NCBI RefSeq assembly: GCF_022760175.1
Contig: NZ_CP094326.1
Span: 2,468,804 to 2,532,803 of the forward strand
Direction of reading: 5' to 3'
Length of the DNA: 64,000 bases
From: Zhouia spongiae
GTDB lineage: Bacteria > Bacteroidota > Bacteroidia > Flavobacteriales > Flavobacteriaceae
The notes under the pieces are model-generated. The model did no database searches. It saw only the letters and a program-made list of their open reading frames with translations, and was not told where the DNA came from. Made by a program: the position numbers and the translations under genes. The first letter of the stretch is position 1; each line of letters begins with the position of its first letter. Of this stretch, positions 1 to 64,000 are shown one piece after another.

Positions 1-1
1 A

Positions 2-415
2 TATAGAATCCGGGCTATTGATTTTGATCAACAGTGCTTCGAAGGAAAGTTTAAGGTCTACAGGCCGCAATTTTTTAAGGAGAACAGGATTATGGTCGAT
101 ATGGTGAGGGATAAGTTGCAACGGAGTTCCGTCGATCAGTACAAGATAGAAGAACGATCTATAGTAGCCAAAAGGCTGATAGGGTATCATGAGCGGATTG
201 AAGAACTTTTGGATTGCGCTAAATCGGATACCATATCGTATGAAGAAAATGTTGAAAATCTGAAAATGGAACTTTTAGAGTTTGTACAGGATATAGAGTT
301 TAAAAAGGCCGGAAATATGGGAGAAGTGCTGGAAGCTGCCCTCGATTTTGTGAAACGCAATTATGAAGACGTAAGTATGAAACGTTTATTGCATGGCCCT
401 AATAAAGGTTTGTGA
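2..415 (+). CDS. C-terminal part of an unrecognised protein, 5' end outside the window
   Basis: The reading frame is open from base 2 through the first internal ATG (base 92) to the stop at 413-415, so this is very likely the 3' end of a longer gene, not a gene starting at 92. About 137 residues are visible. They begin with a conserved-looking stretch containing AIDFDQ followed by EGKFKVYRPQFF, then a charged helical region (KIEERSIVAKRL, ERIEELLDCAKSD) and a second helical stretch ending NYEDVSMKR. DFD could recall the metal-binding motif of kinase-like folds, but without the N-terminal lobe this is only a guess. It converges on the nucleoid-associated protein gene, with a shared hairpin terminator between them. 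I do not recognise the family. Confidence 0.6.
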   Translation, partial: YRIRAIDFDQQCFEGKFKVYRPQFFKENRIMVDMVRDKLQRSSVDQYKIEERSIVAKRLIGYHERIEELLDCAKSDTISYEENVENLKMELLEFVQDIEFKKAGNMGEVLEAALDFVKRNYEDVSMKRLLHGPNKGL

Positions 416-450
416 AATTATAGCAAGCGCAAGGAGTACTGATATAAAAA

Positions 451-476
451 AAAACCGGACTGAAAGGCCCGGTTTT
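451..476. terminator. Bidirectional hairpin terminator
   Basis: AAAACCGG (451-458) pairs with CCGGTTTT (469-476) around a 10-base loop. An A-run precedes the hairpin and a T-run ends it, so it can serve both converging genes (stops at 415 on plus and 489 on minus). Confidence 0.75.
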
Positions 477-488
477 ATATGAAGAAGG

Positions 489-1547
489 TTAACTTTTCTG
501 TTCTTTATTGAAATATACCAGATAATAATACATCTGTTTTTCTTCATCCCAACCTTTCTCAACAAATTTTTCAGCGGATTCCGGATTAATAAAATCCATT
601 TTGATCTGGATGTTTGTATCGAGCTGGATCAAATTCTTCACCTTTTTTCTTGCATCGGAAACGGCTTTATTGGCGATCGGGAAGTTTGAAACGTCTTCAA
701 TACTGTATTTAGGTCCCTTTTCTACTTTATAATGTTTGAATTCAGGGATCAGATCCGGGTTGTCGATAACCTCGTTCAGGAAGTTGGTTTCTTCAAAATC
801 ATCATTTTTTGCAAAGTAGTTCATCGATCTGTTCATAAACATCACCTCTTCTTTTTTGTCTTCTGCAGGCAGAACCACATCTTTGGCAAAGTCCTGGCAG
901 AATTTCAGGTATTTTTTTGTGAAGAAGTTCTCATCGGCAAGAACATCCACTCCTAAAAAGTTCTCCAGCCAGTATTTGGTGTCGTATTTATTGCTGTCTA
1001 CCGACAGAATCTTATAACCTTCTTCTTTCTTGACATTAAAGATCATACATCCTTTATCCAGCTTGTTGATATTGATCCCCTGCTGGATTAGGATGTCCAG
1101 GTTGCTGCCTTTTTCTTCAAATTGCAGGAAGTCGTGTTTTAATTCCGATTTAAAGATCCCTACGGCATCTACTTTTTCATTGTCCAGCATTACATTAGAT
1201 AAGTATGCAACATACAGCTCTCCGCTTTTAATATGGGGGTGACTGCTTTGGTCGAACAGGTGGGTGGCAATTCTTTTTGAATTGGCATGCACGGATGAAG
1301 GGTCTGAAAAGATGTCAGAAACAATTTTATATAGTTCGTTGAACTCTACGTCTACTTCATTATGAAAACGGTAATAGCTTTCTTCTTTTTCCCTGAAAGG
1401 CTTAAAAAAGTACTCTTTTAAAATGGCTGTGATTTCATCATTGAGTTTATAGGGCTCTTCAGATAAAAAAGCTCCTTCATTCTTACTTTTATTACCTACA
1501 CGGTGTATGGAGAGGCTATCTAATTGTGTTGGATATAAATTGATCAT
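489..1547 (-). CDS. Nucleoid-associated protein (NdpA/YejK-like)
   Basis: A 352-residue soluble protein resembling the 37-kDa nucleoid-associated protein family (PF04245; E. coli YejK). Family-like parts are the N-terminal segment with INLYPTQLDSLSIHRVGNK, a mid-section with GELYVAYLSNVMLD and VDAVGIFKSE, and a C-terminal acidic/basic alternating region. Members associate with the nucleoid; the molecular role is poorly defined. There is no signal peptide or membrane segment. Length is close to the usual 330-350 residues. It is a single gene with its own 3' hairpin. The start is the first ATG of the frame; about 115 bp separates it from the next minus-strand gene upstream. Confidence 0.8.
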   Translation of the reverse strand: MINLYPTQLDSLSIHRVGNKSKNEGAFLSEEPYKLNDEITAILKEYFFKPFREKEESYYRFHNEVDVEFNELYKIVSDIFSDPSSVHANSKRIATHLFDQSSHPHIKSGELYVAYLSNVMLDNEKVDAVGIFKSELKHDFLQFEEKGSNLDILIQQGININKLDKGCMIFNVKKEEGYKILSVDSNKYDTKYWLENFLGVDVLADENFFTKKYLKFCQDFAKDVVLPAEDKKEEVMFMNRSMNYFAKNDDFEETNFLNEVIDNPDLIPEFKHYKVEKGPKYSIEDVSNFPIANKAVSDARKKVKNLIQLDTNIQIKMDFINPESAEKFVEKGWDEEKQMYYYLVYFNKEQKS

Positions 1548-1663
1548 TTTTTGTGAGTTCTATAGTTGAGGTTTGTAAAATAAAGAAGGTTAGATGTTTA
1601 GTGTCTGTTTTGTACAGGGATACTTTGTGATCTTAACCTTATGCGATTCACTTTGCACTTCGT

Positions 1664-2170
1664 TTAATTCCAATTTTCATCAAAATCCAGGTCGTCCAAA
1701 TCTTCGATATCAAGACCAAAATCATCAGGGTCATTGTCAAATGTTTCCCCTTCAAATTCTTTTTCAGGCGGGGCATCCGGCAGCTGACCATGTGCAAAAA
1801 GGAGGTTAGGATATATTCTGGCTTCTTCCTTTCCTGCAATTTCTGCAAGTTCCACAAAAAAGGTCCACATACTCAAAAAGTCATATATATAGATAAGCTT
1901 GGTATTGTTCTCATCGAGGATGCTGTCGAGGGATGTTTCATTCATTAATCTTACATCAGAACTTCCGTCACTCATATCGAATAACGATATTTCTTCTCCC
2001 TGATTCCATTCTTCATCACTTATGTAAAAAGAGGCCATTTCGCTTCCGTCAAACCCGAATGCCTGAGTAATAGCGTTATGGAGTTCTTCTAAAGTGTTTT
2101 CTGCTTCAATTTCGATATCTCTGAATATATCTTCTTCGGCATCTAAAATTATCCTAAACTTATAAATCAT
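1664..2170 (-). CDS. pRiA4b ORF-3-like family protein
   Basis: A protein of about 168 residues beginning MIYKFRIILDAEE and containing TLEELHNAITQAFGFD, followed by MASFYISDEEW and a KLIYIYDFLSMWTFFVEL segment. This is the pattern of the plasmid pRiA4b ORF-3-like family (PF07929), whose function is unknown; in databases it is also labelled IS1096 passenger TnpR family. The C-terminal 35 residues are extremely acidic (DDLDDLDFDE). An in-frame ATG nine codons upstream (2197) exists, but a perfect -7 box covers 2195-2202, so the inner ATG at 2170 is preferred. Nothing around it resembles a transposon despite the family label. The gene is monocistronic. Confidence 0.75.
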   Translation of the reverse strand: MIYKFRIILDAEEDIFRDIEIEAENTLEELHNAITQAFGFDGSEMASFYISDEEWNQGEEISLFDMSDGSSDVRLMNETSLDSILDENNTKLIYIYDFLSMWTFFVELAEIAGKEEARIYPNLLFAHGQLPDAPPEKEFEGETFDNDPDDFGLDIEDLDDLDFDENWN

Positions 2171-2194
2171 CTTTAGTTTTTTAAAAAAGGGGTT

Positions 2195-2202
2195 CAAAAG
2201 TA
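2195..2202 (-). promoter_or_regulatory. -7 box (TACTTTTG) of the pRiA4b-like gene
   Basis: On the minus strand it reads TACTTTTG, a perfect match to the Bacteroidota -7 consensus TAnnTTTG, about 25 bases upstream of the ATG at 2170. It overlaps the longer possible start codon and so argues against it. Confidence 0.5.
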
Positions 2203-2208
2203 CAATTA

Positions 2209-2276
2209 TTTACTCGATAATCGAGTTTTAAAAGCTTTGGTGTCTGCCCTGCCCATTTGCAGACTCACCTGCCATG
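2209..2276 (+). repeat. Degenerate copy (D) of stem-loop element family 1
   Basis: The head TTTACTCGATAATCGAG then TTTTAAAAGCT closely matches the head of the copy at 60011. The body is diverged: it keeps a short inverted repeat GTCTGC/GCAGAC (2232-2253 region) and the closing TGCCATG. It lies just downstream of the minus-strand heme A synthase gene, as the other copies do relative to their genes. Confidence 0.45.
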
Positions 2277-2339
2277 TCTTCTAATGCTTCCTGGTACGGG
2301 CTTGTCATCACAAAATTTCACAAGACTGGCTCAGGGGGT

Positions 2340-3353
2340 TTATCTGAAACGATGCAATGTAAATGTCATTGCACTCAGTAAAAAGAATGCACCTACCTGA
2401 TGAACTACGCCAAGCCATACAGGGACAGCCAATATGAGGGTGAAGACACCAAGGATGAATTGTAAAATCACCAATGTTACCAAGGCGTTGATACCGTTCT
2501 TTTGTGGTGTTGTTAAATTCATTTTATATGCTTTATAGGCAATAATACCTACGATCAGTACTACGATATACGCAAGATACCTGTGAACAAACTGAACCCC
2601 GCTTCTTCCTTCGGTTAAGTTTTTCCATAGTGTTTCCTGTTCAATATAAACGGTTTCATGAATTAATTTTCCTTCGGACATCAATGGCCAGTGATTATGT
2701 ACCCACCCGGCATCCAGGCCAGCTACAAAAGCTCCCCAAACAATCTGAAGGATTAAAATTGCCATCCCTAAGATAACTAAATTTCTAAAGGGCTTTGAAA
2801 CTGTTTTCCGGGTCGGGTATATTATATCAAGAGCTACCCAAAAAGTGGCAGCAAATGTAATGAAGGCTGCTATCAGATGGATGGCCAGTCGATAGTGGCT
2901 AACATCAGGCCGGTCAATAAGCCCGCTTTTGACCATATACCATCCTAAAAAGCCCTGAAAACCGCCTAAAAGCATCAAAATCATTGATTTGTAGGTGGTT
3001 TTTCTGGTTAGTTGTTTGGTGAGTAAGAAATAGATAAAGGGGATGAAGAATACAATCCCTATAACTCTTCCGATTAACCGGTGAAGCCATTCCCAGAAGT
3101 AGATGTCTTTAAAGTCTTCGAGGGTAAAATGATTATTTAGCTTTTGGTATTCAGGAAACTGTTTGTAAACTTCAAATGCATCGTGCCACTGTTGTTCATT
3201 CATAGGAGGTAGCATGTCTGTGACTAATTTATATTCAGACATAGACAGCCCTGAGTGGGTGAGTCGGGTAATTCCTCCAACAATAACCATAATAAATATT
3301 AAAAAACAACCGATTAATAACCAGTAAACTACTTTTTTAGAATCTTTTTGCAT
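2340..3353 (-). CDS. ctaA: Heme A synthase, COX15/CtaA family
   Basis: Hydroxylates heme O to heme A for aa3-type cytochrome oxidase, in the cytoplasmic membrane. The 337-residue protein has about eight hydrophobic segments and the duplicated four-helix layout of the family. GGITRLTHSGLSM (26-38) is the family signature. Candidate heme-ligand histidines are in place: H91 (WEWLHRLIGR), H159 (YRLAIHL), H257 (FVHRYLAY) and H318 (VVHQVGA). The long loop after helix 1 (about residues 40-85) is typical of the COX15 (type 2) subgroup. It follows the CCA-adding enzyme gene by 52 bp and may be the last gene of that minus-strand transcription unit. Length is normal. Confidence 0.93.
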   Translation of the reverse strand: MQKDSKKVVYWLLIGCFLIFIMVIVGGITRLTHSGLSMSEYKLVTDMLPPMNEQQWHDAFEVYKQFPEYQKLNNHFTLEDFKDIYFWEWLHRLIGRVIGIVFFIPFIYFLLTKQLTRKTTYKSMILMLLGGFQGFLGWYMVKSGLIDRPDVSHYRLAIHLIAAFITFAATFWVALDIIYPTRKTVSKPFRNLVILGMAILILQIVWGAFVAGLDAGWVHNHWPLMSEGKLIHETVYIEQETLWKNLTEGRSGVQFVHRYLAYIVVLIVGIIAYKAYKMNLTTPQKNGINALVTLVILQFILGVFTLILAVPVWLGVVHQVGAFFLLSAMTFTLHRFR

Positions 3354-3405
3354 AATAGATCTTGTTTTAGAATGGGATGTTAGGTTGGTGTTGCAATATA
3401 TGTTT

Positions 3406-4863
3406 TCAGGTGTTTGCTTTGAGTCCTAGTTTTTCCCCTTTCTTAAGCATAAATTCACGGGCAGCTTCATATTCATTTGGTATTTCACCTTCTAAAATAG
3501 CTTCTTTAATAGCTTCCTTGATGATGCCGATTTCTTTTGAAGGCTTCAGGTTAAAGGTTTCCATGATTTCTTGTCCGTCAACAGGAGGTTGGAAATTACG
3601 GATATGATCGCGTTCTTCAACTTCGGTGATCTTGGTACGGACAATTTGAAAATTATTATGGTATTTTTTAAATTTTTTAGGGTTTTTAGTTGTGATATCG
3701 GCTTCACACAATGTCATTAAATCCTCTATATGGTCGCCGGCATCAAATACAAGCCTTCTTACGGCCGAATCTGTAGCAATGTCCTGGGCCAAAACGATAG
3801 GCCTTGAACTTAAAAGCACCATTTTTTGAACAAATTTCATTTTGTCGTTCAATGGCATTCGCAATCGCTTAAAAAGTTTATATACCATTTTTGATCCGAC
3901 AAATTCGTGTCCGTGAAAGGTCCACCCGACCTTCTTGCCGAATTTTTTTGTGGGTGCTTTACCTATATCGTGCAATAGCGCTGCCCAGCGTAACCATAAG
4001 TTATCGGTATGTTCACTGATATTGTCGACCACCTCCAGTGTATGCCAGAAATTATCTTTATGCCGCTGCCCTTCAATTTCTTCGATGCCTAGTAAATTTG
4101 TAAGTTCAGGCATGATATAATAAAGCAGTTCCGTTTTTAGTAAAAGTTTAAAACCGACAGAGGGTGTCGGGGATAGTAGTATTTTATGTAATTCGTCTAC
4201 GATACGCTCTTTAGATATGATCTTTATCCGGTCTTTGTTTCTCTGAATTGCATCCAGGGATTCACTTTCAATGTGAAAGTTTAACTGAGTAGCGAATCTG
4301 ACGGCCCGCATCATTCGAAGCGGATCATCTGAATATGTGATATCCGGATCTAAAGGAGTTTTTATAATCTGGTTTTTTAAATCGTCAATTCCGTTAAACG
4401 GATCGAGTAGTTCCCCAAAATTCTCTTTCGACAACGACAGGGCTAAAGCATTGATTGTGAAATCGCGACGATTCTGGTCGTCTTCCAGGCTTCCGTTTTC
4501 AACTATAGGTTTGCGGCTGTCTTCATTATAGCTTTCTTTCCGGGCTCCCACAAACTCAATTTCCAGGTCGTCAGTCTTGATCATTGCCGTTCCGAAATTT
4601 TTAAAAACTGAAACTTGGGGTTTTTTCGGAAGTTTTTGAGCAACAGCTCTGGCTAATTCAATACCACTGCCAATTGTAACGATATCGATATCTTTTGGAG
4701 TGCCTCTTTTTAAAAGGTAATCTCTTACAAAGCCTCCGATTACATAGCTGTTAAGCTTTAATTCTTCAGAAGTTTGCGAAATAAGCTCGAAGATAGGATG
4801 TTCAATTGCCTGTTTATGGTTTTCTATTGTCACTAAGTAATTTTTTTCAGAAATCTTGATCAT
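3406..4863 (-). CDS. cca: CCA tRNA nucleotidyltransferase / poly(A) polymerase family, with HD domain
   Basis: Adds or repairs the CCA end of tRNA. The 485-residue protein has a nucleotidyltransferase head with GGFVRDYLL (43-51) and the metal-binding pair D58/D60 (KDIDI), then NRRDFTINALA (about 131-141) and DPLRMMRAVRF (180-190) of the RNA-binding neck. The C-terminal half is an HD phosphohydrolase domain: H274, LLHDIGK (296-302) with H298-D299, and FHGHEFVG (316-323). Class II enzymes with an HD domain usually combine CCA addition with phosphatase activity. It is the third gene of a likely operon (glycosyltransferase, tsaC, cca), 25 bp after tsaC. The start is the first ATG; a later start would cut into the fold only slightly. 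Confidence 0.92.
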   Translation of the reverse strand: MIKISEKNYLVTIENHKQAIEHPIFELISQTSEELKLNSYVIGGFVRDYLLKRGTPKDIDIVTIGSGIELARAVAQKLPKKPQVSVFKNFGTAMIKTDDLEIEFVGARKESYNEDSRKPIVENGSLEDDQNRRDFTINALALSLSKENFGELLDPFNGIDDLKNQIIKTPLDPDITYSDDPLRMMRAVRFATQLNFHIESESLDAIQRNKDRIKIISKERIVDELHKILLSPTPSVGFKLLLKTELLYYIMPELTNLLGIEEIEGQRHKDNFWHTLEVVDNISEHTDNLWLRWAALLHDIGKAPTKKFGKKVGWTFHGHEFVGSKMVYKLFKRLRMPLNDKMKFVQKMVLLSSRPIVLAQDIATDSAVRRLVFDAGDHIEDLMTLCEADITTKNPKKFKKYHNNFQIVRTKITEVEERDHIRNFQPPVDGQEIMETFNLKPSKEIGIIKEAIKEAILEGEIPNEYEAAREFMLKKGEKLGLKANT

Positions 4864-4888
4864 GTATCAAGACGAATTTTCATCTTAA

Positions 4889-5449
4889 TTATTTTCGGAT
4901 AATTTTAAAAACCCCGTTATTCCCGATTTTAATAATGGTAGAGGGTTTATTACATTTTTTATCGCGGTGCAAATTTACTACATAGTCTACACCTTTTAAA
5001 ATTTCCGGATTTATTTCTGAGTAGGATTGAGGAGTTGGCCGACCGCTGATGTTTGCAGAGGTAGAAACCAACGGACGTTTGAATTGCCTGATCATTCGTT
5101 GGCAAAATTCGTCAGAAGCCACCCGGACCGCCAATGTACGATCAGGAGCTATGAGGTTATCAGCTATATTAATGGGTTTGTCGTATATAATGGTCGTAGG
5201 TTTATCGGTAGCCTCAATGAGCTGATAAGCAACTTCAGGAACTTCGAAAATGAACTTTTCGAGCATACGGATGTCGGAAACCAAACAAATAAGAGCTTTA
5301 GAGTCTTCCCGCTGTTTTAATTCGTATACTTTTTTAACAGCCTCAGGGTTGGTGGCATCGCAACCGATACCCCATACGGTATCAGTAGGGTAGAGAATGA
5401 GTCCCCCATTGTTAAGAGCTTCCAGTGCTTGTTGAATTTCGTTCTTCAT
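4889..5449 (-). CDS. tsaC: L-threonylcarbamoyladenylate synthase (Sua5/YciO/YrdC family)
   Basis: Makes threonylcarbamoyl-AMP from threonine, bicarbonate and ATP for the t6A37 tRNA modification. The 186 residues match a single YrdC domain: GGLILYPTDTVWGIGCDA near the N-terminus, KQREDSKALICLV as the K-x-R...K nucleotide-binding region, LAVRVASDEF, and PLVSTSANISGRPTP for the S-A-N-x-S motif. It lacks the C-terminal Sua5 domain, so it is the short TsaC form. Its 5' end overlaps the upstream glycosyltransferase gene by 38 bases, longer than the usual 1-20. A tRNA CCA enzyme follows directly, giving a two-gene tRNA maturation pair. Confidence 0.92.
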   Translation of the reverse strand: MKNEIQQALEALNNGGLILYPTDTVWGIGCDATNPEAVKKVYELKQREDSKALICLVSDIRMLEKFIFEVPEVAYQLIEATDKPTTIIYDKPINIADNLIAPDRTLAVRVASDEFCQRMIRQFKRPLVSTSANISGRPTPQSYSEINPEILKGVDYVVNLHRDKKCNKPSTIIKIGNNGVFKIIRK

Positions 5450-6269
5450 TGATGTCTATTTTAAAATAAGAAGTAAGTTGTTCCCATTGAACTCTGTTTA
5501 AGTCCTTACCGATGTTTTGTTTTTTTAGCGATATTTTTTGGGTCCCTGCAATAGAGGTCGGTGGCTTAGGGGGATTTAGCGATTGTATTGTTTGAGTGCC
5601 GTTCAAAAAAGACATCCCCTTAAACCATAAATCATCAGCTTTGGGAGTTAAAGAAAGAAACAGTTCTTCATCAAAAACAGTTTTGTCGAGTTTGTTGGGA
5701 GGGTATAAAACACCCCCTGCACCAATAGCTAAAACAGGATTTTGACTGTGGTTTGTGTTCTTGGGGTACTTCCATAATTTATATGAAAGAGGCTCATTTT
5801 TTTCGTTATGGCAAATATATCTTGTCTGATTAGCGATGATACAATTTGGAAGACGGAGATGTTCTTTATACAGCAATTCCAGCCAGTACTTGTCATAAAT
5901 AAAGTCATCATCACATGTTACAATAATATCTTCCGGAAAATATTTAAGGGTATGGATCAGCTTTTTATGCGAGCAAGTCAGATGCGAGTATCTTATCTCA
6001 AAAAAATCACCTTCCAGGATTTTTAATGATCTGGGGATATCGTTTTTTATTTCTTCATGTAGCCATAGTATAATCTTTTTAGGCTTTTTAGTCTGAGAAA
6101 GAAGACTTCTTATCGTTATATGTACTTTGTTTAATCTTGAGGGAATAGAAGTAAGTGAAACTATAACGGGAACTATTGTATCCCGGTTATGAGAATAAAG
6201 CCTTTCAACAGACAAACTTTTTAGTCTAAGTGTATGGTATACAGAGACGGGGATTTCTTTTAACTTCAT
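5412..6269 (-). CDS. Glycosyltransferase-like protein
   Basis: A 285-residue soluble protein with the look of a GT-A glycosyltransferase: a beta-strand/loop start PVIVSLTSIPSRL (34-46), then TIRSLLSQTKKPKKIILWL, and a DDD metal-binding motif at 120-122 in VTCDDDFIYDKYWLELL. GAGGVLYPP and LTPKADDLWF in the C-terminal half resemble acceptor-side motifs of polysaccharide-modifying transferases. Donor and acceptor are not identifiable. It has no signal peptide or membrane helix, so it acts in the cytoplasm. Its last 38 bases overlap tsaC, so they share a transcript. A plus-strand GT2 gene starts 139 bp away, pointing outward. Confidence 0.7.
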   Translation of the reverse strand: MKLKEIPVSVYHTLRLKSLSVERLYSHNRDTIVPVIVSLTSIPSRLNKVHITIRSLLSQTKKPKKIILWLHEEIKNDIPRSLKILEGDFFEIRYSHLTCSHKKLIHTLKYFPEDIIVTCDDDFIYDKYWLELLYKEHLRLPNCIIANQTRYICHNEKNEPLSYKLWKYPKNTNHSQNPVLAIGAGGVLYPPNKLDKTVFDEELFLSLTPKADDLWFKGMSFLNGTQTIQSLNPPKPPTSIAGTQKISLKKQNIGKDLNRVQWEQLTSYFKIDINEERNSTSTGSS

Positions 6270-6377
6270 GCGTGATTTGAAAAATTGTGTAAAAGTACAG
6301 ATAAATAATTCAACATGGAAAATTGAAGGAGAGGTTAATTTTTAGAGATTAATTGATCGTATCTAGTGTAGCATTCA

Positions 6378-6385
6378 TATTTTTG
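6378..6385 (+). promoter_or_regulatory. -7 box (TATTTTTG) before the GT2 gene
   Basis: TATTTTTG is a perfect TAnnTTTG match, 23 bases before the ATG at 6409. A TTG at 6353-6355 lies 22 bases upstream and could be the -33 element. Confidence 0.5.
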
Positions 6386-6408
6386 CCGTTGTAATCATTA
6401 GTTGGATC

Positions 6409-7239
6409 ATGATAAATATAAGCGTAATCATAAGTACCTATAATTCTGAATCATGGCTTGAAAAAGTTTTATGGGGATATCAAACCCAGACTTTCAGGAA
6501 TTTTGAAGTGGTGATAGCAGACGATGGCTCCGGGCCCAAGACAAGAGAATTGATCGAAAAAATGCAAGAGGAGGTAAAGTACCCTATAGTACATGTCTGG
6601 CAGAAAGATGATGGTTTTCAGAAATCAAGGATTCTAAACAAGGCTATTGAAGCCAGCAGGGGAGGTTATATTCTTATGAGTGATGGCGACTGTATACCCA
6701 GGGCCGATTTTTTAGAGGTACACGATAATTACAAGGAGGAAGGATATTTTTTGTCAGGAGGGTATTTTAAGCTGCCAATGAATGTTTCTGAAATGATTTC
6801 GAAAGAAGACATTCTTACAGGGAAATGTTTTGATATGGATTGGCTGAAAAAACACGGTATTAAATCATCCTTTAAAAATAATAAACTGACATCTCAGGGC
6901 ATGAAGTCTAAGTTTTTAAATTTCGTTACGCCTACGAATGCCAGTTGGAATGGACATAACTCATCAGGTTGGAAGAAGGACATTCTGGCTGTTAACGGAA
7001 TGGATGAACGAATGCAATACGGAGGACAGGACAGGGAATTAGGGGAGCGTTTGTTTAACTATGGTATTAAATCAAAACAAATCAGGTATAGTGCCGTATG
7101 TGTGCATTTGGACCATAAACGTGGGTATAAAAGTCAGGAATCTATAGACAAGAATAATGCGATTAGAAAGCATACCCGCGATTCGAAACAAACATGGACT
7201 CCATATGGGATTGAAAAAAGAGAAAAGCAGCAATCATAA
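6409..7239 (+). CDS. Family 2 glycosyltransferase with C-terminal Glyco_transf_7-like segment
   Basis: A 276-residue GT-A enzyme. The start MINISVIISTYNSESWLEK is the standard GT2 first strand; VVIADDGSGPKT (34-45) binds the nucleotide, and SDGDCIPR (91-98) supplies the DxD-type metal site. The C-terminal NGMDERMQYGGQDRELGERL has the acidic ED/QD pattern of the galactosyltransferase-type (Glyco_tranf_2_4/7C) acceptor region. It is probably a cytoplasmic enzyme for surface glycan or core oligosaccharide assembly; the sugar cannot be read from the sequence. It is monocistronic, with its own -7 box and a strong 3' hairpin shared with dapD. Confidence 0.85.
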   Translation: MINISVIISTYNSESWLEKVLWGYQTQTFRNFEVVIADDGSGPKTRELIEKMQEEVKYPIVHVWQKDDGFQKSRILNKAIEASRGGYILMSDGDCIPRADFLEVHDNYKEEGYFLSGGYFKLPMNVSEMISKEDILTGKCFDMDWLKKHGIKSSFKNNKLTSQGMKSKFLNFVTPTNASWNGHNSSGWKKDILAVNGMDERMQYGGQDRELGERLFNYGIKSKQIRYSAVCVHLDHKRGYKSQESIDKNNAIRKHTRDSKQTWTPYGIEKREKQQS

Positions 7240-7278
7240 AAACACCCCAAATTGCACTTCGCATTTTTGGGGTGTTTT
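7239..7278. terminator. Bidirectional hairpin terminator
   Basis: AAAACACCCCAAA (7239-7251) is the exact complement of TTTGGGGTGTTTT (7266-7278), with a 14-base loop. It sits between the converging GT2 and dapD genes. Confidence 0.85.
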
Positions 7279-7291
7279 CAATATATTAAAA

Positions 7292-8107
7292 TTAAACAGC
7301 TACATCGTATTCACGAAGGGCATCATTTAACGAGGTTTTCTTGTCGGTACTGGGTTTTCTCTTTCCAATGATCAGGGCACAAGGAACCTGGTATTCGCCG
7401 GCCGCAAACTTTTTTGTGTAACTTCCGGGGATTACAACCGACCTTGCAGGAACCCTGCCTTTCATTTCTACAGGTTCATCACCGGTTACATCAATAATTT
7501 TAGTAGATGCAGTAAGTACAACATTGGCTCCAAGTACCGCTTCAGTTTCTACGCGAACACCTTCCACAACGATACATCTCGATCCGATAAAAGCATTGTC
7601 CTCAATAATAACAGGAGCGGCTTGTAAAGGTTCTAAAACCCCTCCAATTCCTACTCCGCCGCTGAGATGCACGTTTTTACCAATCTGGGCACAACTTCCT
7701 ACAGTAGCCCATGTGTCTACCATTGTCCCTTCATCAACATAAGCTCCGATATTTACATAACTAGGCATCATGATAACACCTGAAGAGACGTAGGCCCCAT
7801 GTCTGGCAACAGCATGAGGAACCACCCTGATCCCTTTTTCGGCATAATTCTTCTTTAAAGGAATCTTATCGTGAAACTCTAACGGACCACATTCGATCGT
7901 CTCCATTTTTTGTATCGGAAAGTATAAAACCACCGCTTTTTTAACCCATTCGTTTACTTGCCAGCCGTTGGTTGCAGGTTCGGCTACGCGTAAGTTTCCT
8001 TCATCCAGAAGAGAAACTACTTTTCTGATGGCAGAAGTAGTGGCTTCTTCCTTAAGCAACTCTCGGTTATCCCAGGCTTGTTCTATGATTTCTTGCAATT
8101 CTTTCAT
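7292..8107 (-). CDS. dapD: 2,3,4,5-tetrahydropyridine-2,6-dicarboxylate N-succinyltransferase
   Basis: Succinylates tetrahydrodipicolinate in the succinylase branch of lysine/meso-diaminopimelate synthesis. The protein is about 271 residues from the preferred ATG, the usual length. The central part is a left-handed beta-helix of hexapeptide repeats (MMPSYVNIGAYVDEGTMVDT, VGSCAQIGKNVHLSGGVGIG, then AFIGSRCIVVEGVRV). Trimeric cytoplasmic enzyme. A longer frame starting at 8125 exists, but a perfect -7 box (TATCTTTG) covers 8125-8132, so transcription would begin inside that extension; the start MKELQEIIEQAWDNR at 8107 is therefore chosen. Monocistronic, divergent from ruvX. Confidence 0.95.
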   Translation of the reverse strand: MKELQEIIEQAWDNRELLKEEATTSAIRKVVSLLDEGNLRVAEPATNGWQVNEWVKKAVVLYFPIQKMETIECGPLEFHDKIPLKKNYAEKGIRVVPHAVARHGAYVSSGVIMMPSYVNIGAYVDEGTMVDTWATVGSCAQIGKNVHLSGGVGIGGVLEPLQAAPVIIEDNAFIGSRCIVVEGVRVETEAVLGANVVLTASTKIIDVTGDEPVEMKGRVPARSVVIPGSYTKKFAAGEYQVPCALIIGKRKPSTDKKTSLNDALREYDVAV

Positions 8108-8124
8108 CTCGGTATAATTTTTCA

Positions 8125-8132
8125 CAAAGATA
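8125..8132 (-). promoter_or_regulatory. -7 box (TATCTTTG) of dapD
   Basis: Minus-strand TATCTTTG, a perfect TAnnTTTG match 18 bases before the ATG at 8107. It overlaps the upstream in-frame ATG and so decides the start. Confidence 0.5.
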
Positions 8133-8185
8133 ATTTCTTCTAATCAATAAACCTTTCAAATTTACAGGTGTAACATTTTATACCG

Positions 8186-8193
8186 TATTTTTG
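8186..8193 (+). promoter_or_regulatory. -7 box (TATTTTTG) of ruvX
   Basis: TATTTTTG immediately upstream of the ATGs at 8200 and 8209. The expected transcription start is about 8200, which favours the second ATG as the translated one. Confidence 0.45.
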
Positions 8194-8208
8194 CCAAAAA
8201 TGAAAGGA

Positions 8209-8622
8209 ATGGCGAGGATAATAGCGCTCGATTACGGAACCAAAAGAACAGGGATTGCAGTTACGGATGAACTACAAATAATAGCTTCAGGCTTAACAAC
8301 GGTAAATACTCTTGACCTGATCCCTTTTTTAACAGATTATGTGTCTAAGGAAAAAGTAGAGCTTATAGTGGTAGGAGAGCCTAAACGATTACACAATGAA
8401 GCATCGGAAGTAGAAACTCAAATAGAAAAATTTTTAGGCAAACTCAGGGGAGTACTTCCAAAAATGCCAATAAAACGCATTGATGAACGTTTTACATCCA
8501 AAATAGCCTTTCAAAGTCTATTGGATACCGGACAAAAGAAAAAAGTAAGAAAAAACAAGGCATTGATAGATGAAATCAGTGCCACTATTATTTTACAAGA
8601 TTATTTGGCCGGTCAGCAATAA
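8209..8622 (+). CDS. ruvX: Putative pre-16S rRNA nuclease / Holliday junction resolvase-like RuvX (YqgF)
   Basis: An RNase H-fold protein of 137 residues. ALDYGTKRTGIAV carries the first catalytic Asp, VVGEPKRLHNEAS the second acidic region, DERFTSK the Glu/Arg motif, and DEISATIILQDYL the closing Asp. In E. coli this protein matures the 5' end of 16S rRNA; it was earlier called a Holliday-junction resolvase. The frame can be extended upstream to a TTG at 8191 or an ATG at 8200, but the -7 box at 8186-8193 leaves little leader for those, so MARIIALDYG at 8209 is preferred. It lies 38 bp before def, a pairing often kept in Flavobacteriia. Confidence 0.9.
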   Translation: MARIIALDYGTKRTGIAVTDELQIIASGLTTVNTLDLIPFLTDYVSKEKVELIVVGEPKRLHNEASEVETQIEKFLGKLRGVLPKMPIKRIDERFTSKIAFQSLLDTGQKKKVRKNKALIDEISATIILQDYLAGQQ

Positions 8623-8633
8623 AAATTAGTTTG

Positions 8634-8641
8634 TATTTTTG
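8634..8641 (+). promoter_or_regulatory. -7 box (TATTTTTG) of def
   Basis: TATTTTTG followed by CACC, 19 bases before the def ATG at 8661. It lies in the short ruvX-def gap, so def can be transcribed independently. Confidence 0.5.
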
Positions 8642-8660
8642 CACCTTAAAATAAAAAAAG

Positions 8661-9251
8661 ATGATTATACCTATCCGAGCCTACGGAGATCCGGTACTGA
8701 AGAAGGAAGCTGTAGATATAGATGAGAACTATCCGAACCTTCAAGAACTTCTAGATAATATGTTTGAAACCATGTACAATGCATATGGTGTTGGACTTGC
8801 AGCTCCTCAAATAGGGTTGTCCATACGTTTGTTTATTGTAGATGCATCTCCTTTTGCAGAAGATGATGATCTGACAAAAGAAGAGCAGGAAGAGCTTCAG
8901 GAATTTAAAAAAGTATTCATTAATGCCCGCATGATTGAAGAGACAGGCGAAGAATGGGCATTTAACGAGGGCTGTTTAAGTATTCCTGATGTGAGAGAAG
9001 ACGTAAACCGAAATGAAAAGATCAGAATAGAATACTACGACGAGAATTTCGAGAAACATATTGAAGAGTTTGAAGGATTGGCAGCAAGGGTTATCCAGCA
9101 TGAGTACGATCATATTGACGGAGTATTATTCACGGATAAATTATCATCGTTGAAAAAGCGTCTTATTAAAGGGAGATTGGCCAATATTTCCAAGGGAAAA
9201 GTGAAAGTGGATTATAAAATGCGTTTTCCCCTAGCTAAAAAAGCACGTTAA
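8661..9251 (+). CDS. def: Peptide deformylase
   Basis: Removes the formyl group from the N-terminal methionine of new proteins; a cytoplasmic metalloenzyme. All three motifs are intact in the 196 residues: GVGLAAPQIG (43-52), EGCLSIP (103-109, metal ligand C105) and HEYDHIDG (147-154, metal ligands H147 and H151, catalytic E148). The acidic insertion between motifs 1 and 2 (about 63-85, rich in D/E) is common in Bacteroidota deformylases. It sits between ruvX and the DUF5606 gene, a recurrent flavobacterial order. Confidence 0.96.
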   Translation: MIIPIRAYGDPVLKKEAVDIDENYPNLQELLDNMFETMYNAYGVGLAAPQIGLSIRLFIVDASPFAEDDDLTKEEQEELQEFKKVFINARMIEETGEEWAFNEGCLSIPDVREDVNRNEKIRIEYYDENFEKHIEEFEGLAARVIQHEYDHIDGVLFTDKLSSLKKRLIKGRLANISKGKVKVDYKMRFPLAKKAR

Positions 9252-9305
9252 TTTTTTGAAATAATACGGAAAGAATCCATATTTGCGGCGATAAAAAAAT
9301 AGAAA

Positions 9306-9731
9306 ATGAGTTTAGACAAAATATTATCAATTTCAGGAAAACCAGGGTTATATGAATTAAAGACCCAAACCAGAACAGGTTTTGTGGCCGAATCATTATT
9401 AGACGGTAAAAAAATAACAGTAGGATTGAGAAACAATGTTAGTTTGCTGTCTGAAATAGCTATTTATACCACTACCGAGGAAGTACCTCTTAGAGACGTT
9501 TTTAAAAAAATCCAGGAAAAAGAGAACGGAGAAGCAACTTCTGTAAGCCATAAGGATGATAAAATTAAGCTGGAAGAGTATTTCTTTGAAGTGTTGCCTG
9601 AATATGATGAGGACAGGGTATATGCAAGCGATATTAAAAAGGTGATTATGTGGTACAATATTTTGCAGGGAAAAGGTATTACGGACTTTGAATCTCCTGC
9701 GGAAGAAGCTTCTGACGAACAAGCTGAGTAA
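9306..9731 (+). CDS. DUF5606 domain-containing protein
   Basis: A 141-residue cytoplasmic protein whose start, MSLDKILSISGKPGLYEL, and following KTQTRTGFVAESLLDGKK and IAIYTTTEEVPL are typical of DUF5606. The middle holds EYFFEVLPEYDEDRVYASDIKKV, and the last 15 residues are acidic and probably disordered. The function is unknown. Position after def, with mazG nearby, is conserved in the family and suggests a housekeeping role. There is no signal peptide. A clear intrinsic terminator follows. Confidence 0.85.
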   Translation: MSLDKILSISGKPGLYELKTQTRTGFVAESLLDGKKITVGLRNNVSLLSEIAIYTTTEEVPLRDVFKKIQEKENGEATSVSHKDDKIKLEEYFFEVLPEYDEDRVYASDIKKVIMWYNILQGKGITDFESPAEEASDEQAE

Positions 9732-9755
9732 TATATATGCAAAATATTTTGATTT

Positions 9756-9782
9756 AAAACCCTCACATTGTTGAGGGTTTTT
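9756..9782 (+). terminator. Intrinsic terminator after the DUF5606 gene
   Basis: AAAACCCTCA (9756-9765) pairs with TGAGGGTTTT (9772-9781) around a 6-base loop and is followed by TTCTTTTTT. It ends the ruvX-def-DUF5606 unit. Confidence 0.85.
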
Positions 9783-9850
9783 CTTTTTTGCTAATTTTAT
9801 AAGCGTAAGGAATTAAAAAAACAACGTCTATTTAGATGTAATAACTTGTT

Positions 9851-10357
9851 ATGATAATAGAAACCACCTGCCATAACCTGACCAAATTAAAAGAAAGAAT
9901 AGCTGCTTTGTCAGAAGAAGAATATGCAAGACCTCTAGAAGTTTTAAACCAGTCCACCATAGGAATGCATGTCAGGCATGTTTTAGAGTTTTACGAATGT
10001 TTGTTGGAAAGTAAGAGTTCAAAAGTTGTCAATTACGATTTGAGAAAAAGAGATATTACACTTGAAATGCAATTAGATGCCTGTCTCAAAACGATAGAAA
10101 AGATTGTAGACGTTATTTCTGAAGAAAAAGACGATTTTTCTATTGTCCTTGAAGCTGATTATTGTGAAACAGAAGTAGCAGCTCCTATCTCATTACCGAC
10201 GACCTATTTTCGCGAATTGCTATATAATATTGAGCATGGAGTTCATCATATGGCTATCATTAAAATCGGGATGAGGGCGTTAGGAAAGCCTGAAACAGAT
10301 GAAAATTTTGGCGTGGCAGCCTCCACTATCAGAAATAAAAAAATATGTGCACAGTAA
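9851..10357 (+). CDS. DinB-family protein
   Basis: A 168-residue protein with the DinB/YfiT four-helix pattern. Candidate metal-binding histidines are in MHVRHVLEFYE (first pair) and EHGVHHMAIIK (second pair), the usual arrangement. Members are metal-dependent, often thiol transferases or of unknown role; the substrate here is not predictable. Its 3' end overlaps the NRDE gene by 13 bases, so they are co-transcribed and probably translationally coupled. It starts a compact four-gene run (DinB, NRDE, DoxX, ATP-grasp). Confidence 0.8.
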   Translation: MIIETTCHNLTKLKERIAALSEEEYARPLEVLNQSTIGMHVRHVLEFYECLLESKSSKVVNYDLRKRDITLEMQLDACLKTIEKIVDVISEEKDDFSIVLEADYCETEVAAPISLPTTYFRELLYNIEHGVHHMAIIKIGMRALGKPETDENFGVAASTIRNKKICAQ

Positions 10358-11031
10358 GCTATATACCGAAAGGTTCCGGTTACATTTTAACCTCTAACAG
10401 GGACGAAAGCCCACTTCGTGTAACATACTCCCCCGAAGAGAAGGAATTGAAAAACGGAACTAAAATAATAGCACCGATAGATTCGGAAAAAGGAGGAACG
10501 TGGATTGCAACAGACGGTGCGAATAAAACAGCTTGTATTATGAATGGTGGTTTTATAAAGCATAAACGGCAATTGCCTTATCGTAAAAGCCGGGGACATA
10601 TCATTTATGAAGCCTTTTCTTCTGAGACTTTTGGAACTTTTGCCGATAATACAGACCTCTGTAACATAGAACCTTTTACATTGGTGCTTGTCGATGAAAA
10701 TAAATTGTCAGTGCTGATCTGGGACGGAAAAGAAAAACATATTCAATCTTTAGACAGCTCAAAAAAACATTTGTGGTCTTCAAGTACATTGTATACAAGA
10801 GAAGATCATGCAAAAAAGATGAACTATTTTCAAGAGTTTTTACGACTGAATGAATCTGATCCCGAGAATTTACTGAAACTGCACGGGTTATATAATGACA
10901 ATTTGTTTGTGCTGGACCAGCCCCATGTTAAGACTGTAAGTACCACTCAGGTTGTAGTCAGTAATGGAGAAAGCGATTTATGCTACCGTGAAAAAGTGTA
11001 CGATCATGAAAAAAAAGAATTATTATATTGA
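10345..11031 (+). CDS. NRDE (TANGO2-like) family protein
   Basis: A 228-residue protein beginning MCTVSYIPKG with the eponymous NRDE motif at residues 18-21 (TSNRDES). GGTWIATDGANKTACIMNGG follows, as in the NRDE/TANGO2 family (PF05742). The Cys at position 2 would be exposed after Met removal, as in Ntn-hydrolase-like folds, which is suggestive only. The human homologue TANGO2 has been linked to heme trafficking and metabolic crisis; the bacterial role is unresolved. It overlaps DinB by 13 bases and the DoxX gene by 26, so translation is likely coupled. Confidence 0.85.
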   Translation: MCTVSYIPKGSGYILTSNRDESPLRVTYSPEEKELKNGTKIIAPIDSEKGGTWIATDGANKTACIMNGGFIKHKRQLPYRKSRGHIIYEAFSSETFGTFADNTDLCNIEPFTLVLVDENKLSVLIWDGKEKHIQSLDSSKKHLWSSSTLYTREDHAKKMNYFQEFLRLNESDPENLLKLHGLYNDNLFVLDQPHVKTVSTTQVVVSNGESDLCYREKVYDHEKKELLY

Positions 11032-11398
11032 GCGGATTGCGGCTTTTGTAGCAGCGATTATACTGTTGCAGACCTTGTATTACAAATTTACCGGGCATCC
11101 GGACAGCATTAAATTATTCACAGAACTCGGAGTAGAACCTTATGGCAGGATAGGACTTGGAGTTGTAGAATTAATGGCCGCGTTATTGTTAATTGTTCCG
11201 AAAACTGCTCATATAGGAGCATTATTGTCAATTGGGATTATGCTTGGTGCCATTGCATCTCATGTGTTTGTTATAGGGATAAATTACAATAATGACGGAG
11301 GTGTTCTGTTCAGTCTGGCGTTGGTAACATTGCTGTGTTCTGCCATTGTTTTAAGCAAGAATAAGAACAGGGTATTTTCTTTTCTGAAAAGACCTTAA
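11006..11398 (+). CDS. DoxX-like small membrane protein
   Basis: About 130 residues with four hydrophobic helices (roughly 7-25, 47-67, 72-95, 100-120) and the DoxX-like pattern YYKFTGHPDSIKLFTELGVEPYGRIGLGVVEL. Family members are poorly characterised inner-membrane proteins linked to redox or sulfur metabolism. The frame opens earlier (10964), but MKKKNYYIERIAAF at 11006 gives the natural N-terminus before helix 1. It overlaps the end of the NRDE gene by 26 bases and is followed 10 bp later by the ATP-grasp gene. Confidence 0.8.
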   Translation: MKKKNYYIERIAAFVAAIILLQTLYYKFTGHPDSIKLFTELGVEPYGRIGLGVVELMAALLLIVPKTAHIGALLSIGIMLGAIASHVFVIGINYNNDGGVLFSLALVTLLCSAIVLSKNKNRVFSFLKRP

Positions 11399-11408
11399 CT
11401 TAGTGGTT

Positions 11409-12443
11409 ATGTTTAAGACGAGTACATTCTTAATAAAGATCAGTAATTCGGAATATTGGCCTATGTGGGTTCTTTACGTTCCTGTTTTTATCCAGCATTT
11501 CTGGTTGTCGCTGAAGGCTAAAAGCCTTTTTTTCTTTTTAAAGACCAATCCGGGCATAGACGGATTTATCTTAAGTGATTCGAAATTTAAAACCCTGCAA
11601 TTGGTGCCTGATGATTATTTGCCTAAAACTATTTCCGTGCCAAAAGATTCAGTATATGATGACATAAGCAGGAAACTAAAAAATAAAGAAATAAGCTATC
11701 CGATAGTACTTAAGCCTGATATAGGCTACAGAGGTCTTTTGGTGTCCAAAATAGATGATGAAGCAGAATTAAGATTAAGGTTGGAAAAACTTCCTATCGA
11801 TTATATTATTCAGGAGTATGTTGATTATCCCGTCGAGATAGGGGTGTTTTATTACCGGTTTCCAAATAGTAAAAAAGGAGTAATCCCATCTGTGACCCTG
11901 AAAGATTTTTTGAGTCTTACGGGTGACGGAAAAAAAACATTTCAGCAACTTGTTTATAACAATCCAAGGGCTTACTTACAAAAAGAGAAGTTAAGCAGGA
12001 CCTTTGAAAATGAGTGGGATAAAGTAGTGCCTCAGGGAAAAGTATTACTGCTGGAAGCTATCGGAAACCATAACAGGGGAACAAAGTTTTTAAACGGAAA
12101 TCATTTAATAGACAGCCAATTGGTAAAGGTTTTTGATGACCTGTGTGCTGCAATGCCTGAATTCTATTATGGCAGATTTGATATTAGAACGAGATCGGTA
12201 GAAGATCTACGACAGGGAAAGAGATTTAAAATCCTTGAAGTGAACGGGGTTGGGGCCGAACCTACACATATTTACGATCCAGGTTATAAATTAACCGACG
12301 GATGGAAAGATATGCTCCATATCTGGAAAGTGACTTATAAGATTGCTATGCAAAACAAAGAAAAAGGAGAGGTGTTTCCTAAGTATGCCGAAGCAAAACG
12401 TCGTTGGAACCTTTATCGCGATTATAAGAGAGTGGCTTTTTAA
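11409..12443 (+). CDS. ATP-grasp domain protein
   Basis: A protein of about 344 residues resembling ATP-grasp ligases of the D-Ala-D-Ala ligase type. ISYPIVLKPDIGYRG has the ATP-binding Lys and a glycine-rich turn; IIQEYVDYPVEIGVFYYR holds the acidic hinge; and RFKILEVNGVGAEPTHIYDP supplies the metal-binding E-x-N. A hydrophobic N-terminal stretch (about 20-45, WPMWVLYVPVFIQHFWLSLK) could anchor it to the membrane. Substrates are unknown. GTG at 11403 is possible, but the ATG two codons later is preferred. It is the last gene of the DinB-to-ATP-grasp cluster; its 3' region is followed by the mazG promoter. Confidence 0.75.
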   Translation: MFKTSTFLIKISNSEYWPMWVLYVPVFIQHFWLSLKAKSLFFFLKTNPGIDGFILSDSKFKTLQLVPDDYLPKTISVPKDSVYDDISRKLKNKEISYPIVLKPDIGYRGLLVSKIDDEAELRLRLEKLPIDYIIQEYVDYPVEIGVFYYRFPNSKKGVIPSVTLKDFLSLTGDGKKTFQQLVYNNPRAYLQKEKLSRTFENEWDKVVPQGKVLLLEAIGNHNRGTKFLNGNHLIDSQLVKVFDDLCAAMPEFYYGRFDIRTRSVEDLRQGKRFKILEVNGVGAEPTHIYDPGYKLTDGWKDMLHIWKVTYKIAMQNKEKGEVFPKYAEAKRRWNLYRDYKRVAF

Positions 12444-12495
12444 AGCTGTAAAACTGATTTTTTTTAAAAACTTCCCAGAACAAAATATCGAATTG

Positions 12496-12503
12496 TACTT
12501 TTG
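12496..12503 (+). promoter_or_regulatory. -7 box (TACTTTTG) of mazG
   Basis: TACTTTTG, a perfect TAnnTTTG match, 20 bases before the mazG ATG at 12523. It shows that the long open extension upstream of that ATG is not translated. Confidence 0.55.
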
Positions 12504-12522
12504 TTCGAATAAAATTGCTACA

Positions 12523-13296
12523 ATGTATTCAAGAGAAAAACAATTGAAAGCTTTTGACAGGCTACTAACGATAATGGATGAGCTTCGGGAGCAATGTCCG
12601 TGGGATAGAAAGCAGACCATGCAGTCCCTACGGCATTTAACCATCGAAGAAACATATGAACTGGGGGACGCTATTTTAGATAACGATCTGGATGAAGTAA
12701 AAAAAGAACTTGGGGACTTATTGCTCCATATTGTTTTCTACGCTAAAATAGGTAGTGAAAAAAGTAGTTTCGATATTGCTGATGTGGCAGATTCCATATG
12801 TGACAAGCTGGTAGACAGACATCCGCATATTTATGGAGATGTTGAGGTGAAAGATGAAGAGGAGGTAAAGAGAAATTGGGAAAGCCTAAAGCTTAAGGAA
12901 GGGAAAAAAAGTGTCCTGGAAGGGGTCCCTAAAAGCCTTCCTGCCTTGGTAAAAGCCAACCGGATTCAGGATAAGGTTGCCGGTGTTGGCTTTGATTGGG
13001 AAAAGCCGGAACAGGTGTGGGAAAAATTAAAAGAAGAATTATCCGAGTTTGAAGAAGAGGTGAAGGTTGGCGACAAAGATAAGATAGAAGCCGAATTTGG
13101 AGATGTTATGTTTAGCATGATCAATTATGCCAGGTTCCTTGATGTAAACCCGGAAAATGCCTTGGAACGAACCAATAAAAAGTTTATAAAACGGTTCCGG
13201 TATCTGGAGCAGAAATCGGCGGAAATAAATAAACAGTTAAAGGATATGACCTTGGCCGAAATGGATGTATTTTGGGAAGAAGCCAAGAAATTATAA
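12523..13296 (+). CDS. mazG: Nucleoside triphosphate pyrophosphohydrolase MazG
   Basis: Hydrolyses NTPs to NMP and pyrophosphate, limiting aberrant nucleotides. The 257 residues form the standard tandem of two MazG domains. The first has CPWDRKQTMQSL, EETYELGDAI and KKELGDLLLHIVFYA (the ExxE...ExxD metal-binding set); the second has KLKEELSEFEEEV and EAEFGDVMFSMINYARF. The reading frame is open back to 12343, inside the ATP-grasp gene, but the start MYSREKQLKAFDRL fits family alignments and follows a -7 box at 12496. Length is normal. Cytoplasmic. Confidence 0.95.
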   Translation: MYSREKQLKAFDRLLTIMDELREQCPWDRKQTMQSLRHLTIEETYELGDAILDNDLDEVKKELGDLLLHIVFYAKIGSEKSSFDIADVADSICDKLVDRHPHIYGDVEVKDEEEVKRNWESLKLKEGKKSVLEGVPKSLPALVKANRIQDKVAGVGFDWEKPEQVWEKLKEELSEFEEEVKVGDKDKIEAEFGDVMFSMINYARFLDVNPENALERTNKKFIKRFRYLEQKSAEINKQLKDMTLAEMDVFWEEAKKL

Positions 13297-13363
13297 TCTG
13301 CCCTGAATTACTATATTAAGGATATTTTACCATTTTAGATAAGTCACAACGGAGTGCTTTTTC

Positions 13364-13371
13364 TATCTTTG
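13364..13371 (+). promoter_or_regulatory. -7 box (TATCTTTG) of the MATE gene
   Basis: TATCTTTG followed by CGCAC, 23 bases before the ATG at 13394. Confidence 0.45.
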
Positions 13372-13393
13372 CGCACTTAATTGCAAGTGTCTC

Positions 13394-14815
13394 ATGCTAA
13401 AAGATTACACCAAAGAATTTGCATATAATTTAAAACTCGCCTCTCCGGTGATGTTAGGAATGCTAGGGCATACCTTTGTTGCCTTTGCAGATAATATTAT
13501 GGTAGGTCAATTGGGAACAGCCGAGTTGGCAGCCGTTTCACTAGGAAACAGTTTCATTTTTGTGGCAATGTCTTTGGGGATTGGTTTCTCCACCGCGATT
13601 ACTCCTTTAATTGCGGAGGCCGATGCAGCCGGAAATATACAGCAAGGAAAGTCTTCTTTTAAACACGGGTTAGTGTTGTGTACTACGTTGGGAGTGCTAT
13701 TATTTCTGTTATTGCTGCCGGCAAAACCGTTGATGTATTTAATGGATCAGCCGGCAGAAGTGGTAGAACTTGCCATGCCTTATCTTGATTTAGTAGCTTT
13801 TTCGTTGGTGCCTCTTGTAATTTTTCAGGCGTTAAAGCAATTTTCAGATGGTTTGTCACAGACAAAATATCCCATGTATGCTACTTTGGTCGCTAATATT
13901 GTGAATATATCCCTTAACTACCTGTTGATTTTTGGTCATTTTGGTTTTCCGGAGTTAGGGATTATAGGAGCTGCGATCGGAACCCTCGTCTCAAGAGCGA
14001 TAATGGTGTTGTATCTCTGGTGGTTGCTGAAAAGGAACCAAAAAAGCAGCCCTTATATCTCGAACCTCAATTTTAGGATATTACATAAAGGTACTATTAA
14101 AAAGATACTTAACCTGGGATTACCTTCATCTATGCAGATGTTATTTGAGGTAGCTGTTTTTACAGCGGCAGTCTGGGTAAGCGGTGTATTGGGGAAAAAT
14201 CCTCAGGCAGCAAATCAAATAGCCCTTAACTTATCGAGTATGACCTACATGGTTGCAACGGGCTTAAGTGTTGCCTCGATGATCCGGGTAGGAAATCAAA
14301 AAGGATTAAAAAGGTTCAGGGACCTGAGAAGGATAGCCTATTCGATCTTTTTACTGACCTTAATAGTGGATATTATTTTTGCATCTGGATTTATGTTGCT
14401 GCGAGACTGGTTGCCTACCATATACCTCGATGAAAAAGACCTGGTGAATCAAGCAGATAATTTTGAAGTGATCTCAACAGCTTCAAGCTTGTTGTTGATA
14501 GCAGCTTTTTTTCAGATATCAGACGGAATTCAAATTGCTGTCTTAGGTGCGTTGAGAGGGTTGCAGGACGTGAAGATACCGACTGCAATTACATTTGTGG
14601 CTTACTGGATAATCGGGTTCCCTATTTCTTATTACCTCGGACTTAAAACTGATCTGGGAGGAATGGGAATCTGGATCGGATTATTGGCGGGACTCACCAC
14701 GGCAGCCATATTTTTGTATATTAGATTTAATTATCTCACTAAAAAGCTGATTGTGGAAAATGAGATAAGTACCAATCAAATAAACCCGGTTTCAGCACCA
14801 TCGATTGATAGATGA
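13394..14815 (+). CDS. MATE family efflux transporter
   Basis: A 473-residue inner-membrane protein with about 12 hydrophobic segments in two homologous halves, the MATE fold. Family features include LASPVMLGMLGHTFVAFADN with D after the first helix, GQLGTAELAAVSLGNSF, and in the second half LGLPSSMQMLFEVAVF and ANQIALNLSSMTYM. Such transporters export cationic or amphipathic compounds using Na+ or H+ gradients; the substrate is not predictable. Probably monocistronic, with the small acidic protein gene 27 bp downstream possibly co-transcribed. Confidence 0.93.
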   Translation: MLKDYTKEFAYNLKLASPVMLGMLGHTFVAFADNIMVGQLGTAELAAVSLGNSFIFVAMSLGIGFSTAITPLIAEADAAGNIQQGKSSFKHGLVLCTTLGVLLFLLLLPAKPLMYLMDQPAEVVELAMPYLDLVAFSLVPLVIFQALKQFSDGLSQTKYPMYATLVANIVNISLNYLLIFGHFGFPELGIIGAAIGTLVSRAIMVLYLWWLLKRNQKSSPYISNLNFRILHKGTIKKILNLGLPSSMQMLFEVAVFTAAVWVSGVLGKNPQAANQIALNLSSMTYMVATGLSVASMIRVGNQKGLKRFRDLRRIAYSIFLLTLIVDIIFASGFMLLRDWLPTIYLDEKDLVNQADNFEVISTASSLLLIAAFFQISDGIQIAVLGALRGLQDVKIPTAITFVAYWIIGFPISYYLGLKTDLGGMGIWIGLLAGLTTAAIFLYIRFNYLTKKLIVENEISTNQINPVSAPSIDR

Positions 14816-14841
14816 TTTTAAATTTTTTAAATTGATATTTT

Positions 14842-15069
14842 ATGGAATTACCAAGGTTTTTACTGGGAGACAATACTGATCATCCTGACGATATATTTAT
14901 TATCCATACGGAGTACCCCAGATTTATAATTAATCTTGTGAATGATGAGGTGGAATGGCTTGAAGAGTTCAGTAGAGAAGATGAAAGTGATTTACAGTCA
15001 GAAATGGGAAGTTTGATAGAGGCGGCCTCTGAGTTCTATGACCGCGAAGTAAGTCGATACGAAGAATAA
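14842..15069 (+). CDS. Small acidic protein of unknown function
   Basis: A 75-residue soluble acidic protein: MELPRFLLGDNTDHPDDIF, then YPRFIINLVNDEVEWLEEF and an acidic helical C-terminus. There is no cysteine, signal peptide or membrane segment. Codon use resembles its neighbours, and it is flanked 27 bp and 33 bp away by genes on the same strand, so it is very likely real. Short proteins with this look are common conserved hypotheticals in flavobacteria. I cannot assign a function. Confidence 0.75.
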   Translation: MELPRFLLGDNTDHPDDIFIIHTEYPRFIINLVNDEVEWLEEFSREDESDLQSEMGSLIEAASEFYDREVSRYEE

Positions 15070-15102
15070 TTCACAGATCAACGAACCAACCAGCCGGACA
15101 CT

Positions 15103-15675
15103 ATGCTTGATAAACTTATTCATTTAGACCAGCAGTTATTCTTATATCTTAATAATTTAGGCTCCCCGCAATGGGATGGTTTCTGGATGTTTATAACTGA
15201 TAAATGGTCTTCCATACCACTTTATATAGCTTTGCTGGGATTATGTGTTTGGCGTTTTGGCTGGAAAAAGACCTTTTTGGTTCTGGGGTCAGTTGCTTTG
15301 ATGATTGCTGCAACGGATCAGTTAGCAAACTTATTTAAATATGGTTTTGAACGGCTAAGACCCTGCCATGATGCTGTTGTATATGATTATATGCGATTAG
15401 TGAAAACATCATGTGGAGGAAAGTTTGGCTATTTTTCTGCCCACGCGGCAAATTCTTTTGCGGTAGCGACCTTTTTCAGTATATTATTTCGTAATTCTTT
15501 AAAATGGATTCCGGTTTTACTACTGGTATGGGCATTGGTTGTTGCCTATAGCAGGATTTATATAGGTGTGCATTACCCGCTTGATGTCATCACGGGCATT
15601 AGTATAGGGTTGCTAACGGGATGGTTTTTTCAAGTTGTTTTTCAAAAAGTAAGCAATAAACTTAACTTTTCTTAA
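15103..15675 (+). CDS. PAP2-superfamily phosphatase (undecaprenyl-pyrophosphatase or lipid phosphatase)
   Basis: A 190-residue integral membrane protein with about five helices and the full acid-phosphatase signature: K-x6-R-P (K79 to R86-P87, KYGFERLRP), S-A-H (SAHAAN, 112-117, catalytic H114) and S-R-x5-H-x3-D (S150-R151, H157, D161 in SRIYIGVHYPLDV). It may recycle undecaprenyl pyrophosphate (BacA-unrelated PgpB/YbjG type) or dephosphorylate lipid A or phosphatidylglycerophosphate; these cannot be told apart here. Its last 14 bases overlap the stop of the convergent membrane-protein gene. Confidence 0.9.
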   Translation: MLDKLIHLDQQLFLYLNNLGSPQWDGFWMFITDKWSSIPLYIALLGLCVWRFGWKKTFLVLGSVALMIAATDQLANLFKYGFERLRPCHDAVVYDYMRLVKTSCGGKFGYFSAHAANSFAVATFFSILFRNSLKWIPVLLLVWALVVAYSRIYIGVHYPLDVITGISIGLLTGWFFQVVFQKVSNKLNFS

Positions 15676-16330
15676 ATAGAATATTATTTAGCGGGTTCAG
15701 GAAGATAAGCAAAAAGATAACTCCAAAAGCTAATTCATAAACTTCCCACTTTCTACTGGCAGGTATTACATTAACCAGAATTGTACAAGTAATAAATGCG
15801 ATAGTATGATGCCATTTAACAACAGGGACAGCAAACTTTTTAGTTAGTTTAACTACCCATTCTTTTTTTCTGTATAGAAGCGGAACGATTAACAGATAGG
15901 TAACCATGGCTATCATTAAAAGTTGACTAAAAACAATTTTATTGACTTTTTTTCCGCCAACTACAAGGTTGTGTAAATTAGTTTCTTTCTGAGCGTTATT
16001 TTGGAGAAAGAAATCACTCGATTCAATTCCGAAAATTCTTTGACCCCATGAAACTTCCTCACCGGCTCCGAAGAAGAATAACAATGCAAAAATAGCAACA
16101 CCGACTTTCCATAAATGAGGTTTAGAGCCTCCAAGGGTAATTAATCTGTAGATGCATAATATGCTAATTGATAATAACATGATCGCTGTACCATATTCAA
16201 CGGTACCGTCTTCTGCTGCAAAAACATTATTAAAATAGTCTGGGTCGGTAAATCCAAAATACAACGAAAGTATAAAGACAAAAATTAAAAATATATAGCC
16301 GATTTTATCTGTTCTTGTTAATTGATCCAT
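15662..16330 (-). CDS. Multi-pass membrane protein of unknown function with conserved acidic/His motifs
   Basis: A 222-residue protein with about six hydrophobic segments (10-28, 47-65, 73-89, 133-151, 168-187, 195-215). Unusual for a membrane protein, it has dense polar motifs at helix ends: AAEDGTVEYGTA (38-49), GAGEEVSWGQRIFG (88-101) and ETNLHNL (116-122). Such E/H/N/Q clusters are typical of membrane hydrolases or metal sites, but I do not recognise the family and this is inference. It converges with the PAP2 gene (14-base overlap) and sits 53 bp downstream of the GT39 gene on the same strand, so it may belong to the GT operon. Confidence 0.7.
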   Translation of the reverse strand: MDQLTRTDKIGYIFLIFVFILSLYFGFTDPDYFNNVFAAEDGTVEYGTAIMLLSISILCIYRLITLGGSKPHLWKVGVAIFALLFFFGAGEEVSWGQRIFGIESSDFFLQNNAQKETNLHNLVVGGKKVNKIVFSQLLMIAMVTYLLIVPLLYRKKEWVVKLTKKFAVPVVKWHHTIAFITCTILVNVIPASRKWEVYELAFGVIFLLIFLNPLNNILFKKS

Positions 16331-16383
16331 TTTGGTAAAAAAATTAATTTAGCGTCAAATCTAGTAATAATTTTAGTCATTAA

Positions 16384-18039
16384 CTATTCTCTTTCTTTCT
16401 TAGATGAAAGAATATAGTACTTGGCAACCAACCTTTTTTTATGACTTTTTTTATCAGGTGACGCAGTATAGTTAACATCGTATTTAGTAATGTGTTTTAT
16501 ATGAAAAGAGGAAGAATAGAAGTTTTTAAAAGCCTCTTCCTGACCGAGGGTCACCAATACCCCAAAATCTTTATCTGATGGGGTTTTGATATGTCCATGA
16601 ATGTCCAGTCGGGGAACTTCTTTTCCGAATAACCAAACCATTTCCGGTGCAAGCTCTCCGAATGAATAAATATTAAAGTTCTGATAGTCAGATGAAGCAG
16701 CAAGTGTATCGACATTCTTAAAAGCAGTATTACTGTTAAAAGTCTTAGACAGCGGAAAACCAAAAGTCATTACGGTCATTATAAACCCGACGGTTAATAA
16801 AAACACATTAGATAGGTTTTTACGTTTTAACCCTTTAAGCATGTATATGCCGATAATTAGCAGGATGATGGCAGTAACTATAAAGTAAGCCCAAAGAGTA
16901 CCGGTAATTTTATCTTTTAGAAAGAAATAGCCTCCAACAGGAAAAATGATTGCGATAGTGGCTATCAGACCAAAGTTAAAATATACAGGGATAGTTTCTT
17001 TTTTGTCTTTCAGCTCTTTAAAATGGCTGATAAGGTATTCTATATAAAAAGCAGTGTTCATCGCCATTGGTATAAGTACCGGCAATAAATATCTCGACTT
17101 TTTCTCGGGGATTACAGAAAGAAGGATAACAGCACTGATAGTCCACCAGAAACTAAACTTGTATGCTCTTTTATCACTCACTTTGTTTTTTAAATAAGGG
17201 TACAGCAATGCTATAAAAGCAGGAACTGTCCAGATACCGCTTTGGGTAAAGAAACTCCAATAATAGTAAAAAGGCCTTACGTTATAACTGCTCCAGTTTG
17301 CAGTTTCTTCTGTGGTTATAGCAAGAAAAGCTTCGGGGTCGGCCAAACGGACGTATATAAACCATGAGACGCCCAGTCCTAATCCAAGGAACAGAAAAAT
17401 AAAAAACGGTACTGCTTTCTTTTTAAAACCTTCAAATTTGTATGTAATACCATAGGCAATGATAAAAGGCAACCATAATGCATAAAGAGAAACCGGACCC
17501 TTGCTTAAAAAGGAAGCACCGAAAAAGAGAGCGGCAAGAAGCGTATTTGTCCATAGTTTCTCTTTGTTTTGAAAAATCTGGAATAGGTGATAAACAGCGG
17601 CAACCATAAAACCGTGGGTATAAATATCCCATTGTCCGTTTCTGCCCGAAAAAATAATATAAAAGGAAGTGGCCAGCATTAAACTAGCAATAAAACTTAA
17701 CTTTTTATTTTGATGTATTTTGATGCCTAACCTGTAAAACATCCAGATTAAGAATGACGCTATTAAGGCCGCAGACAATCTTAATCCGAACAGGCTTTTC
17801 ATGCCGAAAATGCTACCGGTGATTGCTGTCATCCAGGTCGGTAACGGAGGTTTCTCATAACGGGGCAGACCATTCATGGTTGTTAAAAACCATTCATTGT
17901 TTTGTATGATTTCACGGGCAGTGATAAAATTTCTGGCTTCCATGATATTAATGTACAACGTTCCCAGATGAGAGAAGAAGATAGATGCACATACTAATAA
18001 AATAAGAATCGGATAGTTATTTTTCAGCGCGTTGAGCAT
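16384..18039 (-). CDS. GT39/ArnT-like lipid-linked sugar:acceptor glycosyltransferase
   Basis: A 551-residue membrane protein with about 12 helices and a soluble C-terminal part (about 440-551). MEARNFITAREII (33-45) places the catalytic-type acidic residue in the first periplasmic loop, and EKPPLPTWMTA (62-72) is the GT39/ArnT second-loop signature; PEKKSRYLLPVLIP later is also typical. Such enzymes transfer a sugar from undecaprenyl (or dolichyl) phosphate to lipid A, protein or glycan on the periplasmic side. It overlaps the double-LAB_N gene by 23 bases and follows a GT2 gene, giving a donor synthesis / possible flipping / transfer operon. Acceptor unknown. Confidence 0.88.
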   Translation of the reverse strand: MLNALKNNYPILILLVCASIFFSHLGTLYINIMEARNFITAREIIQNNEWFLTTMNGLPRYEKPPLPTWMTAITGSIFGMKSLFGLRLSAALIASFLIWMFYRLGIKIHQNKKLSFIASLMLATSFYIIFSGRNGQWDIYTHGFMVAAVYHLFQIFQNKEKLWTNTLLAALFFGASFLSKGPVSLYALWLPFIIAYGITYKFEGFKKKAVPFFIFLFLGLGLGVSWFIYVRLADPEAFLAITTEETANWSSYNVRPFYYYWSFFTQSGIWTVPAFIALLYPYLKNKVSDKRAYKFSFWWTISAVILLSVIPEKKSRYLLPVLIPMAMNTAFYIEYLISHFKELKDKKETIPVYFNFGLIATIAIIFPVGGYFFLKDKITGTLWAYFIVTAIILLIIGIYMLKGLKRKNLSNVFLLTVGFIMTVMTFGFPLSKTFNSNTAFKNVDTLAASSDYQNFNIYSFGELAPEMVWLFGKEVPRLDIHGHIKTPSDKDFGVLVTLGQEEAFKNFYSSSFHIKHITKYDVNYTASPDKKSHKKRLVAKYYILSSKKERE

Positions 18040-18655
18040 GTTCTTTTTTTAAGATGAATAAGTTTCGAGTATAAATAAAAGTTCCTGCCAGGTGGCCAAC
18101 TAACAATACGGGGTCTTTCCTTAAAATTGCGTAGGTGAGGATTAGCAGCCCCCCCGTCAAACTTAATATCCAAAAGCCTTTAGGGAGGGTAGATTTTTTT
18201 CGTCTTTCGCTATAGATCCATTGATAGATAAATCGGAACATAAAAACAACCTGGGCAATACTTCCTAGTAATAATAGCCATAAAGGAATATTGTCATTTT
18301 TAAAAAAATCGTTTAAATCGTATGCGTTGTTATTATATCCGTAAAGAACAACCAGCAAAGGGAAAAACCATAGAAAAATACGGAATGGTTTTGGAAATCG
18401 TATCCATTCTCCCTGCAATTGCATATTTCTGATATAAATGAAATAAGTAAGAACTTGTCCCAGAATGATAGCAAAATCATCACGAAGCCAACCATAAACA
18501 AAAAGTAAGAATGAGGCCAACAGACTTAATTGCCAGAATAATTTTGGGGTTAGGATTTTTTGGTGTTTTTCAGAAAGAATCCATTGCAGAATCATTCTGC
18601 CGGAAAAAAGCATTTGCGCAACGAAACCTATGGAGTATATTACCCAATCTTCCAT
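18017..18655 (-). CDS. Membrane protein with two LAB_N (lipid-A-disaccharide synthase N-terminal) domains
   Basis: A 212-residue membrane protein made of two copies of the LAB_N domain (PF07578). Copy 1 (about 10-80) reads GFVAQMLFSGRMILQW, LTPKLFWQLSL, GQVLTYFIYIRN; copy 2 (about 131-201) reads GSIAQVVFMFRFIYQW, LPKGFWILSL, GHLAGTFIYTRN. A hydrophobic helix joins them (92-107). In LpxB the domain is an N-terminal appendage of unknown role; here it stands alone and is duplicated. As I recall, LAB_N is grouped with the MtN3/SWEET three-helix transporters, so two copies would give a SWEET-like unit. The 1-base overlap with the GT2 stop and the 23-base overlap with GT39 indicate tight translational coupling. 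Confidence 0.88.
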   Translation of the reverse strand: MEDWVIYSIGFVAQMLFSGRMILQWILSEKHQKILTPKLFWQLSLLASFLLFVYGWLRDDFAIILGQVLTYFIYIRNMQLQGEWIRFPKPFRIFLWFFPLLVVLYGYNNNAYDLNDFFKNDNIPLWLLLLGSIAQVVFMFRFIYQWIYSERRKKSTLPKGFWILSLTGGLLILTYAILRKDPVLLVGHLAGTFIYTRNLFILKKEHAQRAEK

Positions 18656-19371
18656 TACCCTTGTTTAGCAACGCGATAGTTTATATACTTTTTCTTCATC
18701 CACAAATAGGCAAAACAATCCATCAATGGTCCTAACAAGCGGTTCCATAGGCCGAATTTAGCAGTTCCGGCTATTCTCGGAAAGTGCCTTACCGGAACTT
18801 GTTTCACTTTGCCATTTTGCAAAAGTATCATTGCCGGTAAAAACCTATGGAGTCCTTTAAACATAGGAATGCGTTTAGCAAAATCAGTTTTAATCACTTT
18901 TAACGGACAACCTGTATCGTCCATGCCGTCTGAAGTGAATGCTCGTCGGATACTGTTGGCTATGGTTGAAGACATGTTTTTTACGAAAGAATCTTTTCTG
19001 TCTGCTCTGACGCCTGTAACGAGATCGAATTCACCAATTTCTGCCAGTAATAAATCGAAATCCTCGGGAGTTGTTTGTAGATCGGAATCAATATACCCTA
19101 CCAATGCAGTATCAGTATAGTCAAATCCAGCTTTAATAGCTGCACTCAGCCCCCTGTTTTCTTCAAATAAGATATATGAAAAATCAGTATTGCGCTTGCA
19201 AATTGATTCGATTAATTGTTGACTTTTATCTTTGGAGCCGTCATTAACAAAAAGAATTTTAGTCTTTTTTGCTGACTTTGCCATGTATTCGGAAAGTTCT
19301 TTTTCTACTCGTTCCAGATTGTCTTCTTCATTGTACACCGGAACAATAATAGTAAATTCGTAACTCATCAA
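18655..19371 (-). CDS. GT2 polyprenyl-phosphate sugar transferase (DPM1/ArnC-like)
   Basis: A 238-residue enzyme of the dolichol-phosphate mannosyltransferase type: FTIIVPVYNEEDNLERV at the start, FVNDGSKDKS, GLSAAIKAGFDYT, and GYIDSDLQTTPEDF with the catalytic DxD. It lacks the two C-terminal membrane helices of ArnC/GtrB, so it is the soluble, membrane-associated form. It would load a sugar onto undecaprenyl phosphate at the cytoplasmic face. First gene of a three-gene operon with the double-LAB_N protein and the GT39 transferase; a perfect -7 box lies at 19389-19396. Confidence 0.9.
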   Translation of the reverse strand: MMSYEFTIIVPVYNEEDNLERVEKELSEYMAKSAKKTKILFVNDGSKDKSQQLIESICKRNTDFSYILFEENRGLSAAIKAGFDYTDTALVGYIDSDLQTTPEDFDLLLAEIGEFDLVTGVRADRKDSFVKNMSSTIANSIRRAFTSDGMDDTGCPLKVIKTDFAKRIPMFKGLHRFLPAMILLQNGKVKQVPVRHFPRIAGTAKFGLWNRLLGPLMDCFAYLWMKKKYINYRVAKQG

Positions 19372-19388
19372 TTTGGTGCATTAATATG

Positions 19389-19396
19389 CAAATGTA
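19389..19396 (-). promoter_or_regulatory. -7 box (TACATTTG) of the GT2/LAB_N/GT39 operon
   Basis: Minus-strand TACATTTG, a perfect TAnnTTTG match 18 bases before the ATG at 19371. Confidence 0.5.
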
Positions 19397-19422
19397 TCAT
19401 TTTTCAAGCAGGTACCGGCAAG

Positions 19423-20508
19423 TTAAGTCCGATTATATAATTTGAATAAATAATCGGCAGCTGCAAAAGGTGAGATTTTGTTTTGTTCAATGAGCTCCAG
19501 TTGTTGCGTCAGGGATGTTTTAATTTCTTGATGGTTGTAAAAATTTGATTTAAGGCGTTCGTTAATGGTTTGCACTAACCATTGTTTGTTCTGTTGAATG
19601 CGTTTATGTTCAAAAAAGCGGTTCTTTATTGTCAGATCAAGGTATTGGAGGACCAATTCCCAGGTTGCTGCGATTCCTGTTTTTTCATAAGCAGAAGCAG
19701 TAATGACTTTAGGTGTCCAATCGTTTTCTTTAGGAGGATAGAGATGTAAAGCCCTTGTAAAGTCAACTTTGGCCTGTTTAGCCCTGTTTATATTATCGCC
19801 ATCAGCTTTGTTGATGATAATGGCATCAGCCATTTCCATAATACCACGTTTTATACCTTGTAGTTCATCTCCGGCACCGGCAAGTTTTAAAAGAAGAAAG
19901 AAATCTACCATACTGTGAACAGCTGTTTCACTTTGGCCAACACCTACTGTTTCAATAATTATGGTATCAAAACCACAGGCTTCGCAGAGCGTAATGGTTT
20001 CCCTTGTTTTTCGCGCAACCCCTCCAAGTGAATCACCGGATGGGGACGGACGGATAAAGGCGTTATCGTTTTTTACCAGACTTTCCATTCTGGTTTTATC
20101 CCCGAGAATACTCCCTTTAGAAATGGAGCTACTCGGGTCAACGGCCAGAACGGCTACTTTTTTACCAATGGAAGTGAGGTAAGAACCAAAACTCTCGATA
20201 AATGTACTTTTACCAACTCCCGGAACCCCGGTGATGCCTATTCTGATCGAATTGTTGGCAGAAGGTAAACACGCTTCGATAATTTTATTGGCTTTATGCG
20301 TATGTTCTGGATTTATACTTTCTATTAAAGTGATGGCACGACTTAAAGCTACTTTGTCCCCTTTTAAAATGGCATCCGAAAGTTCTTCAGAGGAAGGCTG
20401 TTTTTTTCTTTTGTTTTTTAATTTAGATATAGAGTCCCTACTGGTGCTTTTTGGTTGAGAAACACCATCCTTTTCTGATAATGCCGATTTTTTTTTAGGT
20501 TTTGTCAT
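19423..20508 (-). CDS. meaB: Methylmalonyl-CoA mutase-associated GTPase MeaB (ArgK/YgfD)
   Basis: A G3E-family GTPase that protects and reloads adenosylcobalamin-dependent methylmalonyl-CoA mutase. The 361 residues contain GVPGVGKS (94-101, Walker A), AVDPSSS (switch I region), ETVGVGQSE (Walker B/switch II) and INKADGDN (NKxD base recognition). The first 40 residues are a Lys/Ser-rich extension (KKKSALSEKD, KLKNKRKKQP) not needed for the fold. The 4-base overlap with galM means co-transcription. A cobalamin adenosyltransferase of PduO type lies at 31.6-32.2 kb, consistent with a B12-dependent mutase elsewhere in the genome. Confidence 0.93.
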   Translation of the reverse strand: MTKPKKKSALSEKDGVSQPKSTSRDSISKLKNKRKKQPSSEELSDAILKGDKVALSRAITLIESINPEHTHKANKIIEACLPSANNSIRIGITGVPGVGKSTFIESFGSYLTSIGKKVAVLAVDPSSSISKGSILGDKTRMESLVKNDNAFIRPSPSGDSLGGVARKTRETITLCEACGFDTIIIETVGVGQSETAVHSMVDFFLLLKLAGAGDELQGIKRGIMEMADAIIINKADGDNINRAKQAKVDFTRALHLYPPKENDWTPKVITASAYEKTGIAATWELVLQYLDLTIKNRFFEHKRIQQNKQWLVQTINERLKSNFYNHQEIKTSLTQQLELIEQNKISPFAAADYLFKLYNRT

Positions 20509-21458
20509 GATCTGATATCAAACTCAAAGATACTACGATTCATGTATTTTTCATCTTTTTTTAAGAGTGTAGAAGGAAAATCAACTTGATTTGGGGCATC
20601 CGGATAACCTTGGGCCTCGAAGCAAATGGAAGAGAAATCGGCGATTTCCTGATTATAATTTCCTTTTGGCAGGTTTAAAGGGGTATAAATAACTATAGCC
20701 GGTTGGTTTGTTTTTACTTTCATTTCGATCCCGGAAGATTCCGAATATAAGGAGGCAACACATTGATCCGTTTCAACAGGGAAGCAATTATCGACCCCGT
20801 TAAAATGTTTAATATCAGATAGTTTTGATTCTTTTGTGAAGTTATATGGTGTATCCGCAACATTTAAAACTTTACCAGAAGGCAGTTTATCGGAATTGAA
20901 TTCAAGAAAATGAGCAGTGTTAACCTTTAAACTGTGATCGATTACCGAGCCTTTGCCATCAAGGTTGTAGTAATTATGATTGGTAAGATTAACATGGGTA
21001 GACCGATCTGTTTCTGCTTCATAAACAATAGAGAATAAATTTTCTTCCAGTTTATATGTAACAGTAACTTTTAGATTGCCGGGGTATCCCTCTTCACCAT
21101 CCTTGCTTAAATAGGAATATTTAATGTATGGAACTTCTCCATCATGAATATCTTCGATTTCCCATATTTTAGATGAAAAACCTGTTTGCCCTCCATGTAA
21201 GTGAACGCCATGTTCGTTATGTAGTGGGTAAAAAGATTCATCAATATAAAATCCTTCTTTAATACGGCCGGCATATCTACCAATGCTATTGCCTATATAA
21301 GCAGGATTATTCATATAGTCATCAGGGTTCTTAAATCCGATGACTACATTGGTTTCCTGATTGTTTCTGTCTTTAAAAAAAAGCTTTTGAACTGTAGCAC
21401 CGTAGTTAATAGTTACTAATTTTAGATGCTTATTGGAGATGGTATGTTGTTGTATCAA
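20505..21458 (-). CDS. galM: Aldose 1-epimerase (galactose mutarotase)
   Basis: A 317-residue cytoplasmic protein with the mutarotase pattern: NSIGRYAGRIKEGFY (N-x-x-G-R-x-x-x-R), YPLHNEHGVHLHGG with catalytic-type H, NLTNHNYYNLDG with the second His, and later FEAQGYPDAPNQVDFPS ending in the catalytic Glu region. It interconverts alpha and beta anomers of hexoses. There is no signal peptide, unlike periplasmic family members. It shares 4 bases with meaB downstream, an arrangement that suggests co-transcription, not a shared pathway. Divergent from the ECF sigma gene, 117 bp away. Confidence 0.92.
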   Translation of the reverse strand: MIQQHTISNKHLKLVTINYGATVQKLFFKDRNNQETNVVIGFKNPDDYMNNPAYIGNSIGRYAGRIKEGFYIDESFYPLHNEHGVHLHGGQTGFSSKIWEIEDIHDGEVPYIKYSYLSKDGEEGYPGNLKVTVTYKLEENLFSIVYEAETDRSTHVNLTNHNYYNLDGKGSVIDHSLKVNTAHFLEFNSDKLPSGKVLNVADTPYNFTKESKLSDIKHFNGVDNCFPVETDQCVASLYSESSGIEMKVKTNQPAIVIYTPLNLPKGNYNQEIADFSSICFEAQGYPDAPNQVDFPSTLLKKDEKYMNRSIFEFDIRS

Positions 21459-21499
21459 GGTGAAAAAATTTAATCGAAATTAAAAAAATCTTATCTTTT

Positions 21500-21527
21500 T
21501 GCAACACTGGTAGGTTTTTATCGTCTT
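21500..21527 (+). promoter_or_regulatory. Candidate ECF-type promoter of sigma locus 1
   Basis: TGCAAC (21500-21505) and CGTCTT (21522-21527) are separated by 16 bases, 48 bases before the sigma-factor ATG. This matches the -35 AAC / -10 CGTC style of many autoregulated ECF promoters. A comparable pair precedes the second ECF gene in this window. Confidence 0.5.
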
Positions 21528-21575
21528 TAAGATGAATAACAATTGTAACCAGCAACCAAACCGAAACTAGCCGGC

Positions 21576-22118
21576 ATGTTTCAGATTGACCTCGTTGAGA
21601 AGTGTAAAAAAAACGACAGAAAAGCGCAACTGCATTTGTACAGGCAGTATTGCGATGCCATGTTCTGTGTATCGATGCGGTATTTAAAGAATATCGATGA
21701 TGCCCAGGATGTAACACAAGAAGCTTTTATAAGAGCTTTCCAGAAAATAGATCAATTCAAAGCTGAAGTTGCCTTCGGGGCATGGTTAAAAAAAATCGTA
21801 GTAAATAAGTGTATCGATTTTTTAAAAAGCAGACATGAGCATTATTTATCATTAGATGAAAATATTTTAAATGTGGTAGATGATGATAATTGGAAAATTG
21901 AAGATGATGTCAGTGTAGACGAGGTAAAGCTGGCAATAGAGCATCTTCCGGAAAAATATAAGTATGTAGTCATGTTGTATTTAATAGAAGGATATGATCA
22001 TTCTGAAATATCGGAGATACTCGGCATTACTCAAACAGCCTCAAGGACGCAATTATTAAGAGGTAAAAATCAATTAAAAGAACTATTAATGAACAAAGGT
22101 TATGGCGCAAGATCTTAG
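21576..22118 (+). CDS. ECF sigma factor (sigma-70 family), locus 1
   Basis: A 180-residue group 4 sigma factor. Region 2 is AQLHLYRQYCDAMFCVSMRY, NIDDAQDVTQEAFIRAFQK; region 4 is LPEKYKYVVMLYLIEGYDH, SEISEILGITQTASRTQL with the helix-turn-helix. Regions 2 and 4 are joined by an acidic linker (DDDNWKIEDDVSVDE). It probably directs its own operon: a membrane-anchored partner follows with a 17-base overlap, then a large exported protein. Its upstream region has the TGCAAC-N16-CGTCTT pair. The signal is unknown. Confidence 0.93.
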   Translation: MFQIDLVEKCKKNDRKAQLHLYRQYCDAMFCVSMRYLKNIDDAQDVTQEAFIRAFQKIDQFKAEVAFGAWLKKIVVNKCIDFLKSRHEHYLSLDENILNVVDDDNWKIEDDVSVDEVKLAIEHLPEKYKYVVMLYLIEGYDHSEISEILGITQTASRTQLLRGKNQLKELLMNKGYGARS

Positions 22119-22689
22119 AGAGTTGTTTAAAGGCGATAAGAGTTTTAACAAGCATGAAATGCCTTCTGATCACGAAGAACGCTTTTTGAAACTGCTTGAT
22201 AAGAAACTGCCGCAGAAACGTAAGGGAAACTCATTTTTTATATTAAAGATAGCTGCTTCATTGCTGGTGCTTGTAAGCTTAGGAACTGTTTTTTATAATT
22301 CGTTTAAAAATCAGGGAAACACTACGGTAGTAAATGTTCTGGAAGCGATTAAAAATCAGAACAGCAAGATAACATTAGGCGATATATCTCCCGATCTTAA
22401 AAAAATAGAAAATTACTATTTGGCTAATATTAATGTGGAATTAGCTGAAATGGAGATTACCGATGATAACAAAAAGTTGTTTGATGGTTATGTGAACCGG
22501 TTAGAGGAGTTAAATTCGGAATATCAAAGACTGACAAATGAGCTTAACGAAGTAGGGCCAAACGAGCAAACAGTATCTGCGTTAATAGATAATTTACAAT
22601 TACGGTTGCAATTGTTGTATAGGTTAAAAGATAAATTAGAAGAACTTAAACAAACTGAAAATGAAAAGTTTAATGACCAACAAGTGTAA
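22102..22689 (+). CDS. Membrane-anchored partner of ECF sigma factor 1 (putative anti-sigma factor)
   Basis: A 195-residue protein: about 45 cytoplasmic residues (MAQDLRELFKGDKSFNKHEM, HEERFLKLLDKKLPQK), one membrane helix (about 48-66, FFILKIAASLLVLVSLGTVF), then an extracytoplasmic helical region with heptad-like stretches (ENYYLANINVELAEMEITDD; LEELNSEYQRLTNELNEV). No zinc-binding ZAS motif (H-x3-C-x2-C) is present, so if it is an anti-sigma factor it is of the non-ZAS type. The call rests on gene order and topology. It overlaps the sigma gene by 17 bases and the next gene by 29. Confidence 0.7.
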   Translation: MAQDLRELFKGDKSFNKHEMPSDHEERFLKLLDKKLPQKRKGNSFFILKIAASLLVLVSLGTVFYNSFKNQGNTTVVNVLEAIKNQNSKITLGDISPDLKKIENYYLANINVELAEMEITDDNKKLFDGYVNRLEELNSEYQRLTNELNEVGPNEQTVSALIDNLQLRLQLLYRLKDKLEELKQTENEKFNDQQV

Positions 22690-24112
22690 TTTTTTTCTAG
22701 CTGCTTTTTTAATTACAGCTTTCATTGCTCATGCTCAAAAGCAAAGCAAGAACTACAAAGAAACCTTTAGTGTAAGTCCGGAGGTGTCGATTAACATCAA
22801 TACGAGTTATGCCGATGTAGAGTTTGATACCTGGAATAAGAATACAGTAGAGGTAACGGCAGAAATAGAAGTTGAGGGCGTATCGAGAGATGAGGCCGAA
22901 AAAATATTTAATAACTGGAACTTTGAGGCTATAGGGAATAGCGGGGAAGTTACCATCTCTACCAAACCTGCAATGCATTTCAGACCCGGTAATGTAATGG
23001 TTTTTGGTGATGACCATGAATTTGAATTTGTGGTGCCTGAACTGCCCGAGATCCCAGAGATTCCAGAGATTCCGGAAGTACAGTCTTTTCCTTTTAAAAT
23101 GCCCCCAATGCCTCCAATGCCAATGAATTTTAATAATTTAAATTTTGACTATGAGGCATATAAAAAAGACGGAGATAAATACTTAAAAGAGTGGAAGGAA
23201 GAATTCAATAAGAATTTCGATGAAGATTTTAAAAAGAATTTGGAAGAATGGAAGAATGATATGGAGCGGTATAAGGCAGACAAAGAGAAAATGAAGTTGG
23301 AACTTCAGGAACATCGTAAAGAAATGGGCAAGGTAAAGGAAGAAGTAAGAAAACAGTTAGTGATACAGAGAAAAGAAATTGCCAAAGTCAGGTCTGAAGC
23401 TCATAAAGCTCGTAAAGAGGTTTTAGTAGAATGGAAAAGAAAAGAGGAAAAATCTGATGATGGGACCAACGTCTTTTTTATTAAATCCAAAGAGGGGGAT
23501 GAAAACTTAAAAGTGAAGAAAACCATTAAGGTCAAAATGCCGAAAGGAGCCAAGCTTAAGATGAATGTCAGGCATGGAGAGGTTAAAATTGTAGATGCTA
23601 CAAAAAATATAAATGCAACCTTGTCACATACAAGGTTGCATGCCCATCAGGTTGATGGTGAAGGTACTTTTATAAAGGCTTCATATTCACCGGTTATTGT
23701 CGATAACTGGAATTATGGTGAACTGAGCTTAAATTATGTTAAGGAAGTGGAACTGAAAAACGTAAAGAGTGTTAAACTTAATTCCAAATCATCCGATGTG
23801 GTTATTGGTACAATTTTAGGGAATGCTATTATTGACGGTAGCTTTGGAGATCTTTTAATAGCTGATGTAGCTCCGGAGTTTAAGAATATTTCGATCAATT
23901 TAGACAATACCGATGCTGTTCTTACTCTTCCCAAGGCAGCCTTTAATTTTTATTGTAATGCCGTCGATTCCAAAGTGACCTATCCTACAGATATGGTTTT
24001 AGATGTATCCAAGAACTATAATTCGAAAACGTTAAACGGCTATCGAAACAATAAAAATGGCAATAAAACAATAAATATTGTAGCGGTATACAGCGATGTA
24101 GAAGTGCAGTGA
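22661..24112 (+). CDS. Exported protein with Pro-rich segment, charged coiled coil and beta-repeat C-terminus
   Basis: A 483-residue protein with a signal peptide (cleavage likely after IAHAQ, residue 26). Three parts follow: an N-terminal beta domain (about 30-125) with VEFDTWNKNTVEVTAEI, a proline segment (PEIPEIPEIPEV about 129-140, then MPPMPPMPM), a highly charged Lys/Glu coiled coil (about 165-265), and a C-terminal domain (about 285-483) of short beta repeats (KLKMNVRHGEVKIVDATKN, VKLNSKSSDVVIGTILGNA) like DUF4097/DUF2807 putative adhesins. It is the third gene of the ECF locus 1 operon, overlapping its neighbour by 29 bases, so it is probably the main output of that sigma factor. Its stop abuts msrA's. 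Confidence 0.75.
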   Translation: MKSLMTNKCNFFLAAFLITAFIAHAQKQSKNYKETFSVSPEVSININTSYADVEFDTWNKNTVEVTAEIEVEGVSRDEAEKIFNNWNFEAIGNSGEVTISTKPAMHFRPGNVMVFGDDHEFEFVVPELPEIPEIPEIPEVQSFPFKMPPMPPMPMNFNNLNFDYEAYKKDGDKYLKEWKEEFNKNFDEDFKKNLEEWKNDMERYKADKEKMKLELQEHRKEMGKVKEEVRKQLVIQRKEIAKVRSEAHKARKEVLVEWKRKEEKSDDGTNVFFIKSKEGDENLKVKKTIKVKMPKGAKLKMNVRHGEVKIVDATKNINATLSHTRLHAHQVDGEGTFIKASYSPVIVDNWNYGELSLNYVKEVELKNVKSVKLNSKSSDVVIGTILGNAIIDGSFGDLLIADVAPEFKNISINLDNTDAVLTLPKAAFNFYCNAVDSKVTYPTDMVLDVSKNYNSKTLNGYRNNKNGNKTINIVAVYSDVEVQ

Positions 24113-24784
24113 TTAATGTTTGTTATTCGTTTCTTTTAACAGGAACGGACATTGTTTTTTAAATTTATTCAACCTGGGAACAGAAACGTTTTTAATATAT
24201 GGATTGTTCGGATTTTTGGTTTCATAATCCTGATGATATGCTTCAGCCGGCCAAAACTTTTCAAACCTCAGGACTTCGGTAACAATCGGCTTTAAATACC
24301 TGCCGCTGATTTCTAATTTTTGAATGTATGATTCAATAGCCTTCTTTTCTTTGTCGTTCTGATAGAAAGCTATAGATCTGTATTGTTTCCCTATATCCGG
24401 GCCCTGACCATTAAGGATGGTAGGATCGTGTGATTCGAAAAATGCCTGTACTAATTGCTCGAATTTTACTTTCTCAGGATCGTAATATATTTCTACTGCT
24501 TCAGCATGTCCTGTATTGCCTTTACTGATTTCGTAATAGGTAGGTTTTTTGGTGTTACCTCCCGAATACCCGCTGATAACTTCAGAGACCCCGTCTATAC
24601 TTTCAAAAATGGCTTCAACACACCAAAAGCATCCGCTTGCAAAATAGGCTTTTTGCATTCCTTTATGCTCTTGGATTTCGCTGCTTACCATTGTTGTTAC
24701 CTTTCTTTCTTTTTTAGTAAACGAATTACAACTCAAAGAAAAAAAGATTATAAAAAATAAGGAACTTAGTTTTAAACCTTTCAT
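24113..24784 (-). CDS. msrA: Peptide-methionine (S)-S-oxide reductase, lipoprotein form
   Basis: Repairs S-epimers of methionine sulfoxide in proteins. The MsrA fold of the 223-residue protein begins at about residue 45 with YFASGCFWCVEAIFES; catalytic Cys is C52. SGYSGGNTKKPTYYEISKG and HAEAVEIYYDPEKV follow, and ending motifs include EAYHQDY. The N-terminus MKGLKLSSLFFIIFFSLSCN is a lipoprotein signal with lipobox SLSC (C19), so the enzyme is exported and lipid-anchored, not cytoplasmic. Its stop codon is immediately next to the stop of the convergent exported-protein gene. Confidence 0.93.
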   Translation of the reverse strand: MKGLKLSSLFFIIFFSLSCNSFTKKERKVTTMVSSEIQEHKGMQKAYFASGCFWCVEAIFESIDGVSEVISGYSGGNTKKPTYYEISKGNTGHAEAVEIYYDPEKVKFEQLVQAFFESHDPTILNGQGPDIGKQYRSIAFYQNDKEKKAIESYIQKLEISGRYLKPIVTEVLRFEKFWPAEAYHQDYETKNPNNPYIKNVSVPRLNKFKKQCPFLLKETNNKH

Positions 24785-24863
24785 AACAAACAGATTTGTT
24801 TAATAGGTCTTAAGATAGCTAAATTCCTTACAATCTTTACATGTGGTTGGTTATATAGACGAG

Positions 24864-25013
24864 ATTTATCCCGTAATAAATCGGGAGCTTCGGCGCTTGT
24901 CCCGGTGAAACGTTTCTGAAAGAAGTTTACGGGGCTTTCCCTTGTGAAATATTCCTAACGCAATTTCATGGGGCTTGTGTCGAAATGTTATGTCCATGCG
25001 CGAGCTGGCTCCA
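24864..25013 (+). repeat. Stem-loop element family 1, copy A (tandem hairpin modules)
   Basis: The best-preserved copy together with the one at 60011. The core CTTGTGAAATATTCCTAACG / CAATTTCATGGGGCTTG is an imperfect palindrome; it is followed by GTCGAAATGTT, CCATGCGC and GGCTCCA exactly as in copy B. The hairpin module is present twice in tandem (24901-24937 and 24939-24976), with CC-x2-GTGAAA and GGGGCTT ends in both. It fills most of the gap between msrA and the DUF6249 gene and lies 3' of the latter. No ORF. Confidence 0.75.
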
Positions 25014-25020
25014 AGATTGT

Positions 25021-25359
25021 TTACTCTAGTTTTTCTGCAATTTTGAATCCTGTTAATAGACCAAGACCGCCAAATATAAAAATACCACCAATAATTATGG
25101 GTTCATTACTGTATGGTACCAAGGGGCTGATTAGCATGCCAAGAACGACACCTATGCCAATCCCTGTAGATAAACATCCGATATTGATTACAATTATTTT
25201 CCAGATAGGAGTGATACGCTTTTTAGCACTGTAAAAAATAGACGCATCGGCACCTTTGTCGATTAAGGACATACGCTCCTTATTTCTTGCGGTAATGAAT
25301 AAGTAATACATTCCGAATACAGTTGCGAAAAGAAGACCGAAAAAAATAACTACTTCCAT
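25021..25359 (-). CDS. DUF6249-like small membrane protein divergent from ECF sigma gene 2
   Basis: A 112-residue protein starting MEVVIFFGLLFATVFGMYYL, with three hydrophobic helices (about 1-20, 46-72, 82-103) and a cytoplasmic ARNKERMSLIDKGADAS segment between helix 1 and 2. This is the pattern of DUF6249 proteins, which often neighbour ECF sigma factors in flavobacteria. The frame is open to 25551, but the chosen ATG gives a natural N-terminus and follows a divergent ECF-type promoter (25421-25449). It may be a target or modulator of the divergently encoded sigma factor; function unknown. Confidence 0.75.
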   Translation of the reverse strand: MEVVIFFGLLFATVFGMYYLFITARNKERMSLIDKGADASIFYSAKKRITPIWKIIVINIGCLSTGIGIGVVLGMLISPLVPYSNEPIIIGGIFIFGGLGLLTGFKIAEKLE

Positions 25360-25420
25360 AATGGTTTTAATTTTTAGGTTAATTGTTTTTTTTTGACAGG
25401 GAACGAACCCGTTTGTTGTT

Positions 25421-25449
25421 AAGACTGCCGTTATTTTGTTTTGGTTACA
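25421..25449 (-). promoter_or_regulatory. Candidate ECF-type promoter of the DUF6249 gene
   Basis: On the minus strand it reads TGTAAC (25449-25444), 17 bases, AGTCTT (25426-25421), about 60 bases before the ATG at 25359. It has the same layout as the pair facing the sigma gene. Confidence 0.5.
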
Positions 25450-25480
25450 AAAAAGGTTAAAATATTTTTTTATCAAAAAT

Positions 25481-25509
25481 TGTAACCACCCCAGTAGTTT
25501 GACAGTCAT
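25481..25509 (+). promoter_or_regulatory. Candidate ECF-type promoter of sigma locus 2
   Basis: TGTAAC (25481-25486), 17 bases, AGTCAT (25504-25509), just before the sigma ATG at 25519. With the minus-strand pair at 25421-25449 it forms a divergent promoter set of the same type. Confidence 0.5.
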
Positions 25510-25518
25510 ATATAACGA

Positions 25519-26094
25519 ATGACGAACCAATCTGACCATACTTATATACAACAGGCATTAAAGGGGGATACAAATGCCTTTTCGTTTCTGGTAAGAAAGT
25601 ACCAGGATATGGTATTTTCGATCGCCTTAAAAATGCTTCAGAACAGAGAGGAAGCTGAAGATGTAGCCCAGGAGGTGTTTGTTAAGTGTTATCATTCCTT
25701 AGGGAAGTATAAAGGAAAGGCTAAATTTGGTTCCTGGCTATATAGAATAACATATAATGCCTGCTTGGACAACATTAAGAGCTATAGCCGTAATTTTAAT
25801 ACTACCGAGCTTATTGAGCATGTTCATGAAGGAGAAGTAGGGATGCTGGAAAATGGGATAGATGTATTAGAACAAAAAGAACGGAATGCTACAATACAAA
25901 ACGCGATTAAGCAATTATCGTCAGATGAGCAGGTTATAATACTTTTATATTACTTTGAAGAATTGCCGCTTAAAGATATCGCTGAAATAGTAGATGTTTC
26001 GTTGGATAATATAAAAATAAAGCTGTTCAGAAGCCGAAAAAAGCTTTTTAAGTTGCTTAAAAACGAGGTAGAATCTTTAAAAAGAACCGTATGA
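25519..26094 (+). CDS. ECF sigma factor (sigma-70 family), locus 2
   Basis: A 191-residue group 4 sigma factor. Region 2: FSFLVRKYQDMVFSIALKML, NREEAEDVAQEVFVKCYHSL, FGSWLYRITYNACLDNIKS. Region 4: LSSDEQVIILLYYFEELPLK, DIAEIVDVSLDNIKIKLFRS with the helix-turn-helix. A RpoE-like type frequent in Bacteroidota. It overlaps the next gene by 4 bases, and its own upstream region plus the divergent DUF6249 upstream region share a TGTAAC-N17-AGTC pair. Confidence 0.94.
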   Translation: MTNQSDHTYIQQALKGDTNAFSFLVRKYQDMVFSIALKMLQNREEAEDVAQEVFVKCYHSLGKYKGKAKFGSWLYRITYNACLDNIKSYSRNFNTTELIEHVHEGEVGMLENGIDVLEQKERNATIQNAIKQLSSDEQVIILLYYFEELPLKDIAEIVDVSLDNIKIKLFRSRKKLFKLLKNEVESLKRTV

Positions 26095-26486
26095 GTGCAG
26101 ATGAAGAAAAGAAGTTAGATGACTTTACAAGAAAAGTAATTTATGAAGTGGGTTTGGATAAACCCTCTAATGAATTTATGGATCGTTTAATGATAAAAAT
26201 ACAGAAAGAACAGTCATATATTTACACTCCTTTGATAAAAAAACGGGGATGGGGTGTAATAGCCTCTTTTTTAACTGTTTCTATAGTTCTTTTGATAAAG
26301 TTTTCGCAGCGGGATTCTGTTTTAAAAGGGTATGGGATATCTGATAAAATAGAATTAGGGGAGATCAATCTTTTTGAAAAGTTTCACTTTTCTGATACAA
26401 CCACTATAATATTAATGGTAGCATTAGCCTTTATTTTGATTCAGATTCCATTGATGAAAAGGATGTATTTTAATCAGTTTAAATAG
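26091..26486 (+). CDS. Membrane protein downstream of ECF sigma factor 2 (putative anti-sigma factor)
   Basis: A 131-residue protein with about 55 N-terminal cytoplasmic residues (KKLDDFTRKVIYEVGLDKPS, EFMDRLMIKIQKEQ) and two membrane helices (about 60-78 and 105-122). The N-terminal part has the size of a sigma-binding domain but no zinc motif. Coupling by a 4-base ATGA overlap with the sigma gene is the main evidence for a regulatory link. Its last 8 bases overlap the convergent sterol desaturase-family gene. Confidence 0.7.
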   Translation: MSADEEKKLDDFTRKVIYEVGLDKPSNEFMDRLMIKIQKEQSYIYTPLIKKRGWGVIASFLTVSIVLLIKFSQRDSVLKGYGISDKIELGEINLFEKFHFSDTTTIILMVALAFILIQIPLMKRMYFNQFK

Positions 26487-27744
26487 TTGCATGGGTGTGT
26501 TGTTTTCTGTTAAAAGACGAAAAATACCATCCGCCTATAATGGTCACAGCAAAATATACAGTCACGTATAAGCTCCCACCTGCAATATGTTCATCAATAC
26601 CGAACCAATCTTTTGTGTAAAGGATGAACATAATACCGGCCAAACCTCTTGTATATTCAATATACTTGGCATAATTTTTATGATCCATTAGTGATGTATA
26701 TCCGAAAATACCGGTAAAAACAAAGCCCCCGTATAACAGCAAACCTTTTAACCCTATGTTCGTATAGTTGTAAAACATAAACATCATCAATGCTGTGCAG
26801 ACCAATAGCTGGAAAGCAGCATAGCTAATGAAGCTGCGGTTAGATTTAGTTTCATATTTATGAAAGCTGTATACATTTTCTATGATGCTGTATGGATACT
26901 TTTCTTTTACATCTTCGGGTCTCCATCCTGTGGGCATAAACCATATTCTAAGCTTATCGACCCAGCTTTTCGCGTGCCAGGCATCTTTTATCAGTCGCCA
27001 TAAATGCTGAAAATTAATAAGGATAGGATTCCAGGTTTGAGCCGGTTTAAGCACGCCGTAAACAGGAGGTATATCGTTTAGTTCTTCCTGAAAAGTACCA
27101 AACAATCTATCCCATATACTAAATATCTGCCCGAGGTTTTTATCAATATATTCCGGGTTGATAGCATGATGAACCCGGTGTTGAGATGGCGTAACAATGA
27201 TGTATTCCAACCAACCTAATTTACCAATATATTTGGTATGATACCAGAATTGTAAAAATAAATGAATAGGAGCCAGGATGTTTATTACCTTAGCCGGTAC
27301 TCCCATTACTGCAGCAGGAATCAATAATAGGGGGAAGTACCCCAGGATATTTGATATAGACTGCCTCAATGCACAGGCCAGGTTGAATTCTTCACTGCTA
27401 TGGTGTATTACATGTTGATTCCAAAAGAAGTTAATTCGGTGACTTAATCTGTGATTCCAGTAGCCTGCAAAGTCCAAAGCCACAAAACCTATGGCGTAGG
27501 TTATCCAGGTTGTTTCGATTCTAAATAGGGAGAGGTGTTTTAAAAGAGTAGGGTAAGAGACAAAAATGAGAATAAGGGGCAACGAGTCTTTTACAATGTT
27601 AGTGAGCCCGGAACTTAGGCTTGATATGGTATCGAGAGGTTTGTGGGTATGTTTTTTTATGAGATATCCGTACAATATTTCGATCAGTACCAAAATCACA
27701 AAAACAGGGATGGCGAATAATAATGCTTTGGCGTAGGTTTCCAT
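26479..27744 (-). CDS. Sterol desaturase / fatty acid hydroxylase family membrane protein
   Basis: About 421 residues with around nine hydrophobic segments and the eight-histidine di-iron pattern of PF04116: HRLSHRINFFWNQHVIHHSS (HxxxH and HxxHH) and later HRVHHAINPEYIDKN. The wider layout resembles alkylglycerol monooxygenase, and such proteins hydroxylate or cleave lipid substrates in the membrane. The substrate is unknown. An upstream in-frame ATG (27786) would add 14 residues; the start METYAKALLFAIPVF is preferred. It overlaps the convergent sigma-partner gene by 8 bases and is followed upstream by the secA terminator hairpin. Confidence 0.85.
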   Translation of the reverse strand: METYAKALLFAIPVFVILVLIEILYGYLIKKHTHKPLDTISSLSSGLTNIVKDSLPLILIFVSYPTLLKHLSLFRIETTWITYAIGFVALDFAGYWNHRLSHRINFFWNQHVIHHSSEEFNLACALRQSISNILGYFPLLLIPAAVMGVPAKVINILAPIHLFLQFWYHTKYIGKLGWLEYIIVTPSQHRVHHAINPEYIDKNLGQIFSIWDRLFGTFQEELNDIPPVYGVLKPAQTWNPILINFQHLWRLIKDAWHAKSWVDKLRIWFMPTGWRPEDVKEKYPYSIIENVYSFHKYETKSNRSFISYAAFQLLVCTALMMFMFYNYTNIGLKGLLLYGGFVFTGIFGYTSLMDHKNYAKYIEYTRGLAGIMFILYTKDWFGIDEHIAGGSLYVTVYFAVTIIGGWYFSSFNRKQHTHATI

Positions 27745-27774
27745 AATTAGTTTTAAGTGTGTTATAAAAATAAA

Positions 27775-27799
27775 AAAATCCTGCATATAGCAGGATTTT
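27775..27799 (-). terminator. Intrinsic terminator of secA
   Basis: AAAATCCTGC (27775-27784) pairs with GCAGGATTTT (27790-27799) around 5 bases. Read on the minus strand, it ends in a T-run 22 bases after the secA stop. Confidence 0.85.
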
Positions 27800-27820
27800 A
27801 ACTAATTATAGATGAAATGT

Positions 27821-30800
27821 TTATTCATGTTCAACCAAAACCCATTCTCCTTTTTCAATCAGGGGAATAGCTTGCTTGTACTTAAGTTCTTTGCTCTCGC
27901 CGCTCATTACATTTTTTATGGTAACCCGTTCGTTTCTTCCGATTTTAGGTTTATCCCTGGTGATGGTCTCAGTAACCTGGGGTCTTTGGGTTTGCCCTGC
28001 CGCCCTGCTTTCTGCTGCTCTTTCGTCAAGGTTGGGAATTTCTTCTTTAGAGGTTTTATAGCTTTCTTTTCTCTTTACGTCCCTGGCTTCACTAATATTG
28101 CTGGAATCCTGAGTCGGGAGCTCACCTTTGAACAAGAAGGAGATTACATCTTTATTAACCTTGTCTACTATTGTTTTAAAAAGTTCAAAGGCTTCAAACT
28201 TGTATATTAACAGCGGATCTTTTTGTTCGTGAACAGCCAGCTGAACAGATTGTTTGAGCTCATCCATTTTACGCAAATGATTTTTCCAGGCATCATCGAT
28301 GATAGCTAAAGATATGTTCTTTTCAAAATCGGCAACCAATTTCCTTCCTCCGGAATTATATGCTTCCTCCAGATTGGTAACCACGTTTAAGGTTTTTATA
28401 CCATCTGTAAAAGGAACCACAATGCGTTCGAACTTATCGGATTGATTTTCATACACATTTTTGATAACCGGGAAGGCGGTAGCAGCAGTACGCTCTATTT
28501 TTTCGGTATAATGCTGGTATGTTGCTTTATATACTTTAGAAGCTATCTCCATATAGGAGAGCTTTTTAAATTCTTCTTCAGAAATCGGAGATGTTAAAGA
28601 AAAATATTTAATAAGCTCAAATTCAAAATTTTTATAATCATCGGCTTGTTTATTGGTTTCGGCAATAACCTCACAAGTATCGTACATCATGTTAGCGATA
28701 TCTACCTTAAGACGCTCTCCTTCCAATGCATGGCGACGTCGTTTATAGACTACTTCCCGTTGAGCGTTCATGACATCGTCGTATTCCAATAGACGTTTCC
28801 GTATTCCGAAGTTATTTTCTTCTACTTTCTTCTGGGCTCTTTCAATAGATTTGGTCATCATAGAGTGCTGAATAACCTCTCCCTCTTCAAGTCCCATCTT
28901 ATCCATTAGTTTGGCTACTCTGTCTGAACCAAACAAACGCATTAAATTATCTTCAAGCGACACATAGAACTGTGAGCTCCCTGGATCTCCCTGACGTCCG
29001 GAACGCCCCCTCAACTGCCTGTCTACCCTTCGCGAATCGTGCCTTTCTGTTCCGATAATAGCCAGACCTCCCGCTTCTTTTACTTCTTTGATTAATTTAA
29101 TATCAGTACCCCGACCTGCCATGTTGGTAGCGATAGTCACGACTCCGGGTTGGCCGGCTTCAGCAACAATATCAGCCTCTTTTTTGTGAAGTTTGGCATT
29201 CAGTACATTGTGTTTTATTTTTCTTATATGAAGCATCCTGCTCAATAATTCTGAGATCTCAACAGAGGTCGTACCTACCAGTACAGGTCTTCCTTCTCCT
29301 ACCAAGCGAACCACTTCATCTATAATAGCATTGTACTTTTCTCTTTTGGTTTTGTAGATAAGGTCTTCTTTGTCTTTACGGGCAATCGGACGGTTCGTCG
29401 GAATTTCAACCACGTCCAGTTTATAAATTTCCCAGAATTCACCTGCTTCTGTAATGGCGGTACCTGTCATACCGGCAAGTTTGTTGTACATACGGAAATA
29501 ATTCTGGAGCGTTACCGTAGCAAAAGTTTGTGTTGCAGCCTCTATTTTTACATTCTCCTTAGCCTCTATTGCCTGATGGAGACCATCTGAGTATCGACGA
29601 CCATCCATAATACGTCCGGTTTGTTCATCGACGATCATAACCTTGTTATCCATCACTACATACTCAACATCTTTTTCAAAAAGAGCATAGGCTTTAAGCA
29701 GCTGATTCATAGTGTGAATACGTTCGCTCTTAACACCAAAATCTTTAAACAGTTCTTCTTTAAGCTCTGCTTCTTCTTCAACAGGAAGGTTTTGTTTTTC
29801 AATCTTGGCAATCTCAGTTCCGATGTCAGGCATTACAAAGAATTCAGAATCGTCAGTATCTTTCGAAAGGTACTCGACTCCTTTGTCTGTAAGTTCTATT
29901 TGATTGTTCTTTTCATCAATTACAAATAACAACTCCTCATCAATCTTTGGCATTTCACGGTTGTTGTCCTGCATGTAGAAGTTTTCAGTTTTTTGAAGCA
30001 ATTGCTTGATTCCTTCTTCACTTAAAAACTTAATCAAAGCTTTATTTTTTGGGAGTCCCCTGTGTACTCTTAACAATAAGACCCCACCGTCTTTAGCATT
30101 TCCTTCTGCAATTAGTTTTTTAGCTTCGGCGAGCACGCCGTTCAGGTACTGTCGTTGTTTACTTACCAGATCGTTTACAACTGGTTTTAATTCATTAAAT
30201 TCATGTCTGTCTCCCTGAGGAACAGGCCCTGAAATGATTAAAGGAGTACGGGCATCATCGATTAGAACAGAATCGACCTCATCGACAATGGCGAAGTTAT
30301 GTGGCCGCTGAACCAGGTCTTTCGGAGAATGCGCCATATTATCACGAAGGTAGTCAAAACCAAATTCGTTGTTAGTACCATAAGTGATATCAGCTTTATA
30401 TGCATTTCTACGTGATTCCGAATTGGGCTGGTGGTTGTCGATACAATCTACGGACAATCCGTGAAACTGGAAAATCGGAGCCATCCAGGTGCTATCCCTT
30501 CTTGCCAGGTAATCGTTTACAGTAACCAGATGAACCCCCTTGCCTGTAAGCGCATTTAAATATACAGGAAGCGTAGCCACCAATGTTTTACCTTCTCCTG
30601 TTTGCATCTCGGCAATCTTACCCTGGTGAAGTGTAATACCGCCGATCAACTGTACATCGTAATGGATCATATCCCAGGTTACTTCTTTTCCGGCAGCATC
30701 CCATGAGTTTTTCCAAATTGCTTTTTCATTATCAAGGGTAATATAATCTTTAGATGCCGATAGTTCACGATCATAAGAGGAAGCAGTAACAGTAATAGTC

Positions 30801-31180
30801 TCGTTATTAGCAAAACGTTTTGCAGTTTCTTTCACGACCGCAAAAGCATCAGGCAGTATCTCATTGAGTGTTTTTTCATCAATCTGATTTCCCTCTTCAA
30901 GGAGTTGATCGATCTGGTTATAAAGTTCTTCACGTTTGTCTATATCTTCAGTGGTATCAGCTTCTTGCTGTAGATTTTCAATCTGTTGGTCGATCGAAGC
31001 GCGGGCATCTTTTATTTGCTCCTTAAAGGCTTCCGTCTTTGCTCTCAGTTCGTCATGTGATAATTCAGAAAGTGTATTTTCAATAGATTTTATTTTATCT
31101 ACGATGGGTTGTATTTCTTTAACGTCTTTCTTCGCCTTATCTCCAACAAAGACCTTAATTAGGGAATTCATTAAACTCAT
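27821..31180 (-). CDS. secA: Preprotein translocase ATPase SecA
   Basis: Motor of Sec-dependent secretion. The 1119 residues are long for SecA but usual for Bacteroidota, which carry insertions. Visible parts: MQTGEGKTLVATLPVYLNAL (Walker A), DEVDSVLIDDARTPL (DEAD-type motif II), TNMAGRGTDIKL and ERHDSRRVDRQLRGRSGRQG (motifs V and VI), VSLEDNLMRLFGS, and the helical scaffold/wing ending IIDDAWKNHLRKMDELKQ. There is no C-terminal Zn finger. The start MSLMNSLIKVFVGDKAKKD at 31180 is preferred over an ATG 12 codons upstream because a -7 box lies at 31204-31211. Confidence 0.97.
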   Translation of the reverse strand: MSLMNSLIKVFVGDKAKKDVKEIQPIVDKIKSIENTLSELSHDELRAKTEAFKEQIKDARASIDQQIENLQQEADTTEDIDKREELYNQIDQLLEEGNQIDEKTLNEILPDAFAVVKETAKRFANNETITVTASSYDRELSASKDYITLDNEKAIWKNSWDAAGKEVTWDMIHYDVQLIGGITLHQGKIAEMQTGEGKTLVATLPVYLNALTGKGVHLVTVNDYLARRDSTWMAPIFQFHGLSVDCIDNHQPNSESRRNAYKADITYGTNNEFGFDYLRDNMAHSPKDLVQRPHNFAIVDEVDSVLIDDARTPLIISGPVPQGDRHEFNELKPVVNDLVSKQRQYLNGVLAEAKKLIAEGNAKDGGVLLLRVHRGLPKNKALIKFLSEEGIKQLLQKTENFYMQDNNREMPKIDEELLFVIDEKNNQIELTDKGVEYLSKDTDDSEFFVMPDIGTEIAKIEKQNLPVEEEAELKEELFKDFGVKSERIHTMNQLLKAYALFEKDVEYVVMDNKVMIVDEQTGRIMDGRRYSDGLHQAIEAKENVKIEAATQTFATVTLQNYFRMYNKLAGMTGTAITEAGEFWEIYKLDVVEIPTNRPIARKDKEDLIYKTKREKYNAIIDEVVRLVGEGRPVLVGTTSVEISELLSRMLHIRKIKHNVLNAKLHKKEADIVAEAGQPGVVTIATNMAGRGTDIKLIKEVKEAGGLAIIGTERHDSRRVDRQLRGRSGRQGDPGSSQFYVSLEDNLMRLFGSDRVAKLMDKMGLEEGEVIQHSMMTKSIERAQKKVEENNFGIRKRLLEYDDVMNAQREVVYKRRRHALEGERLKVDIANMMYDTCEVIAETNKQADDYKNFEFELIKYFSLTSPISEEEFKKLSYMEIASKVYKATYQHYTEKIERTAATAFPVIKNVYENQSDKFERIVVPFTDGIKTLNVVTNLEEAYNSGGRKLVADFEKNISLAIIDDAWKNHLRKMDELKQSVQLAVHEQKDPLLIYKFEAFELFKTIVDKVNKDVISFLFKGELPTQDSSNISEARDVKRKESYKTSKEEIPNLDERAAESRAAGQTQRPQVTETITRDKPKIGRNERVTIKNVMSGESKELKYKQAIPLIEKGEWVLVEHE

Positions 31181-31203
31181 AACTGCTTCTATATGTTTTA
31201 GTT

Positions 31204-31211
31204 CAAAATTA
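31204..31211 (-). promoter_or_regulatory. -7 box (TAATTTTG) of secA
   Basis: Minus-strand TAATTTTG, a perfect TAnnTTTG match, about 24 bases before the secA ATG. It overlaps the base of the terminator hairpin that separates secA from the DUF2795 gene. Confidence 0.5.
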
Positions 31212-31246
31212 CGCAAAAAAAAAGCCTCTAGTGAGACTTTTTGCGT
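31211..31246 (-). terminator. Hairpin terminator between the DUF2795 gene and secA
   Basis: ACGCAAAAA (31211-31219) is the exact complement of TTTTTGCGT (31238-31246). An inner imperfect stem AGCCTC/GAGACT is followed on the minus strand by nine Ts. It ends the DUF2795 transcript just before the secA promoter. Confidence 0.7.
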
Positions 31247-31265
31247 TTAATAATAATAATGTTTG

Positions 31266-31487
31266 TTAATATTCATCTTCATTCCAGAGGTAATCTTCCT
31301 CTGTAGGGTAATCTGGCCAAATCTCTTCAATCGATTCGTACATATCTCCTTCATCTTCAATTGCTTGTAGATTTTCGACCACTTCGAGAGGTGCACCGGT
31401 TCTGATGGCGAAGTCTATCAATTCGTCTTTGGTAGCAGGCCAAGGCGCATCATCTAAATAAGATGCTAATTCTAAAGTCCAATACAT
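31266..31487 (-). CDS. DUF2795 domain-containing protein
   Basis: A 73-residue acidic protein: MYWTLELASYLDDAPWPATK, DELIDFAIRTGAPLEVVENL, then an acidic tail (EDEGDMYESIEEIWPDYPTE). The first 50 residues match DUF2795, a small helical domain of unknown role. Conserved position upstream of secA in flavobacteria. Cytoplasmic. A perfect -7 box lies at 31514-31521. Confidence 0.88.
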   Translation of the reverse strand: MYWTLELASYLDDAPWPATKDELIDFAIRTGAPLEVVENLQAIEDEGDMYESIEEIWPDYPTEEDYLWNEDEY

Positions 31488-31513
31488 CTTTCAATATTAA
31501 TTTTAATTTCTTG

Positions 31514-31521
31514 CAAAAATA
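31514..31521 (-). promoter_or_regulatory. -7 box (TATTTTTG) of the DUF2795 gene
   Basis: Minus-strand TATTTTTG, a perfect TAnnTTTG match 27 bases before the ATG at 31487. Confidence 0.5.
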
Positions 31522-31637
31522 AATTTTAAATGTAAAAAGTCAAGTAAAAAATGCACGAATTACATAATTTTTAAGAACGTAATCATTTTTCTATGAAAAA
31601 ATCGACTTTTGAATGTTAAAATCTTATTAAAACAAGA

Positions 31638-32213
31638 TTAGCTTTCCTTTTCAGGAATCCATTTTACTTCATCAATTTGAAGATCATATGACAACTTTCG
31701 TGCCAGTACAAACAGATAGTCGGATAGTCTGTTGAGGTATTGGATGATTTTTTCGTCAAAAGGTTCATTTTCAAATAAATGGGAGGCACATCTTTCTGCC
31801 CGTCTGCACACGGTTCTTGCGATGTGACAATATGACACGGATTGATGGCCGCCGGGGAGTACAAAATGGGTCATTGCGGGTAATGAGCCGTTCATTTGAT
31901 CTATTTCATTTTCAAGTAAAATGATATCTTTTTCAGTTATTTTAGGAATGTTAAGTCTTGGTTTGCCGCTTTTTAATATCTCTTTTTCAGGGGGTGTTGC
32001 CAATATGGCACCTAAGGTAAATAAACGATCCTGAATCCTGATCAATACCCTTTTTGTGTTTTGATCAGTCTTTTGATCACGAAGCAAACCAATCCATGAA
32101 TTTAATTCATCAACAGTACCATAACTGTCTATACGTATATGATGTTTGGGAACCCTGGTGCCTCCAAATAATGAGGTCTTGCCTTTATCTCCTGTTTTAG
32201 TGTAGATTTTCAT
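31638..32213 (-). CDS. Cob(I)yrinic acid a,c-diamide adenosyltransferase, PduO type
   Basis: Transfers adenosyl from ATP to cob(I)alamin, making adenosylcobalamin. Of its 191 residues, MKIYTKTGDKGKTSLFGGTRVPK is the N-terminal ATP-binding signature, SYGTVDELNSWIGLL and LFTLGAILATP follow, and the SCH-like His region with CHIARTVCRRAERCASHL carries the conserved R-x-x-E-R motif. YLNRLSDYLFVLAR completes the family pattern. With MeaB at 19.4 kb it points to a B12-dependent methylmalonyl-CoA mutase. It follows the methyltransferase-like gene by 41 bp on the same strand. Confidence 0.94.
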   Translation of the reverse strand: MKIYTKTGDKGKTSLFGGTRVPKHHIRIDSYGTVDELNSWIGLLRDQKTDQNTKRVLIRIQDRLFTLGAILATPPEKEILKSGKPRLNIPKITEKDIILLENEIDQMNGSLPAMTHFVLPGGHQSVSYCHIARTVCRRAERCASHLFENEPFDEKIIQYLNRLSDYLFVLARKLSYDLQIDEVKWIPEKES

Positions 32214-32254
32214 AGTATTTTCTTTGTTGATAGCTAAGGTACAAACAGCTTTTA

Positions 32255-32875
32255 TTAAACCCTAATGCAGAAATGTTCTTTTTGTTGCCCTTGTCTTTTG
32301 AATAGCAGCCCGCAGTGATAAAGGTCGATAGTTACATTAAAAGAAAGGTTGTTCTTGAGCTCTAGCCATTTTTTGTTTGTGCTTTCGGAGCTGTGGATAC
32401 GATCCAGGATAATAGCAGTTCCATCGTGGGTGTTTTTTTCTGATAAAGTATAAAGGTCTTCCGGATTTATGAAATTAAGTGCTTCTGTACTGATAAAAAT
32501 GACATCGAAGATTTGTTGCTGTTCTTGTTTCGTGTTAGAAACGTAAGCCGGCACGTTCTTGTCATTGAGGGATGTTATTTTATGAATTTTTGAAATATCT
32601 GCGGCAAGAGTGAAGATAGTTTGTGGTGTGGATGCAATCGTTAAGATATGTTTTGCATCGAAATAGTGTATGATTTTGTAAAAAAGCCGGGCCTTCTTTA
32701 ATGATGAAAAACTGTTTTTCCCCGACCGTTTCAATGCTGATTTTAGCTTTTTTGAGATATCAGTTTCTGTTTTCGTGTAAAATGCTTTGGTTGTAAGATG
32801 ATAAACGAAGGGAGAATGCACTCCGTGTTGATTCGTTGATTCAATGAAGAATTTAAAATATTTAAACAAGAACAA
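32255..32875 (-). CDS. Methyltransferase-like protein with degenerate SAM site
   Basis: A 206-residue protein beginning with FKFFIESTNQHGVHSPFVYH, the HGVHSPF stretch typical of a Bacteroidota class I methyltransferase-like family. The SAM-binding loop normally written G-x-G-x-G is replaced by ILTIASTPQTIFTLA, and the later acidic motif is weak (FDVIFISTEALNFI). It may be catalytically inactive or bind another ligand. It is the first gene of a pair with the cobalamin adenosyltransferase (41 bp apart), a common neighbour order. It has its own -7 box. Confidence 0.7.
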   Translation of the reverse strand: MFLFKYFKFFIESTNQHGVHSPFVYHLTTKAFYTKTETDISKKLKSALKRSGKNSFSSLKKARLFYKIIHYFDAKHILTIASTPQTIFTLAADISKIHKITSLNDKNVPAYVSNTKQEQQQIFDVIFISTEALNFINPEDLYTLSEKNTHDGTAIILDRIHSSESTNKKWLELKNNLSFNVTIDLYHCGLLFKRQGQQKEHFCIRV

Positions 32876-32901
32876 GCGGATTTTTGATTGTTTACGAATT
32901 A

Positions 32902-32909
32902 CAAAAATA
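32902..32909 (-). promoter_or_regulatory. -7 box (TATTTTTG) of the methyltransferase-like gene
   Basis: Minus-strand TATTTTTG, 27 bases before the ATG at 32875. Confidence 0.5.
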
Positions 32910-32918
32910 AGCGAAAAA

Positions 32919-32940
32919 ACTTCACTGTTTACAGTGAAGT
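32919..32940 (-). terminator. Intrinsic terminator of the LRR lipoprotein gene
   Basis: ACTTCACTG (32919-32927) and CAGTGAAGT (32932-32940) form a perfect 9-bp stem with a TTTA loop. On the minus strand it runs into TTTTTT. Confidence 0.85.
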
Positions 32941-32979
32941 CTCCACATGTGTAAAATCAAAATAAGAATATAGCTGCTG

Positions 32980-34590
32980 TTAGTTACGGCAATCGGTACG
33001 GTTATCTTTAATAATCTCAGTTCCGTAATTTGATTCCAAATCACATATTTTTTGAGGGATGGACCATAAAAAGTTTCTTTGGATGTTGAGTGTTTTCAAT
33101 TTGTTTAAGTCGCCCAGTTCTTCCGGTAATACAGACAATCTGTTGCGGTAAAATGATGCAATTTCCAGATTTGTCATATTACCCAATTCAGACGGAACGG
33201 TCCTTAAGCGATTGCCATCAAAAAGAATGTTCTTCAGATTCTGCATCTCAATCAGCTGGGACGGGAATTCTCTGAAGTTGTTGTATCCCAGATCCACTGT
33301 TTCTATTTGGGGCATTTCGGCAATAGAATTATTTAATTCTATCAACGAATTTGTTCTTAGCCTGAGAACTTTTAGAGCCTGTAAATTCCCAATCCCTTCG
33401 GGGAGTTCAAGTAAACGGTTATTATTCAGGAAAAGCTCGGTTAAGTTAGATAAATTACCGATAGAACCAGGTAAATACTGGAGGCCATTGTCGTTTAGGA
33501 TCAGCCATTTCAAATTGGTGAGGTTTCCGATTTCTTCCGGAAGTGACGAAAGTTTGTTTGAATTTAATGCCAATCGATCTAATTCAGCCAGGTTGCCTAT
33601 GGATGAAGGGATGGTCTCAATGCTGTTGCCGTTTAGAAACAACGATCTGAGTTTTGTAAGATTTCCGATTTCTTGAGGAATGGAAGTCAATTTCAGGTCG
33701 CTATCGGTGTTCTGGACAACCAGATCGGTAAGCTCTGATAATTTGCCTACGTCCGCAGTTAAAGTTTCGATGTCCTTATTTGTAAAATCTATCTGATTAA
33801 CGCGTTGGTCATATAGCGTTATCCCTTCCCATTCGGCAATATTGAGCGAGGTTATATCCCAGTTTAGCAGGTTGTTTTGATTGGCATGATATAGATCAAT
33901 TAATATTTTACGTTCGTTGGGTATATAGTTATATATAATTTTATACGTGCTCGTGTCTCCGTTTTCAGCAGTTATAATATAATCTACCCCTTCAGTCAAT
34001 GGGTTTTCTGCTGAAGGGCTGATTGTAGCTCCGGTTGAATATTCGACGGAAGGAATAAGGTCAGCATCCAAACTGCCTTCAGGAATGTGAAGCGTGATGG
34101 TCTTATTGGTTTCATCTATAGTTCCATATACATCAAAATAGATCTGGTTACTATTGGTGCCATCATTATTTATCGAAGTCAGAAGGTTAAAATCAGTGAT
34201 CCTGGCTTCTGAGCTTTTGGCGACATCGACGTTTACCGTATAGATGGTTGATGTCTGGTCTTCTGCAATAACCCCATATTCTACAGCCTGTGAAAAATCA
34301 ATACGGGTATCTGTAGTTGGTGTTACCTTTGACAATGCAGAGCTTTTGATTGTGGGTTTTAGCTTGGAGATGTCTGAACCGAAGGGCATGGTAGCCGTTA
34401 TCTGCTTTGCGCTTTCATTGATAGAAGCTGTGACATCAACATCAAGCCCTTCATTTTCTGAAGCCAAAAATTTAAAGCTTTCAATTTGCTTCAGACTGCT
34501 TTTAGGGATGACATCTTCGGTTGAATCATCTTTACTACAGGAGATCATCATTACCGTAGCAACGAGTAGGTTAAGTAGTTGTCTCTTCAT
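32980..34590 (-). CDS. Leucine-rich-repeat lipoprotein
   Basis: A 536-residue surface or periplasmic lipoprotein: MKRQLLNLLVATVMMISCSK has lipobox ISC (C18). Residues about 35-220 form two or three Ig-like/DUF5018-type beta units (SLKQIESFKFLASENEGLDV; ARITDFNLLTSINNDGTNSN; each with DYIITAEDG-like closing strands). From about 275 to 505 there are roughly ten 23-residue leucine-rich repeats of the bacterial L-x-x-L-P-x-x-I-G-N-L type (LPEEIGNLTNLKWLILNDNG). No T9SS sorting tail is visible. It probably binds a ligand at the cell surface; target unknown. It is monocistronic with its own terminator. Confidence 0.85.
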   Translation of the reverse strand: MKRQLLNLLVATVMMISCSKDDSTEDVIPKSSLKQIESFKFLASENEGLDVDVTASINESAKQITATMPFGSDISKLKPTIKSSALSKVTPTTDTRIDFSQAVEYGVIAEDQTSTIYTVNVDVAKSSEARITDFNLLTSINNDGTNSNQIYFDVYGTIDETNKTITLHIPEGSLDADLIPSVEYSTGATISPSAENPLTEGVDYIITAENGDTSTYKIIYNYIPNERKILIDLYHANQNNLLNWDITSLNIAEWEGITLYDQRVNQIDFTNKDIETLTADVGKLSELTDLVVQNTDSDLKLTSIPQEIGNLTKLRSLFLNGNSIETIPSSIGNLAELDRLALNSNKLSSLPEEIGNLTNLKWLILNDNGLQYLPGSIGNLSNLTELFLNNNRLLELPEGIGNLQALKVLRLRTNSLIELNNSIAEMPQIETVDLGYNNFREFPSQLIEMQNLKNILFDGNRLRTVPSELGNMTNLEIASFYRNRLSVLPEELGDLNKLKTLNIQRNFLWSIPQKICDLESNYGTEIIKDNRTDCRN

Positions 34591-34816
34591 AAAAAGTCAA
34601 CATTTAGGTTAATCTTGGTTGTTCTGTACTTTAAAAAAACTTGGGGCTATTCTAAAGTACTGTTTGGGGTTTAAAAGAGTAAGTGTTAACTTATTCTTAA
34701 GAACTAAACTAGTGATAAAATTCATTTTGTCGATAAAAAGACGTAAAAATTCGATGAAATACATTGTGTTTTTATTAACAAGGTTTGTTGATAGTTTATG
34801 TAGGAAAATAGAAGAT

Positions 34817-36682
34817 TTATTGTTCTAATTTTGTAGAAAGATCGAACCAGCGTTCTGTCTTTTTTTCTATTTCGTTTATAATTTCTTGTAAATGAACGGA
34901 TTGTTTGTTTATTTCTTCCCCCGAAAGGTCGGAGTTCAGGAAAGAAGCTTCTATTAAAGCTTTCTTTTCTTCTAATTTTTTAATGTCTTTTTCAAGTCTG
35001 TTGTATTCTTTTTGTTCGTTATAACTTAACCCGCTATTGGCATCTTTCTTCCAGCTTTTCTTTTCTTTCTTATCAGCAGATACGCTTTCTTCGACTGGGG
35101 TTGTGCTATCTTCATAAACCCTGAAATCGCTGTAATTTCCGGGAAAGTCTTCGATGATTCCATTGCCTCTGAAAACAAACAAGTGATCGACAATCTTATC
35201 CATAAAATACCGATCATGTGAAACTACAACAAGACAACCGGGGTAGTCTAACAGAAAATTTTCCAGCACATTGAGCGTTACAATGTCCAGGTCATTTGTC
35301 GGTTCATCAAGGATGAGGAAATTCGGGTTTTGTATTAATACGGTACAGAGGTAAAGTCTTTTTAATTCGCCTCCGCTTAACTTTTCGACAAAGTCATATT
35401 GTTTTTTTCTGTCAAAAAGAAAGCGTTCAAGTAACTGGGCGGCAGAAATCGTCCTTCCTTTTGTCAGGGGAATAAATTCACCAAAGTCTTTGATAACGTC
35501 TATTACCTTTTGTCCTGATTTGGCCTGGATACCACTTTGGGTGTAATAACCGAACTTAACGGTTTCGCCGACAACAATTTTTCCGGTATCAGGCTCTGAG
35601 GATTTTGTCAGGAGATTAAGAAAACTTGATTTACCGGTACCATTTTTACCAATGATCCCGATGCGTTCGCCTTTAGTGAAGTTGTAACTGAATTTATCAA
35701 CGATCTTTTTTTCTTTGAATGACTTAGAAACGTTGTGAAGCTCTACTATTTTGCTTCCCAGGCGTTCCATGTTGATTTCCAGGGTAACCTGGTGCTCTTT
35801 TCTTCGTTCATTGGCCTTTTCTTTTATGAGGTAAAAATCGTCGATGCGGGATTTTGACTTGGTAGTACGGGCCTTTGGTTGCCTGCGCATCCAGTCGAGC
35901 TCTTTTCTATATAGGTTTTTAGCTTTTTCAACACTTGAGGCTTCCGATTCCATCCGGAGTTCTCTTTTTTCCAGATAATTAGAATAGCTGCCTTTGTATT
36001 GATACAATTGTCCGCTATCTAATTCAAGAATTTCGTTACAGACCCGTTCCAGGAAGTAACGATCGTGGGTTACCATGAAGAGGGTAATCTTTTCTTTAGC
36101 AAAATAAACTTCCAGCCATTCGATCATTTCAAGATCGAGGTGATTGGTGGGTTCGTCTAAAATTAATAAATCAGGTTTGTTGATAAGTATGGTGGCCAAA
36201 GCCAGCCTCTTTTTCTGCCCTCCTGATAAGGAAGATACTTTTTGCTCTAAATTGTCAAGCTTTAGTTTAAATAGTATCTGTTTATATTGAGTTTCAAAAT
36301 CCCAGGCCTGGTGTATTTCCATTTGCTCGAAGGCCTTTTGATAGGCACTCTCGTTTTCAGGGTTTTTTAATGCTCTTTCGTAGTTGTGAATTACTTTAAG
36401 GATTTTGTTCTCTGATGCAAAAATGGTTTCTTCTATGGTTAACGAAGGAATGAGATCCGGTTCCTGAGAAAGAAAAGCAATGTTTAAACTGTTTCTTGTA
36501 ACCACTTGCCCGCTATCGGGGATGTCTTTACCGGTAATAATATTTAATAACGAGGTTTTCCCGGTACCATTTTTAGCAATCAAAGCAATTTTTTGATCTT
36601 TATTAATACCAAAAGATATGTCAGAGAATAAGATGTGTTCTCCATACGATTTGGCGATATTTTCTACTGAAAGATAGTTCAT
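34817..36682 (-). CDS. ABC-F family ATPase (Uup-like)
   Basis: A soluble 621-residue protein with two ABC domains and no membrane part, so an ABC-F ribosome-associated factor, not a transporter. Domain 1: AKNGTGKTSLL (Walker A), LSGGQKKRLALATIL (signature), LLILDEPTNHLD (Walker B). Domain 2: GKNGTGKSSFL, LSGGELKRLYLCTVL, FLILDEPTNDLD. The linker (about 240-310) is charged, and the C-terminal 90 residues form a coiled coil (KEYNRLEKDIKKLEEKKALI), as in Uup. Likely role in translation quality control or DNA metabolism. Confidence 0.93.
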   Translation of the reverse strand: MNYLSVENIAKSYGEHILFSDISFGINKDQKIALIAKNGTGKTSLLNIITGKDIPDSGQVVTRNSLNIAFLSQEPDLIPSLTIEETIFASENKILKVIHNYERALKNPENESAYQKAFEQMEIHQAWDFETQYKQILFKLKLDNLEQKVSSLSGGQKKRLALATILINKPDLLILDEPTNHLDLEMIEWLEVYFAKEKITLFMVTHDRYFLERVCNEILELDSGQLYQYKGSYSNYLEKRELRMESEASSVEKAKNLYRKELDWMRRQPKARTTKSKSRIDDFYLIKEKANERRKEHQVTLEINMERLGSKIVELHNVSKSFKEKKIVDKFSYNFTKGERIGIIGKNGTGKSSFLNLLTKSSEPDTGKIVVGETVKFGYYTQSGIQAKSGQKVIDVIKDFGEFIPLTKGRTISAAQLLERFLFDRKKQYDFVEKLSGGELKRLYLCTVLIQNPNFLILDEPTNDLDIVTLNVLENFLLDYPGCLVVVSHDRYFMDKIVDHLFVFRGNGIIEDFPGNYSDFRVYEDSTTPVEESVSADKKEKKSWKKDANSGLSYNEQKEYNRLEKDIKKLEEKKALIEASFLNSDLSGEEINKQSVHLQEIINEIEKKTERWFDLSTKLEQ

Positions 36683-36737
36683 TGAGATAAATTCAAAATT
36701 TTAGAAGTTAACACTTCAAGTACGAGGCAAGTTACGA

Positions 36738-38324
36738 TCAAGATTTTTTACGGGCAATAGCAAATAAGACAATTAACCCCGCGATAAGTATGGCTGTCCT
36801 TGCAATAAAATCACCGTACTTAACATAAAAAGTCTTTTTGTCATTGATTGTTATCGTTCCTTTTAAGGAGCCTTTTGTATCATAGGGCAAAGTATCTCGT
36901 ATTTCTCCTTTTTCGTTGATGAATGCAGAGATTCCTGTATTGGCACTTCGGGCAATGCTCTTCCTTGTTTCTATTGCTCTCAGTCTGGCGTAACTTAAGT
37001 GTTGTTGGTGTCCCTGTGTTTTATCCCACCAGGCATCATTGGTTATGATAGCCAGAAAATTTGCGCCATTTTCGACATATCCTGTTACGAACTCACCATA
37101 TACGGATTCGTAACAGATAATCGGAGCGGCTTTTCCTTTTCTGTCCTTAGAAGTAAAAACACCTCTGTCCTTTTGTATGGTTTTGGTAGAGATTGTTCCT
37201 CCCAGATCTAATAGTATGTTCCCTAAAAGAGGTTCCAGGAGCGGCTTGAAAGGAAAATTTTCAACTCCTACCACCAGTTTTGATTTATAGTAAAACTGGG
37301 TACTGTCTGAATTGTTTACCTGCAGCGCTGCATTGTACTCGTCGTACCAATCTCCTTGCCTCGTTATATTCGCATACTTTGAAGGTTTTGGGCCTTTACC
37401 ATACATATGGTATAAAACAGCACCGACAATGACGTTTAGGTTCTTGTTTTGCAAGCATAGTGATTGCAGGGCTTTACGCTGGGGACTTACATCGAATTGC
37501 TCAATTGGATACCATTCGGAAAGTACCGTCTCAGGGGCAATCACATAGTCTGTATTTTGGTCGATCTTTTCCGATGCCTGGGCAATGAGTCCTTTGGTTA
37601 TCTGAACATTTTTTTGGTCGTATTTTTCAGTGTAGGGATCTACATTTGGCTGAATGAGGATAACGTCGACAGTGTTTTTCGATTCTTGATAGTTTTTAAG
37701 AATGAGAAAGGAAATAATAACGGGGATGGCTATTAATAAAATATTTTTACCAACCCCTGTCGATAATACTTTTTTGTTTTTTTCTTGAATGTATTTCTCA
37801 TAGGTCTTAAAAAGACCAATATTTACGATCCAGATCCATAACGAACCACCGAAAGTACCTGTGTATTCATACCATTGTATCCAGGAAGTGTATTCAGAAA
37901 ACAGATTCCCCAGGTTTAACCACGGCCAGGAAAAATCCCAGTTTAGATGAAATTTTTCGAAAGCCATCCAGATAGCAGGTAGAAAAACGAGATGTATTTT
38001 GGTGGGTAATTTATTGGCTACTTTGTGATAAATGAGGAATACCAAGGCCATTAGCAATGAATTTACCAGGATGGCGAAAAACATTCCGAAAGCACTCGAA
38101 TACCATAACCACCAGGTCGTTATAGAATTCCATATTAAAAAACTGAGGTAAGCAGTCCCGAATACCTTTAACCCTTTTTTATTGCTGTCAGATTCCCGGA
38201 TATTTTTCTCGGCGAACAGGAGGGGGACAAAAGCAATGAAGCCTAATACAGGTAATCCGTATGTTGGCCACGCCATAGCAAGTAATAAGCCGGTAAATGC
38301 AGCCAGCAGGTAATTTTTTTTCAT
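36738..38324 (-). CDS. lnt: Apolipoprotein N-acyltransferase
   Basis: Adds the third acyl chain to bacterial lipoproteins in the inner membrane. The 528 residues carry seven or more N-terminal helices and a carbon-nitrogen hydrolase domain. The catalytic triad is readable: E265 (VIAPETVLSEW), K349 (YYKSKLVVGVENFPF) and C404 (PIICYESVYGE). A final helix (about 508-524) anchors the C-terminus. Consistent with the several lipoproteins in this window (MsrA, LRR protein, SodC). Gene order after the ABC-F gene (55 bp) suggests co-transcription. Confidence 0.95.
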   Translation of the reverse strand: MKKNYLLAAFTGLLLAMAWPTYGLPVLGFIAFVPLLFAEKNIRESDSNKKGLKVFGTAYLSFLIWNSITTWWLWYSSAFGMFFAILVNSLLMALVFLIYHKVANKLPTKIHLVFLPAIWMAFEKFHLNWDFSWPWLNLGNLFSEYTSWIQWYEYTGTFGGSLWIWIVNIGLFKTYEKYIQEKNKKVLSTGVGKNILLIAIPVIISFLILKNYQESKNTVDVILIQPNVDPYTEKYDQKNVQITKGLIAQASEKIDQNTDYVIAPETVLSEWYPIEQFDVSPQRKALQSLCLQNKNLNVIVGAVLYHMYGKGPKPSKYANITRQGDWYDEYNAALQVNNSDSTQFYYKSKLVVGVENFPFKPLLEPLLGNILLDLGGTISTKTIQKDRGVFTSKDRKGKAAPIICYESVYGEFVTGYVENGANFLAIITNDAWWDKTQGHQQHLSYARLRAIETRKSIARSANTGISAFINEKGEIRDTLPYDTKGSLKGTITINDKKTFYVKYGDFIARTAILIAGLIVLFAIARKKS

Positions 38325-38497
38325 TTGAATTTAAATTATCAACTCATTTAATGTATTTTGAAGAAAGTCGATTTTTTACAAATATCTCATATTTTTATAA
38401 ATATATCTCATAATCTGTTCATGGAATAAAAAATCACATTAATTGTACTATTAATCATCGTTATAAAAACCTTATTTTTACACAAAATATTTTAAAA

Positions 38498-39253
38498 ATG
38501 AAGAAACATATACCTAATCTCATTACTTTACTGAACCTTTTCTGTGGTTCTGTAGCAGCCATATTCGCTGTGAAAAACCAGCTGGAGGTAGCGGCATTTT
38601 TTGTGTTCATAGGTATTTTTTTCGATTTTTTTGATGGGTTTGCCGCAAGAATGCTTAATGTACAAAGTGATTTAGGAGTTCAGCTCGATTCGTTGGCTGA
38701 TATGGTAACCAGTGGCTTGGTTCCCGGAATTGTAATGTTCCAGCTCCTAGGAATGGGAAATAGCTTGACCTCATGGGAAGTTGACAAAGAAACTGCCGAT
38801 GGGGTGGTTTGGTTTTCTTCCGGTTTGGATGTATTGCCTTTTTTGGGATTATTGATCACTCTGGCATCTGCATATAGATTGGCTAAGTTTAATATCGATG
38901 AAGAACAGGTGTCGTCTTTTATTGGATTGCCGACACCGGCCAATGCACTTTTTGTTTTATCACTTCCTTTGATCTTGTTTTATCAGGGAAATGATATGGT
39001 AAATGAGCTTATCCTGAACAAATGGTTTTTGATTGCGGTAACATTGTTGAGTTCTTATATGCTGAATGCCCGGATTCCGCTATTCGCTTTAAAGTTCAAG
39101 AGCTGGAGATTAAAAGAGAATGCAACCAGGTATAGCTTTTTATCTTTGAGCTTGATTTTGCTGATGACCCTTCAGTATATGGCGATACCTGTTATTGTTG
39201 TGTTGTATGTCGTGATGTCGGGTATAGATAATATGATGAAAGCAACAAGGTAG
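38498..39253 (+). CDS. pssA: CDP-diacylglycerol--serine O-phosphatidyltransferase
   Basis: Makes phosphatidylserine, the precursor of phosphatidylethanolamine. The 251-residue membrane protein has about eight helices and the full CDP-alcohol phosphotransferase motif DX2DGX2ARX8GX3DX3D: D43, D46-G47, A50-R51, G60, D64 and D68. MKKHIPNLITLLNLFCGSVA is the family N-terminus. Monocistronic; it converges with lptB with an 18-base gap. Confidence 0.95.
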   Translation: MKKHIPNLITLLNLFCGSVAAIFAVKNQLEVAAFFVFIGIFFDFFDGFAARMLNVQSDLGVQLDSLADMVTSGLVPGIVMFQLLGMGNSLTSWEVDKETADGVVWFSSGLDVLPFLGLLITLASAYRLAKFNIDEEQVSSFIGLPTPANALFVLSLPLILFYQGNDMVNELILNKWFLIAVTLLSSYMLNARIPLFALKFKSWRLKENATRYSFLSLSLILLMTLQYMAIPVIVVLYVVMSGIDNMMKATR

Positions 39254-39270
39254 GCAGTCCTTAAAGGAAG

Positions 39271-40020
39271 TTATTTTGCGTTAAAATCTAATTTCTTTTT
39301 ACGTAGCTCGAAATTCTGTCCCAGGTATACTTTTCTAACCATTTCATCGGCAGCCAATTCTTCCGGTTCTCCTGCCTTTAAGATGCTTCCTTCAAACATG
39401 AGGTAAGATCGTTCTGTAATGGCAAGGGTTTCCTGAACGTTGTGGTCTGTAATAAGAATGCCAATATTTTTGTCTTTAAGATGGGCAACGATACGTTGTA
39501 TGTCTTCAACAGCAACCGGATCGACCCCGGCAAAAGGCTCATCCAGTAATATAAAGCTGGGGTCAGTTGCCAGTGCACGGGCAATTTCGGTTCGCCTTCT
39601 TTCTCCTCCGGATAGTAAGTCGCCCCTGTTTTTACGGATATGCCCCAGGCTGAATTCATCAATAAGGGCCTCCATCTTCATATACTGCTCTTTTTTTGAG
39701 AGCTTTGTAAGCTGGAGTACACTCAGAATATTTTCTTCAATACTTAACTTTCTGAACACCGAAGCTTCTTGAGCCAGGTACCCTATCCCGTGCTGTGCAC
39801 GTTTATACATGGGGAAATCTGTGATTTCAGTATTGTCCAGGTAAATTTTCCCTCCATTTGGTTTGATAAGGCCAACGATCATATAAAATGAAGTGGTTTT
39901 ACCGGCTCCATTCGGGCCAAGCAAACCGACAATCTGGCCTCTGTTCACTTCCAGGGATATTCCCTTCACTACTTTTCGTCCTTTATAGGACTTCATTATA
40001 TTTTCGGCTCTTAGCTTCAT
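39271..40020 (-). CDS. lptB: LPS export ABC transporter ATP-binding protein
   Basis: Cytoplasmic ATPase of the LptB2FG extractor that lifts lipopolysaccharide to the outer membrane. The 249 residues show GPNGAGKTTS (Walker A, 35-44), YLAQEASVFRKLSIEENI (Q-loop with the LptB-specific sequence), LLSGGERRRTEIARALA (signature), FILLDEPFAGVDP (Walker B) and an H-loop in ILITDHNVQETL. Length and motifs are standard. It is the last gene of the kdsD-tatC-cmd-lptB group with its own -7 box at 40040-40047. Confidence 0.96.
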   Translation of the reverse strand: MKLRAENIMKSYKGRKVVKGISLEVNRGQIVGLLGPNGAGKTTSFYMIVGLIKPNGGKIYLDNTEITDFPMYKRAQHGIGYLAQEASVFRKLSIEENILSVLQLTKLSKKEQYMKMEALIDEFSLGHIRKNRGDLLSGGERRRTEIARALATDPSFILLDEPFAGVDPVAVEDIQRIVAHLKDKNIGILITDHNVQETLAITERSYLMFEGSILKAGEPEELAADEMVRKVYLGQNFELRKKKLDFNAK

Positions 40021-40039
40021 GTCTTGGAGTTCAGAATTT

Positions 40040-40047
40040 CAAAAATA
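40040..40047 (-). promoter_or_regulatory. -7 box (TATTTTTG) of lptB
   Basis: Minus-strand TATTTTTG, 20 bases before the lptB ATG. It sits in the 65-bp gap after the cmd gene. Confidence 0.5.
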
Positions 40048-40085
40048 GACAAATACTTATGAAAACAGCTGCTTTTAAAGAAACA

Positions 40086-40442
40086 TTAAGAATTGTTGTT
40101 TGACTCTTCGAGCGCATCCCAAAATTCGTATGCCCTTCTCAAATGTGGGATAACAATAGTACCCCCAACCAACGTGGCTATACTCAATGCTTCAAAAACC
40201 TCTTCCTTTCTCAAACCTTCTTTGTGGCAGGTCTCTAAATGGTATTTTACACAATCGTCACAACGTAATACGGCAGATGCCACAAGGCCAAGTAATTCTT
40301 TGGTTTTTACATCCAATGCGCCCGGCATGTAAGCATTGGTATCTAAATTGAATATACGTTTCGTTACTTTGTCGGTATCCTCTAAAATGCGCTTGTTCAT
40401 TTTAGCTCGATACGCGTTAAATTCTTCTACTTGATTAGGCAT
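40086..40442 (-). CDS. Carboxymuconolactone decarboxylase (AhpD-like) family protein
   Basis: A 118-residue all-helical protein with the AhpD-type redox pair C61-x2-C64 (LRCDDCVKYHLETCHKEG) and a conserved His after it. KTKELLGLVASAVL before the motif is typical. Such proteins act as peroxidases or thiol-disulfide proteins; true carboxymuconolactone decarboxylase activity is unlikely here because no catabolic genes are nearby. It overlaps tatC by 8 bases, so it is translated with it. The order tatC-cmd-lptB is common in Flavobacteriia. Confidence 0.88.
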   Translation of the reverse strand: MPNQVEEFNAYRAKMNKRILEDTDKVTKRIFNLDTNAYMPGALDVKTKELLGLVASAVLRCDDCVKYHLETCHKEGLRKEEVFEALSIATLVGGTIVIPHLRRAYEFWDALEESNNNS

Positions 40443-41274
40443 TTTTGGTCAATGAATTTTGTTCTTGTTCTCTTCTTTTTTCCCTTTTCAGTACAATTTT
40501 CGAGATAATGATACTCGCTTCATAGAGGATAGCAATCGGGATTGCAACGATAATTTGGCTAGCCACATCAGGAGGGGTTATTAATGCTGAAAGGATGAGC
40601 ACAATAACCAAAGATATTTTTCGGTATTTCTTTAAGAATTCAGGTGTTACGACACCTATTTTCGTTAGGAAAAATATAAGAATTGGGAGTTCAAATATAA
40701 TACCACAAGCTAGTACAGATGACCGGACTGTGGAAATATACGAGGCTAAATCTATATCGTTAAAAACTTCTTTGCTGACCGTGTAATTTGCCAGAAAATT
40801 AACCGATAAAGGAGAAATGATATAGTAACCGAAAAGCACACCGGTAAAGAATAAAAGGGAGGCTACAAAAATAAAACCCTTGGCATGCTTACGTTCATTT
40901 TCATATAAACCCGGACTTATAAACTTCCATAGTTCGTATAAGATGTAAGGGAAGCCCAGTATGATTCCTGCCCATATCGAGGTCCACATATGCGCAGAGA
41001 ACTGTCCGGCCATAGTCCGGCTTTGAATTCTAAACTGGGGACCTTCGCAAAAGGATTCATTCAGACCTAAGGTTCTTGCAATATCGCAGAAAAATCGATA
41101 TGTTATGAATTCTGGCTTTTTGGGGCCTAAAATAATTACATCAAAAATAAAATGCTTAGCAAAAAATGCAATAATTGCAATTATTAAAATAGCAGCTGTT
41201 GATCTTATTAAATGCCATCTTAGCTCTTCTAAGTGGTCAAGAAAAGACATTTCCTGAGCGTTTTTCTTTGCCAT
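40435..41274 (-). CDS. tatC: Sec-independent protein translocase TatC
   Basis: Core receptor of the twin-arginine pathway. The 279 residues have six membrane helices and the N-terminal signature MSFLDHLEELRWHLIRS; FPYILYELWKFISPGLYENE is the highly conserved loop that reads the twin-arginine signal. A longer periplasmic insertion between helices 1 and 2 (about 55-95) is usual in Bacteroidota. It shares its start base with the stop of kdsD and overlaps the next gene by 8. No tatA is visible in the window. Confidence 0.96.
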   Translation of the reverse strand: MAKKNAQEMSFLDHLEELRWHLIRSTAAILIIAIIAFFAKHFIFDVIILGPKKPEFITYRFFCDIARTLGLNESFCEGPQFRIQSRTMAGQFSAHMWTSIWAGIILGFPYILYELWKFISPGLYENERKHAKGFIFVASLLFFTGVLFGYYIISPLSVNFLANYTVSKEVFNDIDLASYISTVRSSVLACGIIFELPILIFFLTKIGVVTPEFLKKYRKISLVIVLILSALITPPDVASQIIVAIPIAILYEASIIISKIVLKREKRREQEQNSLTKNA

Positions 41275-42239
41275 TATATAATTCCTTCTTTTATTAAATC
41301 GTGTAAGTGAATAACTCCTGCGTATTTCCCGTTTTCTTCCACAACGAGTTGAGAGATGCCGTTACTTTCCATAAGTTCAAGGGCATCGACAGCCATAGCA
41401 TCGGCCTCTATGGTTTTTGGGTTTCCCGACATGATATCTGCGGCTTTCAAGCCGTTTATTTTATCGTGTTTGTTAAGCATTCTACGGATATCCCCATCAG
41501 TAATGATCCCTACAATTTTCCCATGATCAGTAACAGGGGCAACACCGAGCATCTTTTCAGTAATTTCAACAATGACATCTTTGACAGGGGTATTGGTGCC
41601 AACTTCAGGTTTCATGTTAGATGCAGAAATATCATGCACCCTTAAATACAGTTTTTTACCCAGGGCACCGCCGGGATGGTATTTAGCAAAATCTCTGCTT
41701 CCGAATTCTTTTAGTTCTAATAAACAGATGGCCAACGCATCTCCAATCACTAATTGAGCAGTTGTACTGGATGTTGGTGCAAGATTATTAGGGCAGGCTT
41801 CTTTCTCAACATAAGCATTTAAAACATAGTCGGCCTGCTGTCCTAAAAACGAATCTTTATTGGCTGTAATGGCAATAAGTTTGTTAGGGCCGTTTTTTAA
41901 TAAAGGAACCAATACTTTTATTTCGGGGGTATTCCCGCTTTTTGAGATGCAAATAATAACATCGTCCTGTTGTATTGTTCCTAAATCTCCATGTATGGCA
42001 TCGGCGGCATGCATAAAGATGGCAGGCGTTCCGGTAGAGTTTAAAGTGGCTACGATCTTAGTGGCTATGATCGCGCTTTTACCAATACCGGTTATAACTA
42101 CGCGTCCTTTTGAATTGTAAATATATTCTATGGCATCTGCAAATTCTTCATCAACCAAACTACTAAGATGTTGAATTGCTTCACATTCTGTGTCAATAGC
42201 TTTTTTTGCTGTAGCTATGATTGTATCTTTGCGTTTCAA
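41274..42239 (-). CDS. kdsD: KpsF/GutQ family sugar-phosphate isomerase (arabinose-5-phosphate isomerase)
   Basis: Converts ribulose 5-phosphate to arabinose 5-phosphate, the first step of KDO synthesis. The 321 residues comprise a SIS domain (VVITGIGKSAIIATKIVATL, ICISKSGNTPEIKVLVPLL) and two CBS domains (about 205-255 and 270-320: ISASNMKPEVG; IMSGNPKTIEADAMAVDAL). Cytoplasmic. The family fits the LPS-export partner lptB in the same group. Divergent from recQ over an 85-bp gap holding both promoters. Confidence 0.93.
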   Translation of the reverse strand: MKRKDTIIATAKKAIDTECEAIQHLSSLVDEEFADAIEYIYNSKGRVVITGIGKSAIIATKIVATLNSTGTPAIFMHAADAIHGDLGTIQQDDVIICISKSGNTPEIKVLVPLLKNGPNKLIAITANKDSFLGQQADYVLNAYVEKEACPNNLAPTSSTTAQLVIGDALAICLLELKEFGSRDFAKYHPGGALGKKLYLRVHDISASNMKPEVGTNTPVKDVIVEITEKMLGVAPVTDHGKIVGIITDGDIRRMLNKHDKINGLKAADIMSGNPKTIEADAMAVDALELMESNGISQLVVEENGKYAGVIHLHDLIKEGII

Positions 42240-42294
42240 ACTTTGTGTTTTATATGATTTGTAATAAATAAAGAATGTATTATCTTTAGTTGTG

Positions 42295-42302
42295 CAAATG
42301 TA
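42295..42302 (-). promoter_or_regulatory. -7 box (TACATTTG) of the kdsD operon
   Basis: Minus-strand TACATTTG, a perfect TAnnTTTG match, 56 bases before the kdsD ATG. TATCTTTA at 42281-42288 on plus, one mismatch, may be the recQ counterpart. Confidence 0.45.
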
Positions 42303-42324
42303 TGTAAAATAGTAAAACGATAGG

Positions 42325-44526
42325 ATGGATACAGCTGAAATTGACTTACACGCGGCGCTGAAGCAGTATTTTGGATTTGGTCAGTTTAAGGGATTACAGG
42401 AAGGTGTTATAAAGAGCATCGTAAACAATAAGAATACTTTTGTTATTATGCCTACGGGAGGTGGGAAATCGTTGTGTTACCAGCTTCCGGCCTTAGTTAG
42501 TGAAGGCACGGCAATTGTGGTTTCCCCATTAATCGCATTAATGAAGAATCAGGTTGACGCCATTAGAGGTATCTCGGAAGATAGTGGCGTGGCTCATGTG
42601 TTAAATTCTTCATTGAATAAAACTGAAGTAAAAAAAGTAAAAAGTGATATTAAGAACGGTGTGACAAAATTGTTATATGTAGCACCGGAATCACTTACAA
42701 AAGAAGAGTATGTAGAATTTTTACGTTCTGTTGAACTTTCTTTTGTAGCTGTTGATGAAGCGCATTGTATTTCTGAATGGGGTCACGATTTTAGACCCGA
42801 ATACAGAAATCTCCGTACCATAATCAAACGTTTAGGAGATGATATTCCGATCATTGCCCTAACAGCAACTGCTACCCCTAAAGTGCAGGAAGATATTATT
42901 AAAAACCTGCAAATGGGAGATGCGAAAGTTTTTAAAGCGTCGTTTAACAGACCGAACCTGTATTATGAGGTGCGACCTAAAACGAAAAATGTCGATGCAG
43001 ATATTATCCGGTTTGTAAAACAGAATGCCGGAAAATCGGGTATTATCTATTGTCTAAGCCGTAAAAAGGTAGAAGAACTGGCACAAACATTACAGGTGAA
43101 TGGAATTAAGGCGGTTCCATATCATGCCGGGCTGGATGCAAAAACGCGGGCGAAACATCAGGATATGTTCTTAATGGAAGATATTGATGTGGTTGTTGCC
43201 ACGATTGCATTTGGAATGGGGATGAACAAGCCTGATGTTCGTTTTGTGATTCACCACGATATTCCGAAAAGTATTGAAAGCTATTATCAGGAAACCGGCA
43301 GGGCTGGCAGAGATGGAGGAGAAGGACATTGTCTGGCTTTCTATTCATATAAGGATATCGAGAAGCTCGAAAAATTTATGAGCGGCAAGCCTGTAGCAGA
43401 ACAGGAAATTGGTTTTGCCTTGCTACAGGATATCGTGGCTTATGCAGAAACTTCAATGTCCAGAAGGAAATACATACTTCATTATTTCGGGGAGGAGTTT
43501 GACGAAGTAAATGGCGATGGGGCAGATATGGATGACAATGTCCGTCATCCCAAAAAGAAACACGAAGCAAAAAACGAGGTTGTAACACTTCTTAAAACAG
43601 TAAAAGATACCAAACAGAAATTTAAGAGCAAAGAAATTGTTAATACCTTAATAGGAAAGGTGAATGCCCTTATAAAATCTCATAAGACGGATGAAAAGCC
43701 TTTTTTCGGCCTCGGAAAGGACCGTGATAATAAATACTGGATGGCGTTAATACGTCAGGTACTGGTATCAGGATTGCTGAAAAAAGAAATAGAGCAATAT
43801 GGAGTTTTGCAGTTAACCAGGGCCGGAAAAGAATTTATTGAAAAACCGAAGTCGTTTACGATGACGGAAGATCATGTATACGACGATGTTGAGGACGACT
43901 CTATTGTTACGGCATCAAAAGGTGGAGGTGTGGTAGCAGATGATAAATTGTTGGTAATGTTAAAGGACCTCCGCAAAAAAGAAGCCGTAAAGCACAATAT
44001 CCCGCCATTTGCTGTTTTTCAGGACCCGTCATTAGAAGATATGGCTTTAAAATATCCTATCAGTATCGAGGAATTTGGCAATATACACGGGGTAGGAGAA
44101 GGAAAGGCAAAAAAATATGCCAAGCCTTTTGCAGACCTGATTAAAAGGTATGTGGATGATAACGACATAACAAGACCGGACGATCTGGTTGTGAAGTCAA
44201 CCGGGGCCAATTCAACCCTTAAGCTGTATATCATTCAGAATATTGACAGAAAACTGGCTTTAGATGATATAGCTGATGCGAAAGGGCTTAGTATGGAAGA
44301 ACTCATTAAAGAAATGGAACAGATAGTTTATATGGGAACGAAGCTCAATATAGATTACTGGATTAATGAGATATTGGATGAAGACCAGCAAGAAGAAATA
44401 TACGAGTATTTCATCGATGCTGAAACAGATAAGATCTCTGATGCCATTGAAGAGTTTGACGGAGACTATGAAGATGACGAACTGAGATTATACCGGATAA
44501 AATTCATAAGCGAAGTCGCTAATTAA
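42325..44526 (+). CDS. recQ: ATP-dependent DNA helicase RecQ
   Basis: A 733-residue 3'-5' helicase: [15 protein letters not shown] (Walker A at 44-50), [18 protein letters not shown] (motif II/aromatic loop, DEAH 144-147), ALTATATP (III), and [20 protein letters not shown] (VI). The segment that normally holds the four zinc-binding cysteines of the RQC region (after [19 protein letters not shown]) contains none. A recognisable HRDC domain (about 550-612, [20 protein letters not shown]) and a helical acidic C-terminal extension (about 620-733) follow. Role in recombination and fork repair. Confidence 0.94.
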
Positions 44527-44666
44527 AAGAAGACCGTCTAAAAGGTGTCAAAATGTTATTCTGAATTTATTTCTGAATAACATCATGTTGGTTCACAGAT
44601 TATGGTGAAAACCTGAAACGAATTCGGGTTGGCGGAAACAGACCTTTTAGACGGCCTCTTTTTAGA
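44524..44666. repeat. Long hairpin intergenic element, family 2, copy 1
   Basis: Arms with AGACCGTCTAAAAGGTGTC (44530-44549) and AGACCTTTTAGACGGCCTC (about 44640-44658) fold into one long stem between recQ and the convergent acetyltransferase gene. An internal CCTGAAACGAATTCGGG (44612-44628) and TTCTGAAT half-sites match copy 2 on the opposite strand. It can act as a terminator for both genes. Confidence 0.75.
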
Positions 44667-45162
44667 TGTTACAAATTTCAAAAACCATATCCCAGCAATT
44701 ATCTTTGTTATTCCAGTATGTACTTTTATAATTAAAGAGCTTTTCCAGAATTTTCACAGAACCGACATTCCTTTTGTCGACGTATGCTTTAAGTTGTTTT
44801 AACTGTAAATGACCAAAAGCATATTCAATTAACCCCTGGGTTATTTCCGTTCCGTATCCAACACCCCAAAAGTCTTCTATAAATCGATAACCTATTTCCC
44901 ATTCTTTTTTATCATTAAAAATAATGGCACAGGTACCGATAAAGATATTGTTCTCATTTTCTATGGCCCAAACCCAAAAGTTATTATTGGTTTTACTGTA
45001 CTTAGTTATCAAGTCCTTTAGGTCAGTAGTACATTCAGCGAGGTGTTGAGGCATAGATCCTGTATATTTCATCACCTTTTGACTGTTTTGTAGCCTGTAA
45101 AAAGAAGGAAGATCTTCTTTTTTTAATAAGCGGATAGTTAATCTTTTCGTTTTAAAAATCAT
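44662..45162 (-). CDS. GNAT family N-acetyltransferase (RimJ/RimL-like)
   Basis: A 166-residue cytoplasmic acetyltransferase. TKRLTIRLLKKEDLPSFYRL is the RimJ/RimL-type start, NIFIGTCAIIFNDKKEWEIG and VGYGTEITQGLIEYAFGHL (motif A, acetyl-CoA binding, with the V-G-Y-G-T-E pattern) follow, then YVDKRNVGSVKILEKL. Substrate could be a protein N-terminus, an aminoglycoside-like molecule or a small amine; not resolvable. Monocistronic, 3' end inside the family 2 hairpin. Confidence 0.88.
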   Translation of the reverse strand: MIFKTKRLTIRLLKKEDLPSFYRLQNSQKVMKYTGSMPQHLAECTTDLKDLITKYSKTNNNFWVWAIENENNIFIGTCAIIFNDKKEWEIGYRFIEDFWGVGYGTEITQGLIEYAFGHLQLKQLKAYVDKRNVGSVKILEKLFNYKSTYWNNKDNCWDMVFEICNI

Positions 45163-45283
45163 TAAATTGTCTGCTATGTAAATAGATCATACGATTCATC
45201 ACTTAAAAATAACAATTCAGTTATTCATTTTTTTATAAAATGCAATTTAGACAGATATTTGAATATCAAAAAAACAAAATATC

Positions 45284-45709
45284 ATGATCCGCTTTGTACT
45301 CTTATTAGTATTGTTCCTTATAAGCAAGCTTCCGTTAAAGGCTCAAGAAACAGAAAAAGTAAACATAGTCGTAAAGATTACAAATTTTAAGAACGACGAA
45401 GGAAAAGCCATGGTAGCCCTTTACAATACAGAGGAGGCGTTTTTAAAGGTACCTTTCAGGGGAATGACAGGTAAAATTGATAAAGACACATCAACGGTAA
45501 CTTTTAAGAACGTAGAAGCCGGCGTATATGCAATAGGGGTTTTTCATGATGAAGACGACGATAATAAACTTGATATGTTTATGGGGATGATCCCGAAAGA
45601 ACCTGTAGCCTGTTCGAATAATGCACCTGCCAAGTTCGGCCCCCCTAAATGGAAGGACGCAAAATTTGTTGTAGCTACTAAAGATATTTATCAGCAAATA
45701 AGCTTTTAA
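45284..45709 (+). CDS. DUF2141 domain-containing secreted protein
   Basis: A 141-residue exported protein: signal peptide (MIRFVLLLVLFLISKLPLKA, cleavage near residue 20) and a DUF2141 domain (VNIVVKITNFKNDEGKAMVA, AGVYAIGVFHDEDDDNKLDM). The acidic DEDDDN loop could bind a cation. Function unknown; widespread in Bacteroidota. It sits 13 bp before the LytS-type kinase gene, so it may be the first gene of the signalling operon. Confidence 0.88.
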   Translation: MIRFVLLLVLFLISKLPLKAQETEKVNIVVKITNFKNDEGKAMVALYNTEEAFLKVPFRGMTGKIDKDTSTVTFKNVEAGVYAIGVFHDEDDDNKLDMFMGMIPKEPVACSNNAPAKFGPPKWKDAKFVVATKDIYQQISF

Positions 45710-45722
45710 TCCAGGAAATCAA

Positions 45723-47051
45723 ATGAAACTCATAAGAAATATAATCAGGGCTTTTGGTCTCGGAATTGTATTATTCATCATCCTGAAAGGAGTTCAGATA
45801 CTTATGTATGATAACTTTCAGTTCGACGAAACATTATTAACGGATTTCTTGTTTAATCAGCTTTATGCAGTCGTGTTATACTTGACCAATGCTTATTTTT
45901 TTATATTCCTTCGCCGGTATTATCCGAATAATAATTATACGGTAAACAGGATACTTGTTGGAGGAACCGGTTCTGTCGTGATAACCATCATAGCAATTTT
46001 CCTGTTGCGTGTTTTTACGGAAATAGGCATTAATGCCGAATCATGGAATGAATTTATAAGGGGAGAAGAAGTCGGGTTTTATGTTGTGGCTTTTTTTATA
46101 ACGATAACGGTAACGGTCTTTTTCCATGCCTTTTATTTTTATAAAGCCCTTCAGGAAAAAAGAGTAAAACAACAAAAGGTTATTGCAGGCACGGCAACTG
46201 CTCAGTTTGATGCATTAAAGAATCAGCTGGATCCGCATTTTCTGTTTAACAGCTTAAATGTTTTAACGAGTTTAATTGATGAAAACCCTAAAGCAGCACA
46301 GCAGTTTACCACGGCTTTATCTAAAATCTACAGGTACGTCCTCGAACAAAAAAATAAAGACCTGGTATCAGTTGAGGAAGAGCTGGCATTTGCAAAGACA
46401 TATATAAGTTTGTTGAGAATGCGATTCGAGGATAGTATATTTTTTGAAATCCCTGATCATTTGTCAAATCCGGAAGCTAAACTGGTTCCCTTGTCGTTAC
46501 AACTTTTGCTGGAGAATACGGTAAAACATAATGTTGTCAGTTCTTCAAATCCGCTTAAAATTAAAATATACGAAAAAAATAACAGCCTTGTTATTGAAAA
46601 TAATCTCCAGCCTAAAGAAACACTGGGGAAAAAAGGCAGTGGGGTGGGATTAAGAAATATTCAACAACGATACAGTATATTATCCTCACGGGAGGTTATT
46701 ATAGAGAAAAATCAGGAAGCATTTATTGTAAAGCTTCCATTATTAACCAAAATAATCAATATTATGAAATCTGAAAATATGAGTGATAGCTATTTAAGAG
46801 CCAGAAAAAAAGTAGATGAGTTAAAAGAATTCTATTCGAGTTTGGCTTCCTACGTAATTGTAATTCCATTTCTGGCATTTATAAATTACAAGGTTTATTG
46901 GAATTTCCAATGGTTTTGGTTTCCAGCAATAGGCTGGGGAATAGGGCTTGCTTTTCAGGCATTTAAAATATACGGTCCCGGGTTTTCCTGGGAAGAAAGA
47001 AAAATTCGGCAGTATATGGAAGAGGAAAAATCTAAATCTAAATGGCGTTAA
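45723..47051 (+). CDS. LytS-type sensor histidine kinase fused to a C-terminal 2TM domain
   Basis: A 442-residue membrane protein: four N-terminal helices (about 12-30, 45-63, 78-98, 117-137), a His_kinase domain (PF06580) with KNQLDPHFLFNSLN (phospho-acceptor H172) and SLQLLLENTVKHN plus GSGVGLRNIQQRY (N and G2 boxes), then from about residue 345 a 2TM domain (SDSYLRARKKVDELKEFYSS, FNWFWFPAIGWGIGL-like stretch). No extracellular sensing domain is visible, so the membrane part itself is the likely sensor. It should phosphorylate the LytTR regulator encoded 660 bp downstream; two separate 2TM genes lie between them. Confidence 0.9.
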   Translation: MKLIRNIIRAFGLGIVLFIILKGVQILMYDNFQFDETLLTDFLFNQLYAVVLYLTNAYFFIFLRRYYPNNNYTVNRILVGGTGSVVITIIAIFLLRVFTEIGINAESWNEFIRGEEVGFYVVAFFITITVTVFFHAFYFYKALQEKRVKQQKVIAGTATAQFDALKNQLDPHFLFNSLNVLTSLIDENPKAAQQFTTALSKIYRYVLEQKNKDLVSVEEELAFAKTYISLLRMRFEDSIFFEIPDHLSNPEAKLVPLSLQLLLENTVKHNVVSSSNPLKIKIYEKNNSLVIENNLQPKETLGKKGSGVGLRNIQQRYSILSSREVIIEKNQEAFIVKLPLLTKIINIMKSENMSDSYLRARKKVDELKEFYSSLASYVIVIPFLAFINYKVYWNFQWFWFPAIGWGIGLAFQAFKIYGPGFSWEERKIRQYMEEEKSKSKWR

Positions 47052-47063
47052 AAAATAAATATT

Positions 47064-47384
47064 ATGAATTCATTCGATCAAGAAGATGCATATTTAAGAG
47101 CAAAGAAAAAGGTAGAGAACCTGAAAGGGTTTTATTGGAACCTGATAACATACCTGATCGTCATACCGGTACTGGCCTATGTGAACTATATGACAACCTG
47201 GGATGAAATCAAATGGTTTTGGTTTCCGGCATTTGGTTGGGGTCTGGGGATTGCTTTTCATGCTTTTTCAGTATTCGGCGCCCATAAGGTGTTCGGTAGG
47301 GATTGGGAAGAGCAAAAGATAAAACAGTTTATGGAAAAAGAAAAAAGAAGTACTGGTATTAATTATGGACAGGACAATGATTAA
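47064..47384 (+). CDS. 2TM domain-containing protein, first stand-alone copy
   Basis: A 106-residue membrane protein consisting of one 2TM domain: a charged amphipathic start (YLRAKKKVENLKGFYWNL), two helices (about 26-44 and 53-75) around TWDEIKWFWFPAFGWGLGI, and a basic/acidic tail (GRDWEEQKIKQFMEKEKR). It is clearly paralogous to the C-terminus of the kinase just upstream (12-bp gap). Function of this domain is unknown; the fusion suggests it modulates kinase signalling. Confidence 0.88.
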   Translation: MNSFDQEDAYLRAKKKVENLKGFYWNLITYLIVIPVLAYVNYMTTWDEIKWFWFPAFGWGLGIAFHAFSVFGAHKVFGRDWEEQKIKQFMEKEKRSTGINYGQDND

Positions 47385-47394
47385 AACGACCAAG

Positions 47395-47712
47395 ATGGAA
47401 AACTACAAAGAACAGGAGCTCTATCACAGAGCCAAAAAAAGATTGGATAAAATTAAAGGTTTTTATGGTCATTTAGCGAGTTATGTGATTGTAAATATTT
47501 TTCTTATTATTTTGATAGGCTTTTACAGCGGAGATGGTTTCTGGAGTTTTGAAACATTTGCAACGGCTTTCTTTTGGGGGATAGGATTGGCATTTCATGC
47601 CGTAGCTGTGTTTGGAATTGATGCTCTTTTCGGAAAAGACTGGGAGCAGCGAAAATTACAGGAGTTCATAAATCAGGAAAAAAACGAAATCAATAAAAGC
47701 AGATCATATTAA
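47395..47712 (+). CDS. 2TM domain-containing protein, second stand-alone copy
   Basis: About 105 residues, again one 2TM domain: YHRAKKRLDKIKGFYGHLAS, two helices, and FFWGIGLAFHAVAVFGIDAL followed by GKDWEQRKLQEFINQEKN. It is a diverged paralogue of the neighbour. Possible starts lie at 47365, 47377 and 47395; MENYKEQELYHRAKK at 47395 lines up best with the first copy and does not overlap the preceding gene. Its last base is the first base of the response-regulator ATG. Confidence 0.85.
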   Translation: MENYKEQELYHRAKKRLDKIKGFYGHLASYVIVNIFLIILIGFYSGDGFWSFETFATAFFWGIGLAFHAVAVFGIDALFGKDWEQRKLQEFINQEKNEINKSRSY

Positions 47713-48467
47713 TGGAGGTAATTGTTATAGAAGACGAAGCACCTGCTGCCAGACGGCTCAGAAGGATTTTACAAGCATTAAATGTTAAGGTTAGTTGTGT
47801 TTTACATTCGGTAGAAGAATCGCTTAACTGGTTTGAGAATAACAAGCATCCGGATCTTATTTTTTTAGATATTCAATTGTCCGATGGCCTGTCTTTTGAA
47901 ATCTTTGAAAATATAGAAGTAAAAAGTGCCGTCATTTTTACTACTGCGTATGATGAATATGCGCTACAGGCTTTTAAGCTGAACAGTATAGACTACCTGC
48001 TTAAACCAATCGATGAAGAGGAATTAGCAAAAGCGGTAGAAAAATACAAATGTTTTAAGCCTAACCCTATAGCCGAACACATAGATTTCAACGATATAAA
48101 AAAACTGTTGGTTAACCCGTTGGAAAGAATATATAAAAAGCGTTTTTCAGTAAAGGTTGGTACTCACATTAAATTGATTCTTGTCGATGATATCGAATGT
48201 TTTTATAGTCATGATAAAGCAACGTTTATACATGCCAAGAACGGACGGGACTACCTTATTGATTTTTCGTTAGAAGCCTTGGCCGATGGGCTCGCCCCTG
48301 AAAATTTTTTCCGCGTAAGCAGAAAGTTTTTTATTAATGTCGATGCGATCAAAGATATTTTGGATTATTCAAACAATAGGTTAGAGATTAAGCTTCATGA
48401 TTTTAACGAACATCAGATCATAGTAAGTCGTGACAGGGTAAAGGACTTTAAGAACTGGATATCTTAA
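47712..48467 (+). CDS. LytTR-family response regulator
   Basis: A 251-residue regulator: N-terminal receiver domain with VIVIEDEAPAARRLRRIL and phospho-acceptor D53 (DLIFLDIQLSDG), the T/K switch residues in FTTAYDEYALQAFK and DYLLKPID, and a C-terminal LytTR DNA-binding domain (about 140-251, FSVKVGTHIKLILVDDIECF, NFFRVSRKFFINVDAI). It pairs with the kinase at 45.7 kb. Translational coupling by a 1-base overlap with the second 2TM gene. Its 3' end overlaps the convergent Fe-S protein gene by 4 bases. Confidence 0.95.
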   Translation: MEVIVIEDEAPAARRLRRILQALNVKVSCVLHSVEESLNWFENNKHPDLIFLDIQLSDGLSFEIFENIEVKSAVIFTTAYDEYALQAFKLNSIDYLLKPIDEEELAKAVEKYKCFKPNPIAEHIDFNDIKKLLVNPLERIYKKRFSVKVGTHIKLILVDDIECFYSHDKATFIHAKNGRDYLIDFSLEALADGLAPENFFRVSRKFFINVDAIKDILDYSNNRLEIKLHDFNEHQIIVSRDRVKDFKNWIS

Positions 48468-48886
48468 TCCTTGAAATTAACCTTCAGGTGCGACCCGTCG
48501 CAGTATGGTTTATTGTTGGAAGCTCCGCATCTGCAAAATGCTGTGGTTTTATTTTTTACTTCAATATTCCCTTCTTTATCCTGAACCTTCAGGGTTCCGT
48601 ATATTAATAATGGACCATTTGGCAATACTTCAACCCGGGTGTCTAAACTCTTAGATTCTTTATTGTTTTGATCGTTCATGTAATAGCTGAGAGCCCCCGA
48701 TGGGCATTTGGCTATTTGATCTTTTAATTGCTGTGTATCCGTGTTTTTGATTCGGATCCAGGGTTTGTCTTTAGGATTGTATACCTCTGGAAGTAATTTA
48801 ACACAAATCCCGGAATGAATACATTTCCCGGGTTTCCAAACGATGGTCAGTTCATCATTACTATATTCTTTTATTATTTCGTCCAT
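48464..48886 (-). CDS. Fused divergent 4Fe-4S / CDGSH iron-sulfur protein
   Basis: A 140-residue protein with two iron-sulfur modules. The N-terminal half (about 10-70) is the divergent mono-cluster ferredoxin type (PF06902): KCIHSGICVKLLPEVY (C22, C28) and AKCPSGALSYY (C61). The C-terminal half is a CDGSH domain with C118-x-C120-x8-C129-x3-H133 (FCRCGASNNKPYCDGSH), a 2Fe-2S site. Both are typically redox or cluster-transfer modules; here a single polypeptide could pass electrons between them. Cytoplasmic, no signal. Convergent with the LytTR gene (4-base overlap). Confidence 0.92.
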   Translation of the reverse strand: MDEIIKEYSNDELTIVWKPGKCIHSGICVKLLPEVYNPKDKPWIRIKNTDTQQLKDQIAKCPSGALSYYMNDQNNKESKSLDTRVEVLPNGPLLIYGTLKVQDKEGNIEVKNKTTAFCRCGASNNKPYCDGSHLKVNFKD

Positions 48887-48919
48887 TGTTATTTATTTGA
48901 GTACAATAAGTTACGAAAA

Positions 48920-49960
48920 TTATTTATAAGCAATAGCAGCAGATGCCGGACCGGCAAGAGGAATAAAAGATGCATTTTTAAATCCCACATCTAGTATCCA
49001 CCCTTCAAAGTCATTAAAGGTATAGTCAAAACCTGTTTTGGTTTCCAGGAGCATGTTTAAGCTCATTAACAAACCAAAGGAGTTTTTCCGCCTATCATTG
49101 TCGATCAGGTTTTCGATCGCTACAAAAACACCTTCTTTTGGTAATGCTTCATATGCTTTTTTTATAAGCTTTTGCTTGTTCTCTTCATCCCAGTCATGTA
49201 ATATATTCCCCATGACAACAATATCGGCAGCAGGAATTGGGTCGTTAAAAAAGTTGCCGGAAGCTACAGATACCCGGTCCGTAAGGTTGAATTTGTCTAT
49301 GGTACTTTTAGCAATTGACTCGACTTCAGGTAAGTCGAAACTTGTACATTTCATATGCGGCTGATGCGTAGCTACCATTATTGAAAGTAAACCGCTTGAA
49401 CCGCCTGCATCTGTAAGAGTGTTATACCTCGTAAAATCAAAAGTATTGGTAAAAGCCATAAAATTGCCCATTTGGGCACCACTCATGGCATCTATAAATT
49501 CTTTTAGGCGGCTTTCGTCTTTATATAGGTCATCAAATAGGTTTTCAGATGGATTATTAAATTCAATTTGTGAATTTCCTGTAGAAAGGGCTTCTTGTAG
49601 ATTTCCCCAATTGCTGTAAAGCCTGTTGTTCATCATCTTTAAAATACCACCGATATAGGCTTTTTTATTCATATCTAAAAAAGCATCAGTGTCTTTAGTA
49701 TTAAAATAAAGAGCTGATGTTAAGTTGCCTTCTTTTTCTAATAGGTTTAAGGCTACCAAGGCATCCAAAAAATCATAGAGATGCCTGTCCGTACATTGAA
49801 AGTTGTATGTTTTTTTGATTTCAGCTGCAGACATCGACCTGTGTACCGCCAAATGAGTGAATAAATCTAAATTTACGGCAGTAAGCAATGTTTTGGAAGC
49901 CCAAAATCCTGTGCCTATTTGCATTATATGACCTGGTTCTGGTTGTGAGTGATCTTTCAT
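48920..49960 (-). CDS. O-methyltransferase family protein
   Basis: A 346-residue SAM-dependent methyltransferase with an N-terminal winged-helix dimerisation domain (about 10-90, FWASKTLLTAVNLDLFTHL, HRSMSAAEIKKTYNF) and the catalytic domain typical of PF00891: LTDAGGSSGLLSIMVATHQP (motif I), TSFDLPEVESIAKS, DIVVMGNILHDWDEE (motif with the catalytic-type His) and GVFVAIENLID. Substrate unknown; family includes enzymes acting on carotenoids, antibiotics and hydroxyindoles. Length normal. A nested palindrome (50006-50041) lies upstream of its start. Confidence 0.88.
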   Translation of the reverse strand: MKDHSQPEPGHIMQIGTGFWASKTLLTAVNLDLFTHLAVHRSMSAAEIKKTYNFQCTDRHLYDFLDALVALNLLEKEGNLTSALYFNTKDTDAFLDMNKKAYIGGILKMMNNRLYSNWGNLQEALSTGNSQIEFNNPSENLFDDLYKDESRLKEFIDAMSGAQMGNFMAFTNTFDFTRYNTLTDAGGSSGLLSIMVATHQPHMKCTSFDLPEVESIAKSTIDKFNLTDRVSVASGNFFNDPIPAADIVVMGNILHDWDEENKQKLIKKAYEALPKEGVFVAIENLIDNDRRKNSFGLLMSLNMLLETKTGFDYTFNDFEGWILDVGFKNASFIPLAGPASAAIAYK

Positions 49961-50005
49961 AATATGTATAGTTTATGGATTGAAAAAATACGCAGTTATA
50001 CCATG

Positions 50006-50041
50006 ATCGATTATAATTAGGGTAATTACCCGGCAATCGAT
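50006..50041. promoter_or_regulatory. Nested palindrome upstream of the O-methyltransferase gene
   Basis: A perfect 12-base palindrome GGGTAATTACCC (50020-50031) sits inside a wider inverted repeat ATCGATT (50006-50012) / AATCGAT (50035-50041), 46-81 bases upstream of the start at 49960. It could be an operator, but its right half also serves as the head of repeat copy C, so a regulatory role is uncertain. Confidence 0.35.
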
Positions 50042-50120
50042 ATTTAATCTCGTTAACTATCTATAGTTCCGAGACTTTCCCCTGTGAAATACTTCTGAAT
50101 GATTTCAAAGGACCGGCCTC
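50026..50120 (+). repeat. Degenerate stem-loop element family 1, copy C
   Basis: A head ACCCGGCAATCGATATTTAAT resembling the heads at 57921 and 60011, then CCCTGTGAAATACTTCTGAA / TGATTTCAAAGGA as a diverged palindromic core (50079-50112). The 375-bp gap between the LETM1-related gene and the methyltransferase gene (49961-50335) holds this, the nested palindrome and a small hairpin at 50272-50295; I see no gene in it. Confidence 0.5.
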
Positions 50121-50335
50121 AAAACCAAAGTGTTTTTTATATGAATGCCTTGTGGGTTTACCACGGGGTTCTACTAAGGTAAGCTATTTTTAGTTGATCC
50201 TGATATTGAGATAAAAAATATAGCAGGGGTGTCAAAAGAAACTTTGGCGATCCTTTGCTTGATTTTTTCTTACACAGATTATACCAAATCTGTGTGATAA
50301 GAATCTACTGTGTTTTTTAAGGGAGTGTAAATCGA

Positions 50336-51529
50336 TTATTCTTCAACGCGGTTATCATCAAAGGCGGAGGGTAATAACTTTGGGATAAGTTTGATAAACA
50401 GAGGCAATAATATTGCGCCACCTGGTAAGGCAAATATAGCTAGTGAAGGAATAGACTTAAAAATATCGAGTAGTTGCTCACGCACCTTTTTACGTTCATC
50501 GTCAGATAATTCCTGGCTTGTTGATTTGCTAAGTAAAAACAAGAGTTCTTTACTTTGCGAAAGTTCTTTCGATAGCCTTTTACTGTTTCGGGTTATAAGT
50601 TTTTTTACCGTCTGGTTGGCATTGTCGTAGAATTGTTTGGCGGGATTCGCAACTTTAAAAATGCTAATCTTTTCTTTATTGGTATTGAAAAAAACAGTAA
50701 CATGCTCAAGAGATTCTTCAATAGCCGTTTCTTTGAGCCCCAAATCGTGACCGATACCGAAAATAAAATCAGATTCTTTATACTCGAAGGTTTTATCTTC
50801 CCAGGCAGCCATACAGGCGATGTCAATAAGATATTTTTGTTCGGCTTTGTTCAGCCCGGATTTTAGTTCGCTCAGGTATGTGCCGTCGAAGTCTTTTACT
50901 GAGGTGTTTTGATGATAAGATAAGGATGCTTCGAACAGATAGAGGAGCTGTTCGTCATTTTTAGTTTTTTCTTCTTTTGAAAGCAAGGTATGGTATGCAA
51001 GGTTTATAATGATGCGTTCTAATTTTTTGGCATATTCTTTTGGAGATTCCTTGGTTTTAAGATAGTGATCAAACGTTAAAACGTCGACATAAAGCAAAGA
51101 GTTCGTAATGATCTTATTAAAACTTTTCGTCAGGATATTTTCATCGATTTGTACTCTGGAATGCAGGTATTTTTCTAATTTGGAGTCCGTTTTAGCACCT
51201 CCGAAAAGCTTGTCTATAAATGAAAAGTTCTCGCCTTCTAATTCTTTATAAAAGTTTACCGCTTCATTGATAAAAACGTTAAAATCTGTTTTTTGGTGAT
51301 GAAAGGTATAGGTAAAGAATAAGGCTGTGATTAGGTTTATTTTAGCTAATTCATCTTCACTGTAGTCCAGGTGATAATTCAAGAAAGGTAATACTTCTAC
51401 ATTTGCTCCATACACAAAACCGGAAGTCCTTAAAACAGTATATAAATCTTCTTCATTAGCAAAGAGTTCTTCTTTCTCTTTAATTAATGAGCCAAATTTA
51501 TTTATCCAACCTTGCGTTGAGGGATTCAT
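50336..51529 (-). CDS. LETM1-related protein of flavobacteria
   Basis: A 397-residue, largely helical protein. The C-terminal 65 residues contain LSDDERKKVREQLLDIFKSI and PSLAIFALPGGAILLPLFIK, the core of the LETM1 family (mitochondrial ion-homeostasis protein in eukaryotes). The N-terminal 330 residues (LEKYLHSRVQIDENILTKSF, YLIDIACMAAWEDKTFEYKE) include a region with a TerB-like feel but no clear family. In databases such flavobacterial proteins carry the label LETM1-related biofilm-associated protein, as I recall; the basis of that label is not visible here. It has one membrane-compatible segment near the C-terminus (about 356-380). Confidence 0.8.
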   Translation of the reverse strand: MNPSTQGWINKFGSLIKEKEELFANEEDLYTVLRTSGFVYGANVEVLPFLNYHLDYSEDELAKINLITALFFTYTFHHQKTDFNVFINEAVNFYKELEGENFSFIDKLFGGAKTDSKLEKYLHSRVQIDENILTKSFNKIITNSLLYVDVLTFDHYLKTKESPKEYAKKLERIIINLAYHTLLSKEEKTKNDEQLLYLFEASLSYHQNTSVKDFDGTYLSELKSGLNKAEQKYLIDIACMAAWEDKTFEYKESDFIFGIGHDLGLKETAIEESLEHVTVFFNTNKEKISIFKVANPAKQFYDNANQTVKKLITRNSKRLSKELSQSKELLFLLSKSTSQELSDDERKKVREQLLDIFKSIPSLAIFALPGGAILLPLFIKLIPKLLPSAFDDNRVEE

Positions 51530-51633
51530 GTAAAGCTATTTGTATTTCAAAAGTAAGACATATTTCGAAAACTAATAACCGAAGATGTTTAGATATCGTA
51601 CTTAAAAGGTTAAAAAAACAGCCCTATGATTTA

Positions 51634-51775
51634 TAAAGCGGTTGTTTAAAAAGTCTATTTTCGTTAGCCTGAACTCGTTTCAGGTTCTCAAAAACAAAAA
51701 GATTTAAAAGGTGATGAGATCCTGAAATAAAATAAGTGTGACACCACTTTTAATACTTTTTAAACAACCTCTTTA
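51634..51775. repeat. Long hairpin intergenic element, family 2, copy 2
   Basis: TAAAGCGGTTGTTTAAAAAG (51634-51653, plus T) and CTTTTTAAACAACCTCTTTA (51756-51775) differ at one position out of 21 and close a 142-base hairpin 3' of sodC (minus). Inside are CCTGAACTCGTTTCAGG (51668-51684), itself a palindrome, and ATCCTGAAATAA, also found in copy 1 in inverted orientation. It resembles long-hairpin repeats I recall from flavobacterial genomes. Confidence 0.75.
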
Positions 51776-51798
51776 TATAAGTTTATTTTTCGGGGAAA

Positions 51799-52389
51799 TT
51801 ATTCGATAATGCCTCCGCAGCTTACTCTTGCTCCGGCAGCACCACTTGGTTGAGATGTGAAATCGTCTGTTCCCTGGTGAACGATGACTGCTTTACCAAC
51901 AATGTTTTTAGTTTCATCTTCACATCCGATACACCATTCGTCTGTTTTGAAAGTGATGGTCCCGTTACCGTTTTCATCTGCAGTAAAGTTGCCGATATCA
52001 CCTTTATGGTATCCGGTTTCATCACCCCATTTACCGTGTTGTTCAAAAGTAGGATTCCAATGACCTCCGGTAGATGTACCATCAGGAGAACTGCAATCTG
52101 CTTTCTCGTGAAGATGAATAGCGTGTTCGCCGGGTGTCAGGCCTTCAAACACAGCTGTCAGGCTTACTTCGCCATTCTCCTCCCTGAATACGGCGCTTCC
52201 TTTTACGGTTGATTCACTCTTGGGAGTTAATTCGATGGTGATCTTTTTAACTTCTTCGATTTTCTCTTCGATAGTTGTCGTTGTTTCTTCTATAACCTCT
52301 TCTTTCTTTTCTTTTTTGGTATCGGATTTACAAGATACGGTTAGAAAAAGAGCTGAAATAGCAACCAGAGATAACGATATTTTTTTCAT
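51799..52389 (-). CDS. sodC: Cu/Zn superoxide dismutase, lipoprotein form
   Basis: Dismutates superoxide outside the cytoplasm. The 196-residue protein starts with a lipoprotein signal (lipobox TVSC, C20) and an acidic/Lys-Glu linker (KKEKKEEVIEETTTTIEEKI). The SOD fold follows: HAIHLHEKADCSSP (Cu ligands), GGHWNPTFEQHGKWGDETGY (bridging His and Zn ligands), HKGDIGNF, VIVHQGTDDF and GARVSCGGI (disulfide partner). All ligand positions appear present. A candidate -7 box is at 52444-52451. Confidence 0.94.
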   Translation of the reverse strand: MKKISLSLVAISALFLTVSCKSDTKKEKKEEVIEETTTTIEEKIEEVKKITIELTPKSESTVKGSAVFREENGEVSLTAVFEGLTPGEHAIHLHEKADCSSPDGTSTGGHWNPTFEQHGKWGDETGYHKGDIGNFTADENGNGTITFKTDEWCIGCEDETKNIVGKAVIVHQGTDDFTSQPSGAAGARVSCGGIIE

Positions 52390-52443
52390 ATTACATGTTT
52401 TTTCTGTTTCGAAACTTAAAGGTAATTATATAATATTGTTATA

Positions 52444-52451
52444 CAAAATTA
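52444..52451 (-). promoter_or_regulatory. -7 box (TAATTTTG) of sodC
   Basis: Minus-strand TAATTTTG, a perfect TAnnTTTG match, 55 bases before the sodC ATG, overlapping the last codon of the DUF2490 gene. Confidence 0.35.
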
Positions 52452-53135
52452 CAGCTTTTCATTTCCAGATAAATCTGCATTAATGAATACACCCAGTTGT
52501 AAACGGTCAAACTTTGTATTGCTAAAGTGATTTTTCAGATACCCTAGTTGTACACTTACATTATTGTTGATTTTTGCTCCCAGGGCCCCGTATAACCTGT
52601 TTTGTCCGAAAACCGTATCCTGAAGGTTCAGGAAAATTTCGTCATAGACATTCATAAAGAAGGTTTCAGATAGCGGGTATGTAATTTGTAGTCTGTATCG
52701 AACCCTGTTTTGAAAATCGCTGTTTCCAGCAGCACTCAAAAAGCGTTGTTCTAACCGGTATCGGTGATTTAACCTGAACTTACCCCAGTTGTCTTTTACG
52801 ACCAATTGCTGGTAAATCCTGTTTTCGGAGGCATTTGGTTCGTTCTGAAATTCAGCATACAATGCATCAGTTTCAATATAACCATAGCCTGCTGTGACCA
52901 TGAAACGATCATTGATATGGTAATTGATACCAGTTCGTAATAACATCTGGTTAAAATTATCAGTCACTTCATAATATCTGAACTGGGCTTCCGTATGAAG
53001 GCTGAATTTTTCAGAAAGTTTATAGTTTCCGAAATACATATACCATGCCCCCAGTTCGTCTTCTCCCTGATCCTGAGCTTTTACAAAAAGTGTAGTTAAG
53101 AAAATACAAACGACCAATAATCGGTTTTTCATCAT
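52449..53135 (-). CDS. DUF2490 domain-containing outer-membrane beta-barrel protein
   Basis: A 228-residue exported protein: signal peptide MMKNRLLVVCIFLTTLFVKA (cleavage near 20), then alternating beta strands with aromatic ends (ELGAWYMYFGNYKLSEKFSL, HTEAQFRYYEVTDNF, LNHRYRLEQRF, NRVRYRLQITYPL, LGYLKNHF). This is the DUF2490 pattern, probably a small barrel. Function unknown. It starts 14 bp downstream of the VPS10/BNR gene stop, so they are likely co-transcribed. Confidence 0.85.
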   Translation of the reverse strand: MMKNRLLVVCIFLTTLFVKAQDQGEDELGAWYMYFGNYKLSEKFSLHTEAQFRYYEVTDNFNQMLLRTGINYHINDRFMVTAGYGYIETDALYAEFQNEPNASENRIYQQLVVKDNWGKFRLNHRYRLEQRFLSAAGNSDFQNRVRYRLQITYPLSETFFMNVYDEIFLNLQDTVFGQNRLYGALGAKINNNVSVQLGYLKNHFSNTKFDRLQLGVFINADLSGNEKL

Positions 53136-53149
53136 TGCTTATAAATTAT

Positions 53150-56100
53150 TTATGGATTAATATTAAATGTTTCGGTTTTTTTAAACCTGGAAAATTCCGC
53201 AGCTTTCATTTTTTCCCGGTAAGCAGCCCATTCTTTATGAAAGAAAGTGTTGGTAGTTTTCAGCGCTGCCTCTAAAGCTTCTTTTGCCTGGGCCATCAGT
53301 CTTTTTTCTGTTGCAGTAATACCTTCGGGTCTGCTGGCAACATAATATCGGGCACTTGAAATCCTGCTGCTGACAGTAGGATCGGTACTACGGGTTATTC
53401 CCTGTCTCTTATCTATTTTCCCCAAATAGATGTTTATTACTGAATCGATCTTTTTCGAAATTTCTTTCGAGGCTTTAATTTCTTCGATGTATTTTTTCTT
53501 GTCCAGTTTTTCAAGGTCTTTTTGATAATCGGATGCAGTATGCTTGCTTTCCACTAATTGTTTTACAGCATCGGCAGTTGTTTGCTGATAAGACTCTAGT
53601 GTTTTGTATGCAGTGTATTTTTCATTAATTCCAGCCAGCGAAATATTCAATCGCGGATCACTTTCTACTGTAACCGAGGTTTCCTTACAAAGATCGCCAT
53701 AGATTATTTTTATCGTATACGTACCCGGTTTTACAGAAACACCACTCCTTTCTGTTTGAGCTGTATGGATGATTCTGCCTGGAGAGTCAGCTCCCTTTTC
53801 ATCCATGTTCCAGAATATGCGATGTATTCCATTTTCTTTTGGCGTTTTATATTTTAATGTCCTGATAAGTCGATCTCCATCGTAAATTTTAAGTTTGACG
53901 GTATCTTTAGTTGTTTTTCTGTTTCCTTCGTTGGTTTTATCTTCTTCTGGAGCCTCTTTTTTATTCTTTTCTTCTTTTTTGTTAAGGTAGTATGTGATCA
54001 TGGCTCCAGCCTGCCTGTTGTCTCCGCTGTACATGGCATGCCCGCCGAAACGGCTTCCTGTGGGTTGTTGATATGCGGCCTGATAAGCTGTCGGCGGGTC
54101 GAATAGTACGATCTCCTCTTGAAGTATGTTTATATTTTGAGCGATTTCCCGTAATGGTCTGATATCATCCAGTACCCAAGCGGCACGGCCGAAAGTTCCA
54201 ATGATAAGGTCGTGTTCCCGGGGGTGAATAGCCAGATCGGCAGTAGGAACGGTAGGATACCCTTTTGTCCATTTCGTCCACTTGTGTCCGGCATCAAAAG
54301 AAATATATAGTCCATCATCGGTTCCTAAGAAAAGTAATCCAGGTTCCTTTATATCTTCAATAATACTTAATGTGAAACTTTCAACGTCTTTTTCGTCAAC
54401 AATACGCTCCCAGGTTTTACCATAATTTTTAGTGCGGTATGCATACGGGGTATAGTTAAACCTTCTATAGTCGTTTGCAATCAGCAAGGCTTCTCCTTTA
54501 TTTTTATTAGAGGCTTTAATTTGTGCAATCCAGCTTCCTTCAGGCAAGCCTTTCAGTCCTTTGGAAATATCTGTCCATGTATTACCGCCATCACGTGTGA
54601 TGTGTACTTTCCCATCATCCGAGCCTGTCCATAGCGTACCTTTTTCAACAGGCGAAGGCTCGATAACCAAAATCGTACAATGGTTTTCAGCCCCGGTGGC
54701 ATCCATTGTGAGTCCACCGCTTTCACTCTGTTTTTGTTTGTTCGGGTTGTTTGTAGTAAGATCCGGAGAAATAATTTCCCATGTTAGCCCCTTATCGGTG
54801 CTTTTATGTACAAACTGGCTTCCAAAATAAACGGAAGAACTATGAAACGGGTCCTGTGCTATGGCGGAGTTCCAGTTGAAACGTAGCTTCATGTCAGGAT
54901 CGGGGTGCGTTGGCCTTACTGAATAGCTGTCGCCTGTTATCCAATCGTAGCGCTGTACATATCCCTGTTGGCTCATGGCATAGCCATATCGGGAATTGTC
55001 TTTGTCAGGAACAACGTCAAATCCGTCTCCAAAAGCGATTTCCTGCCAATAAGAATTCCTGATTCCCTGGGTTTTCCATACATAAGCAGGCCCTCTCCAC
55101 GAACCATTATCCTGCATTCCCCCATACACATTGTACGGGAATTCATTATCGACAGAAATATGATAGAATTGAGCAACGGGAAGGTTTCCGATAAACCGCC
55201 ATGTTTTACCGCCGTCCCGGGTAATCGCCATTCCCCCGTCGTTCCCGTCGATCATGAAATTGCCATCTTCAGGATGGATCCACCAGGCATGATGGTCCGG
55301 GTGGATGCCATATTCGGAACCATAAGCAGGCATTAACTGGGAAAAGTTTTTGCCTCCATCTTCGGAAACATTTACATAGGTAAAGATCGAAAATACCCGA
55401 TTTTCATTTTCAGGATCTACATATATTTCTGAATAATAAAACGGTCGATTGCCTATATCTTGTTTTTCATTAATCTTCGACCATTTAACCCCCCCGTCTT
55501 CACTTTTATACAAGGCATTTTTTTCAGATTCTACCAATGCATAAACTATATCGGGCTTGTTTTTAGCAATGGCAATACCGATCCTTCCGAGTTCGCCTTT
55601 TGGCAAGCCGTTTTCATCGGTTAACTTTTTCCAGTTTTCACCACCGTCATGGGTCATATACAGGCCGCTTCCTTCACCCCCGGATTTAAAGAACCAGGGA
55701 TCGCGTTTATGTTCCCACATGGCTGCAATGAGTTTATTAGGATTACCGGGATCCATTACCATATCAGCAACCCCCGATTTTTTATTGGTGTACAGTATTC
55801 TCTTCCATGTTTTTCCTCCGTCTGCTGTTTTATAAACGCCTCTTTCTTCGTGTTTCCCCCACGGAGAACCAATGGCTCCGGCATAAACGACATCGGGGTT
55901 GGTCGGGTCGATTATGATCCTGTGTATATGTCTTGTTTTTTCAAGTCCCATTGATGTCCATGTTTTGCCACCATCCAGGGATTTGTAAATTCCATATCCT
56001 CCGTTTAAACTGTTTCTTGGATTCCCTTCGCCCGTTCCAACCCAGATAACGGAAGGGTTTGACTGTTGAATGGCAACAGAACCGATAGAAGCAGTAACTT

Positions 56101-56344
56101 CATTATCAAAGACTGGTTCCCATTTGATGCCGCCTGAAGTAGATTTCCATAATCCTCCCGAGGCCGTACCGACGTACATGATATCCGGGGTGTTATGAAC
56201 AACATCAATAGCTGTAACCCGGCCACTCATCCCTCCCGGGCCTATGTTCCTGGGCTTCATGTTTTTTATCAGCTCCATAGAAAATTCCTGGGCCGTAAGT
56301 GTTATAGATGAAAGGATTAAAAGAAAGTATAGAATTCTTTTCAT
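53150..56344 (-). CDS. Large secreted VPS10/BNR-repeat protein
   Basis: A 1064-residue exported protein: signal peptide MKRILYFLLILSSITLTAQE, then NIGPGGMSGRVTAIDVVHNT. Over about residues 60-700 there are at least ten Asp-box motifs (S/T-x-D-x-G-x-T/K-W: SLDGGKTW, TADGGKTW, THDGGENW, SEDGGVKW, TRDGGKTW, STDKGLTW, TRDGGNTW), as in sortilin/VPS10 propellers. The C-terminal part has a Fn3-like segment (LKIYDGDRLIRTLKYKT) and a helical tail (about 890-1060). No T9SS tail. Often annotated as glycosyl hydrolase, but no catalytic motif is evident. The start is ATG 56344, four codons into the open frame. Confidence 0.88.
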   Translation of the reverse strand: MKRILYFLLILSSITLTAQEFSMELIKNMKPRNIGPGGMSGRVTAIDVVHNTPDIMYVGTASGGLWKSTSGGIKWEPVFDNEVTASIGSVAIQQSNPSVIWVGTGEGNPRNSLNGGYGIYKSLDGGKTWTSMGLEKTRHIHRIIIDPTNPDVVYAGAIGSPWGKHEERGVYKTADGGKTWKRILYTNKKSGVADMVMDPGNPNKLIAAMWEHKRDPWFFKSGGEGSGLYMTHDGGENWKKLTDENGLPKGELGRIGIAIAKNKPDIVYALVESEKNALYKSEDGGVKWSKINEKQDIGNRPFYYSEIYVDPENENRVFSIFTYVNVSEDGGKNFSQLMPAYGSEYGIHPDHHAWWIHPEDGNFMIDGNDGGMAITRDGGKTWRFIGNLPVAQFYHISVDNEFPYNVYGGMQDNGSWRGPAYVWKTQGIRNSYWQEIAFGDGFDVVPDKDNSRYGYAMSQQGYVQRYDWITGDSYSVRPTHPDPDMKLRFNWNSAIAQDPFHSSSVYFGSQFVHKSTDKGLTWEIISPDLTTNNPNKQKQSESGGLTMDATGAENHCTILVIEPSPVEKGTLWTGSDDGKVHITRDGGNTWTDISKGLKGLPEGSWIAQIKASNKNKGEALLIANDYRRFNYTPYAYRTKNYGKTWERIVDEKDVESFTLSIIEDIKEPGLLFLGTDDGLYISFDAGHKWTKWTKGYPTVPTADLAIHPREHDLIIGTFGRAAWVLDDIRPLREIAQNINILQEEIVLFDPPTAYQAAYQQPTGSRFGGHAMYSGDNRQAGAMITYYLNKKEEKNKKEAPEEDKTNEGNRKTTKDTVKLKIYDGDRLIRTLKYKTPKENGIHRIFWNMDEKGADSPGRIIHTAQTERSGVSVKPGTYTIKIIYGDLCKETSVTVESDPRLNISLAGINEKYTAYKTLESYQQTTADAVKQLVESKHTASDYQKDLEKLDKKKYIEEIKASKEISKKIDSVINIYLGKIDKRQGITRSTDPTVSSRISSARYYVASRPEGITATEKRLMAQAKEALEAALKTTNTFFHKEWAAYREKMKAAEFSRFKKTETFNINP

Positions 56345-56419
56345 AGTTGGGTTCATTTTGATTCAGAATGTAAAAAGCTAAAAATAATTAAAAGAGATTT
56401 TTTAATTCTTAAAGTCTTG

Positions 56420-56968
56420 TTAATGCCCTTTTGATTTGATCTTTTTAATCTTCTTTGGTAAGAACCATAAATAAAAACCGCTGACAGATAAAATGATAAG
56501 TCCTATGGAGGTTAATGTTGAGTATATCAATTTAGATTCATCATTGTTCGTGCCTACGAAAAAGTCGACGATGGAACCATCGTGGATCATTTCTATGATA
56601 TCGGCGGTTCTTTGTTCGACAGAAATAACTTTTCCTGTATAGCAATCGATCTGCAATTCTGTGAAATGATCTTCAAACCGGATTTTGGCAATCCCTTTTG
56701 TTGGTCTGAAATCAATACGGTTGAGGGTTGATGAGAGGTGCAGGGAGTCTTTAATAAAATTTTTAGCAATAGCTTCAATTTCTCCCAGCGATCTATACGA
56801 AGTGGCCGATTTTTCAACTTTGGCAGAGGCTGGTTTAAAATTAAGAGGTTCTTTCCAGGCAAGCAGCAAACCGGTAACACCCATTACAAACATGAACAAC
56901 ATTAAGGGCACAGCGATCCATTTATGGATCTTTCTGTAGAATCGTGATCTTTGAGCTACTTTTTGCAA
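56420..56968 (-). CDS. PepSY-associated membrane protein
   Basis: A 182-residue protein with two membrane helices (about 15-33 and 147-168) and a PepSY domain between them (YRSLGEIEAIAKNFIKDSLH, then TELQIDCYTGKVISVEQRT and IIEMIHDGSIVD). The topology and RKIHKWIAVPLMLFMFVMGV start match PepSY-TM proteins. The reading frame begins with TTG (56968); no ATG occurs before residue 23, so the unusual start is likely genuine. Its role is unknown; family members include iron-uptake-linked reductases. Confidence 0.82.
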   Translation of the reverse strand: MQKVAQRSRFYRKIHKWIAVPLMLFMFVMGVTGLLLAWKEPLNFKPASAKVEKSATSYRSLGEIEAIAKNFIKDSLHLSSTLNRIDFRPTKGIAKIRFEDHFTELQIDCYTGKVISVEQRTADIIEMIHDGSIVDFFVGTNNDESKLIYSTLTSIGLIILSVSGFYLWFLPKKIKKIKSKGH

Positions 56969-57037
56969 TAATAAAGGAGTTTAGGAAAAATTTTGCCTAA
57001 AATAAAGAATACGGACTGAAAAATTCTTAAAGTGGTG

Positions 57038-57610
57038 TTAACGGTTATTTCTCGATTTAATATTTTGCTCACATAGTATAATTATTTCCTGAATGCGTTT
57101 TTGCCTTGTGATTTCTCTTTTGGCTTGATTTAACCAATACAGGTAACTCTTTTTGTAGGTCTTGCTAAATGAAGAATAGTTATTGAAGGCAATGACGTTT
57201 TTATCAAATTCACTTTGCAGATCAGGGGGGACTACCAGATTCTCAACATCATCTAAAGCTTTCCAACTTCCGTTTTGTTTGGCAATTTTAATTTTGGATA
57301 ACCCGGCCTCATGCATTAAATCTGCTTTGATAAGTTGCTCGATATAGGTTTTATTAAGTTTGCTCCAGACACTTTTCTCTTTCCTTGGACAGAAATATTG
57401 TTTTCTTTTTTCAGTACCAATTTTTTTTACGGTGCTGTCGATCCATCCAAAACAAAGGGCTTCCTGTACAGCCTCTTCCCATCTCATACTTTCAAAATCA
57501 CTGCCGACTGTATAAAAGATCAGATATACTCCTTCTGATATAGAATGATTTTCAAGTAGCCAGGCACGCCATGCCGACCTGTTTTTAAAATAATGTATGG
57601 GCTTATTCAT
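57038..57610 (-). CDS. YdeI/OmpD-associated family protein
   Basis: A 190-residue cytoplasmic protein: RSAWRAWLLENHSISEGVYL, FGWIDSTVKKIGTEKRKQYF, CPRKEKSVWSKLNKTYIEQL and YSSFSKTYKKSYLYWLNQAK, all parts of the YdeI/OmpD-associated domain (PF13376-type). Related proteins have been linked to bacteriocin tolerance in Salmonella. The start is the first ATG. It is monocistronic. Confidence 0.88.
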   Translation of the reverse strand: MNKPIHYFKNRSAWRAWLLENHSISEGVYLIFYTVGSDFESMRWEEAVQEALCFGWIDSTVKKIGTEKRKQYFCPRKEKSVWSKLNKTYIEQLIKADLMHEAGLSKIKIAKQNGSWKALDDVENLVVPPDLQSEFDKNVIAFNNYSSFSKTYKKSYLYWLNQAKREITRQKRIQEIIILCEQNIKSRNNR

Positions 57611-57875
57611 CTTGTTCTCCTGTAGAGAGTCATATTAGGTTTCAAAATGCAAGTTAGGCATTTCAATGAAAATGTCAGTAACCGGTCTTGGAGTAAACTC
57701 ATATGATGACAGTCTAACAAAGATCATTCAGGCGGTGTACGGACAGGTTATAGGAAAACCTAAATAATATTCCGGTATAGGCAGGGAGTATTAACATAGA
57801 TTGTCAAATAATGAAATAGCTCCAGGTACTTGATTAATATTCAGGAAGGATGATTTTGTGCCTGATTATTATTTA

Positions 57876-57920
57876 AAAACGGCAGGAGAAGAATCGTTAT
57901 TATTCTTCTCCTGCCGTTTT
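57876..57920 (-). terminator. Strong terminator of the secreted repeat-protein gene
   Basis: AAAACGGCAGGAGAAGAAT (57876-57894) and ATTCTTCTCCTGCCGTTTT (57902-57920) are exact complements: a perfect 19-bp stem with a 7-base loop, followed on the minus strand by a T-run. Together with repeat head E it fills the end of the 57611-57981 gap. I see no gene in the rest of that gap. Confidence 0.9.
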
Positions 57921-57958
57921 ACCCGATAATCGGAGAATTTAAATGTTCCGGGACAGGT
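57917..57958 (+). repeat. Head fragment (E) of stem-loop element family 1
   Basis: TTTTACCCGATAATCGGAGA then ATTTAAATGTTCCGGGACAGG matches the head of the copy at 60011 (TTTACTCGGTCATCGAGA then TTTAAATGCTCCGACG). The hairpin core is absent. It lies 24 bases from the stop of the secreted repeat-protein gene on the minus strand. Confidence 0.5.
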
Positions 57959-57981
57959 TACCGACACAATTGTTTTATGTT

Positions 57982-58737
57982 TTAGTCACATCTGTTGGAT
58001 CCGGCTACCCCGGCTATTTTTCCGTTACTTTCCCAGGTTTTTATACATTTTCTGGCTCTATAGTTATACCAAACTTTATAATCTCGGCCATCATCACGAA
58101 AACCTCTTTGCTCCCGGTACCCCATATTTTCTAATTCTCTATATGCTTTATATCTGTCCCAACCTTTTACATGGTTAACATTGTTACATTCATTTGATCC
58201 TGCCACACCTTTGATATATCCACCGGATTCCCATGTTTTAATACATTTTTTTAAACGTGAATTATACCAGACAGTATAATCACGTCCGTCATCATGAAAG
58301 TTATGTTGACGGTCATACCCCATACGGTCTAGTGCGTTATATGCCTTCCAATCCAGCATACCTTTGATATCATCAAGGTTGTTTACCCTGTCGTTACGGT
58401 TATTGGAACGATCATTATAACGGTTGTCATGTCTATCAGATGATCCGTTCATTCGGTCATAGCAATTTTGGTTCTTGGTTTCTACTACAAAGCGGACTTT
58501 ACCATCATTAATAGTGGCAGCAACACAGCTTCTCCGTCTATCATTATACCAATATTGAATAATGCTGGAGCTGCTTTTTTCTACTCCGGCTAATTTGTAT
58601 CCCATCTCTTTGAATTGATATTCAGCTGAGCTGGCCCGCATGTCTCTAAATTTTGTGAAGTCGGAAGATCTACTTTGGGAATGCAATGTGCATATGCAGA
58701 ATGCAAATAATACGAGAGTTAATAAATTTTTACACAT
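57982..58737 (-). CDS. Secreted protein of unknown function with tandem 60-residue repeats
   Basis: A 251-residue exported protein (signal peptide MCKNLLTLVLFAFCICTLHS, cleavage near 20). Three related units occur: a diverged one (about 36-92, EYQFKEMGYK, QYWYNDRRRSCVAA), and two near-identical ones (about 130-186 and 194-251) with W/Y-x-A-Y-x-x-L/E-x-M-G-Y, DDGRDY.VWYN, KCIKTWES and GVAGSN. Each repeat ends in a cysteine, giving a likely disulfide per unit. A linker rich in Asn/Asp/Arg (RHDNRYNDRSNNRNDRVNN) joins unit 1 to the pair. No family recognised. It has a perfect terminator and its own signal; probably monocistronic. Confidence 0.75.
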   Translation of the reverse strand: MCKNLLTLVLFAFCICTLHSQSRSSDFTKFRDMRASSAEYQFKEMGYKLAGVEKSSSSIIQYWYNDRRRSCVAATINDGKVRFVVETKNQNCYDRMNGSSDRHDNRYNDRSNNRNDRVNNLDDIKGMLDWKAYNALDRMGYDRQHNFHDDGRDYTVWYNSRLKKCIKTWESGGYIKGVAGSNECNNVNHVKGWDRYKAYRELENMGYREQRGFRDDGRDYKVWYNYRARKCIKTWESNGKIAGVAGSNRCD

Positions 58738-58931
58738 GATTTTATGATGTTGGTTAATATAAGGTTCTGATTAATAAGATATTATAAAGTTAAGCATTTT
58801 GTGTTATATAATAAATAGTAATAAGGTTATTATCACCATTTTAATGTTTGTGAACTGAAAGAGCAATTGTCTGAAAGGGGTATAAAAGCAGAGGTGTAAA
58901 CCTTATAAATATTATGAGGGGTGGCAGGTGT

Positions 58932-59939
58932 TTACCCTCCTATGGTAGTCATATTGCGGTTTTTAGTATGTAACTTCGGATTTTTCAGTTTTTCGAGGGT
59001 CTCCATACCGCCTCTCATTTTGTATTTAGCGAGTACATGTTTTTGAATAGTAGACTCTATAGATTTCCCTTCCCTGAGCGGTGTCAACAAATCAGTCTCG
59101 GTAGATGAGAATAAACAATTTTTCATTTTACCGTTTGCAGTCAACCGTAGCCTGTTACATGAATCGCAAAATGGATTTGTTACTGAACTGATAATAGCGA
59201 AAGAACCTTTGTAACCTTCTATGGCGTAATTTTTGGATGTATCATTGGGTGCATCCTTTAACCGAATCACTTCGTCAGCCTTAAAAGTAGTATAAACCCG
59301 ATCCATGATGTTTTTGTAAGAGACCATTTTAGATATATCCCATTTATTCCCATCAAAGGGCATGAATTCAATAAAGCGGACGCAGATATCGTGAAGTCTG
59401 GTCAGGTTGATAAAGTCTGTAATTTCATCATCGTTGAAGTCTTTTATAAGTACTGTATTCATTTTTACATCAAAACCTTCTTTAATGAGCAAAAGGATAT
59501 TATTATAGACTTTTTCAAAATAATTTCTTCTGGTAACAGTGTTGAATTTTTCTGGATTCAGAGAATCGAGGCTTACATTTATTTTTCGAATATTGCACGC
59601 TTTCAAAGTGTCAATGTGCCTTTCAACATTTACAGCGTTCGTAGTTATGGCCAATTCAACTTGAAGTGAAGCTAGTTTTTTAAGGATAATATCAGCATCT
59701 TTTCTTACCAACGGTTCACCACCGGTAATCCTTATTTTAGAAACACCATGCTTAACGAAGAGCCTGGCAATATCATAAATTTCCTCGAAGTTCATGATAT
59801 GGGATTTAGGAGATAGCACAACCCCGTCTGCCGGCATGCAATATGTGCATCGTAAGTTGCAACGTTCAGTTAGTGAGATACGCAAATAAGTGTGTTCTCT
59901 GTTAAATTTGTCCGTTAATATGTTGTTGTCTTTCGCCAT
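58932..59939 (-). CDS. moaA: GTP 3',8-cyclase MoaA
   Basis: Radical SAM enzyme starting molybdopterin synthesis by converting GTP to 3',8-cH2GTP. The 335 residues carry TERCNLRCTYCMPADG (C27, C31, C34 for the SAM cluster), ITGGEPLVRKD, and the second cluster NPFCDSCNRLRLTANGKMKN plus a later Cys. The catalytically required C-terminal GG (TTIGG) is intact. Length normal. It lies downstream of moaCB in the same direction but separated by 255 bp holding repeat copy B, so it may have its own promoter. Confidence 0.97.
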   Translation of the reverse strand: MAKDNNILTDKFNREHTYLRISLTERCNLRCTYCMPADGVVLSPKSHIMNFEEIYDIARLFVKHGVSKIRITGGEPLVRKDADIILKKLASLQVELAITTNAVNVERHIDTLKACNIRKINVSLDSLNPEKFNTVTRRNYFEKVYNNILLLIKEGFDVKMNTVLIKDFNDDEITDFINLTRLHDICVRFIEFMPFDGNKWDISKMVSYKNIMDRVYTTFKADEVIRLKDAPNDTSKNYAIEGYKGSFAIISSVTNPFCDSCNRLRLTANGKMKNCLFSSTETDLLTPLREGKSIESTIQKHVLAKYKMRGGMETLEKLKNPKLHTKNRNMTTIGG

Positions 59940-60010
59940 AACTTTTCTAATGACGTTTCTTCGCTTGTTATAATAGTATTATTTTATTCTCCTGGGTTGT
60001 CTCCATGATT

Positions 60011-60122
60011 TTACTCGGTCATCGAGATTTAAATGCTCCGACGCTTGCCCTTGTGAAATGTTCCTAAAGGAATTTCATAGGGCTTGCGTCGAAATGTTTT
60101 GCCATGCGCCGGCCGGCTCCAT
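60011..60122 (+). repeat. Stem-loop element family 1, copy B (reference copy)
   Basis: TTTACTCGGTCATCGAGA head, TTTAAATGCTCCGACG, then the palindromic core CGACGCTTGCCCTTGTGAAA...AATTTCATAGGGCTTGCGTCG (60050-60092), then AAATGTTTTGCCATGCGCCGG and GGCTCCA. Copy A at 24864 matches it through the core and tail. It lies between moaCB and moaA, 3' of moaCB. Confidence 0.75.
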
Positions 60123-60194
60123 CGCTAAAAAGGGCTACCAGACCTTTTCTTTACGCTTGACCCTCTCGTGGACTTGCCCCGAGGTCGTTTACAA

Positions 60195-61106
60195 TCAGTC
60201 GTGTCTGGCACCTTTAAAAATTCTGAACAGATGTAATACAAACGGGAATATGGCATCCATAGACTCTTTTGCTCCGTTTGTAGATCCCGGAAGCGCTAAA
60301 ACCAGACTGTCTTTATAAGTTCCGGCCACACTTCTGGATAGCATGGCATATGGCATTCTGTTCTGTCCATAGCTTCTTATGGCTTCTTCAATACCTGGTA
60401 TGCGCCTATCCAGCATGGAAGATAATGCTTCAGGTGTTACGTCGCGTATGGATAAGCCTGTCCCTCCTGTAAAAATAATGAGATCAGCACCTTGCGATTG
60501 ATAATTTCTTAACTTTTCACGAATAAGATCTTGTTCGTCAGGGATTACAGTATAGTCTTGTATACCGACATTACAAGCTTCCAGCCTTGAGATGATGGCC
60601 TTTCCTGCTTTATCTTCTTTATCTCCTTTGAAAATAGTATCTGAGCAAACGACTACGGCAGCTTTGATATCTTTTCTAAAACGATCGGTATAATCTGATT
60701 TTCCGCCTTTTTTGCCAAGTAGTTTTACCTGATGTATTTCAATATCTTTATCAAGGGGCTTCAACATATCATACATATTTAAAGCAACGATACTTGCTCC
60801 GTGCATAGCTTCAACTTCTACGCCTGTTTTATAAATAGTTTTAACGGTGCACAGGACGGTAATTTCTAATCCGCTAATCTCATAATCGATGCCCGTAAAT
60901 TCAATCGGCATAGGGTGGCAGTCGGGTAAAAGTTCCGGGGTTTTTTTTACACCCAGCAGTCCTGCAGCCTTGCTCATAGAAAAAACATCGCCTTTGGGAA
61001 CAGTGCTGTTTTGAATGGCATCGATCGTTTCTTGTTTGCTTACTTTCACGATTGCCTGTGCAGTAGCAACTCTTAAGGTGTTTATTTTATATGTAATATC
61101 GACCAT
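60195..61106 (-). CDS. moaCB: Bifunctional molybdenum cofactor protein MoaC-MoaB
   Basis: A 303-residue fusion. Residues 1-150 are MoaC, which finishes cyclic pyranopterin synthesis after MoaA: TLRVATAQAIVKVSKQE, GVKKTPELLPDCHPMP with the catalytic Lys/His motif, and EAMHGASIVALNMYDMLK. Residues 150-303 are a MoaB/MogA adenylyltransferase-like domain: AVVVCSDTIFKGDKEDKAGK, IIFTGGTGLSIRDVTPEAL and ALPGSTNGAKESMDAI. The fusion is common in Bacteroidota. It starts 3 bp after the moaE stop. It is likely co-transcribed with the rest of the cluster. Confidence 0.96.
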   Translation of the reverse strand: MVDITYKINTLRVATAQAIVKVSKQETIDAIQNSTVPKGDVFSMSKAAGLLGVKKTPELLPDCHPMPIEFTGIDYEISGLEITVLCTVKTIYKTGVEVEAMHGASIVALNMYDMLKPLDKDIEIHQVKLLGKKGGKSDYTDRFRKDIKAAVVVCSDTIFKGDKEDKAGKAIISRLEACNVGIQDYTVIPDEQDLIREKLRNYQSQGADLIIFTGGTGLSIRDVTPEALSSMLDRRIPGIEEAIRSYGQNRMPYAMLSRSVAGTYKDSLVLALPGSTNGAKESMDAIFPFVLHLFRIFKGARHD

Positions 61107-61109
61107 AGC

Positions 61110-61553
61110 TTAATTATTAACTTTCCATTGGTGTGTTTCGTCTTCAAAAATCTCTTTCCCAAAAATTGGAACTTTGGCTTTGATCTCTTCTACAAGGTAT
61201 TCGATGGCTTTAAAGACTTCTTTTCTTCGGGGAGATGAAACAAAAACAAACAAACAGATTTCCCCGGCATTTACCTTTCCTAGACTATGATGAATATGCA
61301 TACATGTTAAGTCGAATTTTTCGAAGGCAGCTTCACGTATCTCGTAAAATTTTTCATTAGCCATTTCTACATGTGCCGTGTAATCGATAGCTGTGACCGT
61401 TTTACCGTCTGATTCATCAGCACGAACCTGACCCAGAAAAATATCATGGGCTCCAATACTGGTTTTAGTCTGGTGCCTGGCAATGGAATTGGCTATAAAA
61501 TCGGCACTTACGGCCCCTTCTGTAAATACGTTTTTAGGCTTATGCGTTTTCAT
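61110..61553 (-). CDS. moaE: Molybdopterin synthase catalytic subunit MoaE
   Basis: Large subunit of molybdopterin synthase, paired with MoaD. The 147 residues contain GAHDIFLGQVRADESDGKTV, FDLTCMHIHHSLGKVNAGEI and the signature FVSSPRRKEVFKAIEYLVEEIKAKVPIFGKEIF with catalytic-type K/R, ending HQWKV. Overlaps the moeB-like gene by 14 bases and is followed 3 bp later by moaCB. Its partner MoaD is fused to MobA upstream. Confidence 0.96.
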   Translation of the reverse strand: MKTHKPKNVFTEGAVSADFIANSIARHQTKTSIGAHDIFLGQVRADESDGKTVTAIDYTAHVEMANEKFYEIREAAFEKFDLTCMHIHHSLGKVNAGEICLFVFVSSPRRKEVFKAIEYLVEEIKAKVPIFGKEIFEDETHQWKVNN

Positions 61554-62628
61554 GATGAATACTTTTTAAATGTTGTAACAGTTCATGAGCTCCTTCTTTT
61601 AAAGAAAAGCATGAACTTATCGTATTTTTTTGAGCTATTTCAAGGGCCTTTTTACTTCTGATTCCTGATTGACAAAAGAAAATTTTGGTTCCGGAGTCCG
61701 GTAATTTATCAACTTCCCCTGAAAGTTTAGTCAACGGAATTTCTATAACGTTGTGAGTTTTTAATTTTGGTTCTTCATGTGACTCTCTGACATCGATAAA
61801 CCGGACATCATTTATAGCCGGAATATCTTTTATGGAAATGAGTGTGTTTGTTTCGCAAAAAACAGATAATTCCTTTTGTTCAAAAACGGATCTCTCCTGT
61901 AAAACTTTATCAATTTGTTCCTCGATACGGTTTACATTCAATGTAATGGTTTGATTGTTGAGAGCATTGTAACACAATAGTTTTCCGTTTAGAGGCTCTC
62001 CGATACCAAGAATAAGCTTCAGGGTTTCATTGGCTTGCAGTGTGCCTATAATGCCGGGTAATACTCCCAGTACTCCGATTTCAGAACAGTTAGGAACACT
62101 TCCTTCAGGTGGTCGGGTAGGGAACAGGCATCTGTAGCTGGGCCCGTTATTATAGTTAAAGACGGCTACCTGCCCTTCAAACTTGAATATGGCGCCGTAA
62201 ACTAAAGGTTTCCTGGAGAGAATACAGGCGTCGTTTACCAAATACCGGGTCTCAAAATTATCACTGCCATCAACAATAATATCATATTGGGCAAAGAGAG
62301 GCAGCGCATTTTGAAACGTTAAAGTTTCCGGATAGGTATTGATTATAATCTGATCGTTGAGGTCTGCCAACCGCTTTTTGGCGGCTCGTGTTTTATTCAT
62401 TCCAAGAGTGCTTTTGCCATATAGAATCTGACGTTGTAAATTAGTTTCATCTACGATATCAAAATCTATGATTCCAAGCGTACCTACGCCGGCTGCTGCC
62501 AAATATTGTAAAATAGGACAACCAAGTCCGCCGGCCCCAATAACAAGGACTTTGGCCTGATTTATCTTTTTTTGGCCCTCAGTACCAATTTCAGAAAGAA
62601 TAATATGTCTGTTGTATCTATTAGTCAT
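61540..62628 (-). CDS. moeB: MoeB/ThiF-type adenylyltransferase fused to a rhodanese domain
   Basis: Activates the C-terminal glycine of MoaD by adenylation. The 362 residues start MTNRYNRHIILSEIGTEGQK; VLVIGAGGLGCPILQYLAAA is the ATP-binding loop, NLQRQILYG and DNFETRYLVNDACIL follow, and PNCSEIGVLGVLPGIIG holds the conserved Cys. The two CxxC zinc pairs of E. coli MoeB are missing (SYRC, no C-x-x-C near the end). The C-terminal 100 residues are a rhodanese with loop FCQSGIRSKKA. Start 62628 is used because the 16-residue extension to 62676 overlaps the upstream gene. It starts 10 bp after the MobA-MoaD stop. Confidence 0.92.
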   Translation of the reverse strand: MTNRYNRHIILSEIGTEGQKKINQAKVLVIGAGGLGCPILQYLAAAGVGTLGIIDFDIVDETNLQRQILYGKSTLGMNKTRAAKKRLADLNDQIIINTYPETLTFQNALPLFAQYDIIVDGSDNFETRYLVNDACILSRKPLVYGAIFKFEGQVAVFNYNNGPSYRCLFPTRPPEGSVPNCSEIGVLGVLPGIIGTLQANETLKLILGIGEPLNGKLLCYNALNNQTITLNVNRIEEQIDKVLQERSVFEQKELSVFCETNTLISIKDIPAINDVRFIDVRESHEEPKLKTHNVIEIPLTKLSGEVDKLPDSGTKIFFCQSGIRSKKALEIAQKNTISSCFSLKEGAHELLQHLKSIHHENA

Positions 62629-62638
62629 CGTATAAAAT

Positions 62639-63436
62639 TTATCCGCCGGCAAAAGGCGGTAATAAAGCAATTTCACCGGTAATTACAGGAGATGATTCAT
62701 CTACAATATCATTATTTTGAGCAAACTGATAATGCATTTCATTAAGTTTAGGATATTTAATCAAAAGTATAGATGAAAGTTCATGAACTGTTGTGCCGGA
62801 AAACACTATAAGTTCTTCGCTGCATTGAGTAACTTCTGCTAACATTCCAAAATAACGTACTTTGATCATGGACTGGATTTTTATAAATTCTTTTTTTGTG
62901 TTCACATTGGATAACAATTTCCAGTATTTTTTTTCTAATTCAACTGTTTTAACGTTTAATCGATTGAGCGCCATCCATACCCTTTTTTCATTGTTTTGTA
63001 ACAATTCATAAATAATCGGCATACAGGATTTCTTGTATAAAGCTACCAGAGGCATGGTATCAGAGGCTATTTTAAACTGTACCACATCTGATCCGTCTGC
63101 ATGACCGATCAGTTTTTTTAACACAGTTGGTGATATAAGCGGAACATCACAGCTTACAACCAAATTAAATACAGTTTCTGAATGATATAATCCGGTATAG
63201 ATGGCTGCTAATGGTCCTGCATCCGGAAAAATGTCGTCATATCGTTTGATCCCTGATGTGTCATGTACCTGGCGACTGCTTATAAGCATAACATTATTTA
63301 CAAGAGGCTGTATAGCATCGGCAATGACATTGATAAAGGATTTGTTGTTATAGTTTAAGAGTCCTTTATCTGTACCCATTCGGGTACTGTTGCCACCCGC
63401 AAGTATAATTCCTGTTATGTTATTTTTATGGATCAT
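62639..63436 (-). CDS. mobA-moaD: Fused MobA (molybdenum cofactor guanylyltransferase) - MoaD (molybdopterin synthase small subunit)
   Basis: A 265-residue fusion. Residues 1-185 are MobA: GIILAGGNSTRMGTDKGLLN (NTP-binding), DAGPLAAIYTGLYHS, VVSCDVPLISPTVLKKLI. Residues 190-265 are MoaD: IKVRYFGMLAEVTQCSEELI and the terminal LPPFAGG with the required C-terminal GG. The junction (KKEFIKIQSMIKVRYF) keeps an ATG at 62869, so free MoaD could also be made by internal initiation. A stop-free frame across the join is visible. Immediately adjacent to the permease stop and 10 bp before moeB. Confidence 0.92.
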   Translation of the reverse strand: MIHKNNITGIILAGGNSTRMGTDKGLLNYNNKSFINVIADAIQPLVNNVMLISSRQVHDTSGIKRYDDIFPDAGPLAAIYTGLYHSETVFNLVVSCDVPLISPTVLKKLIGHADGSDVVQFKIASDTMPLVALYKKSCMPIIYELLQNNEKRVWMALNRLNVKTVELEKKYWKLLSNVNTKKEFIKIQSMIKVRYFGMLAEVTQCSEELIVFSGTTVHELSSILLIKYPKLNEMHYQFAQNNDIVDESSPVITGEIALLPPFAGG

Positions 63437-64000
63437 TTACACTAAAAATAATTTAATGGAAGCTAACACCAGTACAAAAGCAAGCAAGTATCTTAGATTA
63501 TTATTGCTGAATTTTTTACTACCCAGAAAACCGCCCAGAAAACCGCCAATTATCGCTATGCCTACTAAAGCAAAAGATTGATAGTCCAGGGTAACACCTG
63601 TACTGATTTGGCCGATCAGTCCCGCTGCTGAATTTACCCAGATAAAAAGAGCTGAAACAGCGGCTGCTTCTTTCATTTTCCCCCAATGAAGCAATAGTAT
63701 TACCGGACTGAGGATGATACCACCACCAATACCTATAAGTCCGGAAAAAAAACCGATAGCACCACCAACCAAGAGTCCCTGCCAGACTTTCACGTCTTTA
63801 ATAATATCACTTTCTTTACCAAATACATTAAGCATTTTTAAAATGGCAAAGATTAATAATACTCCCAGGATTTTTTTGTAGATCGAGGCATCTAATTCAA
63901 TTGTACCTCCAATAAAAGCCATAGGAACGGAGGCCAAAGAAAATAACAGAAAAAGTTTTTTATTAAAATAACCTTCTTTATAGTAATGATAAAAAGCAAT
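63437..64000 (-). CDS. TauE/SafE-type sulfite/anion permease (TSUP family), N-terminus outside the window
   Basis: The frame is open to the window end, so the first part of the gene is missing; about 187 residues are seen. LLVGGAIGFFSGLIGIGGGIILSPVILLLHWGKMKEAAA is the second repeat signature of the TSUP/TauE family, and GFLGGFLGSKKF is the closing motif. Five helices are visible. Family members export or import small anions such as sulfite or sulfonates. The TTG at 63937 is internal, not a start. It abuts mobA-moaD (no gap), so it probably belongs to the molybdenum cofactor transcription unit; whether it moves molybdate-related or sulfur anions is unknown. Confidence 0.88.
   Translation of the reverse strand: MAFYHYYKEGYFNKKLFLLFSLASVPMAFIGGTIELDASIYKKILGVLLIFAILKMLNVFGKESDIIKDVKVWQGLLVGGAIGFFSGLIGIGGGIILSPVILLLHWGKMKEAAAVSALFIWVNSAAGLIGQISTGVTLDYQSFALVGIAIIGGFLGGFLGSKKFSNNNLRYLLAFVLVLASIKLFLV

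Follow-up and report, generated by a model that had tools for sequence, protein, structure and literature searches.

In both the ArnC-ArnE/F-ArnT and the GtrB-GtrA-Gtr systems, a GT2 synthase is combined with a membrane protein and a GT-C transferase, and a cassette in Zhouia spongiae likewise consists of three such components. For lipid A galacturonic acid in Mesorhizobium, rgtE is located upstream of rgtF and is clustered with lpxE (PMC5644692). The window, i.e. the whole stretch of 64,000 nucleotides analyzed, carries the cassette on its reverse strand. A GT2 glycosyltransferase, putatively a soluble polyprenyl-phosphate-sugar synthase (18655..19371; Pfam Glycos_transf_2, 3.9e-26), is followed by a 212-residue double-LAB_N membrane protein, the proposed translocase (18017..18655; Pfam LAB_N twice, 8.1e-60), and by a 551-residue GT39/ArnT-like GT-C transferase (16384..18039; Pfam PMT, 3.4e-7). 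The GT2 and LAB_N genes overlap by 1 base (TAATG) and the LAB_N and GT39 genes by 23 bases. The called GT2 reading frame begins at a TTG with an ATG immediately after it, and 19368 is therefore the likelier start. A search of the GT2 for hydrophobic segments found none (peak 0.91). The initial annotation had described the GT2 as soluble, the middle protein as made of two LAB_N domains and the genes as coupled by these overlaps, and the three-gene observation is confirmed.

Judged by Pfam and NCBIfam, the GT2 would be of the polyprenyl-phosphate-sugar synthase type at the family level only; its nearest NCBIfam model is ArnC (7.2e-28), with 97.5 bits lying far below the cut-off of 529. The nearest model of the GT39 is ArnT (2.7e-17), again far below the cut-off (62.6 versus 567 bits), and its PMT/GT39 Pfam score exceeds the cut-off, which makes it a GT-C transferase by family. 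A 222-residue open reading frame without a Pfam match (15662..16330, reverse strand) follows as an optional fourth gene. Matches to it above 250 bits occur in 9 of 100 genomes of the family, the own genome counted; all nine are LAB_N-positive, and by coordinates each match adjoins GT39.

Within the family, LAB_N was found at 47 places in 46 of the 100 genomes, and GT2 matches above 345 bits occur in exactly the same 46. GT39 matches above 400 bits are present in 41 genomes, every one of them LAB_N-positive, and absent from five of the 46 LAB_N genomes, one of which (G089) stops at a contig edge. In each of the 30 own-family loci fetched (the best 30 of the 47 places, window included) the three genes are contiguous; the trio also recurs in other phyla, so it is not a chance arrangement. 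In a sample of 80 named loci spanning several phyla, the best of at least 582 relatives, LAB_N mostly has one domain; GT2 lies within 300 bp upstream in 71, GT39 within 300 bp in 47 and both in 41. Another family has a LAB_N-LAB_N-GT39 fusion in 12 of its 26 LAB_N-positive genomes. In family f8, neither GT2 nor GT39 occurs within 1.5 kb of LAB_N in 6 of 26 LAB_N genomes. Of the plasmid matches to LAB_N, 8 of 18 records were read, and these give the LAB_N product the name of a lipid-A-disaccharide synthase N-terminal domain protein. This name is misleading as judged from the window protein, which contains no synthase part: of the 610 positions of the NCBIfam LpxB model NF002173, LAB_N covers only 9-221. 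LAB_N as a piece of LpxB was rejected, as the N-terminal part alone is matched and the catalytic domain is missing.

Against LAB_N (PF07578) the window protein scored 199.3 bits (cut-off 26.7) in two domains, the first (18422..18631; contig 2487225-2487434; 99.6 bits) comprising predicted helices 1-3 and the second (18059..18268; contig 2486862-2487071; 111.1 bits) helices 5-7. Between them, AlphaFold2 places a linker helix at residues 89-108 (18332..18391), and its tandem model as a whole has 3+1+3 transmembrane helices (pLDDT 88.2); a single-domain model has three long helices and a short N-terminal one. No match to GtrA (PF04138) or SMR (PF00893) was obtained for the LAB_N protein at E up to 0.1. 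Its MtN3_slv Pfam score is just above the cut-off (24.4 versus 23.7 bits), whereas the six other LAB_N proteins scanned fall below it. A search of the Protein Data Bank with the tandem-family profile gave six sequences up to E 5, all of the SemiSWEET type: five are named SemiSWEET (best 0.0012), and 4qnd (1.9e-4) is labelled a chemical transport protein and presumably is also a SemiSWEET. With a one-domain profile, five of eight matches were SemiSWEET-type (best 0.046). The hhalign values of 93.9 and 96.0 are not independent, since the target proteins had themselves been chosen by the LAB_N model.

In structure, the likeness to SWEET is weak to moderate. The VIA comparison of the tandem model gave PnuC as best match (Z 11.4, 156 residues aligned, 4.9 A, 9% identity), with lower scores for SWEET 5xpd (Z 7.6) and SemiSWEET 4x5m (Z 6.8, 2.6 A over 88 residues, model range 4-212); SemiSWEET and SWEET chains were among the Foldseek matches, but all at E above 0.3. 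For the single-domain model, SemiSWEET was not among the 50 VIA matches listed, which excludes nothing. In helix 1, residues Q, R, Q, S and E are invariant in 40 tandem and 63 single LAB_N proteins. In the sample of 80 loci, the search patterns inflate the conservation of FxxRFxxQW and YAxxxDPVF. The P of the PQ doublet is found in none of 80 tandem halves and none of 63 singles, whereas the Q is invariant. This doublet is the commonest motif of the SWEET/PQ-loop family, in which no residue is absolutely conserved (PMC3281891). Because the P is missing, LAB_N is termed a remote SemiSWEET relative, as the profiles indicate, and is not filed as a SWEET. The kinship with MtN3/SWEET claimed in the initial annotation thus stands at the profile level, while the PQ doublet is lacking and the structural match is moderate. 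The claim that the tandem has SWEET architecture agrees with the predicted 3+1+3 helices, but most sampled relatives have a single domain and the tandem is therefore a variant, in a sample of 80 that favors single-domain seeds and under-samples tandems and other subfamilies. One-domain lengths refer to 73 of 87 loci, the others having no start or match under the rule used.

The contiguity of the trio, the co-occurrence of GT2 and GT39, the fusion to GT39, the SemiSWEET relation, an alternative cassette at the same site and the kinship with GtrA-linked GT2s lead us to favor, as fairly probable, a role of LAB_N as translocase of a polyprenyl-phosphate sugar within a three-component glycosylation cassette; it holds the flippase slot by position alone. 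A cytoplasmic GT2 would transfer sugar from UDP-sugar to polyprenyl phosphate. LAB_N, as two SemiSWEET-like three-helix halves with a linker helix, or elsewhere as single halves that would act as a dimer, would move the product to the periplasmic leaflet and pass it to GT39, which would place the sugar onto an envelope acceptor. For Gram-negative hosts, lipid A or LPS is the probable acceptor, which neither can be in the Paenibacillus loci. Epimerase and UDP-glucose dehydrogenase genes neighbor LAB_N loci, a hint that the sugar transferred is a hexuronic acid. The MtN3_slv scores, above the cut-off in the window protein only, and the weak to moderate structural matches count against a translocase. 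In the literature searched (LAB_N/PF07578/COG3952, rgtE and PQ-loop/SWEET flippases), as far as the texts were available, nothing was found that tested a flippase role of LAB_N by experiment.

The main rival, considered rather unlikely, is that LAB_N would only dock or activate the soluble GT2, as has been proposed for the three-helix GacJ with GacI and as DPM2 and DPM3 do for DPM1, while another protein flips the lipid. This would fit part of the data, as none of the 90 GT2 reading frames adjoining LAB_N (89 of 102 loci; two frames are fragments) has a transmembrane tail, whereas a hydrophobic tail is present in all four GtrA-linked GT2s measured and two transmembrane helices are predicted for the GT2s of PF03706 cassettes. 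The absence of tails, as a docking role predicts, counts against the translocase, although in that reading, too, LAB_N would probably dock the tail-less GT2. GT2 is also the closest partner, in 71 of the 80 loci that are the best of at least 582 relatives. LpxB is a cytoplasmic enzyme, and the presence of LAB_N within its model, a setting in which a flippase makes little sense, favors the dock and counts against the translocase. As a precedent, GacI and GacJ operate with a separate Wzx-type flippase, GacK (PMC8035078). On the other hand, the fusion partner in 12 genomes is GT39, which is already polytopic, and four of the 80 loci (L096, L098, L102 and L165) have GT39 and no same-strand GT2 beside LAB_N, a GT2 lying about 1 kb away on the opposite strand in the first three. 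The invariant helix-1 residues would also seem to exceed the needs of an anchor. Furthermore, other flippase families do not recur at the LAB_N loci in HMM scans of 102 loci.

In these scans, HMMs for GtrA (built from five pieces), SMR (from two sequences) and LPG_synthase_TM (PF03706) matched none of the 102 loci, while the GtrA model also recovered three GtrA proteins outside its seed. The models for GT2, GT39 and neighbors were built from the LAB_N loci themselves, and GtrA-adjacent GT2s match the same GT2 HMM family, clearly so in four of eight GtrA loci. GtrA was rejected as cassette flippase: it has no match anywhere in the own genome, and although 12 of 21 other LAB_N genomes do contain it, it is at none of the 102 LAB_N loci read. 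A MATE gene is present in the window (13394-14815), and such a gene flanks the own-family site whichever cassette is present (14 of 23 own-phylum loci compared). MATE was therefore rejected, as it flanks the site also when LAB_N is absent; outside the family its HMM matched only two of the 80 named loci (the best of at least 582), L159 and L110. Thus, the absence of a GtrA- or EmrE-like gene from the locus that the initial annotation had reported holds, and no separate flippase regularly co-occurs. Neither of the two outcomes that the initial annotation had named as refuting, a flippase gene always present or a predicted fold unlike SWEET/SemiSWEET, was thus seen. Two SMR genes and one PF03706 gene do exist elsewhere in the own genome and could flip the lipid, which counts against LAB_N as translocase. 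PF03706 is present in 99 of 100 family genomes and hence is not cassette-specific, save for short copies beside weaker GT2s. At the chromosomal site that LAB_N cassettes occupy, beside PAP2, six LAB_N-less relatives carry a GT2 with PF03706, which we take to be the family of the MprF flippase, and a distant GT39. Genomes with a GT2-linked PF03706 (11 of 100) and those with LAB_N (46 of 100) show no overlap (Fisher P 7.7e-4, kinship ignored). At this shared site the entire cassette differs, beyond the middle gene, which again counts against the translocase.

Two further readings are considered improbable. As a utilisation factor of the MPDU1/Lec35 kind, LAB_N might present or orient the polyprenyl-phosphate sugar for GT39 without transmembrane movement. 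The LAB_N-GT39 fusion agrees with this, but the locus would then offer no candidate for flipping. MPDU1 is a PQ-loop protein of unknown function as of 2012, required for all known mammalian dolichol-phosphate-monosaccharide reactions (PMC3281891). The second, to which only a low probability is given, places LAB_N outside donor-lipid handling, for instance in the transport of sugars or UDP-sugars or as a scaffold of the envelope, with a link to its neighbors by regulation only. Eight LAB_N genes for which no partner was detected (L079, L094, L097 and L198-L202) would agree with this, as would the relatedness to SWEET proteins, which move free sugars; the tight overlaps, strict co-occurrence with GT2 and GT39, and fusion argue against it. 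Solitary LAB_N genes and the five LAB_N genomes without a GT39 match above 400 bits also count against the favored translocase. With a candidate of about 90 residues that occurs in several phyla, is fused to its transferase in one family and has neighbors in rgtE/rgtF order in Mesorhizobium, lipid-sugar flipping could be tested on a small protein, and the lipid-A-disaccharide synthase name would also be corrected. In the most far-reaching reading, given a fairly low probability, LAB_N could be the bacterial counterpart of MPDU1/Lec35, with SWEET-superfamily three-helix units flipping polyprenyl-phosphate monosaccharides in bacteria and perhaps the ER; lipid-linked sugars would then be a substrate class of that superfamily.

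Compared with the ArnC-ArnE/F-ArnT and GtrB-GtrA-Gtr systems, the middle protein of the cassette is LAB_N rather than GtrA or SMR, and the GT2 has no membrane tail. For such systems, arnE, arnF and gtrA are listed as associated with Und-P sequestration and arnC and gtrB as independent of it (PMC12826051). In GacI-GacJ, too, the GT2 is accompanied by a small membrane protein of three helices encoded separately, but GacK is present as a separate flippase (PMC8035078). LgmD of Bordetella is stated to be not essential. LPG_synthase_TM shares the position in GT2/GT39 cassettes in the six LAB_N-less relatives, but belongs to a separate 7-TM family, its GT2 has a predicted transmembrane tail and its GT39 is distant and on the opposite strand. 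With SemiSWEET, SWEET and PQ-loop proteins including MPDU1, LAB_N shares remote profile similarity and a build of one or two units with a linker helix, and it differs in the missing P, the long invariant polar set and the linkage to glycosyltransferases. Structurally, the tandem model scores highest against the vitamin B3 transporter PnuC, but the PnuC family is not among the Pfam matches of the protein. Caulobacter vibrioides, for which rgtE and rgtF homologues are listed (PMC7663294), gave no match in a control with the LAB_N profile, which counts against the translocase. The Mesorhizobium locus L122 carries GT2, LAB_N, GT39 and PAP2 in order on one strand, an rgtE-LAB_N-rgtF-lpxE-like arrangement that likens it to the M. 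loti locus by order and rough lengths only; the available part of the rgtE/rgtF description makes no mention of LAB_N (PMC5644692).

The trio under study lies on the minus strand of the window and comprises genes for a GT2 (18655-19371; Pfam Glycos_transf_2, 3.9e-26), a 212-residue protein with two LAB_N (PF07578) domains (18017-18655; LAB_N, 8.1e-60) and an ArnT-like GT39 (16384-18039; PMT, 3.4e-7). The GT2 and LAB_N genes overlap by 1 base (TAATG), the LAB_N and GT39 genes by 23 bases. The closest NCBIfam models are ArnC for the GT2 and ArnT for the GT39, with scores far under both cut-offs, and no hydrophobic segment was found in the window GT2. Its listed ORF begins at a TTG immediately followed by an ATG (19366-19371 for the two codons), and 19368 is the likely start. 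Directly 3' of the GT39 gene lies a 222-residue ORF (15662-16330, minus strand) without a Pfam match. It has matches above 250 bits in nine of 100 sampled genomes of the window's family, all LAB_N-positive and all adjoining GT39 by coordinates, and one weaker match (142 bits) in a LAB_N-negative family genome; it is an optional fourth cassette gene. A MATE gene, a 75-residue ORF and a PAP2 gene (13394-15675, plus strand) form a flank conserved whichever cassette occupies the site, and the MATE product is a remote flippase candidate.

These three genes, GT2, LAB_N and GT39, form a genuine and widespread cassette of the three-component type. The gene order singled out in the initial annotation recurs across genomes, being contiguous and on one strand in all 30 family loci fetched (own locus counted; best 30 of 47 places). 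LAB_N is present in 46 of the 100 family genomes, own counted, and GT2 matches above 345 bits occur in the identical set; three weaker ones (301, 242 and 235 bits) belong to genomes with neither LAB_N nor a GT39 match. All 41 family genomes with a GT39 above 400 bits carry LAB_N. No such GT39 was found in five LAB_N genomes (G045, G059, G088, G089 and G091): the four whose loci were fetched keep GT2 and LAB_N adjacent with GT39 missing, and in G089 the contig end falls at LAB_N. In the family of genome G175, where 26 of 118 genomes have LAB_N, 12 of the 26 carry a single open LAB_N-LAB_N-GT39 frame of 748-784 residues 3' of GT2, confirmed in G175 by Pfam too. Because all 12 fall within one family, they may reflect one fusion event. 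In six of the 26, neither GT2 nor GT39 was detected within 1.5 kb of LAB_N.

Eighteen plasmid records contain LAB_N, the best named matches to the window protein being from Phocaeicola and Hymenobacter. Among the eight whose gene order was examined, four have GT2, LAB_N and GT39 in a row (Ilyobacter, Azospirillum, Thalassospira and Pelagovum, whose GT39 is annotated as hypothetical and was recognised by HMM). The Paracoccus plasmid has the order LAB_N, GT39, GT2, the Cetobacterium plasmid a split form of the cassette, the Paenibacillus plasmid GT2 and LAB_N with no GT39 found nearby, and the Hymenobacter plasmid LAB_N with no GT2 found nearby. In Hymenobacter sp. HDW8 (plasmid locus L062, 5968-6636) one TAA splits the tandem into two annotated one-domain genes, through a natural split, decay or sequencing error. 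The best 80 of 582 relatives in named genomes, with Proteobacteria, Fusobacteria, Halanaerobium, Paenibacillus, Acidobacteria and Rokubacteria among their record titles, have a same-strand GT2 within 300 bp upstream of LAB_N in 71 cases, GT39 within 300 bp in 47 and both in 41. At L079, L094, L097 (the latter two from Rokubacteria) and L198-L202, LAB_N was found and neither GT2 nor GT39 was detected nearby. At L077 (3217-5175) two PF04018 undecaprenyl phosphate translocase-like genes adjoin the trio in divergent orientation.

Single-domain seeds were used for this named-genome scan and bias its result that one domain (81-119 residues, median 94, in 73 proteins with an assignable start) is the usual form, the tandem seen in Bacteroidota loci being a variant. 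The two forms parallel SemiSWEET and SWEET. AlphaFold2 predicted 3+1+3 helices for the tandem (pLDDT 88.2), as expected from the two-copies-plus-linker SWEET architecture initially proposed, and, for the single domain that is the usual form in the best 80 of 582 relatives, three long helices preceded by a short one at the N-terminus (94.9). Both models are confident.

A kinship of LAB_N with MtN3/SWEET had also been proposed, and profile matches agree with it in part. Four PDB sequences, every one named as a SemiSWEET, matched the window protein at E 1 or lower (best 0.014), and a profile of 40 tandem proteins matched six up to E 5, all SemiSWEET-type, led by 4qnd (1.9e-4), 9kon (0.0012) and 4qnc (0.0015); 4qnd, labelled a chemical transport protein, we take to be a SemiSWEET. 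A one-domain profile was weaker: five of eight matches were among those SemiSWEETs (best 0.046) and three were unrelated. The window protein lies barely above the Pfam MtN3_slv cut-off, which none of six other LAB_N proteins scanned reached. Profile-profile scores to PQ-loop-like proteins (93.9 and 96.0%) are supporting and not independent, since these targets were chosen by the LAB_N model; three of four so chosen exceeded the PQ-loop cut-off. Foldseek listed SemiSWEET and SWEET at E above 0.3, and VIA placed PnuC first for the tandem model (Z 11.4; SWEET 7.6, SemiSWEET 6.8), values the tool rates as common for helical proteins. None of the 80 tandem halves or 63 single domains has the P of the PQ doublet. 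Helix 1 has invariant Q28, R34, Q38, S42 and E43 (numbering of the Mesorhizobium locus L122) in the 63 single sequences and in the 40 tandem proteins, the latter retrieved without the FxxRFxxQW and YAxxxDPVF patterns. Because of the absent P and the less clean structural matches, we regard LAB_N, by its sequence, as a remote relative of SWEET/SemiSWEET and do not class it as a SWEET. That LAB_N acts as a presenter like MPDU1, a eukaryotic PQ-loop protein, is improbable.

The initial annotation saw no EmrE-like or GtrA-like gene here. This held: GtrA was not found in the own genome, and HMMs for GtrA, SMR and LPG_synthase_TM had no matches across 102 LAB_N loci, so that constant company of a separate flippase of these families was not seen. 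GtrA occurs somewhere in 12 of 21 other LAB_N genomes. A clear GT2 match (E 7e-18 or better) was found at four of eight GtrA loci fetched, each of these GT2s having a long hydrophobic tail, and a weak partial match at a fifth. None of 90 GT2 ORFs directly beside LAB_N (89 of 102 loci; two ORFs are fragments) has such a tail.

At the site next to PAP2, six LAB_N-less relatives (L210-L214 and L217) have a GT2 predicted to contain two TM helices, together with a 289-305-residue protein and, on the other strand, a distant GT39. The entire cassette differs and not the middle gene alone. The other border is MeaB in L210, L212, L214 and L217, as in the window, and an aldose epimerase in L211; L213 shares only the PAP2 side. 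The 289-305-residue protein belongs to LPG_synthase_TM (PF03706), the family that includes the MprF flippase domain; all seven scanned (L220 included) exceeded the cut-off. Of 17 weaker GT2 matches (107-140 bits) in the 100 family genomes, 12 of 13 examined have two predicted TM helices, L215 being the exception with none. PF03706 adjoins 11 of the 17, in genomes that all lack LAB_N (Fisher P 7.7e-4, kinship ignored). A longer PF03706 paralogue was rejected as a cassette member because 99 of 100 family genomes, the own included, have a match. L218 has GT2 and GT39 with neither LAB_N nor PF03706, and L207-L209 have GT2 alone; L209 (1-3520, genome G066) has a cassette-type GT2, possibly reused, followed by a DAGK/YegS-like gene and one for a 648-residue membrane protein. 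Upstream of TM-tailed GT2s, L221 (4643-5167) and L222 (4698-5288) encode 174-196-residue proteins with four predicted TM helices, maybe another partner for the GT2 slot.

Three membrane-protein families thus adjoin homologous GT2s, and the GT2 tail tracks partner type, which is the strongest argument for a common slot. LAB_N is the best translocase candidate of the cassette and is probably its flippase, perhaps also serving as a dock. The same pattern, with all 90 LAB_N-adjacent GT2 ORFs tailless, keeps in play a LAB_N that only docks or activates the GT2, since excerpts on GacI-GacJ describe a comparable GT2/small-partner arrangement with a separate flippase (PMC8035078); we consider this unlikely, and some other role more doubtful still.

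Neighbouring genes suggest a sugar at some loci. Of the 100 family genomes, 39 have a gene of the NAD-dependent epimerase family that scores 378 bits or more against the one at locus L078; 35 of these genomes carry LAB_N, and in 30 the gene lies 88-192 bp from GT2. Across the 102 LAB_N loci, an epimerase HMM matched 21 and a UDP-glucose dehydrogenase HMM nine, and the Paenibacillus loci L066, L121 and L157 have consecutive genes for dehydrogenase, epimerase, GT2 and LAB_N. These neighbours suggest a hexuronic acid, for example galacturonic acid. No neighbouring epimerase reached an equivalog cut-off and the own genome has no match of at least 378 bits, so for the window cassette a hexuronic acid is only a possibility.

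PAP2 matched at 26 of the 102 loci, seven being the own-family flank; by analogy with rhizobia, the remainder may be lipid A phosphatase partners. Caulobacter vibrioides, a control genome, was matched by the GtrA search and not by the LAB_N search; perhaps its GT2 carries a TM tail or is paired with GtrA. Excerpts list rgtE/rgtF homologues for this species (PMC7663294) and report RL1470, listed as rgtE, as important for root colonisation (PMC11103875). The Mesorhizobium locus L122 has the order GT2, LAB_N, GT39, PAP2. This agrees with the rgtE, rgtF, lpxE cluster of M. loti (PMC5644692, PMC7663294), with LAB_N lying in between at L122, a gene that goes unmentioned in the passages of these papers describing the M. 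loti genes.
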